DNA of 48,103 nucleotides, from positions 1 to 48,103 of the forward strand of contig CAKZUV010000053.1 of NCBI GenBank assembly GCA_937921555.1, in the 5' to 3' direction. The stretch comes from an uncultured Saprospiraceae bacterium (GTDB taxonomy: Bacteria > Bacteroidota > Bacteroidia > Chitinophagales > Saprospiraceae). The stretch's first letter is position 1; each line of letters starts with the position of its first letter. This document shows, piece by piece, positions 1-48,103 of this stretch. Under the pieces are notes generated by a model. That model was not told the DNA's origin. It did not search any database and saw nothing but the letters and a program-made list of their open reading frames with translations. Both the position numbers and the translations under genes were made by a program.

Positions 1-37
1 CCACATATTATGGAATACAGTTTAAGTAATTGAAATC

Positions 38-94
38 GGTAAAAATCTCAGAATTTGACCCCGGCCCCATAGGGGAGATTTTGAGATTTTTACC
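38..94. repeat. Hairpin element A, copy 1 (variable arms, GC-rich core)
   Basis: Arms GGTAAAAATCTCA (38-50) and TGAGATTTTTACC (82-94) are perfect inverted repeats. They flank a core that reads, on the minus strand, CTCCCCTATGGGGCCGGGGT. The same kind of core recurs at 15727 with different but still self-complementary arms. It could act as a bidirectional terminator for ettA, or it could be a small palindromic mobile element. Confidence 0.85.
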
Positions 95-134
95 TTGATT
101 GTCATTAGCGAAAAGTGACCTGGTACGTCCAATA

Positions 135-177
135 ATCCGCAAATCTTCACATCCGCAAATCCACACATCCACACATC
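135..177. repeat. 8-bp microrepeat ATCCRCAM, copy 1
   Basis: Five consecutive 8-bp units of the form ATCCGCAA / ATCTTCAC / ATCCACAC are followed by a partial ATC. The related tract at 319-361 differs in individual units while keeping the 8-bp period, which is expected of a slippage-prone satellite. Confidence 0.8.
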
Positions 178-221
178 ATTCAACCCACATATTATGGAAT
201 ACAGTTTAAGTAATTGAAATC

Positions 222-278
222 GGTAAAAATCTCAGAATTTGACCCCGGCCCCATAGGGGAGATTTTGAGATTTTTACC
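222..278. repeat. Hairpin element A, copy 2
   Basis: This is the second copy of the hairpin at 38-94, carried by the 184-bp tandem repeat. Arms and GC-rich core are unchanged. Confidence 0.85.
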
Positions 279-318
279 TTGATTGTCATTAGCGGAAAGT
301 GACCTGGTACGTCCAATA

Positions 319-361
319 ATCCGCAAATCTACACATCCGCAAATCCGCACATCCACACATC
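319..361. repeat. 8-bp microrepeat ATCCRCAM, copy 2
   Basis: Five 8-bp units (ATCCGCAA, ATCTACAC, ATCCGCAA, ATCCGCAC, ATCCACAC) plus ATC form the end of the second 184-bp repeat. The tract stops 8 bp before the last codon of the minus-strand ABC-F gene. Confidence 0.8.
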
Positions 362-368
362 AAAAAAT

Positions 369-2039
369 CTACAACAACGTCTTAAACTGCGGTCGCTTCG
401 GTGCTACGTCTCCCAGTCTTGCCTTTTTACTCGCTTCGTAGTCGCTAAAATTTCCTTCGTAAAATACCCATTCGCCGTTGTCTTCGTACGATAAAATATG
501 CGTCGCCAGGCGATCGATAAACCAGCGGTCGTGCGAGACCACCAGCACACAACCCGCAAAATTTTCGATTGCCTCTTCCAGTGCCCGCAATGTGTTTACA
601 TCAATATCGTTGGTCGGCTCATCGAGTAGTATTACATTTCCACCTTCCCGCAAAGTCATTGCAAGGTGTAACCGGTTTCGTTCTCCACCGGAAAGCACGC
701 CTACCTTTTTCTGCTGATCGCTGCCTCCAAAATTGAAGCGGCTCACGTAAGCACGGGCGTTTACTTCGGTGTTGCCCACCTGAATAATTTCGTTGCCCTG
801 ACTCACTACTTCATAAATTGTTTTGTCCGGCACCAGATCTTTGTGGCTCTGATCCACGTAGGCCACCTGTACCGTTTCACCGATACTGATCTCTCCGCTA
901 TCCGGTTTTTCTTCGCCCATAATCATCCGGAAAAGAGTAGATTTACCGACTCCGTTAGGGCCAATAATTCCGACAATTGCATTTTTTGGAATCTTAATAC
1001 TTAAATCTTCCATCAATACCCGGTTATCAAAAGACTTAGTCACATTTTTAATATCAATCACCTGATCACCGAGTCGTGGTCCGGGTGGAATAAAGATTTC
1101 CAGTTTGGCCTCTTTCTCTTTGGTTTCGGCGTTGTTGAGATTATCGTAGGCGTTCAAACGGGCTTTACCTTTGGACTGACGGCCCTTGGCGTTCATGCGC
1201 GACCATTCGAGTTCGCGGCGTAAAATCTTTTGTCGTTTTGATTCCTGCTTTTCTTCGGTGGCCAGGCGGTTGGCTTTTTGCTCCAGCCAGCTGCTGTAGT
1301 TTCCTTCCCAGGGAATTCCTTCGCCCCGGTCCAGTTCGAGAATCCAGCCTGCGACGTTGTCGAGAAAATAACGGTCGTGCGTCACTGCAATCACCGTCCC
1401 CGGAAAAGACTTTAGAAACTGTTCCAGCCAGTGCACACTTTCTGCGTCCAGGTGGTTGGTCGGCTCATCGAGTAGCAGAATATCCGGCTTGGACAACAAC
1501 AACCGGCAAAGCGCTACCCGGCGGCGTTCTCCTCCCGAAAGGTGTTCCACCTTCGCATCGTCCGGCGGGCAACGGAGTGCATCCATCGCTACTTCGAGGG
1601 TATGATCGAGTTCCCAGGCGTTGAACTGGTCCATTTTTTCGAGCCATTCACCTTGTTCTTCGATCACCTTCATCATCTCCTCGTCGCTCATTGGTTCGGC
1701 GAGTTTGGCGGAGACCGCTTCGTAATTGGTGACCACATCCACAATGTGCTGCACTCCTTCCTGAACGATTTCCTTGACCGTTTTGGTGGGGTCGAGTTCC
1801 GGTTCCTGTGCGAGGTAACCAATTTTATATTCTTTGTCGAAGGTTACTTTTCCCTGAATATTATCGTCGAGTCCGGCGATGATTTTAAGTAAGGTAGATT
1901 TACCAGATCCGTTCAGACCGAGTACGCCAATCTTGGCCCCGTAATAAAAAGACAGCCAGATATTTTTCAGGACGGTTTTTCCGGCGGGATATGATTTGGT
2001 GACGCCTTCCATGGCGAAAATTACTTTTTTGTCAGACAT
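369..2039 (-). CDS. ettA: Energy-dependent translational throttle protein EttA (ABC-F)
   Basis: A soluble ABC-F ATPase with two tandem nucleotide-binding domains and no membrane domain. Known family members bind the ribosomal E site and gate early elongation according to ATP/ADP level. Seen: Walker A GLNGSGKST (about residues 41-49), signature LSGGE (about 166) and Walker B LLLDEPTNHLD (about 190). The second half has GPNGVGKST (about 360), LSGGERNRL (about 448) and ILLDEPTNDID. A charged linker rich in RRELEW and KGKARLNAYD joins the halves. The frame is open 72 codons further upstream, but similarity to EttA begins at MSDKKVIFAMEGV. I chose the ATG at 2039, giving 556 residues, about the length of E. 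coli EttA. The upstream extension is low quality and would overlap the neighbouring lipoprotein gene. Confidence 0.95.
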   Translation of the reverse strand: MSDKKVIFAMEGVTKSYPAGKTVLKNIWLSFYYGAKIGVLGLNGSGKSTLLKIIAGLDDNIQGKVTFDKEYKIGYLAQEPELDPTKTVKEIVQEGVQHIVDVVTNYEAVSAKLAEPMSDEEMMKVIEEQGEWLEKMDQFNAWELDHTLEVAMDALRCPPDDAKVEHLSGGERRRVALCRLLLSKPDILLLDEPTNHLDAESVHWLEQFLKSFPGTVIAVTHDRYFLDNVAGWILELDRGEGIPWEGNYSSWLEQKANRLATEEKQESKRQKILRRELEWSRMNAKGRQSKGKARLNAYDNLNNAETKEKEAKLEIFIPPGPRLGDQVIDIKNVTKSFDNRVLMEDLSIKIPKNAIVGIIGPNGVGKSTLFRMIMGEEKPDSGEISIGETVQVAYVDQSHKDLVPDKTIYEVVSQGNEIIQVGNTEVNARAYVSRFNFGGSDQQKKVGVLSGGERNRLHLAMTLREGGNVILLDEPTNDIDVNTLRALEEAIENFAGCVLVVSHDRWFIDRLATHILSYEDNGEWVFYEGNFSDYEASKKARLGDVAPKRPQFKTLL

Positions 2040-2193
2040 AGTGATGTTTTGATTCTGTTTTTTTAAAATTTCAGCGGGACAAAAATAAGAAAAGATGGGG
2101 AAGGGAGGGGAGTTTTTTTGGGGAAGAAACTTTCCGGAAGACAGGTAGATATTTTTCTGGTATGCGCTCAGTTTTTTGGTAAATGAAAAATTG

Positions 2194-2721
2194 CTAGATT
2201 TTAAGCAATCTTTTATGCTCACCATTAAAATAAAATTCCAAGTACGTTTTTTCAATTTTATTTAAAAATCTTACTTCAATTTTTCTGGTGGCCTTTTCGT
2301 TGGCATCCAAAGATATTTCAGAGGTCCAGAATGAAGACAGGTGAATCCTTTTTCGTTGAACCTCCTTCATCTTTTCAAGTCTTGCGGTAAATTTTTCATC
2401 ATCCGTCAAATCTTCATAATCAGGAATCTGCCAGGAGCCTGTTTTTACTAGATTATCTTTTTGGACAATTTTACCATCATTGTTTTTAGCGGTAAAAACA
2501 AAATCTTTCAGTTGGATGCTGGTAGATTGGTTGGTTTTATTTTTCAAAGTCAAATCCGCCACTAATTTATTTCCTTCTATTTTTATATTGCTAAGTGTTC
2601 CTTTTAGTATCTGATCTTCAAAGAATTTTGTAGCAGCAATGTTCGTAGTTTTCACCTTCGACTCCTTACAGGCCATTCCCATCATTAAAATCAGCAGCAG
2701 GAATTGAATGCTTATTTTCAT
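2194..2721 (-). CDS. Hypothetical lipoprotein
   Basis: A protein of 175 residues. The N-terminus is a hydrophobic signal ending in a lipobox-like GMAC with Cys18, followed by a charged KESKVK linker, so export and lipid anchoring are likely. The mature part is beta-rich with pairs such as VADLTLKNKT and STSIQLKDFVF. This resembles a small immunoglobulin-like or FxLYD-type fold, but I do not recognise a named family. It starts 6 bp after the stop of the upstream minus-strand gene (2728-3267), so the two are probably co-transcribed. The 154-bp gap to ettA leaves room for a separate ettA promoter. Confidence 0.75.
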   Translation of the reverse strand: MKISIQFLLLILMMGMACKESKVKTTNIAATKFFEDQILKGTLSNIKIEGNKLVADLTLKNKTNQSTSIQLKDFVFTAKNNDGKIVQKDNLVKTGSWQIPDYEDLTDDEKFTARLEKMKEVQRKRIHLSSFWTSEISLDANEKATRKIEVRFLNKIEKTYLEFYFNGEHKRLLKI

Positions 2722-2727
2722 AATTTT

Positions 2728-3267
2728 CTAATTTACAAAGTAGTGCCTTAAACTTAAACAAACGATGCCAAAAGAATCATACAAAGTTCCTTCTCCGGAG
2801 ATATTATTATGTATATTCAGACCCGCTCCGATGGAAAAAGCATGATCTTTGGTGGGAAAAAACAAAATCTCCGGACGTACCCAATAACCATATTCTTTAA
2901 AAGCCGTCAAATACGGAACGGCCGTAATACTCAATCCAAAACCCTTGGTCCCTCTTTCGTATCTGATCTTCGGACCGATTACAAACTGCCTGAATTCATC
3001 AAATCCCAGTTCCAGTCCAAACCCAAAAAATTTACGGTGTTCTGTATCACAAAAAATACATACCTTTCTTCGTCCTATTTCAAAACCAAGGGTATTTCCA
3101 ATAAATCCGGTATAACTAATATTGTGTTCTTTGAATACAGAATAGTCGCCCTTGGTAATCTCTCCCGTCTGAGCGGACATATCTGATGGCAGACTCAACA
3201 CGAGTATTGAGCCGATCAGTAATAACGTATTTAAAAATCGAAAGAACCGCTGTTTATCCAGGATCAT
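2728..3267 (-). CDS. Hypothetical secreted protein, possibly a small beta-barrel
   Basis: A protein of 179 residues with a Sec-type signal: basic start, hydrophobic LLLIGSILVLSL, then a cut near SAQ. The rest alternates aromatic and glycine-rich strands (FGFGLELGFD, GFGLSITAVPYL, FSIGAGLNI) and ends in LRHYFVN. A terminal aromatic of this kind is typical of small outer-membrane or porin-like barrels. It has two cysteines in VCIFCD, which is unusual for such proteins and could form a disulfide. It is the first gene of a probable two-gene unit with the lipoprotein just downstream. Function unknown. Confidence 0.7.
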   Translation of the reverse strand: MILDKQRFFRFLNTLLLIGSILVLSLPSDMSAQTGEITKGDYSVFKEHNISYTGFIGNTLGFEIGRRKVCIFCDTEHRKFFGFGLELGFDEFRQFVIGPKIRYERGTKGFGLSITAVPYLTAFKEYGYWVRPEILFFPTKDHAFSIGAGLNIHNNISGEGTLYDSFGIVCLSLRHYFVN

Positions 3268-3350
3268 AAGAAATCATTGAATATAAAATCTAATTATTCT
3301 GTAAGATACAATTATACATCAGAATAAACAAAAAATTTACATTAAATTAA

Positions 3351-4034
3351 TTACACTTCCCTCTCCTCCCCTACTTCCAGCAAAATCAATTCCTTCCCCT
3401 TATCCGCAAAGGCTTTTTTCGCCGCTGCGTGGTCAATCTCAATATAACCAAAGGTATCGTAGTGACATCCAACAATTTTATCACATTTAATAAAATCACT
3501 GGCAATGACCGCATCTTCGTAGCCCATCGTAAAGTTATCGCCAATGGGCAGAATCGCAAAATCGAGTTTTGGACAGGTCATCGGGATTAGTTGCATGTCC
3601 ATCGTCAGGGCTGTGTCGCCGGCGTGGTAAAAACAAACATCGTCGTTCCAGATCACAAATCCGCCGGGATTGCCCGCGTAGGTACCATCGGGCAGGACGG
3701 AGGAGTGTACCGCGTTGACGTATTTAACGGTACCAAAATCAAATTTGGCTTTACCGCCCTGGTTGAGTGGGTGACCGTCCATCCCTTTGTCTCCGTAGTA
3801 GGTGGTGATTTCGTAGTTGGAAATTATTTTGGCACCGGTATTTTTTACAACCGCTTCGACGTCCGCCACGTGGTCCTGATGTCCGTGGGTGATCAACAGA
3901 TAATCAGCAGGAATATCGGCTATTTTCAGCGTGTCGCTGGCTAGTTTATTTGGAGTGATGAATGGATCAAAAAGAAGGTCTTTTCCATTGATCTGCATAC
4001 CGAATCCGGCCTGACCGTAGTAAGTGATTTTCAT
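3351..4034 (-). CDS. MBL-fold metal-dependent hydrolase (UPF0173/UlaG-like)
   Basis: A metallo-beta-lactamase-fold hydrolase of 227 residues. Seen: the metal-binding motif THGHQDHVAD (HxHxDH), a later histidine in NAVHSSVL, the aspartate-bearing strand YHAGDTALTMD, and a terminal GCHYDTFGYIEID. This matches the cytosolic UPF0173 branch, a relative of UlaG (L-ascorbate-6-phosphate lactonase), but no sugar-phosphate operon surrounds it and its substrate is not evident. The frame is open to 4085, but the family start MKITYYGQAGFG fits the ATG at 4034. A promoter-like TACCTTTC lies about 50 bp upstream on the minus strand (4086-4093), downstream of a terminator at 4119-4174. This suggests independent transcription from the small RNA beyond. 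Confidence 0.85.
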   Translation of the reverse strand: MKITYYGQAGFGMQINGKDLLFDPFITPNKLASDTLKIADIPADYLLITHGHQDHVADVEAVVKNTGAKIISNYEITTYYGDKGMDGHPLNQGGKAKFDFGTVKYVNAVHSSVLPDGTYAGNPGGFVIWNDDVCFYHAGDTALTMDMQLIPMTCPKLDFAILPIGDNFTMGYEDAVIASDFIKCDKIVGCHYDTFGYIEIDHAAAKKAFADKGKELILLEVGEEREV

Positions 4035-4109
4035 AGAGCGTTTTTTTAAATAACGAATATTTGAGCATAAAATGCCGAAAAACAAGAAAGGTAAATTAGT
4101 TTTTTTTAT

Positions 4110-4300
4110 CGAAAAGGCAAAAAAAAAGCGATATCATATTGATGTTCTAAAGAGACATTCAATTATAATATCGCAATTACTTCCTTAATTTGAGAGAGAG
4201 GATAATGGTTGAAAGGAAGTAAGTTTTCATTGGTTCTTTAACAAAAAGGTATAGGATTAAACTTTTCCCTTTTCGAAAAGAATTGTCCATCAATATGAAC
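4110..4300 (-). ncRNA. Predicted structured small RNA, possibly 6S-like
   Basis: No ORF occupies this stretch. On the minus strand a TACCTTTG box (plus 4305-4312) precedes a roughly 180-nt segment that ends in a hairpin plus nine-T tract. The predicted 5' end CATATTGATG (plus 4288-4297 complement) is perfectly complementary to a segment near the 3' end (plus 4135-4144). Next come GACA/TGTC and TTC/GAA pairs, then an unpaired middle, then a perfect 10-bp stem TTACTTCCTT/AAGGAAGTAA around 4177-4222. A rod with a closing 5'/3' stem and a central bubble is the general shape of 6S RNA, and known Bacteroidota 6S RNAs have diverged sequence. The closing stem competes with the terminator stem. A leader or attenuator of the MBL gene is the main alternative. 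Confidence 0.5.
4119..4174 (-). terminator. Intrinsic terminator of the predicted small RNA
   Basis: On the minus strand, GCGATATTATAATTGA (plus 4159-4174) pairs with TCAATATGATATCGC (plus 4128-4142) and is followed by nine T residues (plus 4119-4127). The position fits the 3' end of the transcript starting near 4299. Confidence 0.75.
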
Positions 4301-4304
4301 ACTG

Positions 4305-4312
4305 CAAAGGTA
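4305..4312 (-). promoter_or_regulatory. Bacteroidota-type -7 box for the small RNA
   Basis: The minus strand reads TACCTTTG, a full match to the TAnnTTTG consensus. The expected start site is about 4298-4300, exactly at the beginning of the segment able to form the closing stem. I see no good -33 TTG at the expected spacing. Confidence 0.5.
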
Positions 4313-4641
4313 ATTCAATATCAGAAATGCTGCCTATAACTATGTCTCAATTATCTATCCTAATGTTTATTTCTGCATTTTTCCATAAATTTTCAGAAAC
4401 TACAAAGACAACCTAAAACACTTACTATCAACTATTTACACAAATAAGTGCACAAAAATTCCGTTTTAGGCGAAGGATAAAGTTAAATGCATTCCTGTTT
4501 TTCAGGAATATTATTTAATTTCGTTCCGGAGTGGAAGAAGTTGATACCCGGAAAGCGGAAAAGCAGTATTTGCCCAGGATAATTTCACTCAAAAGACTTA
4601 ATTCCATAATGTTTTGGCATAAAGTCTAAGGAACAAAAACA

Positions 4642-7470
4642 ATGAAAACAATTTTTATCTTTCAGATAAGACTAGCCACGCTATGGGTGCTGGGTTCTTT
4701 TTTATTTCCTCCGGGGCAGCTATACGCCGGGGTACTGGACCTTGTTCCCAATCAGCGTATTTCCCAAAAAGATCTTTCGGCCCATTTCTTACTCGCCGAA
4801 AATCCGGTTCTGTCCGGTGAATCTCCAGATTTTACAACCACGACTTTTACCCGGATTCCGGAAAACTTTATTTTTCATCCCAATCAGGAATACTGGCTCA
4901 AACTAACACTCCGGTCTGCTCATGCCAATCTTCCCGAACAGTGGATTCAGCTGGGCCGTTACGATGAAGTAGCTTTGTACTGTAACCGTAAGCTGGTCGG
5001 CCGGACGGGCAGGGCCGTCAACAGCAATGACTGTATGCATCCGGTTCATCAACACTGTCTGGCGCTGACCTCCTTATCCGCAACGCCCACGGACTATTAT
5101 TTTAGCATTAAGACGGGACGTTTTCAAACCCCACAACCACTATTGGTTGAACTAACGACGCTCAAAAAGCTGGAACATACCAGGAATGAGCAGATTAAAA
5201 ACAATCTTACCTTCTATTTTTTCCGGATCGGTATTCTGGCGATTATCGCTTTTATGACCCTGCTTTCTTTCGCTCAGTTTTTCACCAGTAAAGACAAGAC
5301 CTACCGTTGTTACAGCCTTTATTTATTACTCACTTTTTTTTATCTATTAATTACCTTTGAGCAGGTGAGCTCCTTTAGTTTTTTTATTAAAAATAATTTT
5401 GCCAAATCTTTTCAGGCGCTGATCATTCCCAGCTTGATGCTGAGTTATTTTTTCTACACGCAATTTGTCCGCTGTATTCTGGACACCCGCTCCAGGCAAA
5501 TCCGTTTTGATCGACTCCTGAGAAATTACGGCTTGATGACCTTAGTGTTTGTTTTTCTGGACCTGATGATTGGTTTTGTTTTTCAGGCAGATTTCTATCC
5601 TCATCTGCGGAGTATCTTGCTTATTATAACTTTTGTGATCGCCATGTATATATACGTACAAATCTGGAAGACAAAGGGGATCGTCGCCAGATTGGTACTC
5701 ACCGGATCGGTTATTTTCAGCATCGGCTCTTTTCTGGGTTTTTTATTTACTACTTTTATAAAATTACCTCAGGGTCTGGGTATCTTTTCCAGTGGTCTGA
5801 CCTATATGCAGCTCAGTGTTTTGATAGAAATAATATTTTTCACCATTGCCCTGGCTACCCGTTCGCGACAGATTGAAATTAAAAAAGCAAAGGCCAGCGC
5901 AGATTTAATTACCGAAACCTACGAGAAAGAAAAACTGGCTTACCAAAATGAGAAAAGCAAAGAATTCGAGGCGCGCAGATCCCGGTTTTTTGCGGATACC
6001 AACCACGAATTGCGCTCGCCACTAACGGTTATCCAGGGAGTGGCCGAAAATCTAAACGGCAGCCAGCTTCAGCGTAATATCATTCTGAAAAACACCACCA
6101 ACATGCTCTATCTCATCAATAACATGCTGGACCTGGCCAGAACCGAATCGGGCGATGTTCCCGTAAATATGCTGCAGGATAACTTTGTTAGTTTTTGTGA
6201 ATCGCAGATAGAAGCGTGGACTTATTTTGCCAAAACCAAAGATATTGAAGTGATTTATCAGTCATCTGCCAGTCTGATTTTGATGGATTTTGATGATCAG
6301 AAAATGGAACAGATTTTTTCTAACCTGATGAGCAATGCTGTTAAATTTACGCCGCCCGGAGGGACCATCACGGTGACCACCAACGTACAAAACGAAAAAA
6401 TGGTACTCTCTGTGCAGGATACCGGAAACGGAATCGCCAAAGAGGATCTTCCCAGAGTATTTGACCGGTATTACCGGGCTGAAAATTCCCAAAATCAAAA
6501 AATAGAAGGAACCGGAATTGGACTGGAACTGGTCAAAAAACTGGTGGAGCTGGTCGACGGAACCATTACCGTTTCCAGCAAACTCGACGAAGGATCAACT
6601 TTTGTTTTATGCTTTCCCATCACCAAATTAGCACCCTACGGAAAGGCCAGAATTTCTTCGAATACACTGCTTACCGCAGATACCGAAGAGGCGGTCTTCA
6701 ATGGTACTGCTCCGGACAACGCGCCGGTGATTCTCGTGGTAGAAGATAATCCTGACATTCTAAACTACCTAAAAAATTCGCTCGGACAATGGTATAATAT
6801 GATTACTGCCACCAACGGAGCCGAAGGAATCGCAAAAGCCCGCGAGTCGTTTCCGGACCTGATTATCAGCGATATCAGAATGCCCGTTCAGGATGGATTG
6901 TCTCTGTGTGAAACGCTGAAAAAAGACCTGACTACCAGCCATCTTCCCATTATTTTACTGACCGCTTCTTCGATGGATGAAGATAAAATAAAAGGACTCG
7001 AACGGGGAGCAGATGCCTACGTCACCAAACCTTTTAGCCAGGTTGAACTAAAACTGAGAATAGAAAATCTCCTGCAAGTCAGAAAAAGCTTACATGCTTA
7101 TTTTTCAAAAAATATCAATTCGGAAAGTATTCAGCAAAGTAAAATTTCAAAAGAAGATCAACATTTTCTGGACAACCTGGTCAGCTTTATTAAAAATAAT
7201 ATCGATGATGAACAGATGGATGTCCGGCAAATGATGTCGGCTGTGAACGTCAGCCGCCCTACCCTGCACAGCAAGTTAAAATCACTGACGGGGTGTTCGG
7301 CTACCCAGTTTAAAAAACAAATAAAAATGCAGGAAGCCAAAAGATTACTGGAAGAAGGCCACCGGAATATTTCCGAATTAGCGGATCGGCTGGGGTATAA
7401 ATACGCCAATAATTTTTCCAAGGATTTTAAAAAATGGTATGGTGTCACGCCCAATAAATTTGGCCGGTAA
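4642..7470 (+). CDS. Hybrid two-component sensor: 7TM-DISM histidine kinase, receiver, AraC HTH
   Basis: One 942-residue polypeptide joins sensing, phosphorelay and DNA binding. A signal segment (1-29) precedes an extracytoplasmic 7TMR-DISM-like sensor (about 35-180). Seven or so membrane helices follow (190-405), then a coiled linker (410-450). HisKA has NHELRSPLTV with His455. HATPase has NLMSNAVKFT (Asn565), DTGNGIA (593) and GTGIGL (624). A receiver has acidic ED at 701-702, phospho-acceptor Asp744 and Lys796. A C-terminal AraC-type HTH spans about 855-940, ending in YGVTPNKFG. Such hybrids in Bacteroidota often control nearby polysaccharide-use genes, but no SusC/SusD pair is present here, so targets are unknown. 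The 600-bp upstream gap holds the small RNA on the other strand. It converges on the GAF gene. Confidence 0.93.
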   Translation: MKTIFIFQIRLATLWVLGSFLFPPGQLYAGVLDLVPNQRISQKDLSAHFLLAENPVLSGESPDFTTTTFTRIPENFIFHPNQEYWLKLTLRSAHANLPEQWIQLGRYDEVALYCNRKLVGRTGRAVNSNDCMHPVHQHCLALTSLSATPTDYYFSIKTGRFQTPQPLLVELTTLKKLEHTRNEQIKNNLTFYFFRIGILAIIAFMTLLSFAQFFTSKDKTYRCYSLYLLLTFFYLLITFEQVSSFSFFIKNNFAKSFQALIIPSLMLSYFFYTQFVRCILDTRSRQIRFDRLLRNYGLMTLVFVFLDLMIGFVFQADFYPHLRSILLIITFVIAMYIYVQIWKTKGIVARLVLTGSVIFSIGSFLGFLFTTFIKLPQGLGIFSSGLTYMQLSVLIEIIFFTIALATRSRQIEIKKAKASADLITETYEKEKLAYQNEKSKEFEARRSRFFADTNHELRSPLTVIQGVAENLNGSQLQRNIILKNTTNMLYLINNMLDLARTESGDVPVNMLQDNFVSFCESQIEAWTYFAKTKDIEVIYQSSASLILMDFDDQKMEQIFSNLMSNAVKFTPPGGTITVTTNVQNEKMVLSVQDTGNGIAKEDLPRVFDRYYRAENSQNQKIEGTGIGLELVKKLVELVDGTITVSSKLDEGSTFVLCFPITKLAPYGKARISSNTLLTADTEEAVFNGTAPDNAPVILVVEDNPDILNYLKNSLGQWYNMITATNGAEGIAKARESFPDLIISDIRMPVQDGLSLCETLKKDLTTSHLPIILLTASSMDEDKIKGLERGADAYVTKPFSQVELKLRIENLLQVRKSLHAYFSKNINSESIQQSKISKEDQHFLDNLVSFIKNNIDDEQMDVRQMMSAVNVSRPTLHSKLKSLTGCSATQFKKQIKMQEAKRLLEEGHRNISELADRLGYKYANNFSKDFKKWYGVTPNKFGR

Positions 7471-7497
7471 AATGAAAAAAACGTACGAAAAAAAACG

Positions 7498-7541
7498 AAA
7501 AAAACGTAGAAACAAGGCATGCCTTGTTTCTACGTTTTTTT
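7498..7541. terminator. Perfect 44-bp palindromic bidirectional terminator
   Basis: The two 22-bp halves are exact reverse complements, centred on GGCATGCC, with seven A on the left and seven T on the right. It lies between the convergent stops at 7470 (plus) and 7548 (minus). It therefore forms a stem with a U-tract in both directions. Confidence 0.92.
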
Positions 7542-7547
7542 CATTTT

Positions 7548-9890
7548 TCATTCCTCATAATTTACGGCCACCCGCAACGCCTTCAGTCCGGTAACCCCCT
7601 GCAGATCGCCCAGTTCCAGATCTTCAATTTCCGGTTCTATCATGCCTTTACTCATCAGAAAGTTCAGGTAACGGCGGTACGTTTCTGCATCCCGGTCCTG
7701 TGAATAGACGATGGCTATTTTTCCGGGGATGGTCAGTCTTTGTTCCCCTCCTTTGACCAGCGCTTTATCAATCCTTTTCTTTAAAATTTCGTACCGGATA
7801 TTATAGGCTCCATCCACGTCAAATGATTTACTGGACATTTTAAACTTTACCGTGATCGGGCTACCGTGCACCATAATCAGCGAAGCAATCTGTAGTTTTA
7901 GTGGCAACTTATCCTGCAGTTTGCGGACCAGCCGTTCAGTACCAACCATCGTTTCCAATTGCCAAAGCTGTAAATTCTGCAAATAAATAGGACTGTAATT
8001 TTGTTTTTTGACCAGCGACTGTCCCACGTACATATTATATTCAACACCGTCTGTTTTGTATTTTTCAAAATAATGAGGATAAATTTCTTGTGCCTTTTCC
8101 TGCTCCCGGTCCAGATAGTTGGCCATTTGATCATTAATCATTGCGACACTATGCTCAAAATCTTTTCGTCTGGCATAAATAAAACCCAGGTCCTCGTCCA
8201 GTTTTCCCTTGTATTTACTGACCATTTTATCCATTTCGGGGCTCAAGGTCCGAATATGTTTAAAGGCCGGATAGATTTCATCCACCAAAAATTCGCCCAT
8301 CGTTACTTCATCTCCCGCATCCATTCCCGTTCGGAGATGCATCGTAGCTTCCTCCAGCCGGTGTAATAATTGATTGTAAACAAGCAAGGGTTCCACCTTC
8401 AGCGCTGATTTTATTATTTTTCCTGCCAGGTTCATCTGACTGACCAAATCTTCCTGCACGGCCTGATTACGCTCCTCGGTAGAACCTTTGATATCAGACT
8501 GACCAAAGATAGGCATGACTTCTTCAAAAACAAGATCTCTAATAATAGTATCCGGATTATTTTGACGGTTTATGTAATAGTCTTCGGCTACTTCAAAAAA
8601 TTTCCAGGAAACAGCCGGATGAATCACCGTAAAATTTTGCTGAATAATACTCTCCATCATGGTTTCATGCAACACCATCCAGCGCTGCATAGTCACCGAA
8701 AAAATGGGAATAACATCAAATATCTTGTTAACACTAACGGTATTAATTTCCCGGATATGCGGACTGCCAAATTCGATTACCCCGGTCAGTCCATTATCTA
8801 ACGGTACTGGAATAGCCACATAGCTCCGAATCCCGCTCTTAGCCAGTCGGTGTACCTGTGGTTTGTCTTCGGGAACTAATTTGGTCAGATCAGAATAAAA
8901 TACAGGTTCCATCCTGAGTAATTCCTGGCGTCCAAAACCACAAAAGCATTCCGTTATGGCAACGTCCCGCTCCAACTGTAGTATGATGCTTTTAAATTGT
9001 ACCTCCCGAAAACAGTCTATGGTTTCTGTTTTTTCGTCTAAAATAAACATGCCCATTTCCAGGTCTGACATTTCCAGAATTTGGGCGACTTTATTTTTTA
9101 AATTTTTAAAGTGAACTTCTGATTCAAAAACGTCAGGGTGTAACAACTCTGTTTTTAATTCCGAAACAATCTCTTCAATTGTTACATCAAATAAATTTAC
9201 AATACTAAACCCTTTGAAAACAAAGGAGTCTGGTGGAAAAACATCCTTCCAGACTTCAATATTGTGGGCATTGTTACGGAGCAGTTCGATGTCTTCCTCT
9301 GATATAGAAAAATCCGGATTTTTGGGTTCCAGTTCACAAAAGTCTCCGTTAAACAAAACCCGGTAATGGCTGATACGTTTTGAGTCTTTGTCAGGTACAT
9401 CCAGGTAATAAGAACGTGGACTTTTAAAATTAACACCATAACGAAAGTTAAGTATAAAAATACAGGCGTAGATATAATATAAATCATTATCCATATCCCT
9501 GATTTCGAATTTGAAATCAGAACCTGCTTTTTCGAGAATTTTATGCAGTCGTCTGGTAGGATTAAAAATAATATTAGTAAAAGGAATTGATCCCGCTTTA
9601 ATTTCATTATCCTGCAAAGGCTCAGGAAAAACAACAGAAAGCAGTCTGCTAATCGCTTCACTATTTTTATGAATAACGTCTTCGTTAAGGATTAACGATC
9701 TTAATTCGGGGTATTGTTTTAATTCTTTCAGTACTTCCCGGGCATATTGTGCAGCCCCTTTGGCAGATCCTGCGGCTTGGTTTTCCCAATATTGATAAAT
9801 CCCTTTGAAGCTCACTTGTATTTCAAAAGGCAATTCTCCCCAGGTATTGATTGGATGCTTTTTTTTAATTAATTTGTTCATACGCACCAT
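7548..9890 (-). CDS. Large GAF-domain protein of unknown function
   Basis: A protein of 780 residues without signal peptide or membrane segments, so cytosolic. The middle (about 265-420) looks like a GAF domain: MSDLEMGMFILDEK, then IRSYVAIPVPL, then LTGVIEFGS. The N-terminal 250 residues are a mixed alpha/beta region. The C-terminal 350 are mostly helical with coiled-coil-like stretches (LLHRLEEATMHLRTG, DFEHSVAMINDQMANYLDREQEKAQ), ending in a region ITVKFKMSSKSFDVDGAYN. I see no kinase, cyclase, GGDEF/EAL or HTH motif, so a ligand-sensing or scaffold role is only inference. Two starts are possible, ATG 9890 (MVRM) or ATG 9881 (MNKL), and I kept the longer. It is monocistronic, with the palindromic terminator at its end. 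Confidence 0.8.
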   Translation of the reverse strand: MVRMNKLIKKKHPINTWGELPFEIQVSFKGIYQYWENQAAGSAKGAAQYAREVLKELKQYPELRSLILNEDVIHKNSEAISRLLSVVFPEPLQDNEIKAGSIPFTNIIFNPTRRLHKILEKAGSDFKFEIRDMDNDLYYIYACIFILNFRYGVNFKSPRSYYLDVPDKDSKRISHYRVLFNGDFCELEPKNPDFSISEEDIELLRNNAHNIEVWKDVFPPDSFVFKGFSIVNLFDVTIEEIVSELKTELLHPDVFESEVHFKNLKNKVAQILEMSDLEMGMFILDEKTETIDCFREVQFKSIILQLERDVAITECFCGFGRQELLRMEPVFYSDLTKLVPEDKPQVHRLAKSGIRSYVAIPVPLDNGLTGVIEFGSPHIREINTVSVNKIFDVIPIFSVTMQRWMVLHETMMESIIQQNFTVIHPAVSWKFFEVAEDYYINRQNNPDTIIRDLVFEEVMPIFGQSDIKGSTEERNQAVQEDLVSQMNLAGKIIKSALKVEPLLVYNQLLHRLEEATMHLRTGMDAGDEVTMGEFLVDEIYPAFKHIRTLSPEMDKMVSKYKGKLDEDLGFIYARRKDFEHSVAMINDQMANYLDREQEKAQEIYPHYFEKYKTDGVEYNMYVGQSLVKKQNYSPIYLQNLQLWQLETMVGTERLVRKLQDKLPLKLQIASLIMVHGSPITVKFKMSSKSFDVDGAYNIRYEILKKRIDKALVKGGEQRLTIPGKIAIVYSQDRDAETYRRYLNFLMSKGMIEPEIEDLELGDLQGVTGLKALRVAVNYEE

Positions 9891-10118
9891 CTTTGTTTAT
9901 GATCGAAATTATCTGAGCATTGCGAAAGCGTCGCAAGAGGAAAGAAAATTATTTTTTCACCGTTAATCTGGACGTTTTTGTGCAACTCAATTCAGCGCTT
10001 ATCTATTTCTAACGGTTTTAGGGATCAGAAGGTTTTATCAGAAATAGTGTTATTTAGTAGACTAGATAGGATGCAGAATAATGAAGCAGACACAATTAAT
10101 TGAACCCCCTCATTTCTT
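9891..10118. other. Intergenic region upstream of GAF gene, no gene seen
   Basis: A 228-bp A/T-rich gap holds the 5' region of the minus-strand GAF gene and the 3' end of the ZIP transporter gene. I see no tRNA, convincing ORF or clear terminator hairpin. A box matching TAnnTTTG was not found. Confidence 0.6.
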
Positions 10119-10850
10119 CTATAACATTACCGATCCTACGGCCATCCCGACACCAAGTAAAATAGCTATTAATTTAGGCAACGGAACGGCATGATGGTCA
10201 CTGCTGCTATCAGATTCAAATAAAATAGTGGTCGCAATGTGCAAAAATGACCCGATCACCACCGCTTGTAGTATGTTATGCCAGTTTCCGCTTTGTTGCT
10301 GCTCCGCTATCGTCGAGGTCAGGGCCGCAGCCAGGGGCGACATGGACGCAAAGATAAGTAGCAACAACCACAAAGTACCCTTAGTGTATCCTGATTTTTT
10401 TAATAATAAAACCAACGCAAATGCCGCCGGAGCCTTGTGCAAAACAATACTCCACAACAGGTGATGACCACTATGATCGTGCACATGCCCTCCCAGCGGT
10501 AATCCTTCGATGAAAGCGTGCAAACAGAGACCGATCATCACCATGGTCGTATGCCGGCGGACTTGATGCTGATGATGTGGCACGTGGATATGCCCGTGCT
10601 CGACCCCACCGGAGAATTGTTCCAGAATTAATTGAATAAAAAAACCAATCAGAATATAAATGCCTACATTTTCTACCGAAGAACGAAAAACAGTGGGCAT
10701 GATGTCCATCACGCAAATCCCCAGAATATAAGCTCCGCTAAACGATAAGAATAGTTGTAATCGGGACTGATCTTTTGAATCAACCAACAGCGCCGTAAAT
10801 CCTCCTAACAGAACGGTCAGCAATAAAAGAAAGTATTCCCAGATATGCAT
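10119..10850 (-). CDS. ZIP-family divalent metal transporter
   Basis: An inner-membrane protein of 243 residues with about eight hydrophobic helices. Helix IV carries LHAFIEGLPLG (His111, Glu115) and helix V carries VLHKAPAAFALV (His138), the paired metal-binding motifs that define ZIP transporters for Zn, Fe or Mn uptake. Histidine-rich loops occur before helix IV (HGHIHVPHHQHQ, about 85-96) and between IV and V (HVHDHSGHH), consistent with cytosolic metal binding. The gene starts 41 bp downstream of the PAP2 phosphatase gene and is probably co-transcribed with it. No Fur/Zur-like operator is obvious. The substrate metal cannot be told from sequence. Confidence 0.9.
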   Translation of the reverse strand: MHIWEYFLLLLTVLLGGFTALLVDSKDQSRLQLFLSFSGAYILGICVMDIMPTVFRSSVENVGIYILIGFFIQLILEQFSGGVEHGHIHVPHHQHQVRRHTTMVMIGLCLHAFIEGLPLGGHVHDHSGHHLLWSIVLHKAPAAFALVLLLKKSGYTKGTLWLLLLIFASMSPLAAALTSTIAEQQQSGNWHNILQAVVIGSFLHIATTILFESDSSSDHHAVPLPKLIAILLGVGMAVGSVML

Positions 10851-10891
10851 GTTTAAAATTTATTTTTACCGGCTACTGCCAATCGCCAAAA

Positions 10892-11464
10892 TTACGCTTT
10901 TTCTCTGGCTATAAACCCCGTTTTCAACATCGCTCTGGCCAGCAAACTTCCAATCAGCCACCCCAACAAACCACCCGCTATGACATCCAGCGGATAATGC
11001 ACCCCAACGTAGACTTGTGCGTAGGCAATAGAAGCTGCCCATAAAATCAACCACCACGGACGGCGGCCCAGCCATCGACCCAACGCAAAAAATAAAAATC
11101 CACTGACCCCAAAATGGTTCGTAGCGTGACTGGACGTAAAACTATAACCGCTTCCACAGGGAATTAACAAATGTACGGGTAATTGCTCCTCAACCTGATG
11201 ACAGGGACGGGGACGGCGGATCGTCTTTTTCATTACCTGACTGCTTAGTGTATCCGCAATAATCACCGTCAGCACCAACCCGATGATCAGATACCAGGCC
11301 TGCCTTCCTAAATTTTGAAACAAAAAAAATAACAAGAATATGTAAAGGGGAATCCAAAAAAGCTTATTTCTCCACCAGGGCAACAAAAAATTTTGCCAGT
11401 CTGTTTCCCAGGATTGATTGATCAATACAAATAAATATTTATCTAATTCCAATAGCCACTCCAT
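10892..11464 (-). CDS. PAP2-superfamily membrane phosphatase
   Basis: A multi-pass lipid-phosphatase-like protein of 190 residues. Motif 1 is KKTIRRPRP (Lys79 to Arg86-Pro87) and motif 2 is SSHATNHF (His113). Motif 3 is AQVYVGVHYPLDV (His156, Asp160). The usual Ser-Arg at the start of motif 3 is Ala-Gln here; I believe this substitution also occurs in other Bacteroidota homologues, so it may not abolish activity. Likely substrates are undecaprenyl pyrophosphate or phosphatidyl phosphates at the periplasmic face. The frame is open to 11485, but the ATG at 11464 (MEWLLELDKYLF) gives the typical N-terminus of the family. It is probably the first gene of a unit with the ZIP transporter. Confidence 0.9.
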   Translation of the reverse strand: MEWLLELDKYLFVLINQSWETDWQNFLLPWWRNKLFWIPLYIFLLFFLFQNLGRQAWYLIIGLVLTVIIADTLSSQVMKKTIRRPRPCHQVEEQLPVHLLIPCGSGYSFTSSHATNHFGVSGFLFFALGRWLGRRPWWLILWAASIAYAQVYVGVHYPLDVIAGGLLGWLIGSLLARAMLKTGFIAREKA

Positions 11465-11727
11465 AAAATAAATAAGGATTAACAACTTATAAACAACTAG
11501 AAAACAATAGTCTACAAATACAAATAAAAATATATGATTTTTCCTTTTTTTTTTAAAAATCGGAAATTCCTTTTTTGGATGAAACTTTACAAATACAACG
11601 GGAGTATTAGAATAAATCCACCTAGATTAAATAACGGTATATTTGGTTGCTCTAGCCTTATTTTTAGTCTATTTTTGTAGCCTGGATATACGTTAGTGTC
11701 CATAATACTATGATGAAAAATAATCTA

Positions 11728-11805
11728 AGAGCTTGTTTAAAGCAGGGTAAATCCTTTTTGTTTTTGCAAAGAACGGACTATTTTTCCAGAAGTCGTTTAA
11801 GAATG
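11728..11805 (+). repeat. Dispersed repeat family 2, copy 1
   Basis: It begins AGAGCTTGTTTAAAGCAGG and continues through ATCCTTTT and GACTATTTTTCCAG. A related sequence lies at 25277-25348, also just upstream of a gene start. The opening AGAGCTT is shared with the MITE-like family at 24381 and 13435, suggesting related ends. Confidence 0.55.
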
Positions 11806-11848
11806 TCCACGAAATCTGCGGATAAATGCTTGTTTCTTGAACGACTTC
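11789..11848 (+). promoter_or_regulatory. Long inverted repeat in the glmM leader
   Basis: GAAGTCGTTTAAGAA (11789-11803) and TTCTTGAACGACTTC (11834-11848) pair over 15 positions with one G-T wobble and a 30-nt loop. The hairpin ends 64 bp before the chosen GTG start. It may be a leader structure, a protein-binding site or a relic of the adjacent repeat. There is no U-tract, so it is not a simple terminator. Confidence 0.55.
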
Positions 11849-11911
11849 CGTACTACTTCTTTAATAACGGTGATTTTAATCAAAAAAAACTTCACCGTAA
11901 AACCGAAAATC

Positions 11912-13309
11912 GTGTCTTTAATAAAATCTATCTCTGGTATTCGTGGAACAATTGGTGGTGTAAGCGGAAAAAATCTGACGCCGCTGGACATTGTAGAATC
12001 TGCCTCAGCCTACGGTTACTGGCTTTTACAAAAAGGTAAAAATCCCAAGGTCGTCATTGGCCGGGATGCCCGCATATCAGGTGAAATCGTTAGTCAACTC
12101 GTCGTAAACACCCTCCGAAGTCTGGGGATTGCCGTGGTAGATCTGGGACTTTCCACTACTCCAACGGTAGAAATTGCCGTGCCGCTCGAAGAAGCCGGTG
12201 GGGGAATTATTCTTACCGCCAGCCACAATCCGAAAGAATGGAACGCCCTCAAACTCCTAAACGATAAAGGAGAATTTATTTCTGCCGCCGATGGGCAGGA
12301 TGTGCTGAACCTGATCGAATCCGGCGAAATCACCTACGCCGAAGTAGATAAATTAGGGAGCTACACCACGAAGGATACTTACATCAATACGCATATTGAA
12401 CAGATACTTAACTTAACCCTGGTGGATGTCGCAGCAATACAGGATAAAAATTTTAAAATTGTCGTGGATTGTATCAACTCCACGGGTGCCATTTCTATTC
12501 CGCCGCTACTCGAAAAACTGGGGTGTGAATGTATCCTCCTAAACGAAGAAATGACGGGTGTTTTTGCCCACAATCCGGAACCACTGCCGGCCAACCTCCG
12601 ACAGCTTTCAAGTGCCGTCCTAACGCATCGCGCCCACCTGGGAATCGTAGTTGATCCCGATGTAGACCGGCTTGCTTTCGTCTGTGAAGATGGCGAAATG
12701 TTCGGCGAAGAATATACCCTGGTAGCCATCGCGGATTATATTTTAAAACACACCCCCGGCGCGACGGTATCCAACCTCTCTTCCACCCGTGCCTTATCTG
12801 AAATTACAGAAAAACACGGCCAGACCTACACGGCCTCCGCCGTTGGAGAAGTCAACGTAGTGACCAAAATGAAGGAAGTCAACGCCGTTATTGGCGGAGA
12901 GGGAAATGGTGGCGTTATTTATCCCGAACTCCACTACGGACGGGACGCCCTGGCTGGAATCGCACTCATGCTTTCGCACCTGGCACACGCCAATCAGCCA
13001 ATTTCGTTCCTGAGAAATTCGTATCCTAACTATACGATTTCAAAAAATAAAATTGAATTGAGTGATGATATTGATCTCGATTATATTTTCGATGGTTTGC
13101 AAAAAAAATATGAACGCGAAAAGATAAACACCATTGATGGTCTTAAAATTGACTTTGAAGAGGGCTGGATTCACCTTCGGCGTTCCAATACAGAGCCAAT
13201 TGTCCGTATTTATACCGAATCCGCTTCCCAGGTGATTGCCAATAATCTGGCAAATAAGATCAGAGCAGATATTAATGATCTGATGAAAGAAAAGGCGCGT
13301 ACGATTTAA
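11912..13309 (+). CDS. glmM: Phosphoglucosamine mutase GlmM
   Basis: This enzyme converts glucosamine-6-phosphate to glucosamine-1-phosphate, feeding UDP-GlcNAc for peptidoglycan and surface glycans. Seen: the phosphoserine loop LTASHNPKEWNALK (Ser104), the metal-binding loop DPDVDRLAF, the sugar-binding GGEGNGGVIYPE, and the phosphate-binding RRSNTEPIVRIYTES near the C-terminus. The order matches the alpha-D-phosphohexomutase superfamily. I chose GTG 11912, which reads VSLIKSISGIRGTIGG, because homologues start there. The frame continues upstream to a TTG at 11837, but that part falls in the leader hairpin and looks non-coding. Length is 465 residues. A terminator follows at 13335. Phosphomannomutase activity cannot be excluded. 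Confidence 0.9.
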   Translation: MSLIKSISGIRGTIGGVSGKNLTPLDIVESASAYGYWLLQKGKNPKVVIGRDARISGEIVSQLVVNTLRSLGIAVVDLGLSTTPTVEIAVPLEEAGGGIILTASHNPKEWNALKLLNDKGEFISAADGQDVLNLIESGEITYAEVDKLGSYTTKDTYINTHIEQILNLTLVDVAAIQDKNFKIVVDCINSTGAISIPPLLEKLGCECILLNEEMTGVFAHNPEPLPANLRQLSSAVLTHRAHLGIVVDPDVDRLAFVCEDGEMFGEEYTLVAIADYILKHTPGATVSNLSSTRALSEITEKHGQTYTASAVGEVNVVTKMKEVNAVIGGEGNGGVIYPELHYGRDALAGIALMLSHLAHANQPISFLRNSYPNYTISKNKIELSDDIDLDYIFDGLQKKYEREKINTIDGLKIDFEEGWIHLRRSNTEPIVRIYTESASQVIANNLANKIRADINDLMKEKARTI

Positions 13310-13334
13310 CGAATTTCCTTATCAGAACTACCGT

Positions 13335-13372
13335 AAAAATCCGGCTACAACGAAAATTGTAGCCGGATTTTT
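13335..13372 (+). terminator. Terminator after glmM
   Basis: AAAAATCCGGCTACAA and TTGTAGCCGGATTTTT form a 16-bp perfect stem with loop CGAAAA. It begins 26 bp after the glmM stop and has A and T tracts on both sides. Confidence 0.92.
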
Positions 13373-13406
13373 CTTTAAAACGAGCTTTATTTTACATTTA
13401 AAAACC

Positions 13407-13414
13407 TACCTTTG
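13407..13414 (+). promoter_or_regulatory. -7-like box upstream of the cysteine desulfurase gene
   Basis: TACCTTTG matches the Bacteroidota consensus. It lies 213 bp before the start codon, and a repeat (13435 onward) sits between box and gene. The -33 region is not clear. Confidence 0.45.
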
Positions 13415-13434
13415 TATTATAGAAGCCAATAGAC

Positions 13435-13497
13435 TTTAGAGCTTGTCTAAAGCTCCATCAATTGAGTACAATTGACAAATTTTATTCAGAGATTCAG
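13435..13497 (+). repeat. Half copy of the MITE-like repeat
   Basis: TTTAGAGCTTGTCTAAAG and the following 45 bp match the left end of the full element at 24381 at most positions, including CCATYAATTG and CAAATTTTATTC. No matching right end (GGACAAGCTCT) follows before the gene at 13627. It is therefore a truncated or solo copy in the leader of the cysteine desulfurase gene. Confidence 0.75.
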
Positions 13498-13626
13498 GCG
13501 AAACATTTTGTTTGACAGTTCAGGGACATGACGACTATGCTAATCAATCGGGCAAAGTGACAAAAAGATGAAACTGTATCTGAGCCATTTTATTAATATA
13601 CTGCAACCAGACAAACCGCATTTATT

Positions 13627-14769
13627 ATGAGAATATATTTAGACAACGCGGCTACCACCCCCTTGCTGCCAGAGGTCATCGAAAGAATGAACCACGTGCT
13701 TACCAACACTTACGGAAACCCGTCTTCCCTGCACGCCGAAGGCAGAAATGCCCGTGCTACCATTGAGGAAGCCCGTAAAACGGTCGCTAACGCAATCGGT
13801 GCCTCCATCGGAGAAATTTTCTTTACTTCCGGTGGAACTGAATCCAATAACATGGCACTTAAATGTTCGGTCAGGGATTTGGGGGTCCAACGGATTATAT
13901 CTTCTCCCATTGAACACCACTGCGTTCTCCACTCACTGGAACGACTGCAAAAAAATATGAACGTGGAAGTAAAATTACTGCCCGTCAACAAGTTTGGCCG
14001 CGTGGACCTGACGGTCCTGCAGGAATGGCTGGCCGAAAGTGATAAAAAGACGCTGGTCAGTTTAATGCACTCCAACAATGAAATTGGAACCATGATTGAC
14101 ATTGATGCCGTTGCGGATATTTGTCAGCAGCATAATGCTTATTTCCATAGTGATACCGTGCAAACAGTCGGCTATTACCCCATTGATGTAAGCCACGAGA
14201 AAATTAGTTTTATTACTGGTTCCGCGCATAAATTTCACGGACCGAAAGGAATTGGCTTTATTTATATTAATAATGAAAATATTGTTCGTCCATTCGTGGA
14301 TGGTGGTTCTCAGGAAAGAAATATGCGGGGGGGTACCGAAAATATTGTGGGCATTGCCGGACTCGCAAAAGCACTCCAGTATTCAATAGACCACCTGGAA
14401 GCACACAAAAATCAAATCAGTAACCTGAAAACGTACTTTAAGGAAAAACTGAAAATGGAATTTCCCGGAGTAGAATTTATGGGAGATGACGAAGGCCTGA
14501 ACCATTACAAAGTACTCAATGTATCTTTTCCTCCTTCCCCGAAAGCGTCGTTGTTGTTATTAAGCCTGGATATCGCCGGAATCAGCGCATCGGGTGGAAG
14601 TGCGTGCAGTTCAGGGGCAGAAGCAGGTTCACACGTACTAACTGCGTTAGACGTGGCTCCGGATCGTAAAAATATTCGCTTTTCTTTTTCTCACTTAAAT
14701 AATAAAAATGAAATAGATCAGGTAATCGAAAAATTACGCCCGATTTTAACCCAGGAACTGGTAAATTAA
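13627..14769 (+). CDS. Cysteine desulfurase (NifS/IscS family)
   Basis: A PLP enzyme that takes sulfur from cysteine to form a persulfide for Fe-S clusters or tRNA thiolation. It has 380 residues. Seen: YLDNAATTP at the start, FTSGGTESNN, SPIEHHCVL, HSDTVQTVG, the PLP lysine in GSAHKFHGPKG (Lys202) and the active cysteine in GGSACSSGAE (Cys327). The SSG after Cys resembles group I enzymes (NifS/IscS) with a long mobile loop. No iscU, sufE or other Fe-S assembly genes are adjacent, so its partner is not apparent and I give no symbol. A terminator follows at 14801. Confidence 0.93.
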   Translation: MRIYLDNAATTPLLPEVIERMNHVLTNTYGNPSSLHAEGRNARATIEEARKTVANAIGASIGEIFFTSGGTESNNMALKCSVRDLGVQRIISSPIEHHCVLHSLERLQKNMNVEVKLLPVNKFGRVDLTVLQEWLAESDKKTLVSLMHSNNEIGTMIDIDAVADICQQHNAYFHSDTVQTVGYYPIDVSHEKISFITGSAHKFHGPKGIGFIYINNENIVRPFVDGGSQERNMRGGTENIVGIAGLAKALQYSIDHLEAHKNQISNLKTYFKEKLKMEFPGVEFMGDDEGLNHYKVLNVSFPPSPKASLLLLSLDIAGISASGGSACSSGAEAGSHVLTALDVAPDRKNIRFSFSHLNNKNEIDQVIEKLRPILTQELVN

Positions 14770-14800
14770 ATCAGGTAAACGCTTACCAGAAGGACAAAAA

Positions 14801-14832
14801 AAAGCATTGCGTTTGGGTGCAATGCTTTCATT
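14801..14832 (+). terminator. Terminator after cysteine desulfurase
   Basis: AAAGCATTGC and GCAATGCTTT form a 10-bp perfect stem with loop GTTTGGGT, followed by CATTT. It is preceded by an A-tract. Confidence 0.8.
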
Positions 14833-14943
14833 TCTGTGTCTATCAATGAGTGGATGTGCGTCATTTTATAAACGCTTAATACAATTAAAACCACCTTTAT
14901 GACGCAGACTTGTCTGTCAGGTCACTTTTAAAATAAAAAATTT

Positions 14944-15660
14944 ATGAAAATTGCGATGCTCGGTTACGGGAAAATGGGAAAAAAAATCGAAGAACTGGCG
15001 CAGGCGGACGGCCACGAATTTATGCTGAAAATTGATCATCATAACCGACACACCCTGACCCCGGAAAATTTACGCCAGGCGGATGTAGCCATCGAATTTA
15101 CCGAGCCCGCTTCCGCCGTCGAAAACATCAGGTTGTGCCTGACCAATGGCGTTCCCGTCGTGAGCGGTACCACTGGCTGGCTGGCCGAGTATTCCAAAAT
15201 TTCTGAACTGTGCAAAAAAGAAAACGGCGCCTTTTTTTATGCGTCGAATTACAGTATCGGCGTTCATCTCTTTCGTAATATAAACCGGCAACTCGCCACC
15301 TTGATGGATGGTCAGCCGGACTATCAGCCAATGTTAACCGAAATTCACCACACCCAAAAACTGGACGCACCCAGTGGTACCGCCATTACACTGGCCGAAG
15401 ACTTGCTGGACAAAATTTCTGAAAAAGATAAATGGGTTAACGAAAAATCCAACGACCCGTCTACCCTAAGTATCCGCTCCGAACGAATCGATCAGGTTCC
15501 CGGTACCCACCGAATTGACTGGTCTTCCGCCGTAGATACCATCCGCCTCGAACACATCGCACACTCCCGCGAAGGATTTGCTAAAGGTGCCCTGGCCGCC
15601 GCCACGTGGCTTCCAGGGAAAAAAGGCGTTTTTGGCATGAAGGATATGCTGGGGTTTTGA
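14944..15660 (+). CDS. dapB: 4-hydroxy-tetrahydrodipicolinate reductase DapB
   Basis: This NAD(P)H-dependent reductase of the diaminopimelate/lysine pathway supplies meso-DAP for peptidoglycan. Seen: the nucleotide-binding LGYGKMGKKIE at the N-terminus, VVSGTTGW, the SNYSIGVHLF region, and the catalytic EIHHTQKLDAPSGTA with its paired histidines and lysine. At 238 residues it is slightly shorter than the E. coli enzyme, as is common in Bacteroidota. The C-terminus FAKGALAAATWL is typical. It stands alone rather than in a dap operon; the next plus-strand gene starts 278 bp later. Confidence 0.95.
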   Translation: MKIAMLGYGKMGKKIEELAQADGHEFMLKIDHHNRHTLTPENLRQADVAIEFTEPASAVENIRLCLTNGVPVVSGTTGWLAEYSKISELCKKENGAFFYASNYSIGVHLFRNINRQLATLMDGQPDYQPMLTEIHHTQKLDAPSGTAITLAEDLLDKISEKDKWVNEKSNDPSTLSIRSERIDQVPGTHRIDWSSAVDTIRLEHIAHSREGFAKGALAAATWLPGKKGVFGMKDMLGF

Positions 15661-15938
15661 GCCCGCCTGCCAGCCGGCAGGTTTTGAGTTTTTCAGTGAT
15701 GAAAGCCAGGTGAAAAATTATAAAATCTCCCCCTGGGGCCGGGGTAAAATTTTATAATTTTTCACTGGTTTGAGTTTTGAGTTCGCCTGTCATCAGTGGG
15801 CAGCTTTTCACGATCGCGGGCATTATTCATTCTTCATTAAAAAATTATTCATTAAAACCCTATTCATGATCCCAATCGTTTTAAACAACCCCATTTTATA
15901 AATACCGCTCTCCCACTCAATGACCACCTTTCCGCGCT
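15661..15938. other. Intergenic region after dapB, hairpin-rich
   Basis: A 278-bp gap. It holds a GC hairpin CCTGCC/GGCAGG (15666-15681) 5 bp after the dapB stop, which may be its terminator, then hairpin element B (15706-15768), then TTTGAGTT repeats. No coding potential was seen. Confidence 0.7.
15706..15768. repeat. Hairpin element B (same core as element A, different arms)
   Basis: Arms CCAGGTGAAAAATTATAAAAT (15706-15726 with one bulged G) and ATTTTATAATTTTTCACTGG (15749-15768) are self-complementary over 20 pairs. The loop reads CTCCCCCTGGGGCCGGGGTAAA. The same CTCCCC...TGGGGCCGGGGT core occurs in elements A, but the distal arms are unrelated in sequence. The conserved part is thus the loop and arm-pairing, not the arms. 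Confidence 0.85.
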
Positions 15939-17015
15939 ATGCTAAAAAAAATTCTCCTCACACTGGTGCTCCTGTTTCTGCTCTACGTAGTCGGAGTACT
16001 CCTCTACGCCACCTGGCACGATTACCAACCGGAAGAAAAAACCACCGTATTACCGGACAGCGAATCTCCTGTCAAGCAAATTGAAAAAGACACACTCAAC
16101 CTGCTGACCTGGAATATCGGCTACGGTGGACTGGGAGCAGAGTCGGATTTTTTTTATGCGGATGGCCGCGTGCTTTTTTCGGGAGGTATGATGATCCGTC
16201 CGCCGGAATCGATCGTAAAAAAGAACGTGGATGGCATACTCAAAACCCTCAGCGAACAGCCGGCAGACATTATGCTGTTACAGGAAGTAGATATTTCTTC
16301 CAAACGAAGCTATTATTTCAATCAATACGAAGCCATCAGTAACCTTCTGTCTGGTTACGAATCCACCTTCGGGGACAATCTTCGTACCGCTTACAGTCCC
16401 GTTCCGGTGCTCGAACCCTGGCGTACCTACGGGTATACCCACAGTGGGATTGCGACCTTCGCCCGCTACGCTTCGACCCAAACGACCCGTTATCAGTTGC
16501 CCGGTAAATTCAGCTGGCCGAACCGCCTGTTTTTGCTGGATCGTTGTGCGCTTGGACACCGGTTTTCACTCAAAAACGGAAAGGAACTGATCGTTTACAA
16601 TATCCACAATAGTGCTTATGACAAAGATGGCCGGATCAAAAAACAACAAACCGATTACCTCAAAAAACGATGGTTGGCCGAATATGATAAAGGCAATTAC
16701 GTAATTGTAGGCGGCGACTGGAATCAGGTACCTCCCTTTTTTAACCCTAACTTTTTCCGCCCCGGCGCTCCCAAAAGAGAAAATGTCAACATCGATCCCG
16801 AACTGATGCCCGCCGACTGGAGGTGGATTTATGATCCCAACGTTCCCACAGTACGCGATACCAGAGAGATTTACACTAAAAACCAGACTTTTACTGGCCT
16901 TATTGACTTCTTTTTGCTCTCCCCCAATCTGCAGGCCCTACGCGTACAAGGTTTAGATCTGGATTTCCAGTATAGTGATCATCAGCCCGTAGCCATCAGA
17001 ATTGTTATTAAGTAA
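15939..17015 (+). CDS. Endonuclease/exonuclease/phosphatase-fold protein, membrane-anchored
   Basis: A protein of 358 residues. An N-terminal hydrophobic helix (about 4-26) suggests an inner-membrane anchor with the catalytic part outside. The EEP fold is indicated by LNLLTWNIGYGG (metal/substrate Asn), LLQEVDISS (catalytic Glu), VYNIHNSAYD, VGGDWNQVPP (Asp and Asn) and the terminal YSDHQPVAI (Asp-His pair). All the usual catalytic positions appear present, so it should be an active phosphodiesterase or phosphatase. The family spans nucleases, sphingomyelinases and inositol phosphatases, and the substrate is not readable. It is likely monocistronic, with a possible terminator at 17192. Confidence 0.88.
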   Translation: MLKKILLTLVLLFLLYVVGVLLYATWHDYQPEEKTTVLPDSESPVKQIEKDTLNLLTWNIGYGGLGAESDFFYADGRVLFSGGMMIRPPESIVKKNVDGILKTLSEQPADIMLLQEVDISSKRSYYFNQYEAISNLLSGYESTFGDNLRTAYSPVPVLEPWRTYGYTHSGIATFARYASTQTTRYQLPGKFSWPNRLFLLDRCALGHRFSLKNGKELIVYNIHNSAYDKDGRIKKQQTDYLKKRWLAEYDKGNYVIVGGDWNQVPPFFNPNFFRPGAPKRENVNIDPELMPADWRWIYDPNVPTVRDTREIYTKNQTFTGLIDFFLLSPNLQALRVQGLDLDFQYSDHQPVAIRIVIK

Positions 17016-17434
17016 CTTAAATCGACCATTCTACGTACTAAATAAGTAGCAGAGATTTATTGCTAAATACTTGTTATTGTGGTAGATAAGACTTAAAATT
17101 GTGGTGGTTATTGATAACTCAATAATCAGAAGGGATTATATTATTTTTAAATTTTATGGGTACTTTACACCCTGTCAGGTAATTAAGAATTAAGAAGTAG
17201 CAAAAGGCTTCTTTTATTTGTTAGTGCTAGTTAAGAAGATTAGACTGGAAGTTATAAAATTACTTGAGAAACTAGACTGAACGCTGTTCAATTGCCCAAA
17301 TTATTATCCCTTTATAACACCACGCCCTATTCCTCCTAATAGCTGTAGCGAATAATTTTGTCCTCCTTAATTTTTTAACCTAAGTTTTTTCAATTAGCAG
17401 TTCAGCCTACGCTGAATGCCCACTAAACTAAGAT
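17016..17434. other. Long leader region of the exopolysaccharide locus
   Basis: A 419-bp gap without coding potential. It contains a possible terminator hairpin AAGAAG/CTTCTT followed by TTATTT (17192-17220), a TAATTTTG box (17353-17360) and a small hairpin TTCAGC/GCTGAA (about 17402-17413) near the start of the first polysaccharide gene. No JUMPstart/ops-like element was recognised. Confidence 0.65.
17353..17360 (+). promoter_or_regulatory. -7-like box for the polysaccharide operon
   Basis: TAATTTTG matches TAnnTTTG 75 bp upstream of the ATG at 17435. The upstream -33 element is not clear, so this is tentative. Confidence 0.4.
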
Positions 17435-19678
17435 ATGGACTTACAGTATTTTTTTAATATACTCTGGAGACGAAAATGGCTTATTCTCATCGTCATGATC
17501 ATTGCTACAGTCGCCACCTTCTTTTTCGTGGACCGGAAACCGGATACGTTTAAATCGAATGGCCTCATGACTACGAGTATCGTAGGACAGCGGGGAGTAA
17601 ATCCACAGGAAGAAAAACCGTGGATCATGGAGTATTACGTGAACATGGGTTTCGAAAATATGATCGAAGCTTTGACTTCCCGCCGTAGTATTGACTTTCT
17701 AACAGCCCGTTTATTGCTACACGATCTGACCGCCGATACGCTTGCGGCTGCCGATGGACCTTTCCGTCGTTTGTCCGAAATGAAAGAGGTTGATTTACCT
17801 TATTCACCGCAGGAAATCGCTGACCTGATGGATACTTTGCAGCATAAAGTGGATTATTTACAATATCAATTTTCTGATCCACAACAATATCAGATTTTTA
17901 ATGATGTAGCCAAGGCACTGGGATACGACTACGAAGGCTTACTAAAATACAATCTTTCTGTTGGCAGAAGAGGCGATACCGATAACCTTTCCATAGAATT
18001 TGAATCCGAAAACCCCTACCTCTGCACCTGGGCGGTTAATACATTTATCGAAGATTATTTACGGCTTTACGAAGACGACGCACAATCGGAAGGTGGCAGC
18101 AAGGTACGTTTTCTCAGAGATCAGGTGAACGACGCCAAGTCAAAACTTTTAGCGTTGGAGACCAAGTTGAATTCTTATAAAAATGAAAAGAAACTTTACG
18201 ACGCTGGCGACGAATCTCAGGGAATTATCTCCCGTCGTAATAAAATCAGAGAAAATCTGCAGATTGAAAAGTCCCGTGTACCAACTTTGAGAGCGAATAT
18301 CGCAGAACTGGAAAAACTGATCGCACAAAAAGGCAGTGAAACCAACAGTATCGAAGAGTCTTCCATTTATAATAATACCGCCGTTATAAATATGCAAAAC
18401 AAAATTGCGGAACTCGACGAGATTATTATCAAATCAGGCGATACCGACGAAGCCGCTAAAAAACAACGGGAATTAATCCAGATCAATCTCGACGAAAAAA
18501 TTAAAAAACTGGCAGACATTGATAAGAAAAAAGAAGATATTCCGGATAACAAAGCGACCCAGTCCAATCTTTTTGACCAGAAAGTGCAGGCAACACTTGA
18601 TCTGAACGAGGCCACCCAGCGAATTACGACGCTCGAGGCGGACCTGGCCAGCGTTACCAGCAATCAGGCCAATCTGGTACAGAATGATGCCATTGTACAA
18701 AACCTGGAGTCTGAAATCGAAATTGCCCGGAACCAATACATCGCCGTGGATTCCAAATATTTTGATGCCAAACAAAGCAATAAGAATACTTATCAGCCTC
18801 TCAAAGTACTGGAATACGCCCGGATGCCGGAAAAACCGGAATCCAAGAAAAAAGCGTTGTTATCCGCCTTTGCGGGAATCGTTGGAGGGGTGTTATCCAC
18901 CGTACTGATCTTCCTGATGGCCTTTTTTGATACGAGTGTTAACTCGATCAGTAAGTTCCGTAAGTTTACCAAAGTGGATTTATTGGGAACCATCAATAAA
19001 GTCGATACGGACAAACTGGATTTGAAATATCTCTTTTCGTCTAACGGACAAAACAAAACCCTGGATACGTTTAAAGAATCCCTGCGGAATATCCGTTACC
19101 TGATCGAGACGTCCAATTCCAACCGTTTTCTCTTTACTTCTACTAAAAAACAGGAAGGAAAGACGTTTTTGATTGTCACACTGGCGCACGCCCTGACCAT
19201 CAAAGACAAGAAAATTCTGATCGTAGATACCAATTTCAAGAATAATACGCTTACCAAAATGTCCAAGCAGACGATCGAAGAAAACCTGCTGAACAGTAAG
19301 TTACTGGGAGATAATGACCTTTCTTCGGAATTCGTTTCTCAGCAAATTCATGATCCTTTTAATCTGGAGAATGTAGATATTATTGGAAATAAAGGCTCTT
19401 ATCAGTCGCCTTCAGAAGTATTTGCCGGAAAAGATTTTGATAAATTCCTGGAAGGGCTGGAAGAACACTACGATTACATCTTTTTTGAAAGTGCTTCGAT
19501 GAATAATTATTCGGACACCAAAGAACTGACACAGTACGTCGATAAGGTAATCGCCGTATTTGGCGCGGAAAATGATATTAAAAATACTGATAAAGAATCA
19601 ATTGATTATCTCAGCAGCCTGGGCGGTAAATTTATGGGAGCTATTCTCAATAAAATGGATTTGCGTAACCTGAGCTAG
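17435..19678 (+). CDS. Wzz/Wzc-like polysaccharide co-polymerase with degenerate kinase domain
   Basis: A protein of 747 residues. A Wzz-type N-terminus (MDLQYFFNILWRRKW) leads into helix 1 (about 14-32). A long periplasmic coiled-coil region (about 230-450) with IRENLQIEKSRVPTLRANI and TTLEADLASV follows, then helix 2 (about 470-498). The C-terminus is a BY-kinase-like P-loop domain. Its Walker A is STKKQEGKT (GKT near 575), Walker A' is ILIVDTNFKNN (near 597), and the Walker B position reads DYIFFESAS (near 683), where active enzymes have an Asp. There is no terminal tyrosine cluster. By family it sets chain length and export of capsule/EPS; the kinase may be inactive. It is the first gene of the locus. 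Confidence 0.85.
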   Translation: MDLQYFFNILWRRKWLILIVMIIATVATFFFVDRKPDTFKSNGLMTTSIVGQRGVNPQEEKPWIMEYYVNMGFENMIEALTSRRSIDFLTARLLLHDLTADTLAAADGPFRRLSEMKEVDLPYSPQEIADLMDTLQHKVDYLQYQFSDPQQYQIFNDVAKALGYDYEGLLKYNLSVGRRGDTDNLSIEFESENPYLCTWAVNTFIEDYLRLYEDDAQSEGGSKVRFLRDQVNDAKSKLLALETKLNSYKNEKKLYDAGDESQGIISRRNKIRENLQIEKSRVPTLRANIAELEKLIAQKGSETNSIEESSIYNNTAVINMQNKIAELDEIIIKSGDTDEAAKKQRELIQINLDEKIKKLADIDKKKEDIPDNKATQSNLFDQKVQATLDLNEATQRITTLEADLASVTSNQANLVQNDAIVQNLESEIEIARNQYIAVDSKYFDAKQSNKNTYQPLKVLEYARMPEKPESKKKALLSAFAGIVGGVLSTVLIFLMAFFDTSVNSISKFRKFTKVDLLGTINKVDTDKLDLKYLFSSNGQNKTLDTFKESLRNIRYLIETSNSNRFLFTSTKKQEGKTFLIVTLAHALTIKDKKILIVDTNFKNNTLTKMSKQTIEENLLNSKLLGDNDLSSEFVSQQIHDPFNLENVDIIGNKGSYQSPSEVFAGKDFDKFLEGLEEHYDYIFFESASMNNYSDTKELTQYVDKVIAVFGAENDIKNTDKESIDYLSSLGGKFMGAILNKMDLRNLS

Positions 19679-19841
19679 AAAATTTAATCACAAGAATCGA
19701 TTATACAGGGGGACACCCACTCATTTTGCGGATCACGTCACGGTACCTGCTTGTTTTTTGCAGGATAGTGAGATAAGCAACGCTGAAAACACATTTTAAG
19801 GATTGTTTTCCCCAATACACTGTGTCAAACACCATCACTAA

Positions 19842-21230
19842 GTGGCAGAAGCATCACAAAAATCGTATTACGTAAAATCTGGTTTATTCAGTTTTTTCGA
19901 GAAAGGCTCCATGTTCGTTTTTGGTTTTTTAGGATTTGCTTTATTAGCGCGAATCCTGCCTCCGCGCGAGATGGGTATCTGGGTCGTTTTTATGACCACC
20001 GCCGCTATGGTGGAGGTAAGTATCGTAGGATTGCTACAGAATGCGATGGTCAAATACTTATCTATTGCCAGCAAAAAAGATTACGGACGTATTATTCTGG
20101 CCACCACAACGCTCTATCTGATCGTAGCCGCTGCCTTTGCCGCATTTCTGCTGTTTGCCGCACCTTTTCTGGCGGATTTTCTAACAACGGACGAAGACGC
20201 CATCTACCGGCCACAATTGGTTTCGCTCTTCAGATTATTCTGTTTGCTGCTCTTTGTACTCATTCCCTGCTATCTGTTCAATTTTATTCAACAAGCCAAC
20301 CTTTCATTTGAAGGTATCTTCTGGAGTAATTTTGGTCGTAAAGTAGTTTTTTTCAGTTACGTACTGATCGCATTTTTTGCCAGCTGGGAATTAGAATTAG
20401 CTACTTTATTAAAAATGCAGATTCTCGGTGCGACCCTCGGAAGTGTGATTGCCTGGTATTTCGGAAAGAAATTCTTTATCATTGAAGAATATAAAATTGA
20501 CTGGGCCTGGGTAAAAGAATTATTCCGGTTTGGGAAATTCACCTTTGGTACCAATCTCAGCACCATGCTGTACAAAGGCATTGACAAATTGATGCTGGCC
20601 CGTTATGCCGGTTCTGTTCCGGCGGCCCTGTACGATGCCGCCATTAAGGTCACCAATCTCGTTGATGTTCCGGCGATGACCGTCGCTTCGGTGGTTTTCC
20701 CGCAAAGTTCTATTCAGTCCGACAAAGATGATCCGGCGAGGATCAAGGCCTTGTACGAGCAGTCTGTCGGGGCGATACTGGCCATTATATTACCGTTTAT
20801 TCTGGTTGTCTTTCTGATTCCCGAGTTTACCATCTGGGTGGTAGCCGGCAACGAATATCTGGCGGCAGCTCCGGTTTTGAGACTGACCATCCTTTACGGG
20901 GTATTCTTACCATTTGCCATTCAGTTTGGAACGATTCTCGACTCTATCGGTCGTCCCAAGATTAATTTTGTGTTTACGCTGATTGGTGTCATCACGAACG
21001 TCACGCTGAATTATATTTTTATTAAAATTCTGGATATGGGAATCTACGGCGCTGCCTACGGGACATTACTCACTTATGGCATATCGTTTGCGCTTTATCA
21101 GACGGTATTGAGACGTATGTTCGGGGTTAACGCGTTGCTCGCATTTACGCATATTCCGGCTTTTTACCGGCAGGGATGGGAAATATTGTCAGGATTTATT
21201 CGTAAAAAAGGAGCAAATGGTCAGCCTTAG
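19842..21230 (+). CDS. Polysaccharide flippase (Wzx-like, MATE/MOP superfamily)
   Basis: An inner-membrane protein of 462 residues with about 12 to 14 hydrophobic helices. The N-terminus KSGLFSFFEKGSMFVFGFLGF and the segment RFGKFTFGTNLSTMLYKGIDKLMLA fit the polysaccharide biosynthesis (Wzx) family that flips lipid-linked repeat units. The start is GTG at 19842, in a context of ACTAAGTGGCAGAAGC, with no in-frame ATG just upstream. It lies 163 bp after the co-polymerase gene. That gap has a hairpin CCTGC/GCAGG near 19748-19774, so partial termination or a second promoter is possible. Confidence 0.88.
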   Translation: MAEASQKSYYVKSGLFSFFEKGSMFVFGFLGFALLARILPPREMGIWVVFMTTAAMVEVSIVGLLQNAMVKYLSIASKKDYGRIILATTTLYLIVAAAFAAFLLFAAPFLADFLTTDEDAIYRPQLVSLFRLFCLLLFVLIPCYLFNFIQQANLSFEGIFWSNFGRKVVFFSYVLIAFFASWELELATLLKMQILGATLGSVIAWYFGKKFFIIEEYKIDWAWVKELFRFGKFTFGTNLSTMLYKGIDKLMLARYAGSVPAALYDAAIKVTNLVDVPAMTVASVVFPQSSIQSDKDDPARIKALYEQSVGAILAIILPFILVVFLIPEFTIWVVAGNEYLAAAPVLRLTILYGVFLPFAIQFGTILDSIGRPKINFVFTLIGVITNVTLNYIFIKILDMGIYGAAYGTLLTYGISFALYQTVLRRMFGVNALLAFTHIPAFYRQGWEILSGFIRKKGANGQP

Positions 21231-21532
21231 TATTTTACATTCAGCGCTTGTCCTGAGTTTTCTTTTATAGAAAACGTTAAGAATTTGCTAAGTTTTAGAA
21301 CCAATTTGCTAAAGTTTCGTTCTTTTAAGGTAGCTCGTATTAGCAAATGTTAAATATTATACATATTTTTTTTTCTTCCATTGATCTGTTGATAAAAAAT
21401 ATGCACTTTGCAAACAACCCTACTAACATTTAACCGTTCATACCATTTGAGAGAAGACAGGATTGTCTAAATATTACTGATTCAGGATACTACCCAAATA
21501 TCCCATTTCCCTGAATATCCCAATTTTTGAAC
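21231..21532. other. Intergenic region before the glycosyltransferase, no gene seen
   Basis: A 302-bp A/T-rich gap. GTTTTC/GAAAAC with an A/T loop near 21257 could be a weak terminator for the flippase gene. The downstream half probably holds the promoter for the glycosyltransferase, but I see no complete TAnnTTTG match; the nearest is TGCACTTTG around 21404. Confidence 0.5.
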
Positions 21533-22765
21533 ATGGATTACGATATTATCTATTTTTCACTTTTTCGCTGGAATGGTCCTTATTCGTCCATTTCTATTGC
21601 ACTAGCCCGGGAATTTTCCCGTACCCGCCGGGTTTTTTATATAAATAATCCATTTACCCTGAAGGATTCTTTCCGCAAAGATCCACAGATAGAAACGGTA
21701 ACCCCCAAAGTTACAACCGGTAAAATCGGTTTTCAGGCGGACGAAGAATTTTCCAATCTGGTAACGATTACGCCTCCTTTTACTTATCCGATTAATTTTT
21801 TACCGGAAGGAAAAATATATGATAAACTGTCGGAACGAAACAGCAAAGTAATCTACGATACGGTACAGCAAACTATTGACCGGTATGCCATCAAAAAGTA
21901 TGTTTTCATCAATTGTTTCAATCCATTCTACGCACCCGTTTTACCTGGAAATTTTAATCCGATTCTCAATATTTATCAGTGCGTGGACGATATTTCACAA
22001 GAAGATTATATTGCCCGTCACGGAGTAAGACTCGAAAACGAAGCGGTCCGGAAAGCGGATATGACCCTGGTTACTTCTCAGGAATTATTCCGGCTGAAAG
22101 CTCCTTTCACCAAAAATATTCAAAAACTTAATAACGCCGCAGACAATAGAAATTTCAGCCGTGCCCTTCGGGAAGACTTTCCACGGCCACCTGAAATAGC
22201 GGATATAAAGAAAAAAATCATCGGATTTATCGGAAATCTGGACGAAGTCAGAATTGACTATCAACTCCTGAAATCCGTCGCATTAGGTCATCCGGATAAA
22301 CAACTGGTACTGATCGGTCCGCTGAATAATACCCAATATAAAATTCACGGACTCGACAAAATGGACAATGTTACTTTTACCGGTCCCAAAGATATGGAAG
22401 CGCTACCGGCGTATCTGAAATACTTCGATGTCTGTATTATTCCTTTTGCCAAAAATTTACTGACCAAAAGTATCTATCCATTAAAAATAAATGAATATCT
22501 TGCAGCAGGAAAATCGGTCGTTTCTACTGATTTTTCTCCGGATATTGCCAGTTTTAAAGATTTTATCCATCTGTCAAGTTCACAAACCGATTTTGTCAAC
22601 TTAATTGACTGGGCCATCTCCGATAATTCGGCGGACAAAATCACCGCCCGGACTAAAAAAGCGGCAACCAATACCTGGAAAACCAGAATCAGGCAATTCG
22701 AACAATTGGTGGAGCCATTTTTGCAAAAAAAGAAAAAAAACGAAAGGGTAACTGAGCAATCGTGA
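21533..22765 (+). CDS. Glycosyltransferase, GT-B fold group 1 type
   Basis: A protein of 410 residues. The N-terminal half starts MDYDIIYFSLFRWNGPYSS and has YQCVDDISQEDY and VRKADMTLVTSQELF, typical of TuaH-like glycosyltransferases. The C-terminal half has IIGFIGNLDE, VLIGPL, VTFTGPKDMEALPAYLKYFD and the nucleotide-sugar-binding YPLKINEYLAAGKSVVST. It probably adds a sugar to the lipid-linked polysaccharide unit on the cytosolic face. I chose ATG 21533; a TTG two codons earlier also opens the frame. It lies 43 bp before the polymerase gene, so the two are almost certainly one transcript. It is the only glycosyltransferase in the cluster. Confidence 0.87.
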   Translation: MDYDIIYFSLFRWNGPYSSISIALAREFSRTRRVFYINNPFTLKDSFRKDPQIETVTPKVTTGKIGFQADEEFSNLVTITPPFTYPINFLPEGKIYDKLSERNSKVIYDTVQQTIDRYAIKKYVFINCFNPFYAPVLPGNFNPILNIYQCVDDISQEDYIARHGVRLENEAVRKADMTLVTSQELFRLKAPFTKNIQKLNNAADNRNFSRALREDFPRPPEIADIKKKIIGFIGNLDEVRIDYQLLKSVALGHPDKQLVLIGPLNNTQYKIHGLDKMDNVTFTGPKDMEALPAYLKYFDVCIIPFAKNLLTKSIYPLKINEYLAAGKSVVSTDFSPDIASFKDFIHLSSSQTDFVNLIDWAISDNSADKITARTKKAATNTWKTRIRQFEQLVEPFLQKKKKNERVTEQS

Positions 22766-22808
22766 ACCTTTAGGTTTAGAAGATACTGAATAGACTGATA
22801 CTATTACA

Positions 22809-24380
22809 ATGCTGCAAACTTCTCAAGGTCCCGGGCTTCGATCCTGGCTGGCCAACCGTATTATTTTACAAAAGCTCAATAATCCTTTAGGACTTGGATT
22901 ATTGCTGCTGCTCGCCATGCTGACCTCTTACGTCATCGCTATTCTGGAATTAAAGATAGGAATCGTCATCCTGGGTGCCATTATTGGTATTCCGTTGATT
23001 GGTGCCTGTTTGTTGCAGCCAGTCTATGCTATCTGGACGATTCTGGTGGTCGGCGTTTTTGTCGATTTTTTAAAAAAAATGATCGATGCGCCATTCGGTA
23101 CTGCGCTGGACGGCCTTCTTTTCGTTAGTTTATTTGGTGTGCTGATTCAGCAGGTTCATAACCGGGATCTCTCCTTCGCCAAAAATTCAGTCAGTGCCTG
23201 GGTGCTGATCTGGGTAGCACTCAACCTGCTCGAAGTCCTCAACCCCTGGGCGGGCAGCAGAATGGCCTGGCTCTACACGGTCCGTAGCATGGCGGGATTG
23301 ATCATTCTCTATTTTGTGGCCATTTATGCGTTCAGTAGTTATAAGGTTATTACCAAAACGATCAAGCTGATTATCGGACTTGCACTACTCTCCGCGCTTT
23401 ATGGCTTAAAACAGGAATTTATCGGATTTTCGAATGCCGAACTGACCTGGCTTTATTCGGACCCTAAAAGACTGGAATTGATCTTTCAGTGGGGGCGGCT
23501 CCGGATATTTTCCTTCTTTTCAGATCCGACCACTTACGGGGTTTTTATGTCGTATATGGGCACCTTTTGCTGTGTGCTGGCAACCGGGCCGTTTAGCAAT
23601 AAGAAAAGAGGCTTGCTCCTGTTATCAGCCGGCTGTATGTTTGCTGCGATGGTATACGCAGGTTCCAGAACGCCCTTTGTGCTCGTTCCTTTTGGGTTTA
23701 TTTGTTTCACCCTGATCACGCTGAAAAAGGAAATCCTGGTGGGTGCCGCGTTCGTCGGACTGCTGGGCGTTGCTTTTATTATGAAAGGAACCAGTAATCC
23801 GGTATTATTCCGGCTGCAATCTGCCTTTATCCCCAAGCACTCGGACGATACGATGCAGGTTCGTTTCAAAAATCAAAAATTTATCCAGCCAATGATCCAC
23901 CGGCACCCCGTAGGTGTAGGGCTGGGGAGTACTGGAGTATGGGCCAAACGCTTTACCCCCGATTCTTTTTTGGCAGATTTTGCGCACGACAGCGGATTTG
24001 TCCGAATTGCCGTTGAATTAGGGTGGATTGGCCTCTTGATTTATATGACATTTTTATTTACCTTGTTGCGTCAAAGCATTTATTATTATCTGAGAGTGAG
24101 AAATCAGAAGATAAAATGCCTGTACCTCGGCTTTACGGTCGTTTTATTTCAGTTAACGCTGGCTTGTTATCCACAGGAAGTATTAGTACTTTTACCAACC
24201 AGCCTGGTCTTTTATTCCATCACTGCTGCGGTAGTCCGGCTGAAAGACTTTGACGATGTACCCTCCCACCACGTACCGTCCGTAATTACCACTCCCCTTT
24301 CGACGACGACGGTGGAGATGAGTGTACCTCATTTTAATGAGCAAAAAAGAATCGAAACGCCAACCTCCCCAAAACGGTAG
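22809..24380 (+). CDS. O-antigen polymerase/ligase family membrane protein (Wzy/WaaL-like)
   Basis: A multi-pass inner-membrane protein of 523 residues. The core pattern of the family is present. SRTPFVLVPFGF lies in a central helix. A large outer loop has MIHRHPVGVGLGSTG and FLADFAHDSGFVRIAVELGW, the usual PxGxGxG and H...E..G signature. It probably polymerises repeat units or ligates them outside the membrane. The soluble C-terminal tail (about 475-523) is Pro/Thr-rich and low in conservation. A MITE-like element begins immediately after the TAG stop, so the tail may have been altered by that insertion. Confidence 0.85.
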   Translation: MLQTSQGPGLRSWLANRIILQKLNNPLGLGLLLLLAMLTSYVIAILELKIGIVILGAIIGIPLIGACLLQPVYAIWTILVVGVFVDFLKKMIDAPFGTALDGLLFVSLFGVLIQQVHNRDLSFAKNSVSAWVLIWVALNLLEVLNPWAGSRMAWLYTVRSMAGLIILYFVAIYAFSSYKVITKTIKLIIGLALLSALYGLKQEFIGFSNAELTWLYSDPKRLELIFQWGRLRIFSFFSDPTTYGVFMSYMGTFCCVLATGPFSNKKRGLLLLSAGCMFAAMVYAGSRTPFVLVPFGFICFTLITLKKEILVGAAFVGLLGVAFIMKGTSNPVLFRLQSAFIPKHSDDTMQVRFKNQKFIQPMIHRHPVGVGLGSTGVWAKRFTPDSFLADFAHDSGFVRIAVELGWIGLLIYMTFLFTLLRQSIYYYLRVRNQKIKCLYLGFTVVLFQLTLACYPQEVLVLLPTSLVFYSITAAVVRLKDFDDVPSHHVPSVITTPLSTTTVEMSVPHFNEQKRIETPTSPKR

Positions 24381-24548
24381 TTTAGAGCTTGTCTAAACTT
24401 CCATTAATTGGCTGCAATTGGCAAATTTTATTCTGAATTTCGTTAAAAAGCCTCGCCGATGCTAAGGCATCGCCTATGTTTTTTGCCTTATTCAAAACAA
24501 AATTTTCTCAATTTCGCACAATCATGAAAATTTGGACAAGCTCTTAAA
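24381..24548. mobile_element. MITE-like non-coding hairpin element
   Basis: A 168-bp stretch whose halves are imperfect inverted repeats over nearly their full length. The left end is TTTAGAGCTTGTCTAAA. The right end, reverse-complemented, is TTTAAGAGCTTGTCCAAA. The centre folds as GCCGATGC/GGCATCGCC. There is no coding potential. A partial copy lies at 13435. This structure fits a non-autonomous transposable element or folded repeat. Target-site duplication is not clear (TTTA on the left, TTAA on the right). Its left end touches the stop codon of the preceding gene. Confidence 0.75.
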
Positions 24549-24597
24549 ACAAAACGATAGCACGCTCTACTCGTAAAAATAATATTTAAGACTATTT

Positions 24598-25122
24598 ATG
24601 GTACCTGCATTAAAAGTAATGATTCTGGAAGATCAGAAAACAGATCAAATTCTAGTAAAAAGGCAACTTCTCAAATACGAGCCAAACAGTGTCTTTTTGA
24701 TTGCTGACAATAAAAAAACTTTCTTAGAAAAAATTGACTGGTTTCTGCCGGATCTCATTTTAGCAGATTACAATCTGCCCGATTATACGGGTCTCGACGC
24801 ACTCATGTACGTCAAAGAGAAAAAACCTTTTGTACCTTTTGTGTTTGTTACGGGAGGATTGCATCAGTCTGATCCGATAGCAGAGGTGGTCCTCAAACTG
24901 GCAGATGGCTTCGTCCTCAAAGACGACCTGAAAACCCTTCATAAGGAATTGGAAGGTATCATGGGCAAAATAGCGGATCGGATTAAAATGCAAAAAGAAC
25001 TGAGTAAAATTCAGAATCAACAGCGTTTAAAAATCATGAAAGCGACCGCGTTGCTCAAAAAGTCCGGTGATTTCTCTAAAAAAGAGGAATTATTGAACCT
25101 GCTCAGTGATCTGGATGGTTAA
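24598..25122 (+). CDS. Stand-alone response regulator
   Basis: A protein of 174 residues. The receiver domain (5-125) shows KVMILEDQKTD with an acidic pair, phospho-acceptor Asp57 in LILADYNLPDYTG, FVTGG at the Thr position, and a Lys in FVLKDDL. No DNA-binding or enzymatic output domain follows, only a charged helical tail (about 125-174). It therefore probably works by protein contact, like CheY-type or phosphorelay intermediates. The GAF histidine kinase at 25359 is the obvious candidate partner, 236 bp downstream. The MITE-like element sits just upstream and may influence expression. Confidence 0.87.
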   Translation: MVPALKVMILEDQKTDQILVKRQLLKYEPNSVFLIADNKKTFLEKIDWFLPDLILADYNLPDYTGLDALMYVKEKKPFVPFVFVTGGLHQSDPIAEVVLKLADGFVLKDDLKTLHKELEGIMGKIADRIKMQKELSKIQNQQRLKIMKATALLKKSGDFSKKEELLNLLSDLDG

Positions 25123-25276
25123 ATTCAGATAAACAGAGACTGTTCTTTAAAGTGTGTCAGCGCGAAAGCTTTCCTTCAGGCCTGCCTCCCGAATCAGGGA
25201 GGAACACAAGGTGCGGGATACCAAATGACACATAACCGTACAGTCCCGATAAACACTAATATACGGATCAATCAAC

Positions 25277-25348
25277 AGAGCTTATTTAAAGCAGGTTTCA
25301 TCCTTTTGAATGTTACAAGACTATTTTTTCAGCATTCCTAAACATAAA
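25277..25348 (+). repeat. Dispersed repeat family 2, copy 2
   Basis: AGAGCTTATTTAAAGCAGG is followed by ATCCTTTT and ACAAGACTATTTTTTCAG. It aligns with 11728-11805 and again ends close to a start codon, here 11 bp before the histidine kinase gene. Confidence 0.55.
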
Positions 25349-25358
25349 CTACCTAGCA

Positions 25359-26561
25359 ATGATCCCTCCCCCTATTCCAGATAATGAAGAAGAAAGGCTA
25401 TCCGCTCTATATTCTTACAATATCATGGATTCTCTTCCTGAAAAAGATTATGATAACTTAACCAAAATCGCTTCTGAAATTTGTCAGACGCCCGTCGCCT
25501 TAATCACCTTTATGGACCGGGAACGGCAGTGGTTTAAATCCAAAGTGGGCGTCGAATTAACGGAAAATGCCAGAGACTATACCTTTTGTGCCCACGGCAT
25601 GATAGATTCGCAGGAACCACTTATCGTCAATAATGCTACCGAAGATCCGCGCTTCGAAAAAAATCCACTGGTTACCGGACCGTATCATGTAAGATTTTAC
25701 GCGGGGGTACAGCTAGTTGATAAAGATGGTTTTCCGCTTGGTAGTATTTGTGTGCTCGATGTTGTCAATAAGGAAATTAGTGAATCCCAACTCAACACAC
25801 TAAAAATTCTGGGAGAACAGGTAATGCGCTTATTGGAACTTCGTAAAAACATCGTAGCCCTGGAAAATACACAGCAAAACTTATTACGCATCAATAAGCA
25901 TCTGAAAGATTATGATTATATCATCTCCCACGACCTGAAAGCACCTTTGCGAAATATGAAACACCTCGCCGAAGCAATCAGTGAAATTTACGGTGAACAG
26001 ATAGACACGAAGGGACAAAAATATCTTCAACTGATGAACGATACGGCCGAAGATGCCATTTCGTACGTCAATGGTATTCTAAACTATTCTCAGGCTACTC
26101 ATCAGATCGAAAATCCGAGCGAAACCGTCGATTTGCACGAATTGGTCACCCAGATTATTGAACAGGAAAAGCCACCCGGCCAACTATCTGTTTCGCTGCC
26201 CGGTCAGTTACCGGTTCTCGAAGGTTCCAGGGCAGCCTTCCGGCAAATTTTCAGCAACCTGATCAACAATGCCATCAAATATAACGACAAGGAAAAAGGC
26301 TGGATAAAAGTGCTTTACAAAGAAGACGAACAACATCATAATTTCCAGATCGTGGATAATGGAAAAGGTATTCCGGAAGAAAAAATAGGCAGTATCTTCG
26401 CGCTCTTTTTTATGGTGGATAAAACAGAGAAGACAAACAGTAAAAGTTCGGGCGTGGGACTCTCCATTGTAAAGAATCTGATCACCGAAATGAAAGGAAA
26501 AATTATGGCAAAATCTACCCTTGGAGAAGGAACTACGTTTAATTTTTTTATTCCAAAATAA
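25359..26561 (+). CDS. GAF-domain sensor histidine kinase
   Basis: A cytosolic protein of 400 residues, without membrane helices. The GAF domain (about 20-160) has ALITFMDRERQWFKSKVG, FCAHGMI, RFYAGVQLV and GSICVLD, the subtype found in many Bacteroidota kinases and cyclases. HisKA has DYIISHDLKAPLRNM (His191). HATPase has NLINNAIKYN, VDNGKGIPEE and SSGVGLSIVKNL. The catalytic motifs are complete. It probably phosphorylates the stand-alone receiver encoded just upstream; that is inference from proximity. The ligand of the GAF domain is unknown. Confidence 0.9.
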   Translation: MIPPPIPDNEEERLSALYSYNIMDSLPEKDYDNLTKIASEICQTPVALITFMDRERQWFKSKVGVELTENARDYTFCAHGMIDSQEPLIVNNATEDPRFEKNPLVTGPYHVRFYAGVQLVDKDGFPLGSICVLDVVNKEISESQLNTLKILGEQVMRLLELRKNIVALENTQQNLLRINKHLKDYDYIISHDLKAPLRNMKHLAEAISEIYGEQIDTKGQKYLQLMNDTAEDAISYVNGILNYSQATHQIENPSETVDLHELVTQIIEQEKPPGQLSVSLPGQLPVLEGSRAAFRQIFSNLINNAIKYNDKEKGWIKVLYKEDEQHHNFQIVDNGKGIPEEKIGSIFALFFMVDKTEKTNSKSSGVGLSIVKNLITEMKGKIMAKSTLGEGTTFNFFIPK

Positions 26562-26743
26562 CCCCACTGCATCCCGCCTGCCTGAAACAATAATTTTAAT
26601 GAACTTTCCAGGGCATCTTACCTTTTATAGTTTATAGTAAAACATAAAAATGCTTTCTATTTGTATTATTGTAATTGCAAGTAGTGAACGTGGTCTGCGT
26701 TAAATATCTTTTTAGCTTAACTTTTTCCTAAATTAAAAATCAA

Positions 26744-27637
26744 ATGAATAACGATTTTTTTAATGACCTGATAGCGAGCCTGGAGAGCTATTATGTTGAT
26801 TTCCTGGTGCTTTTACCAAAACTGGTTCTGGCAGTTATCAGTTTTTACATTTTGCTTTTCATTGCAAATAAAACACGTAATTTTTCTAACCGGAGGCTCA
26901 CCAAACAAATGGACGACCCACTCCTGGCCGCTTTTTTAAGCAGAATTATAAAAACTATTATCGTCCTATTTGCCTTGATGGTCGTGATGAATATTGTTGG
27001 ACTGGCTGGCATTGCGGGTGGGCTTCTGACGGGAGCGAGCGTGAGTGCGGTAGTGATCGGTTTTGCGTTTAAAGATATTGGAGAAAATTTTCTGGCGGGT
27101 ATTATCCTGGCTTTTAATCGTCCGTTCCGGGTAGGTGACACCGTAGAGCTGGATGGCATAAAAGGTAAAGTTGTTGCCCTTAACATTCGTAATACACAAA
27201 TTAAATCCTTTGACGGGAAAGATATTTATATACCAAATGCCAGCGTCATCAAAAATCCGGTCGTCAATTATACCCTGGATGGTTTTATGCGGCACGAATT
27301 CAATATTGGACTGGATTACGGGTCGGATACGGATCAGGCGATTATAATTTTAAAAGAAACCATCGCTGGAATTCCGGGCATTCTGGATGGCGACAGAGCA
27401 CCCACTGTACATATCGGCGATCTCAATTCGAGTTCCTACAACGTCACCGTTCAATACTGGCTCAATACTTTTGATCCGAAAATTTCGGCAGCAACCGTCC
27501 GAACTCAAGCCATCAAAGAAGGAATGACCAACCTCGAAAATGCCGGCTTCTACATGCCGGGAGATATCGTAGAATTAAAAAATTATAATGACAAAGAAAT
27601 CAAAACCGGAACGGCAGAAAAAAAACCAGCGGTGTAG
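26744..27637 (+). CDS. Small-conductance mechanosensitive channel (MscS family)
   Basis: A protein of 297 residues. Three N-terminal helices (about 22-45, 65-88, 90-112) include the Gly/Ala-rich pore helix GLLTGASVSAVVIGFAFKD. The beta domain follows with FNRPFRVGDTVEL and the typical VNYTLDG junction. A C-terminal alpha/beta domain ends in a charged tail. Length and layout match the minimal MscS of E. coli (286 residues). It releases solutes on hypo-osmotic shock. Its neighbours CsbD and a coiled-coil lipoprotein also suit a stress theme, though co-transcription is unlikely given the terminator at 27807. Confidence 0.92.
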   Translation: MNNDFFNDLIASLESYYVDFLVLLPKLVLAVISFYILLFIANKTRNFSNRRLTKQMDDPLLAAFLSRIIKTIIVLFALMVVMNIVGLAGIAGGLLTGASVSAVVIGFAFKDIGENFLAGIILAFNRPFRVGDTVELDGIKGKVVALNIRNTQIKSFDGKDIYIPNASVIKNPVVNYTLDGFMRHEFNIGLDYGSDTDQAIIILKETIAGIPGILDGDRAPTVHIGDLNSSSYNVTVQYWLNTFDPKISAATVRTQAIKEGMTNLENAGFYMPGDIVELKNYNDKEIKTGTAEKKPAV

Positions 27638-27950
27638 GAATCAAAATGAAGCTCCCTAAGGCAAGCCGTCGGGGTATCGCTCAAAGCTAAACACTGTTAA
27701 TTGGTAACTCTGTTAATCAGGCCCGCTAACCTGCCTTTGCTAAATTTCCTGCAGCAGGCACGGCAGGCAGGCAGCGTCTCGGAGAATTCTTATTGATTAA
27801 AAAATCAAAGCCAATTGCAACTTCCTGCAATTGGCTTTTTTTAAACAATTAAAATACAATAATACAATTTGAACATTTAAGAGCTTCAACCTTTAAATTA
27901 GCGAAACAACAAAACAATAATTATTTTTTAATCTTACAAAAATTACAATC
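27638..27950. other. Intergenic region after mscS
   Basis: A 313-bp gap. It has a C/G-rich degenerate stretch CAGGCACGGCAGGCAGGCAG (27754-27773), then the terminator at 27807-27840, then an A/T-rich leader for the lipoprotein gene. No gene was seen. Confidence 0.6.
27807..27841 (+). terminator. Intrinsic terminator downstream of mscS
   Basis: AAAGCCAATTGCA (27807-27819) and TGCAATTGGCTTT (27826-27838) form a perfect 13-bp stem followed by a T-tract. Confidence 0.9.
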
Positions 27951-28382
27951 ATGAAAAATCTAATAATGATCCTAGGCTCACTGGCCTTTCTTATGCTGAC
28001 TTTGACCTCGTGCCAGGAAAGAACTGCGGCTGAAAAAGCAGAGGACAGAATGGAAGAAGCTGCCGAAAACCTCAACGAAACTTCAGAGGACATCAGCGAC
28101 AACTTTGAATCTGACCGTGAGGAACTCAGAGAAGAAATGGAAGAGGCACGGGAAGAGGCCAATGAAGACCTGGAAGAACTGCGTGCTAAAATGGCCGATG
28201 CTTCTGACGACGCAAAAGCCGAGTACCAAAAGCAAATTACTAATTTGGAAAATAATCTGAAAGAACTGGATCAGGACATCGAAAATATCGGTAAACAAAT
28301 GGCCGACGGATGGAACGACTTCGAAGCCGGTGTAAAGTCCAGAATGGAGAAGCTGGAGATGGAACTGGACGGTTCACTCTAA
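27951..28382 (+). CDS. Coiled-coil lipoprotein, highly acidic
   Basis: A protein of 143 residues. The signal ends in LTLTSC with Cys21, a good lipobox, followed by QERTAAEKAED. The mature part is almost wholly helical and Glu-rich (EEMEEAREEANEDLEELRAKMAD) with heptad-like spacing, so a long coiled coil on the envelope is expected. There is no recognised enzymatic family. It stands 62 bp upstream of csbD, and a similar pairing of a small lipoprotein with a stress protein suggests shared general-stress control; this is inference. Confidence 0.82.
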   Translation: MKNLIMILGSLAFLMLTLTSCQERTAAEKAEDRMEEAAENLNETSEDISDNFESDREELREEMEEAREEANEDLEELRAKMADASDDAKAEYQKQITNLENNLKELDQDIENIGKQMADGWNDFEAGVKSRMEKLEMELDGSL

Positions 28383-28444
28383 ATCAAAAAAGCCAAACAA
28401 CCAATAAAACTAAATTATTTTTTTACCATAAAAACTAAATTATC

Positions 28445-28636
28445 ATGAGCGCATTAGCAGATAAAATCAAAGGCAACTGGAATCAAATGAAAGGCAAACT
28501 CAAAGAAGAATACGCCGAACTGACCGACAACGATTTAATGTACGAAGAAGGTCAGGAAGACCAGTTGATGGGCCGATTACAAGAAGTAACCGGAAAAACC
28601 AAAGAGCAAATAAAAGACTGGGTTGACAGTTTCTAG
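28445..28636 (+). CDS. CsbD family stress protein
   Basis: A small hydrophilic protein of 63 residues. It matches the CsbD-like pattern: KIKGNWNQMKGKLKEEYAEL, then a turn, then GRLQEVTGKTKEQIKDWV. CsbD is induced by general stress in Bacillus, but its molecular role is unknown. It probably shares a transcript with the lipoprotein gene 62 bp upstream. The leader has a short direct repeat AAAACTAAATTAT before the start codon. A hairpin shared with the convergent VOC gene follows. Confidence 0.88.
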   Translation: MSALADKIKGNWNQMKGKLKEEYAELTDNDLMYEEGQEDQLMGRLQEVTGKTKEQIKDWVDSF

Positions 28637-28669
28637 TACTAAAAATATCATAACTCCAATTCACCTGTT

Positions 28670-28702
28670 AAGCTGTTTCTCGAAATATTCGGGAAGCAGC
28701 TT
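28670..28702. terminator. Shared terminator hairpin between csbD and the VOC gene
   Basis: AAGCTG...TTC...CGAA pairs with TTCG...GAA...CAGCTT with single-base bulges, between the convergent stops at 28636 and 28708. The T-run downstream is short. Confidence 0.6.
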
Positions 28703-28707
28703 TCTAA

Positions 28708-29112
28708 TTATATCTTATGCCAGTTTGCAGGCTCAATCAAATCCCATAAGTTCCCGTACAAATCCGCAAAGACCGCAACCTTTCCATATTCCTCCACCGC
28801 TGGTGGCCGGACAATCTCGATTTTCTGATCGAGTAGATTCTGGAAGTCCCGGTCAAAATCATCCGTGTATAAAAACAAAAAAACACGTCCTCCCGTCTGA
28901 TTTCCAATCCGGGAAGCCTGTTCTTCGTTAGCCGCTCTGGCCAGTAAAAGACCCGCCGCGTTCGATCCGGGTGGCTTGACTACAACCCACCTTTTCGTTT
29001 CACTGAGCTTGGTATCTTCGATTAGCTGGAAGTGTAATTTATTGGTATAAAAATCAATGGCCTCGTCGTATTCCTTTACTACGAGCGCCAGCTGGGCAAG
29101 TGTCTGTTTCAT
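28708..29112 (-). CDS. VOC/glyoxalase-like family protein
   Basis: A protein of 134 residues with the single-domain vicinal-oxygen-chelate layout: QLALVVKEYDEAIDFYTNKLHFQL at the start, RWVVVKPPG and GGRVFLFLYTDDFDRDF in the middle, and VAVFADLYGNLWDLIEP at the end. The latter carries the typical Asp-x-Tyr-Gly-Asn turn. It could be a metalloenzyme or a binding or resistance protein; substrate unknown. A TATCTTTG box on the minus strand (29168-29175) lies about 55 bp upstream. Confidence 0.88.
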   Translation of the reverse strand: MKQTLAQLALVVKEYDEAIDFYTNKLHFQLIEDTKLSETKRWVVVKPPGSNAAGLLLARAANEEQASRIGNQTGGRVFLFLYTDDFDRDFQNLLDQKIEIVRPPAVEEYGKVAVFADLYGNLWDLIEPANWHKI

Positions 29113-29167
29113 TGTCTGTTATTGAGAATATTATTTGAAATGATTTGAGTTAAGTAATCGGGAAATT

Positions 29168-29175
29168 CAAAGATA
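29168..29175 (-). promoter_or_regulatory. -7-like box for the VOC gene
   Basis: The minus strand reads TATCTTTG, a match to TAnnTTTG, with an expected leader of about 50 nt. No clear -33 was seen. Confidence 0.4.
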
Positions 29176-29202
29176 AACATTTAGCAAAAAAGATTTGCTC
29201 AC

Positions 29203-29225
29203 ACAAAAAAAGAGGCGACCTCTTT
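29203..29225 (-). terminator. Terminator of the secreted-protein gene
   Basis: On the minus strand AAAGAGG and CCTCTTT form a 7-bp stem with loop TCG, followed by a T-run. It lies 41 bp beyond the stop at 29266. Confidence 0.75.
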
Positions 29226-29265
29226 ACGAAACCGCATCTTTTAACTGAAAGAAATTTATTGTTAT

Positions 29266-29916
29266 TTATTCTGTCACTGAATGAAAAATATAATCAGCCG
29301 AATTAACCCCCGTGTCGTTGCTCACTTGAAAAGATCCATCTGGTTGCTGCAAAAGTACTTTCGTAATTACCTCATCAGATACTCCGTTTTCACTGGTAGT
29401 TCTTTTTCTTTGGATTAAATCCAGTAAGGTATCTCCATCTACGTCCTGAATCCAGGTATCCATCTGCTTGTGTGCGCCCGACGTCGTTTTCTTCAAGTAG
29501 GCAAGAGGCTGAACCATCTCTAATTGCTGACCATTTAAACGGTACAGGCCAAGTTTATTGATCTTACCCTTTTTGTGTTCATTGATGATAAATAAATTAT
29601 TCTGGTCGTCATTATATTTGATCGCAAATACAGCATTCACACGCGTTCCGGAACGGGTATCTTTCCACAGGCCAGGCGTCAGATAAGTACCAAAACCATC
29701 ACCCAATACTTTACCATGAAGATAATAATCGGCAACCGGCTGACTTTCCGGTTTTGCATATATGTGCAGATTACCGACGTTAGACAGTTCGAATTGATTG
29801 ATAAAATTAGCCAAGCCTTCGTCTGCCGATACAGTTGCCAAATCCTGTGATAATGCAAAACAACTCATCAGCAAAAAAGAAAATATTATTGATATTTTAT
29901 TAAAATTAAAAAACAT
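29266..29916 (-). CDS. Hypothetical exported protein
   Basis: A protein of 216 residues. The N-terminus is a hydrophobic signal. It could be cleaved after ALSQ, or lipidated at LMSC; sequence alone does not decide. The mature part has short beta segments, and DVDGDTLLDLIQRK resembles the Asp-rich turns of FG-GAP or calcium-binding repeats. The start has GLANFINQFELSNVGNLHIYA. I recognise no family. It is monocistronic, with its own terminator at 29203. Confidence 0.7.
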   Translation of the reverse strand: MFFNFNKISIIFSFLLMSCFALSQDLATVSADEGLANFINQFELSNVGNLHIYAKPESQPVADYYLHGKVLGDGFGTYLTPGLWKDTRSGTRVNAVFAIKYNDDQNNLFIINEHKKGKINKLGLYRLNGQQLEMVQPLAYLKKTTSGAHKQMDTWIQDVDGDTLLDLIQRKRTTSENGVSDEVITKVLLQQPDGSFQVSNDTGVNSADYIFHSVTE

Positions 29917-29992
29917 AGTATCTATTTTAGGTTTAAAAATCTATCCCTAAAACGATTTGTCTTTTTGTTTGTTCAGCGTAGGAATAAGATCA

Positions 29993-32900
29993 TCATCGCA
30001 GGCTTACCAATTCCCGCAATTCTTCGTTGTCGTAGTTTCCAATCCATTTTTCTCCATTCGCGACGGTCAGATTTGCCAGTTCTTTTTTGGATTTCAGTAA
30101 TTCGTTTATTTTTTCCTCAAAGGTTTGTTGAGTGATAAAACGGTGTACCATCACATTCCGCTTCTGTCCGATCCGGTACGCACGATCCGTGGCCTGTGCT
30201 TCCACCGCAGGATTCCACCAGAGATCATAGTGAATCACGTTACTGGCTTCAGTCAGATTCAGTCCCGTTCCGCCCGCTTTCAGCGAAAGAATCATCACCC
30301 GCGTTGAGCGGTTATTCTGAAAATCTTCTACCATCGCGTCTCTCCCCTTCCGGCTGATTCCACCGTGTAAAAAAGGAGCATCCAGAGAAAAATTCTCGGC
30401 CAGTAACTCCTGCAATAACGTTCCCATCTGCTGGTACTGCGTAAAGATGAGGGTCTTTTCGCCGTTGTCTAAAATCTGTTGTAACAACTGAAATAACAAC
30501 ATGGTCTTTCCCGAAAGATTGGCCGCTTTATCTCCTTTTTTCAAATATTGATAAGGATGATTGCAAATCTGCTTCAGCGCCGTAATCAGCATCAGCACCA
30601 GACCTTTTCGCTCCACGCCTTCAGCGGTTTCCACCCGCTTCATCGTTTTATCCACAACGTTCTGATAGATCGCCGCTTGTTCGGGCGTCAACTGACAAAA
30701 CTGATCCTGCTCTATCTTTTCCGGCAAATCTTTGATAATTGATTTATCCGATTTTACCCTTCGCATAATAAAGGGCGCTGTAATTTTCTTAAACCGTTCC
30801 AGTTTTTTCAAATCCCGGTCCGCCTCAATGGGCTTAGCGTATTCGTCTTTAAATTTTTTGAGGGTACCCAAATATCCTTTATTTGCAAAATCAAAAACAC
30901 TCCAGTACTCGCTCATCCGGTTTTCGACCGGCGTACCGCTCATTGCCACTTTGATGGGTACTTTTAATTTTTTGATCGCTTTGGTCTGCGCCGTCGCCGG
31001 ATTTTTAATATTCTGTGCCTCATCGATCACCATGATCAGCCAATCGTATTTTTGTAATTTCGCCACTTCTCCCCTCGCTACTCCGTAGGTGGTCAACAAG
31101 ACATCCGCATCTTCGATGGGTGCCAGTTTACGGTTCGCTCCGTGGTAGATATGCGTAATCAGTTCCGGACCAAATTTTTTAATTTCCTTGTCCCAGTTGG
31201 TCAGCAGCGTCGTTGGCACCACGACCAGCGCTTTTCGCTCGTCCAGACTGCCCTCCTCTTTTAATTTGAGCAGCGTCGTGATCACCTGCAATGTTTTTCC
31301 AAGCCCCATATCGTCGGCCAGCAAACTACCAAAACCCAGACGGGTATTTTTATATAACCATTCGTATCCTCTTTGCTGATAAGGCCGCAAAGTCGCTTCC
31401 AGACTAATCGGTGGTTCGATTGTTTCCGCACCAAGTAACTCATCCATTAATTTTCGCAACTCCGGTGTCAGGTCAATACTGGCCCCTTTATATTCGTCGG
31501 CGAGTGCAATTTGTAAAAGTTCCTTTCCATCCAGTTCCGGTGGATTTTCCAGTGCGACAATTAGTTTAGCAATGGCTTCTTCGTCAAAAAACAGATACTG
31601 ATTCTGATAACGGACAATCCCTTTAAATTGCTTGATCATTTTTAAAAACTCCGCCCGTGAGACCGTCTGATCACCGAGTGCAATCCGCCAGTCAAAGCTG
31701 AGTAGGTTGTCCAGATTGATGAGTGATTTTTTCTTTACTGCACCCGATTCGCCCGCCGACACCTGCATGGACAATTGGGGTTTAAGAATTTTACGCAATG
31801 CTTTTGGCAAAACAACTTTAATTCCAAAAAGCCGGATGGTCGGAAGAATTTTAAACAAAACATCTACAAATTCTATTTCATCAAAAAGCAGTGGCGCTTT
31901 ACCTTTTAACTTTACTAAATCTCCGATCCCCGGAAAATATTCGGAGAGCATCGCCAGGTCCCGTAGCGCATCCATCCGGATATCTGCGTACTGCTTTTTT
32001 TCCAATAGTGATTTTAAACCAAAAACGGGTAGCGTCTTTTTTCGCTTATCTTCAAAAGCTACTTCCACCGCAAATCCTTCCTCGGAATCATCCACTTTTA
32101 TGACGGGCACAAAGTCTTTTTCAATGATATAAAATTTGTTTAACCACAATTGAATCGCCACCGGATAATCTTTGCTTTCGTAATCATTAAATGGTTCAGA
32201 TTGCTGGTTAAAAAACATTTGTACGACTTCGATTGGCCAGAGCCGGTCTTTGACCTTTGCATTTTCAATCATCAAGTGAGTTAAAAAAATGCTGGTCAGT
32301 GCCGTAAAAAAATCAGCAGTAATCGGCTCTTTAATATTGGTTCCTGCTTTATAAAATAAAATATTCTCCGGCACCAGCGCCCCGACCAAATCGTGAATAT
32401 TTTTCACCACTGAGTTTAACAAAGCCGGAATCCAGCGAATAAAATACTGATTTTTTTCACTCACCAAAAGCTGTGGAATCAACGCACCTTGCCGGGCCAG
32501 TTGCCGCGCGTACAACCACGTAATCCACAGGCCACGTAAAGCAGGTGCATACTGTTGAATTCGTAAAAAAGAAAGGGTATCCAACCAGTCCGTCAGCGCG
32601 TCTATTTTTTCAAAATTAAATAAAACCTGATCGTTTTTATCCCGAAAACTCACGTCGAGAAAACTACCTTTTTCGGAAAGAATAATTTCCAAATCTTCGA
32701 TTGCATCCTTTTGTACGTCGAGCGCGGTAGATGGAGATTCTACGTTAGATTTTTTTTGCAACCCCTTGGTTAGCCGGTCATAATTTTCGGATAATATTTT
32801 TTTAAAATTACCCGCCGGAAAAAAAACAGGTTGATCGGAAAGAATCGCCATCAAATCTTCCTTCAACGAGGGAATGACCGAAAAATCAATCTGATCCAGA

Positions 32901-33511
32901 TTCAGGACGGGCTGTTTTTTGGTATTCGCTCTATCCGACAAATCTTCCCACAAGCGAGCCAGTGAAAGAATGCGGACATCCTGACTTTCCTGGCTGGTAT
33001 AACCCGCTTTTTTCAGCGCATCAAACAAATCAAAATTATGTAATTCAAAAACCAAAAAGGGATTTTGATCAATCTCGTTGGCAATCAGGTAGATGACCGA
33101 CGCCATGTGTTTGCAAGGTACCGCCCAGTCGGGGCAGGAACACTCCCCTTCGATATCATTCCAGGAAGCGGGAAAAAGTGCCACTCCTTTTGAGGCAAAT
33201 AACTGCATCAGTGCCGGCGGTAATTTGCGGTTGAGCAAGGAAGAAAGGTGCATCGGATTTTCGATCACCACTTCGGTAATTTTTGCTTTTTCCCGGCTGG
33301 AAAAAGGAGGAATCGTAAAAGAAACTTTATAGGGACGGGGACGACTACCCTGGACTTCTGCGGTTATTTTATTCCCTAAAATCCGAATATTCCGGGCCAG
33401 TCCTTTGTTGGCGTACGTCCGGCCACGGGGCAGCCGGTTAGAAAAATCAATTTGATTCAACGCGTTTAACCACTGTTTTCCCCACCAGGTATTTCCGTAA
33501 GATTTCCTCAT
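29993..33511 (-). CDS. SNF2-family DEAD/DEAH helicase with SWIM zinc finger
   Basis: A protein of 1172 residues. N-terminal SWIM-type zinc finger: CSCPDWAVPCKH (Cys124, Cys126, Cys133, His135). A long middle region (150-690) matches bacterial SNF2-associated sequence. The ATPase core follows: DDMGLGKTLQ (about 735), VVPTTLLTNW, IDEAQNIKN (about 829) and SGTPVENR. The helicase C-terminal half has TLIFTQYQQMGTLL, FLHGGI, LKAGGTGLNLTEAS and QATDRAYRIGQ. Related proteins act on chromosomal DNA or transcription as ATP-driven translocases. No nuclease, methylase or defence module lies beside it, so it is better seen as a housekeeping Swi2/Snf2 protein than as a defence gene. It ends 76 bp beyond the start of the exported-protein gene. 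Confidence 0.92.
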   Translation of the reverse strand: MRKSYGNTWWGKQWLNALNQIDFSNRLPRGRTYANKGLARNIRILGNKITAEVQGSRPRPYKVSFTIPPFSSREKAKITEVVIENPMHLSSLLNRKLPPALMQLFASKGVALFPASWNDIEGECSCPDWAVPCKHMASVIYLIANEIDQNPFLVFELHNFDLFDALKKAGYTSQESQDVRILSLARLWEDLSDRANTKKQPVLNLDQIDFSVIPSLKEDLMAILSDQPVFFPAGNFKKILSENYDRLTKGLQKKSNVESPSTALDVQKDAIEDLEIILSEKGSFLDVSFRDKNDQVLFNFEKIDALTDWLDTLSFLRIQQYAPALRGLWITWLYARQLARQGALIPQLLVSEKNQYFIRWIPALLNSVVKNIHDLVGALVPENILFYKAGTNIKEPITADFFTALTSIFLTHLMIENAKVKDRLWPIEVVQMFFNQQSEPFNDYESKDYPVAIQLWLNKFYIIEKDFVPVIKVDDSEEGFAVEVAFEDKRKKTLPVFGLKSLLEKKQYADIRMDALRDLAMLSEYFPGIGDLVKLKGKAPLLFDEIEFVDVLFKILPTIRLFGIKVVLPKALRKILKPQLSMQVSAGESGAVKKKSLINLDNLLSFDWRIALGDQTVSRAEFLKMIKQFKGIVRYQNQYLFFDEEAIAKLIVALENPPELDGKELLQIALADEYKGASIDLTPELRKLMDELLGAETIEPPISLEATLRPYQQRGYEWLYKNTRLGFGSLLADDMGLGKTLQVITTLLKLKEEGSLDERKALVVVPTTLLTNWDKEIKKFGPELITHIYHGANRKLAPIEDADVLLTTYGVARGEVAKLQKYDWLIMVIDEAQNIKNPATAQTKAIKKLKVPIKVAMSGTPVENRMSEYWSVFDFANKGYLGTLKKFKDEYAKPIEADRDLKKLERFKKITAPFIMRRVKSDKSIIKDLPEKIEQDQFCQLTPEQAAIYQNVVDKTMKRVETAEGVERKGLVLMLITALKQICNHPYQYLKKGDKAANLSGKTMLLFQLLQQILDNGEKTLIFTQYQQMGTLLQELLAENFSLDAPFLHGGISRKGRDAMVEDFQNNRSTRVMILSLKAGGTGLNLTEASNVIHYDLWWNPAVEAQATDRAYRIGQKRNVMVHRFITQQTFEEKINELLKSKKELANLTVANGEKWIGNYDNEELRELVSLR

Positions 33512-33561
33512 ATTTTTTATAAAGTTACTGCACCGTAAATTTTAATAGTTATCCATCCTCA

Positions 33562-34074
33562 CTATTTTTTTCTCTTGCCCCACTTCTCCCAAAACTTCCA
33601 GTTGATCTTTTTCTTTTTTCTTTTCACAATAATAAACCGAAGGCTGATTCCCGTTTGGTGATAAATCGTATTCCGGCCTCCGGACAAGTTGACCGCTGGC
33701 TTATAGTCCCAGGATAAAACAGTATTTTTCATCGCAAATTCTATCCCCCCAATAAAGGTTACGCCGTAAGGATTATCAAACCCTTCTTGTTCGTCAATCC
33801 AGCCGATATGCGGACCAAACCCCAGATAATAATTAAATCTTTTCGAGAAAATTTTACGATGATTTTCAAATAAAAGCGTCAGCGCGGATTCGTTTTCCTT
33901 TGGATGATGCGTCAAAATACCCTCCAGTGTATTTTGTCCCCACAATACCTGTTGTACCGTCAGGCCGAAGGGACTTCCCAACCGAAGACCAGCCGCCGTG
34001 CGGTAGCGTTGTGCACTGAGTTCTGTATCAGCCACAGCAATAAACAGCAGTATAAAAACGATATTTTTTATCAT
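33562..34074 (-). CDS. Small envelope beta-barrel-like protein with basic tail
   Basis: A protein of 170 residues. A signal peptide ends near ELSAQ. Beta-strand-like segments follow (AAGLRLGSPFGLTVQQVLW, FNYYLGFGPHIGWID, TFIGGIEFAM, TGISLRFIIV). The C-terminus is very basic and aromatic, KRKKKKINWKFWEKWGKRKK, an unusual tail for an outer-membrane barrel that may contact LPS or nucleic acid. The frame is open to 34101, but ATG 34074 gives a clean signal peptide. It starts upstream of the SNF2 gene by 50 bp, so the two may share a transcript. Confidence 0.7.
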   Translation of the reverse strand: MIKNIVFILLFIAVADTELSAQRYRTAAGLRLGSPFGLTVQQVLWGQNTLEGILTHHPKENESALTLLFENHRKIFSKRFNYYLGFGPHIGWIDEQEGFDNPYGVTFIGGIEFAMKNTVLSWDYKPAVNLSGGRNTIYHQTGISLRFIIVKRKKKKINWKFWEKWGKRKK

Positions 34075-34268
34075 AAAAATTGGTTTCTGGACTTTGAACA
34101 ATGGTCCGGTAGTTTTTTAATCCGGAAGGCAATCAGCTATAATTTGAAAAGCCTCTACTATCAACGCCCAGTGGTTTGTAAAATTACAGAATTCATAAAA
34201 CTTATTTTTCGTCCTGCCTTCCAGGAATGATGATTAAATCGAAATAAAACTTGCGATCTACCGTTTTT

Positions 34269-34306
34269 AATATTAACTTTGTTTTTCAAAGCACTTTATT
34301 AGTAAA
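34269..34306 (+). promoter_or_regulatory. Promoter/operator block, copy 1
   Basis: Thirty-eight bases that recur at 35464-35501 with few changes. They contain TAACTTTG (34274-34281), a match to the -7 consensus, overlapping the palindrome CTTTGTTTTTCAAAG. The next ATG is 29 bp beyond the block. A palindrome over the expected start site fits a repressor operator, and a winged-helix regulator is encoded in the operon this block precedes. Confidence 0.6.
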
Positions 34307-34334
34307 CGAAATTTATCACCAATTGGATATGGTA

Positions 34335-34976
34335 ATGGATCAACAAAAACATCATCTTGAAACGCTTACGGAAATCAGAGCGCTCATGGAGCGCTCTTCC
34401 CGCTTTATTTCTTTGAGTGGATTGTCCGGCGTAGCGGCGGGATTTTTTGCGCTTTTGGGGGCCGCCGCCGTTTACTGGTATTTGGATATCACTCCTTTTT
34501 CCGGACAAAAAGCCTACTACGTCACGGCGGAAACGCTGAACCGGGGCGGGATGCATTATCTTACATTTTTTATGGTAGATGCGGCAATTGTACTCATTCT
34601 GGCCATCAGTAGTGGTATCTTTTTTACGACACGTAAGGCCCGGAAGAAAGGCCTGAAAATGTGGGATGCTTCTTCGCGGCGATTGTTATTGAATATGGCG
34701 ATTCCCCTGGTAGCAGGCGGAATATTTTGTTTAGGATTGCTCTATCACGATTTGTTTGGAATGGTCGCTCCGGCCACGTTGGTTTTTTACGGACTGGCGT
34801 GTTTGAATGCGAGTAAATATACGTTGAATGATATCCGGTATTTAGGTATTCTGGAAATAATACTTGGCCTGATTGCGATGTTTTTTCTGGGATATGGTCT
34901 GGAATTTTGGGCTTTTGGTTTCGGGGTTTTACATATCGTTTACGGACTGATCATGTATTATAAATACGAACAGTGA
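34335..34976 (+). CDS. Four-helix membrane protein, partner of winged-helix regulator
   Basis: A protein of 213 residues. The amphipathic N-terminus (HHLETLTEIRALMERSSRFIS) precedes about six hydrophobic segments, probably paired, beginning LSGLSGVAAGFFALLGAAAV. This family regularly sits directly before a small winged-helix gene in Bacteroidota, and here the two overlap by 4 bp (GTGA). It may sense a membrane signal and control the regulator, but that is inference. The frame extends upstream to 34251, through the operator block. I chose ATG 34335; ATG 34329 is also possible. Confidence 0.75.
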   Translation: MDQQKHHLETLTEIRALMERSSRFISLSGLSGVAAGFFALLGAAAVYWYLDITPFSGQKAYYVTAETLNRGGMHYLTFFMVDAAIVLILAISSGIFFTTRKARKKGLKMWDASSRRLLLNMAIPLVAGGIFCLGLLYHDLFGMVAPATLVFYGLACLNASKYTLNDIRYLGILEIILGLIAMFFLGYGLEFWAFGFGVLHIVYGLIMYYKYEQ

Positions 34977-35272
34977 AGAATCTTTTTACAAAAATAAGAA
35001 AGGAATTTGATCACCGGACGCGGCTGGGAATCATGTCGATGCTGGTCGTAAACGATTGGGTAGATTTTACGACGCTCAAAGAAATGCTGGGATTACAGGA
35101 CGGTACGCTGGCCAGTCATTTAAAAAAACTGGAAAGCAACGAGTTTATTAAAATCAAAAAAGAATTTATCGGCCGCAAGCCCCAAACCTCCTACGCCGTG
35201 ACCGATGCTGGCAGAAAAGCTTTTACCGATCACCTGGATGCGCTGGAAGAAATTATCAGACAAAGCAAATAG
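34973..35272 (+). CDS. Winged-helix DNA-binding regulator
   Basis: A protein of 99 residues with the compact winged-helix domain of the HTH_34 type: EFDHRTRLGIMSMLVV, then WVDFTTLKEMLGLQDGTLASHLKKLE (helix-turn-helix), then FIKIKKEFIGRKPQTSYAVTDAG (wing). The start is GTG, overlapping the stop of the membrane gene by 4 bp (GTGA), which implies translational coupling. It probably binds the palindrome found before its own operon and before the MpaB gene. No cofactor or metal site was seen. Confidence 0.88.
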   Translation: MKNLFTKIRKEFDHRTRLGIMSMLVVNDWVDFTTLKEMLGLQDGTLASHLKKLESNEFIKIKKEFIGRKPQTSYAVTDAGRKAFTDHLDALEEIIRQSK

Positions 35273-35463
35273 TTAGGTCCAAGACAACAACCGCTAAATG
35301 AGCAATAACACTTTTATAAAGAGAAGTAACGATTGAAGTGTTTGAAGTTGCAGTTTCAATCGAAACGTTTTCTTCCTATTAATTACCTAAAAATTTAGAG
35401 ACTTTGGCACTGACCTTATTTTAAAATTTTAAAACCATCAGAAATTCCTGATCTCTTTTTTTG

Positions 35464-35501
35464 AATATCAACTTTGTTTTTCAAAGTACTTTATTAAAAA
35501 A
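35464..35501 (+). promoter_or_regulatory. Promoter/operator block, copy 2
   Basis: Nearly the same 38 bp as at 34269. It has the perfect palindrome ACTTTGTTTTTCAAAGT (35471-35487). The -7-like box is CAACTTTG, one base off consensus. The start codon of the MpaB gene is 14 bp downstream. Confidence 0.6.
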
Positions 35502-35514
35502 TAAATTTTCTAAC

Positions 35515-36501
35515 ATGAATAAATCAGCTTTTTCCTCCGTCCGGCTTACTGACGCCGAAAAACAAGCTTCTGTCCGGGCCACCGAGGCCTTTGAGGCGCA
35601 ACTGGCACAACTGCCCAAAGTGGGAGCAACCGGATTTTTCGGACCGGATAGTATGACCTGGAAAATTTACCGGGAACCGACCATGTTGCTCGGTGGCATC
35701 AGTGCCCTGCTACTCCAGATTGCGCATCCGGCCATCGCCGAAGGCGTCCGGAAATTCAGTAATTTCCACGAAGAGTATCTGTACCGGGCACACCGTACTT
35801 TTAATGCGATGGCCGGATTTTATTTCGGGTCGGAAGCGTTGGCGCTCAAGACCGCCAGGCGATTGTTTCAGATGCACGGAATGATTCGCGGCAACGTCGG
35901 TAAAAAAGTAGATGGCTGGTGGCAGGTAGAAAGGTTTTGTGCCCGCGATCCGGAACTCCTCACCTGGGTGCTGGCCACGCTCGTAGAGACGAGTTTGCGG
36001 ATTACCGAACTGATCCACGGACCTTTGCCCCGCTCCGAAAAAGAGCAGTTTTTTCAGGAGTCAAAAATCATCGCTACGCTGATGGGTATTCCGGCCGAAT
36101 CTTATCCGGATGATCTGACCGCCTTCGAGCACTACTACCAAATTATGCTGGAAAGCAATACGTTGCAAGTAACACCGACCAATATGCAATTGGCAAGAAT
36201 TATTTTAAATCCACCGTATGGCAGCAACCGGATTTTCCGGGCAATGGCCGCTGTCTTTTTGCCCGAAAAATTTGCCATAGAATATCAGCTCCTACCCTCT
36301 CCTACCGAAAAAAAATGGATAGACCGGTTTGTCAGATTTTTAAGAATTGCCCTGAAGTTTACGCCCAAATTTGTACGCTTCGCTCCTCCTTATCACCAGG
36401 CCCGGTGGCGACAGACCAAGGCCCGGAAAAAGTGGCATACCGGATATTTTTATACCATGCTGACCAGGCATTTTAAATTCCCGTTTGGCATTAATGTCTG
36501 A
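35515..36501 (+). CDS. MpaB-type oxygenase family protein (DUF2236)
   Basis: A protein of 328 residues of the DUF2236/MpaB/latex-clearing family, some members of which are heme oxygenases acting on hydrophobic substrates. Seen: MTWKIYREPTMLLGGISALLLQIAHPAIAEGV (split here as a continuous N-terminal block with the HP motif), FSNFHEEYLYRAHRTFNAMAG, and the middle WVLATLVETSLRI. The C-terminus is basic. No signal peptide was seen, so it is probably cytosolic or peripherally membrane-bound. Substrate unknown. The frame is open to 35461, which covers the operator block; I chose ATG 35515. The shared upstream block links its control to the winged-helix gene. Confidence 0.85.
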   Translation: MNKSAFSSVRLTDAEKQASVRATEAFEAQLAQLPKVGATGFFGPDSMTWKIYREPTMLLGGISALLLQIAHPAIAEGVRKFSNFHEEYLYRAHRTFNAMAGFYFGSEALALKTARRLFQMHGMIRGNVGKKVDGWWQVERFCARDPELLTWVLATLVETSLRITELIHGPLPRSEKEQFFQESKIIATLMGIPAESYPDDLTAFEHYYQIMLESNTLQVTPTNMQLARIILNPPYGSNRIFRAMAAVFLPEKFAIEYQLLPSPTEKKWIDRFVRFLRIALKFTPKFVRFAPPYHQARWRQTKARKKWHTGYFYTMLTRHFKFPFGINV

Positions 36502-36572
36502 CAAAAAGTAAGGCAAGTGATCAAAATTTATTCAAATTCAGCAATCCAATTCATCTTTTTAATAAAAAAATT

Positions 36573-37307
36573 ATGTCTCTACTCACAAAAATAAGAATCC
36601 TGTTTTCGGAAGACCGGCAGTTCAGGTCGTTTATGCTCTTGTGTATCTTTACTTTGTTTAATTTTTGTCTGATTGGAGTAAGGTTACACTACCTTGACTT
36701 TGACCTGGCGTCTATCCAGTCGTCCGAAGATTTGTTTAGTCTGCGCGGCACGACGACCTTTCTGTTTTTAATCTGGAATTTATTTTTGGCGTGGATTCCT
36801 TACTGGGTCTCACTGGCCGTCGCACCGTCTTACGAACGCAGCAAGTCGCCGTTACTGACAGGTGGATTACTTTTCGTGTGGCTGTTGTTTTTACCCAATG
36901 CACCCTACCTTCTTACGGACCTGATACACTTGCGGATGCGAGCACCGATTCCATTCTGGTATGATCTGATGTTGTTGATTTCTTTCGCCTGGACGGGTTT
37001 GCTGCTTGGTATTATTTCGTTGTATGAAGTTCACCGGTTTATTGCATGGCAGTGGTCAAAACTGGCGGGATGGATGATCGTTATTATCTGTGTGATTCTG
37101 AGTGGACTAGGGGTGTACATTGGCCGCTTTCTACGCTGGAACTCGTGGGATATCCTGACCCATCCACTTGAACTGATGGAGGATTTATATTACATACTGG
37201 TGACCCCACAAACTTTCGCCGGCAGTGGCAGTATTGTAATTTTTGCCGCTTTCTTTTTGCTATCCTACCTGACCTTTTTTAGTTTTTCAGAAAAAAAATT
37301 TAAATAA
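36573..37307 (+). CDS. DUF1361 membrane protein
   Basis: An inner-membrane protein of 244 residues with about seven helices. It has the DUF1361 pattern: IWNLFLAWIPYWVSL, then LLFLPNAPYLLTDLIHLR, then WYDLMLLISFAWTGLLLG, and ending in RFLRWNSWDIL. Function unknown. It starts 71 bp after the oxygenase and ends 10 bp before the DUF817 gene, so at least these last two are one transcript. Confidence 0.9.
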   Translation: MSLLTKIRILFSEDRQFRSFMLLCIFTLFNFCLIGVRLHYLDFDLASIQSSEDLFSLRGTTTFLFLIWNLFLAWIPYWVSLAVAPSYERSKSPLLTGGLLFVWLLFLPNAPYLLTDLIHLRMRAPIPFWYDLMLLISFAWTGLLLGIISLYEVHRFIAWQWSKLAGWMIVIICVILSGLGVYIGRFLRWNSWDILTHPLELMEDLYYILVTPQTFAGSGSIVIFAAFFLLSYLTFFSFSEKKFK

Positions 37308-37317
37308 ATATTAAGCT

Positions 37318-38241
37318 ATGAGTGTCTCTTTCTATTCGTCGGTCCATCCCAAAACCCGGGGTGGACTTTCTTTCACCGAAGCGCCCGTTGACGCCTATTT
37401 TGAAAGATTAATTTTTTACTGGTCCGAGCGACTGTTGTCACCGAAACTGCGTGGAAGTCGCTGGCACGAGTTTATTGTTTTTGGCATCAAACAAGCAAGA
37501 GCGGCGAGTTACGGCGGTAGCTTACTGGCTTTGATTTTATTGACCAGTTTCTTTGAGTTCACGACGATTGCCCGGTACGATTTTCTGTTTATTGGTGCAA
37601 TATTAATTCAGTTGTTGCTGCTGATTTTAAAAATAGAAACGTGGAAAGAAACACAGGTTATTTTACTTTTTCACGTGGTCGCAACGGTCATGGAAATATT
37701 TAAAACGCATCCTTCGATTGGTAGCTGGCAGTACCCGGAAGTCTGCTTTTTTAAGATTGGGAATGTGCCGCTTTTTACCGGATTTATGTATTCAGCCGTC
37801 GGAAGTTTTATTGCACGTTCGTGGAAAATAATGAAATTGAGGTATACCGGATATCCTCCGCTTCTGGTTACCATCTTGTTGGCAATCGCGATTTATCTCA
37901 ACTTTTTTACGCACCACTTTATTTATGATTTCCGGTATATTTTATTTGCACTGATTGGTATATTTTATTTTAGAACGCAAGTTTATTTTGTGGTTTATTT
38001 AAAAGAAAGAAAAATGCCAATGTTACTGGCTTTTATGCTGATCGCCTTCTTTCTGTGGCTGGCCGAAAATGCCGGTACTTATGGTAATATGTGGCAGTAT
38101 CCAAATCAAGCACAAGTATGGCAATGGGTATCACTGGGAAAGATGGGTGCCTGGTTTTTACTGATGATTGTCAGTTTTGTCCTGGTATCACTTCACCAAA
38201 AAAACACCCTCTTCAGCGATCATTTGACTAAAAATGAATGA
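37318..38241 (+). CDS. DUF817 membrane protein
   Basis: A protein of 307 residues with about eight hydrophobic helices. The signature region HPSIGSWQYPEVCFFKIG followed by PLFTGFMYSAVGSFIARSW, and later ENAGTYGNMWQYPNQAQVW, match DUF817. Several Trp/Tyr/His residues cluster around these loops, suggesting a pigment-, heme- or quinone-like ligand, but that is guesswork. It is coupled to the DUF1361 gene by a 10-bp gap. Confidence 0.88.
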   Translation: MSVSFYSSVHPKTRGGLSFTEAPVDAYFERLIFYWSERLLSPKLRGSRWHEFIVFGIKQARAASYGGSLLALILLTSFFEFTTIARYDFLFIGAILIQLLLLILKIETWKETQVILLFHVVATVMEIFKTHPSIGSWQYPEVCFFKIGNVPLFTGFMYSAVGSFIARSWKIMKLRYTGYPPLLVTILLAIAIYLNFFTHHFIYDFRYILFALIGIFYFRTQVYFVVYLKERKMPMLLAFMLIAFFLWLAENAGTYGNMWQYPNQAQVWQWVSLGKMGAWFLLMIVSFVLVSLHQKNTLFSDHLTKNE

Positions 38242-38306
38242 CACAAAATCTAAAATTTGACTATATTTATGGCTCTAGTGCCACTGTGTAATAAATTCAA
38301 TCTGTT

Positions 38307-39554
38307 TTGGAAAATAATCTTTTGCTTGATGTCGAGACTTACGCCGTTAATTTTATTACCCGTGAGGTACCAAAAGATTATGCCTTTCATGATCTGCAAC
38401 ATACGATCAGCGTGGTGGAAGCAGCCCGTACGATTGGGAAAGACATGAATCTGCAGGAAGATGAACTGGAAATTTTACAAATAGCGGGTTGGTTTCACGA
38501 CATGGGATATGATCAAGGGCCTGAAGGTCACGAAGAAAGAGGATGTGAATACGCGGCGAGCTTTTTATCTTCGCTTGATTATCCTGCCGAAAAAATAGAA
38601 AAAGTTAAAAGTTGTATCCGGGCGACCCGACTCAATCACATTCCTCAAACGGAACTGGAAAAAATAATCTGTGACGCGGATCTCAGCCACCTGGGACGCA
38701 GAAATTACTGGGATCGGTGTGGCAGAATCAGACAGGAGCTGGCCACTACCCGTAATACGGTGATGACAGACGAAGAATGGGTTAGTTTTGAACTGGGATT
38801 TATGCAGGCACACTTTTTTAATACCTCCGTCGCCCAAAAATTATACGGAGACCGAAAAACCAAACACATCCAAAAACTGGAACGACGCCAGAAAAAATAT
38901 AAAAAATTAACCAATCCCGGCACTACCAATATTATTCCCATCGAAAGCAAGAAAAGGAAAAAAAAGAAAAAACCTTCTTATTCGGATCTGGCGGGTAAAA
39001 ACGATTCTGGCAATATTAATTTAAAACAAATCAATCTGGGACGAGGGGTTGAAACCATGTACCGGACTACTTACCGGACTCATATCAACCTCAGCTCAAT
39101 TGCCGATAACAAGGCTAACATTATGTTGAGTATCAATGCTATTATTGTTTCTATTACCCTCTCAACGTTGGTTCCTAAATTTGATGATATTCCCAATCTG
39201 GTGATTCCAACTGTAGTCCTTCTCCTGGTTTGCCTGATTGCCATTATATTTGCCACCCTCTCTACCCGCCCCAAAATTACGGAAGGTCGTTTTACCAGAA
39301 AAAATATTGAAGAACGCAACGCGAATTTACTTTTCTTTGGAAATTTCTACAACATGAGTCTTGATGATTATCACTGGGGAATGTTGGAAATGATTAAAGA
39401 CGAAGATTTTTTATACAGCTCAATGACGCGGGACCTTTACTATCTGGGAATTGTACTGGCTAAGAAGTACAAGTATCTGAGCTATTGTTACACCGTTTTC
39501 ATGTATGGTCTGATTATATCGGTTGTTACTTTCGCCATTGTTTTTATTGCATAA
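38307..39554 (+). CDS. HD phosphohydrolase fused to a Pycsar-type transmembrane effector
   Basis: A protein of 415 residues. The N-terminal HD domain (about 8-190) has HDLQHT (His28/His32), GWFHDMGYD (His64-Asp65), EGHEERG (His75) and CDADLSH (Asp123/Asp125). All metal-ligand positions seem present. A Lys-rich linker (KKRKKKKKP, about 215-223) follows. The C-terminal domain has SSIADNKANIMLSINAIIVS, three membrane helices (272-290, 298-318, 393-413) and FFGNFYNMSLDDYHW, the pattern of the Pycsar effector family (DUF5706). In Pycsar, such proteins disrupt the membrane when bound by cCMP or cUMP. No pyrimidine cyclase is nearby. The start is TTG 38307; no in-frame ATG precedes it. Confidence 0.88.
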   Translation: MENNLLLDVETYAVNFITREVPKDYAFHDLQHTISVVEAARTIGKDMNLQEDELEILQIAGWFHDMGYDQGPEGHEERGCEYAASFLSSLDYPAEKIEKVKSCIRATRLNHIPQTELEKIICDADLSHLGRRNYWDRCGRIRQELATTRNTVMTDEEWVSFELGFMQAHFFNTSVAQKLYGDRKTKHIQKLERRQKKYKKLTNPGTTNIIPIESKKRKKKKKPSYSDLAGKNDSGNINLKQINLGRGVETMYRTTYRTHINLSSIADNKANIMLSINAIIVSITLSTLVPKFDDIPNLVIPTVVLLLVCLIAIIFATLSTRPKITEGRFTRKNIEERNANLLFFGNFYNMSLDDYHWGMLEMIKDEDFLYSSMTRDLYYLGIVLAKKYKYLSYCYTVFMYGLIISVVTFAIVFIA

Positions 39555-39874
39555 AAAAGGATGTCCACACCGTAAGAAAACTTACGGGTGGACTCAACCC
39601 TATAGAAAATAACAACAAAACAGAAAGTTCTTTATCTTAGGAATGTTTTTTTGTTTTTGTTCAGTTGATCAAAAAGAATTTGTTTCAACTTCTACTACAG
39701 CATAGATAGGGGAAATCATAGAGAATACAAACTTTTTTTTTTGAATAAGTTAATACAGTAAAACACCTGCAAGTAATAGAAATTCAGACAAGCTATAAAC
39801 TTAAAAGAATTGTCCGTGGACAGAGCACTCGCTTTAGCTGAGCAAAAAATTATAGAGATAAGTAAAGTATCTAA
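39555..39874. other. Intergenic region with a stable hairpin
   Basis: A 320-bp gap between convergent genes. GTCCACACCGTAAG (39563-39576) and CTTACGGGTGGAC (39581-39593) form a strong hairpin with loop AAAA just after the HD-Pycsar stop, but no T-tract follows. The remainder is A/T-rich without coding potential. Confidence 0.65.
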
Positions 39875-40897
39875 CTAGGATTCGTTAGATTCGATTCGGT
39901 GGGCCATCCGCTGAATCGCTTCAATGATTGCTTCCAGGGCTGGTGGATAATCCACGTATTGAACTTTGTGGCGATCTTTTCCCCAAATGCTCAGTGTCAC
40001 TACTTTTTTCTTTTTCCCATAGGCAATCGCCAGACGAAGTGGAATGGGACGGGGTTTTTCCTGTTTTCTTTTCTGACAAATACTATTGTCACAATCGTAG
40101 ATTCGCTCCAGTTCAAAGAACCCTTTTTTGTCTACAAATTCTGCGAAAGCTTCCAGCTCTTCGCGCGGAATATCCTTACGGGTAACATTCAGTCCTTTAT
40201 CGACGGTCTTAAATTCTTTTATCAGACGACCATCACTTTTGATGTGGATATAATCACGCAATACCGGATCAATCCCTCCATAATATCCACCACCAATCAA
40301 CTCAATGTTTATATAAACCCGGTCGTCTTTGTATTTTTTTTGTTTTCTCTTTTTCTTCTTCTTTTTTGATTTCCGCTTAGCAAAACTAAAAAGCCCCCCT
40401 CCTTTTTTCTTTTCCTCCATTTCGACAATTACATCCGGAAGTTCGTTAGCTGGCTTAATGAAAGGCGCATCCTCACTTTCTACTCTGACAAAATGATACT
40501 GGTACGTACCTTTACTGTTGGGTTGGGTAAATTCCAGAACCAGCCGGTTTCGGCTTAATTCTGCTACCGCAAATTTTTTGATATGCTTAAAACTATAGAT
40601 GAGTTCCCGGCCTTCAACCTTAAAACGACCTTTGGTCAGGCGACCATTCAGGTATTCCTGATAGGTATAGTTGTAACGAAAATAAAGATAATATTCGTAA
40701 AAATTTTCTGCTTTGTGAATAGTCGTATTGGATTCCAGATGAATCGCATAAGTATATTTCCACTTGGATTCCAACAGCCGCCGCTCGTCTACCTCACCAA
40801 AACTTCGACTGACCTTCGGACCGCTATCCTGCTGTGCGCATACATCAGCGACCAGCAATCCGACAAATAGCAGTAATAAGGGCAGGAGTTTTCTCAT
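39875..40897 (-). CDS. Hypothetical exported protein with poly-lysine segment
   Basis: A protein of 340 residues. A signal peptide (hydrophobic LLPLLLLFVGLLVADV) is cut near CAQ. The N-terminal half is beta-rich (YTYAIHLESNTTIHKAENFYEYYLYFRYNY is an aromatic-rich stretch in two parts). The middle carries a 12-residue run of almost pure Lys/Arg in KRKSKKKKKKRKQKK (about 172-186). The C-terminal half has LRLAIAYGKKKKVVTLS and ends at HRIESNES. No family recognised. It may bind a polyanionic surface. The terminator at 41037 separates it from the upstream minus-strand gene. Confidence 0.75.
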   Translation of the reverse strand: MRKLLPLLLLFVGLLVADVCAQQDSGPKVSRSFGEVDERRLLESKWKYTYAIHLESNTTIHKAENFYEYYLYFRYNYTYQEYLNGRLTKGRFKVEGRELIYSFKHIKKFAVAELSRNRLVLEFTQPNSKGTYQYHFVRVESEDAPFIKPANELPDVIVEMEEKKKGGGLFSFAKRKSKKKKKKRKQKKYKDDRVYINIELIGGGYYGGIDPVLRDYIHIKSDGRLIKEFKTVDKGLNVTRKDIPREELEAFAEFVDKKGFFELERIYDCDNSICQKRKQEKPRPIPLRLAIAYGKKKKVVTLSIWGKDRHKVQYVDYPPALEAIIEAIQRMAHRIESNES

Positions 40898-41027
40898 TAT
40901 TATCCGTATCTATAAAAAATTTGAAATTCGGTTAGACAAATTTCAAATTAAATATTATCAAATATTATACCATTACTTCACCAATACTAATTGGATTTAA
41001 AAGGTAAAACAAACTTGATACTCCCCA

Positions 41028-41083
41028 TAAAAAAAGGGCTTTCTGCTTCTCTGATACAGGCTAATAATAAGAAACAGAAAGCC
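41028..41083 (-). terminator. Terminator of the FadL-like gene
   Basis: On the minus strand GGCTTTCTG and CAGAAAGCC pair (plus 41037-41045 and 41075-41083) with further TTCT/AGAA pairing inside. A T-run follows from the A-tract at 41028-41036. Confidence 0.85.
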
Positions 41084-41116
41084 TTCTTCTCTCATAATTT
41101 TCATGGTTATCGGTTA

Positions 41117-42640
41117 TTAAAACCGATAACCAAGGGTAAATAATATATTATTACTGGCTAATTGCCGGTTTACCTGTTGTTCGGCACGGCTATTCTCCAG
41201 ACTATACGGAGAATAAATATCTTCCCTGCTGCCACGGACGTAAGCCAAGTCCAGGTACACTCTGTCTGCCCGGTAACCTGCCCCCACACTAATCCGGGTA
41301 AGCACATCGTCCTGATTCGCCCGTGCAGAAGCTGACCAGTTATAGCCCGCTCTCAGTAAAATACGTTCAATTTTATATTCGGCTCCCACCCGTATATTTA
41401 AGGCAGACTGAAGTTCATCTTCTATTTCCGCATTGACAATATCTCCCCGGTCTGTATCAAAAATACTATTACCATCCTTGTCCAGATTATAAACATTGTT
41501 TCCGTAATTAACATATTCTACTTCTGCGGATAATAATCCAAACTGGGGAATGATTAATCCTCCGCTCCCAATGAACCGCCAGGGCGTCCGGAATCCATAA
41601 TCAATATCTCTGGGCTGAAACGGTTCGCCTCTTCCTGAAGTAATATTCCCGTTTTCCGTAAATGTATACCCCACACTGGTATCGTAAAAATCCGTCATTG
41701 AATAAAAAGTAGGCGTATGTACCGCCGCGCCAATCCGGATTTTTGGCGTAGGCCAGTAAATCATCCCAAGTTTTACATTTACTCCAACCCCTTCTGTGCT
41801 CAGGGTATCCGTAAATTGTAAACTCTCAAAAAAAGGAACATTTCCATCAAACTCGGTTCCAGGATCAAACTCCTCATAAGATCTGGATTGTGTATATCTC
41901 AATATAGGAATACCCAATGACCCTCCAATTAAAAGCTTATTATTGTAATTGCCCGCGAGAGAAAGAGACAATTCGCTAATTGACCCTTGACGGCTCAAAT
42001 TTTGTAATCGCGCTATCTGAGCATTGGGATCGGCATCTTCAAAATCATTGAAGTAAAACCCCGTTGGATTATCCTGATCATCCAAAATATCCCCAATTGC
42101 AAACGCATCATAAGCCGGTCCAGCCAGAAAATCATCAAGTTCCTGAGCAAATACTGGCGCCCCACCTGGATCGGTCGCTAGCTCTAAAAACTGTTCTGCC
42201 ATAGAGCCAGAAGACCGACCTTCAAAATTGAAATTTTCCTTAAAATTAGCTATTCGATTGTAGCCAATCGCAAAATTGGAAGTTCTCCATTTTCCTCTGG
42301 GCTGAGAATTTAGTACGATTCCTATATTACTAAAACTAAAGCTCGCAGCGTTATCCTCAATTTCAGGATTACTTCCTCCGGATAATACGCCGGTAGTATT
42401 TCGTAAATCAAAAGAAGGAGTAATACTAAATTCTGAACTACGGTAAATTGCCAATCCCGCCGGGTTCACGTTGATAACCGAAAATTCGCCACCTAAAGCA
42501 CTCATTCCACCTCCAATACCAGCCATTCGAGCGGTACTCGCAGATTCTATCTGACTAAATCGTAAAGCATCATTTAATGATTGAGCAGATATAGAAATAG
42601 TGAAACTAAATAATAAAATGATTAAAATATTATTTTTCAT
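41117..42640 (-). CDS. Outer-membrane transport protein, FadL/OmpP1-like
   Basis: A protein of 507 residues. A signal peptide (hydrophobic IILLFSFTISISA) ends at AQS. The mature N-terminus has ALRFSQIESASTARMAGIGG followed by SALGGEFSVINVNPAGLAIY, the conserved start of the OmpP1/FadL family in Bacteroidota. The rest is long alternating beta strands ending in NNILFTLGYRF with a terminal Phe, as in an outer-membrane barrel. It probably takes up hydrophobic compounds. The frame extends to 42685, but ATG 42640 gives a proper signal peptide. Confidence 0.88.
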   Translation of the reverse strand: MKNNILIILLFSFTISISAQSLNDALRFSQIESASTARMAGIGGGMSALGGEFSVINVNPAGLAIYRSSEFSITPSFDLRNTTGVLSGGSNPEIEDNAASFSFSNIGIVLNSQPRGKWRTSNFAIGYNRIANFKENFNFEGRSSGSMAEQFLELATDPGGAPVFAQELDDFLAGPAYDAFAIGDILDDQDNPTGFYFNDFEDADPNAQIARLQNLSRQGSISELSLSLAGNYNNKLLIGGSLGIPILRYTQSRSYEEFDPGTEFDGNVPFFESLQFTDTLSTEGVGVNVKLGMIYWPTPKIRIGAAVHTPTFYSMTDFYDTSVGYTFTENGNITSGRGEPFQPRDIDYGFRTPWRFIGSGGLIIPQFGLLSAEVEYVNYGNNVYNLDKDGNSIFDTDRGDIVNAEIEDELQSALNIRVGAEYKIERILLRAGYNWSASARANQDDVLTRISVGAGYRADRVYLDLAYVRGSREDIYSPYSLENSRAEQQVNRQLASNNILFTLGYRF

Positions 42641-42753
42641 AAAAGGGGTTGTTTTAAAGCTTTTGAAGCTGCATTCATTTTTCATTAAATTTAAAACAGC
42701 TTACTTTATAAATATTTTCTCTAACAAAATGTTCAATGTTTGACTTCGAGCCA

Positions 42754-42790
42754 TAAAAAAAGTGGGTGGAAAATCAATCCACCCACTTTT
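42754..42790 (-). terminator. Terminator of the Arg/Ser-rich protein gene
   Basis: AAAAGTGGGTGGA and TCCACCCACTTTT form a 13-bp perfect stem with loop AAATCAA. The A-tract at 42754-42760 gives the T-run on the minus strand. Confidence 0.9.
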
Positions 42791-42816
42791 CCGCTTATGC
42801 GAATGCCATAACAATC

Positions 42817-43842
42817 TTAGTTACCTCTGCGGCTACTAGTGCTTCTACGGCTGCTGCCAGAAGAAGAAGATCGACTTCTACTGCTGCGGGAAGGAGAAGC
42901 ACTACTTCGTGTACGTGAAGAGTTGCTTCGCTTTACGCCACTGCTACGTCTTGTAGAACTTCGTGTAGCCCTAGTACTACTACGACTTGTACGATTACGA
43001 GTGTTTGCGCGAGTTCTACTTGTACGATTATTTGATCGGGTTGCAGAACTTCTGGAATTACTACGCTGCGTAGCAGTTGCTCTACTATTGGTTCTACCAG
43101 TATTGCCTCGGTTATTTCCAACACTATTGGTTCTGTTAAATTTCCCGTTTTGAGCTCTAGTACGCCCAGTTCCATTTACTCGGGTATTTCCAGTATTGTT
43201 GATAACCGTATTCCGGGTATTATTAAATGTACCACCGGTACCAGTCCAGGATGGAGGACAGTATCCGTAGCCTCCGCCACCGAAAGCGTTACCGCCACCA
43301 AATCCACCTCGGTTGAAGCCGTTGTTAAATCCAAACCCATTATTAAAACCAAATCCTCGGTTAAATCCATTGTTAAACCCGAAATATGGATTGTAGAAAT
43401 TATTGTAAGGATTACGGAATCGGTTTCGGTTACTGATAAAAAACGATACACCGGAGTTTCCAAAATAAGGATTGAAGAATCCATTATTAAAGTTAGACGC
43501 GTAGATAGCACGGCCAGGGATACCAAAACGATCATAGTAGAAAACATCTACGTAAGCCGGTGAATAAAAGTCAAATCCAGCGTAAGGACGGTGGAACCGA
43601 CGAATTCGTGACGTGTAATAGTAATCATAGTCATCATCGTCATAACTGGCAGCATCAAAATCATCATCGCTCGAATCATCATCCTGAGCATAATCATCGT
43701 AAGATGAATTGCTGTAGTCTGTGTAGGCTTCTACATCCGTTGAAGGATCGAAGTAAACGTCGTCGTACTGCGCGCTGGCAGTAATACCAAATCCCATCAG
43801 GAAAAGGGCGACTAAATAGATTGAAATTTTATACATTTTCAT
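42817..43842 (-). CDS. Exported low-complexity protein with acidic, Asn/Gly and Arg/Ser regions
   Basis: A protein of 341 residues. A signal peptide ends near ASAQ. Four composition zones follow: a very acidic Asp/Tyr zone (about 25-75, DDDSSDDDFDAASYDDDD), an aromatic zone (FYSPAYVDVFYYDR), a repeat zone of FNNGF/FNRG units (about 145-185), and an Arg/Ser/Thr zone (about 220-341) like protamines, ending SRRSTSSRRGN. Such a protein would be intrinsically disordered, and opposite-charge ends could self-associate. No family recognised. Starts at 43842 (MKMYK) or 43836 (MYK). The minus-strand leader may begin near 44020. Confidence 0.8.
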   Translation of the reverse strand: MKMYKISIYLVALFLMGFGITASAQYDDVYFDPSTDVEAYTDYSNSSYDDYAQDDDSSDDDFDAASYDDDDYDYYYTSRIRRFHRPYAGFDFYSPAYVDVFYYDRFGIPGRAIYASNFNNGFFNPYFGNSGVSFFISNRNRFRNPYNNFYNPYFGFNNGFNRGFGFNNGFGFNNGFNRGGFGGGNAFGGGGYGYCPPSWTGTGGTFNNTRNTVINNTGNTRVNGTGRTRAQNGKFNRTNSVGNNRGNTGRTNSRATATQRSNSRSSATRSNNRTSRTRANTRNRTSRSSTRATRSSTRRSSGVKRSNSSRTRSSASPSRSSRSRSSSSGSSRRSTSSRRGN

Positions 43843-43900
43843 AATAAAGAAGTTTTAATGTAATTAGGTGACTCTCTTACGAGTTACAGGTACAATTTAT

Positions 43901-43908
43901 TACTTTTG
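43901..43908 (+). promoter_or_regulatory. -7-like box for proS
   Basis: TACTTTTG matches TAnnTTTG 165 bp before the proS start codon. It lies within the leader of the divergent Arg/Ser-rich protein gene. Confidence 0.4.
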
Positions 43909-44025
43909 TGGCAACTTTTTAGTTAAAAAACCATTAAAGTTGAATTTTTATTCTTAAAAGTCGGTTAATAATCTTTTAACCATCTAATAAACACTATTTA
44001 GACGCTTGTAGTTCAACCTGCGTCA

Positions 44026-44033
44026 CAAATATA
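44026..44033 (-). promoter_or_regulatory. -7-like box for the Arg/Ser-rich protein gene
   Basis: The minus strand reads TATATTTG, a match to TAnnTTTG. With the proS box at 43901 this would give overlapping divergent leaders of about 100 bp. Confidence 0.4.
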
Positions 44034-44072
44034 AAATTTAATAATTAGTTAAAATTGTAAAAACATAAATTT

Positions 44073-45539
44073 ATGTCGAAAGTAATTACCAGTCGGGCAG
44101 AAGATTATTCTGCGTGGTATAATGATATCGTTAGAAAAGCTGGTTTGGCCGATCACTCGGCCGTAAGGGGCTGTATGGTCATTAAACCCGATGGTTTTGG
44201 TATCTGGGAGAACATGAAAGCGCAACTGGACAAAATGTTCAAGGAAACAGGTCACGTAAACGCTTACTTTCCTTTATTCATCCCAAAAAGCTTTTTAAGT
44301 AAGGAAGCAGAGCACGTAGAAGGATTCGCCAAAGAGTGTGCCGTAGTTACGCATCACCGCCTGATGAACGATCCTAATGGCAATGGTGTGGTGGTCGATC
44401 CTTCTGCCAAACTGGAGGAAGAACTGATCGTCCGACCTACTTCCGAAACCATCATCTGGAATACTTACAAAGACTGGATCAAATCCTACCGCGACTTGCC
44501 ACTACTCATCAATCAGTGGGCCAACGTCGTGCGCTGGGAAATGAGAACCCGATTGTTTTTACGTACCGCAGAATTTCTCTGGCAGGAAGGACATACGGCC
44601 CACGCAACCTCCGGGGAGGCAGTGACAGAAACACTAACTATGTTGGATGTCTACGCTAAATTTGCGGAAGAATATATGGCCATGCCCGTAATCAAAGGCG
44701 TTAAATCTGCCAACGAGAGATTTGCGGGTGCACTGGATACTTACACCATCGAGGCACTCATGCAGGATGGCAAGGCATTACAGGCTGGGACTTCCCACTT
44801 TCTGGGACAAAATTTTGCGAAAGCTTTTGATGTAAAATATCTCAACGAAAATCAAAAGGAAGAATATGTCTGGGCAACTTCGTGGGGCGTTTCTACTCGT
44901 CTGATGGGTGGACTGATTATGACGCATTCTGACGATCAGGGGTTAATTGTTCCTCCAAAACTGGCTATGACGCAAGTGGTGATTGTTCCGATTCCAAAAC
45001 CTGCGGCGGCGATCGACGAAGCGGCGGAAAAGATTATGAAGCAGCTAAAAGCGCTCGGAATCTCTGTCAAATATGATACGGACGCAAAAAAGCGACCTGG
45101 TTTTAAATTTGCCGAACACGAACTCAAAGGGGTTCCGGTTCGCCTGGGTATCGGTAACCGGGATCTGGAAAAGGGTCAGGTAGAAGTAGCCCGACGGGAT
45201 ACACAGGAAAAGTCCAGCCAGCCACTGGAAGGAATTGCCGAATATGTACGCGGATTACTGGATGAAATTCAGGACAACCTTTTTAATCGTGCTAAAACTT
45301 ACCGCGATTCGCATATCACTTCCGTAGATAATATGGATGATTTCAAAGCGATTCTGGACGAAAAAGGTGGATTTGTACTCGCACACTGGGATGGCACTAC
45401 GGAGACCGAAAAGAAGATCAAAGACCTGACCAAAGCAACACTGCGCTGTATTCCGCTCGATGCCAAGGAAGAGGATGGCAAATGTGTCCTGACGGGTAAT
45501 CCTTCTACCAAACGTGTATTGTTTGCACGGGCTTACTAA
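44073..45539 (+). CDS. proS: Prolyl-tRNA synthetase
   Basis: A class II aminoacyl-tRNA synthetase of 488 residues, charging tRNA-Pro. It is the short, eukaryote/archaea-like type without the INS editing insert of E. coli ProRS. Seen: [14 protein letters not shown], the class II block [46 protein letters not shown] and the motif-3 region [17 protein letters not shown]. The C-terminal anticodon-binding and zinc-like parts follow ([28 protein letters not shown]). Two terminators follow the stop. Confidence 0.96.
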
Positions 45540-45545
45540 TTACAC

Positions 45546-45571
45546 AATACTGAACTTTTCAGTATTTTTAA
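45546..45571 (+). terminator. First terminator after proS
   Basis: AATACTGAA and TTCAGTATT form a short stem directly after the stop codon, followed by a T-rich run TTTTAAT. Confidence 0.65.
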
Positions 45572-45585
45572 TATATATTATTATC

Positions 45586-45623
45586 GCCGCGAATAACACG
45601 CTTTGTTATTCGTGGCTTTTTTT
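45586..45623 (+). terminator. Second terminator after proS
   Basis: GCCGCGAATAACA and TGTTATTCGTGGC form a 13-bp stem with one G-U pair and loop CGCTT, followed by seven T. It is a strong intrinsic terminator. Confidence 0.9.
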
Positions 45624-45778
45624 ATTCTACATTTAAACAGAAACACAAACTTAAAATTCAGTTAAATCTTATTATTATAAAATAATATTTGGACTTATCA
45701 ATAAAAAACCCTACATTGTATAAATAAAGACATATTCTAAGATCGTTTTAATTTATTAACCACCTTAAATGCTCCGCC

Positions 45779-46162
45779 ATGAAGACACATCAACGGGAAA
45801 TTTTGATTTATTACAATCCAGAATCCAGTGCTGATCGCCGAACAGTAGCACACGCACATGGCCTTACGCGCCACATCAAAACTTACAAGTTCGGTCAAAC
45901 TCCTTCTACCCATGCCAGCTGGTCACAAATCATTGGTAAACTGGAAGTCCATCCGAAAGATTTGATGAATAAAGCACATCCATACTATCAGGAGCATATT
46001 CGCGGCCGGGAATTTAACCGTCAGGGATATTTAAAAATATTAAGCAATAATCCGGACCTGTTGAAAGCCCCCATCGCTATCAGAGGAGATCGTGCGGTAC
46101 TCTGCACCAATCCAACCGATATTTACAGACTGATTCACGGGAAAGTTCCAACGGTTGTGTAA
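45779..46162 (+). CDS. ArsC/Spx-fold protein lacking the catalytic cysteine
   Basis: A protein of 127 residues with the ArsC/Spx thioredoxin-like layout: EILIYYNPESSADRRTVAHA at the start, then HASWSQIIGKLEVHPKDLMNKAHPYY, then RQGYLKILSNNPDLLKAPIAIRGDRAVLC. The position normally holding the redox Cys (YxNPxCS) is Glu-Ser-Ser here, so arsenate reduction is not expected. The only Cys is near the C-terminus. Known Spx-like relatives regulate RNA polymerase; whether this one does is not evident. It lies alone between proS and the DUF3127 gene. Confidence 0.85.
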   Translation: MKTHQREILIYYNPESSADRRTVAHAHGLTRHIKTYKFGQTPSTHASWSQIIGKLEVHPKDLMNKAHPYYQEHIRGREFNRQGYLKILSNNPDLLKAPIAIRGDRAVLCTNPTDIYRLIHGKVPTVV

Positions 46163-46292
46163 TAGTTGTGTAATGCATAATTCCGTTTTCAGTGACTTTA
46201 TCACGGTCTTCCTTTCTCTGGTCTCCCGCTCCCGCGATGACCAGTGACTTATTCCATTTCCAATCAGGGAATATAATTAAAAGTCTGTCATA

Positions 46293-46324
46293 CCCCTTAA
46301 ACGGTTCCCGTTTAGGGGGTTTTT
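46293..46324 (+). terminator. Terminator downstream of the ArsC-fold gene
   Basis: CCCCTTAAACGG and CGTTTAGGGGG form a stem of 11-12 bp with loop TTCC, followed by a T-run. It lies 130 bp past the stop. Confidence 0.88.
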
Positions 46325-46378
46325 CATTTTAAATAAACAAAATGTTTTATTTCTCTAGGATAAATCAACCCTTTTTAC

Positions 46379-46386
46379 TACCTTTG
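46379..46386 (+). promoter_or_regulatory. -7-like box for the DUF3127 gene
   Basis: TACCTTTG, a full match to TAnnTTTG, lies just beyond the previous terminator. The implied leader to the ATG at 46529 is about 137 nt. Confidence 0.5.
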
Positions 46387-46528
46387 TAGGGAAAGCAAAT
46401 AGCTATTCAACATAAGTGTATTTTTTAGAATTTTCTGCTACTGAAAATTTAAAAATGCACTGAATATTTCCCTGTTTTTATTTAAGTGCCGGGAAAACCA
46501 CTTTTTATTAATTCAAAAAACAACTATT

Positions 46529-46912
46529 ATGGCATTTGACGTTGAAGGTCGTCTGTACAAAAAATTTGAAACTACTCAGGTTACCGAAAAATTTAAGAAA
46601 AGAGAATTTGTGCTGGAAATTGAAGACGGTGCTTACACTCAGATGGTTAAAATGCAGCTTACGCAAAATAACTGCGAAAAACTGGATCCGTTCGAAGTGG
46701 ACGATCAGCTTAAAGTTACTTTTTCACTCCGCGGACGGGAATATACCAAAGAAGGGAAAACTTCTTACTTTACAAATCTGGACGCGTGGAGAATTGAAAA
46801 AGCAGGCGGACAAGCCAACAATGGTGCTCCCAGTGCCAGTATCGATTCGTTCCCTTCCGTAGCCGATGAACCCGCAAATACGGGCAGCGTGGATGATGAT
46901 CTGCCATTCTAA
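46529..46912 (+). CDS. DUF3127 protein with SSB-like C-terminal tip
   Basis: A protein of 127 residues. The first 90 residues match DUF3127, an OB-fold-like family of Bacteroidota: FDVEGRLYKKFETTQVTEKF, KKREFVLEIEDG, FEVDDQLKVTFSLRGREY and YFTNLDAWRIE. A flexible Pro/Ala/Ser linker (about 95-118) leads to the tail SVDDDLPF. This closely resembles the acidic tip DDDIPF by which single-stranded-DNA-binding protein recruits RecQ, PriA, RecO and others. The overall plan of OB-like core, flexible linker and acidic tip is that of SSB. DNA binding has not been shown by the sequence. Confidence 0.9.
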   Translation: MAFDVEGRLYKKFETTQVTEKFKKREFVLEIEDGAYTQMVKMQLTQNNCEKLDPFEVDDQLKVTFSLRGREYTKEGKTSYFTNLDAWRIEKAGGQANNGAPSASIDSFPSVADEPANTGSVDDDLPF

Positions 46913-47000
46913 ATTTATGATACCTGTTTTTTACTGTTTCTAAACAGTAAGAAATGGTGCCAGCGGTTTTAACGCTACCTTAAACAAATCGCGCTGTCAA

Positions 47001-47030
47001 CAGACCCAAAATAATTGTATTTTGGGTCTG
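47001..47030 (+). terminator. Terminator downstream of the DUF3127 gene
   Basis: CAGACCCAAAATA and TATTTTGGGTCTG form a 13-bp perfect stem with loop ATTG, followed by TTCTGTTTT. A smaller hairpin TTACTGTTT/AAACAGTAA lies at 46931-46950. Confidence 0.85.
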
Positions 47031-47060
47031 TTCTGTTTTACTCAAGTTATTCAAAACAAT

Positions 47061-47636
47061 ATGCGTTATCTGATCCTTATTTCGGCGTTTCTTTTTTCGG
47101 GTATTTCTCTTTCCGCGCAGCAGTGGCTTACCGGAATTGAAACTACCTGGACGGATTCGTTCGTAGAATGGCGGCTTTATTCCGAAACGGAAGGTGACTA
47201 CGAAGAGGACGAAGAACTGGAAGCTTCCGGTGAGCTGGAACTCCGATGGAAAAATCAGGATAACTGGACCGAATGGGATTTTGAGATTGGGGAAGAACGG
47301 GGACAGATCGCGCAGGTCTCCCGCAGTCGGCCCGATCAGTGGGAATTACGCAGTGACGGCGGCCTGGTAACTATACGCCCCCGGTGGCCCAATGACCTGA
47401 CCGAATGGAAAGTTACGGGCAAGAATTTCTCTTTTATTTTTAAAAGCAAATGGCGCAACAACCTCGACGAATGGATACTCGTGGATGATCGTTACGGCCA
47501 TTTTTCTTTGCAAACCGCCTGGGAACGGGATCCCAGACAGTGGAATATTTACGACGAGCTGGACGAGGAAGTTCCGCTCAATGTCAAGATGGCGATGGTC
47601 TTTATCGCTACCTTTTACAGTTCGCCTAAAATCTGA
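47061..47636 (+). CDS. Exported protein with tryptophan-centred repeats
   Basis: A protein of 191 residues. A signal peptide (LILISAFLFSGISLS) ends at AQQ. The mature part is built of about six units of roughly 25 residues, each with Trp, a few residues, then Asn/Asp and a second Trp: TTWTDSFVEW, RWKNQDNWTEW, RSRPDQWELR, RWPNDLTEWKV, KWRNNLDEWIL and AWERDPRQWNI. The N-terminal part is acidic. No named family recognised; the repeats suggest a beta-sheet or propeller-like surface. The frame is open to 47022, inside the terminator, so I chose ATG 47061. It overlaps the convergent bcp gene by 22 bp. Confidence 0.8.
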   Translation: MRYLILISAFLFSGISLSAQQWLTGIETTWTDSFVEWRLYSETEGDYEEDEELEASGELELRWKNQDNWTEWDFEIGEERGQIAQVSRSRPDQWELRSDGGLVTIRPRWPNDLTEWKVTGKNFSFIFKSKWRNNLDEWILVDDRYGHFSLQTAWERDPRQWNIYDELDEEVPLNVKMAMVFIATFYSSPKI

Positions 47637-48073
47637 TCGGCGTGCTGCTTGGCTTTTACTTTTTGAATAACCTGTTCAATTTTTCCTTTTTCGTCGATCA
47701 CAAATGTGGTACGATGTAATCCGTCAAAAGTCTTTCCCATAAATTTTTTAGGTCCCCAGATACCATAAGCTTCAATGACCTCCCGGTCCGTATCCGCCAG
47801 TAATGGAAATGGTAATTCGTGTTTAGCGATAAAATTCTGATGTTTCTTTTCGGAGTCGGGACTGACACCCAGTAATTCGTAGCCTTTGTCTTTCAGGTCC
47901 GAGTAAGCATCTCGCAGGTTACAAGCTTCGACGGTGCAGGTCGGTGTATTATCTTTTGGATAGAAAAACAAGATCAGTTTTTTTCCTTTGTAATCCTTGA
48001 GCGCTACTTTTTCTCCTTTTTCATTTACTCCCGTAAAATCAGGTGCTTTGTCACCCGGTTGCAGATTTGTCAT
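47615..48073 (-). CDS. bcp: Thiol peroxidase Bcp (peroxiredoxin Q)
   Basis: A peroxiredoxin of 152 residues that reduces hydrogen and organic peroxides with thioredoxin. Seen: GDKAPDFTGVNEKGE, LILFFYPKDNTPTCTVEAC with peroxidatic Cys46 and resolving Cys51 (the five-residue spacing of Bcp/PrxQ), LLGVSPDSEKKHQNF and RTTFVIDEKGKIEQV. Length is typical. The 3' end overlaps the convergent Trp-repeat gene by 22 bp, so no separate terminator was seen. Confidence 0.95.
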   Translation of the reverse strand: MTNLQPGDKAPDFTGVNEKGEKVALKDYKGKKLILFFYPKDNTPTCTVEACNLRDAYSDLKDKGYELLGVSPDSEKKHQNFIAKHELPFPLLADTDREVIEAYGIWGPKKFMGKTFDGLHRTTFVIDEKGKIEQVIQKVKAKQHADQILGEL

Positions 48074-48103
48074 AATAATTATTTTGTTTAGATACAGAAT
48101 GTC

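Follow-up and report, generated by a model that had tools for sequence, protein, structure and literature searches.

The main result of this analysis is a predicted small RNA (sRNA) gene on the minus strand (4301-4119) of the window, by which we mean the whole 48,103-nt stretch of DNA analysed. With a probability of roughly 0.6, we read it as an independently transcribed intergenic sRNA of about 183 nt that is restricted to one genus, is probably controlled by a neighbouring histidine kinase and acts in trans without Hfq. The gene occupies part of an intergenic stretch of 607 bp that separates a leftward gene for an MBL-fold hydrolase (minus strand, 3351-4034; Pfam Lactamase_B_3) from a divergent, rightward gene for a hybrid histidine kinase (plus strand, 4642-7470), the candidate controller, which combines 7TMR-DISM, HisKA, HATPase, response regulator and AraC-type HTH_18 domains. 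The MBL gene, whose product has its nearest named relatives in Saprospiraceae MAGs, stands downstream of the RNA and is not thought to be part of its unit. Two further features of these loci may be recorded here: two tandem copies of a 184-bp sequence (98% match), with short GC-rich sub-repeats, occupy positions 1-362 of the window at the contig end, and in one congener (G001, locus L002, 2680-3150) the MBL gene is followed by the start of a Cas9-like protein (MKKIVGLDLGIASVGWAFV...), named by eye.

The limits of the RNA (4119-4301, some 180-190 nt, with homologues in five congeners) are predicted from the positions of its promoter and terminator. A -7 promoter box of the form TAnnTTTG, TACCTTTG (minus strand, 4305-4312), recurs at the same position in all five genomes with an intact 5' end; the start is placed 3-7 nt past it. 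This box fits the -7 consensus of the Bacteroidota primary sigma factor (PMC7366714, PMC9723704), which would thus be expected to transcribe the sRNA. A conserved TTG at -33 was not found before the box, and the -33 motif is likewise not identifiable in F. johnsoniae (PMC7366714). Read 5' to 3' along the minus strand, the predicted fold opens with a 5' hairpin (UGUUCAU/AUGGACA, 4284-4301), with a hairpin that begins at the same GUUC start also present in the folds of G001, G002 and G005, and continues with a second hairpin (4234-4282) of variable sequence, in whose stead a GCCAG...CTGGC hairpin is found in G002 and G006. There follow a conserved segment, AACCAATGAAAA (4224-4235), which is unpaired in the window fold, carries a CAATGA identical in six of six sequences and constitutes a candidate seed; an internal hairpin, UUACUUCC/GGAAGUAA (4177-4222), with arms TTACTTCC/GGAAGTAA of 8-10 bp (4222-4177) and a CU-rich loop (CCUCUCUCUC, 4201-4192); and a terminator (4119-4174) made up of a 20-bp hairpin (4174-4128) and a T9 tract (4127-4119). 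The internal hairpin is retained in the relatives with small changes, its loop sequence being conserved in part only; in G004 one arm is altered, and a shifted pairing (UUUACUU/AAGUAAA), as read by eye, is still possible. Overall, the 193-nt segment folds at -45.8 kcal/mol (z -4.9) and beats 200 of 200 dinucleotide shuffles. The minus-strand promoter box, internal hairpin and strong terminator reported by the first-pass annotation of this DNA are all present.

Homologues of the RNA were recovered by BLAST in five of the six congeners (G001, G002, G004, G005 and G006), with E-values between 2e-17 and 6e-37. The non-match in the sixth, G003 (64% complete), is uninformative, since the contig that carries its MBL gene stops 279 nt upstream of that gene. 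A covariance model built on the 119 positions at the 3' end gives 114-136 bits in six genomes of the genus and, over 398 genomes of the family, yields only two matches outside it, both at about 37 bits (G133 and G141). These share little beyond a hairpin and a T-rich tail, and with per-genome E-values of 0.004-0.009, which a survey of 398 genomes should produce by chance, they were dismissed as homologues. The same model finds nothing outside the genus at E <= 0.001 in a sample of the order, and homologues are absent from about 390 other Saprospiraceae genomes. As far as sampled, the RNA thus appears to be single-copy and confined to one Saprospiraceae genus, and it belongs to no described Rfam family.

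Three parts of the RNA gene, namely its -7 box, its 3' half and the terminator, are more conserved among congeners than neutral evolution would lead one to expect. The terminator portion (the last 57 nt or so) is 84-91% identical between the window and its congeners, whereas the four-fold degenerate sites of the neighbouring MBL gene reach only 33-59%, and the RNA must hence be under strong selection. It is also non-coding and has its own conserved terminator and promoter, the latter lost in G004, as befits an independent sRNA; the initial suggestion of a novel regulatory small RNA is accordingly backed by conservation of the RNA and of both these elements. Within the terminator, 98.3% of alignment cells are paired across six species and both arms are almost invariant in sequence: no change at all occurs in the hairpin's final 15 nt, in eight T or in most of the opposite arm. 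This invariance of the arms, as distinct from their pairing, suggests a constraint on the hairpin that goes beyond termination. The helices are supported mostly by conservation and thermodynamics, since only six sequences are available and they covary little; the covariation score of the six is matched by 181 of 500 shuffles, and the value for helix 1 is lowered by the MAFFT alignment, which sets one arm of the G001 hairpin off by one column.

The location of the conservation peak, which falls in the terminator, would also be compatible with a 3' hairpin that merely terminates transcription and an otherwise non-functional transcript. Such an explanation is unlikely, however, because the two arms are near-invariant in sequence and not simply kept paired, because conservation extends to CAATGA, to the -7 box and to a block upstream of the promoter, and because, G004 excepted, no co-directional gene ends just before the terminator.

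The candidate controller of the sRNA is the hybrid kinase. An adjacent orthologous kinase (65-100% identical) is present in five genomes, and all five carry the RNA, its promoter and the upstream block. In G004, a fragmented MAG, the kinase was not found, the promoter and 5' end of the RNA are gone, and the gene that lies beyond the kinase in the window directly adjoins the RNA. These five co-occurrences and the single G004 deletion, a small sample, suggest that the kinase may control the sRNA. The upstream block (4332-4374), a candidate regulator site, contains direct repeats of (G)ATAG at a distance of 21 bp, with an ATAGG 20 bp from the -7 box. The block aligns without gaps. Its mean pairwise identity of 72-84% is on a par with that of much of the RNA itself and compares with some 40-55% over a large part of the intergenic DNA around it. 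A 21-bp repeat spacing is compatible with an AraC-family site, and the AraC-type DNA-binding domain of the hybrid kinase would probably exert its control at this block. More tentatively, the two genes might constitute a two-component-system sRNA module, in which the kinase/AraC-type regulator would switch on the sRNA by way of the conserved block and the latter would execute the response post-transcriptionally and without Hfq, using its terminator arms and exposed segment; we consider this extended scheme possible, though doubtful. Two other elements are apparent in the same region. A second box, TACATTTG (4360-4367), precedes the -7 box of the sRNA by a constant 55 nt in four congeners and is degenerate (AACATTAG) in the window; it might mark a tandem promoter. 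A further conserved block (4415-4440; TTGATTATCA-like in congeners, 71% identity) may be another regulator site.

The most likely mode of action of the sRNA is base pairing in trans independent of Hfq. The molecule would end in the 20-bp hairpin and would pair with mRNAs through the exposed AACCAAUGAAAA segment, the CU-rich loop or both. Hfq was undetected in seven genomes by a search that was positive in five control genomes, and Bacteroides is likewise reported to lack Hfq (PMC7366714). When seven genomes were scanned for sequences complementary to the candidate seed, no shared target was evident, and overall the counts were close to those of a reversed control except for an enrichment in G002. 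RNA regulation in the Bacteroidota is poorly understood, no obvious Hfq or ProQ having been found in Bacteroides, and the sRNA offers a tractable test case in this regard, for it is short, single-copy, strongly conserved and located beside a candidate regulator.

The first-pass annotation had also envisaged a 5' leader of the MBL hydrolase gene, that is, an attenuator choosing between termination and read-through into this gene. In five of six genomes the RNA does precede a full-length MBL gene that points the same way, and an antiterminator-like pairing can be drawn in the window. It is in the window alone, however, that this terminator-exclusive pairing, on which the likeness to attenuators and riboswitch leaders rests, is found; no conserved antiterminator exclusive with the terminator is seen in the relatives. 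Moreover, the MBL gene has a predicted promoter of its own, TTG-N19-TAATTTAC (minus strand, 4091-4120), and the layout TTG-N19 or N20-TAAT(T/C)T(A/G)C, beginning within the T tract, recurs in all six genomes. In G006 the MBL protein is cut to residues 182-227 and no second copy was found, whereas RNA and kinase are kept and the RNA attains the highest covariance-model score of the six; in G002 the MBL start is displaced to 338 nt past the terminator (59-84 nt otherwise) by extra DNA with a hairpin; and the RNA element was not found at MBL genes elsewhere in the Saprospiraceae. Unlike attenuators and riboswitch leaders, the RNA is therefore conserved where the gene below it is broken, and a leader function must be deemed quite improbable. 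As a separate observation, the interval between sRNA terminator and MBL start in G002 (L003) and the region upstream of the MBL gene in G003 (L034) contain short extra elements that share CCTTCTATCGT and have long imperfect inverted repeats, possibly representing a REP/MITE family.

Equally, there is little room for a short mRNA encoding a small peptide (e.g. MKTYFLSTIILSLKLRK), whether or not it also had a regulatory role. The ATG within CAATGA is conserved in six of six genomes and is followed in the window by a short hydrophobic open reading frame, but the frames that begin there run to 17, 17, 26, 10, 11 and 10 amino acids, with unrelated ends, and the strongest conservation resides in the untranslated 3' hairpin. 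A conserved small peptide was rejected on the grounds that frame, length and end vary between species, and production of a small protein from the sRNA is thus unlikely.

The folding of the RNA into two mutually exclusive states, which had been put forward as a switch, hinges on a closing stem between TCATATTGATG (4288-4298) and CATCAATATGA (4144-4134). This stem is perfect and overlaps the 3' arm of the terminator, as had been claimed, and comprises 11 bp instead of the 10 bp then given. The duplex between the two ends of the window's RNA is stronger than 99.3% of those obtained with shuffled 5' ends. Nonetheless, the fold that contains it (-39.8 kcal/mol) is less stable by 3.8 kcal/mol than the fold with the terminator (-43.6 kcal/mol), the pair probability of the closing stem is about 0.0004 while all but one of the eleven outer terminator pairs exceed 0.98, and the UGUUCAU/AUGGACA hairpin competes with it for the 5' end. 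Four relatives have a comparable 5' end, and in none of them does it pair with the CATCAATATGA element. The best 5'/3' helices of these four (9-10 pairs) fall in other places and are no better than those of shuffles, 9-32% of the shuffled 5' ends equalling them in length; in three of the four the GUUC start folds into a local hairpin, just as it does in the window, the minimum-energy fold of G006 being different. The closing stem is, on this comparison, a feature of the window's species alone. Its absence from the four relatives and its probability of about 0.0004 leave both the switch and a 6S rod unsupported, the alternative pairing being improbable even in the one genome that allows it. Among close relatives, then, the closing stem is lost, the terminator is kept and the internal hairpin is kept less strongly, a reminder that a pair of alternative folds may look convincing in a single genome and yet disappear once relatives are compared.

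The same evidence bears on the proposal that the RNA is 6S-like. 6S RNA is widespread, Bacteroidota included (PMC7366714), and its hallmarks are a conserved closing stem, a single-stranded central bubble and a terminal loop (PMC4064990). The RNA described here lacks this architecture. It resembles 6S RNA (RF00013) and 6S-Flavo (RF01685) in having an independent promoter, and RF00013 also in length, but neither a closing stem nor a central bubble is conserved in it, and neither model matches at the locus; Rfam searches at the gathering and E <= 10 thresholds gave chance matches only. Across the relatives, 6S-Flavo returned a single sub-threshold match, at 38 of the 85 bits needed, in a genome of another genus (G050). 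A diverged 6S RNA binding RNA polymerase is hence highly improbable: its length of about 185 nt, its own promoter, the 5'/3' complementarity in the window and the fact that the Rfam models detect no other 6S RNA in this genome speak in its favour, but the RNA has no Rfam match, is limited to one genus and folds as separate hairpins in the relatives.

Among characterized regulators, the closest parallels to an independent sRNA of this kind are of two sorts. RNAIII and RsaE/RoxS are sRNAs whose C/U-rich loops bind ribosome-binding sites, and the CU-rich apical loop of the present RNA recalls them; as this loop is only partly conserved, the likeness is best taken as a lead. GibS of Bacteroides thetaiotaomicron and the Rfp RNAs of Flavobacterium psychrophilum, intergenic sRNAs of the Bacteroidota that act in trans and have no known sequence relation to the RNA described here, are also short, AT-rich and transcribed from TAnnTTTG promoters, the independent Rfp transcripts having a median length of 176 bp (PMC7366714, PMC9723704). 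The sRNA of the window differs from them in its 20-bp terminator, which is strongly constrained in sequence, and in its predicted confinement to a single genus of the Saprospiraceae.
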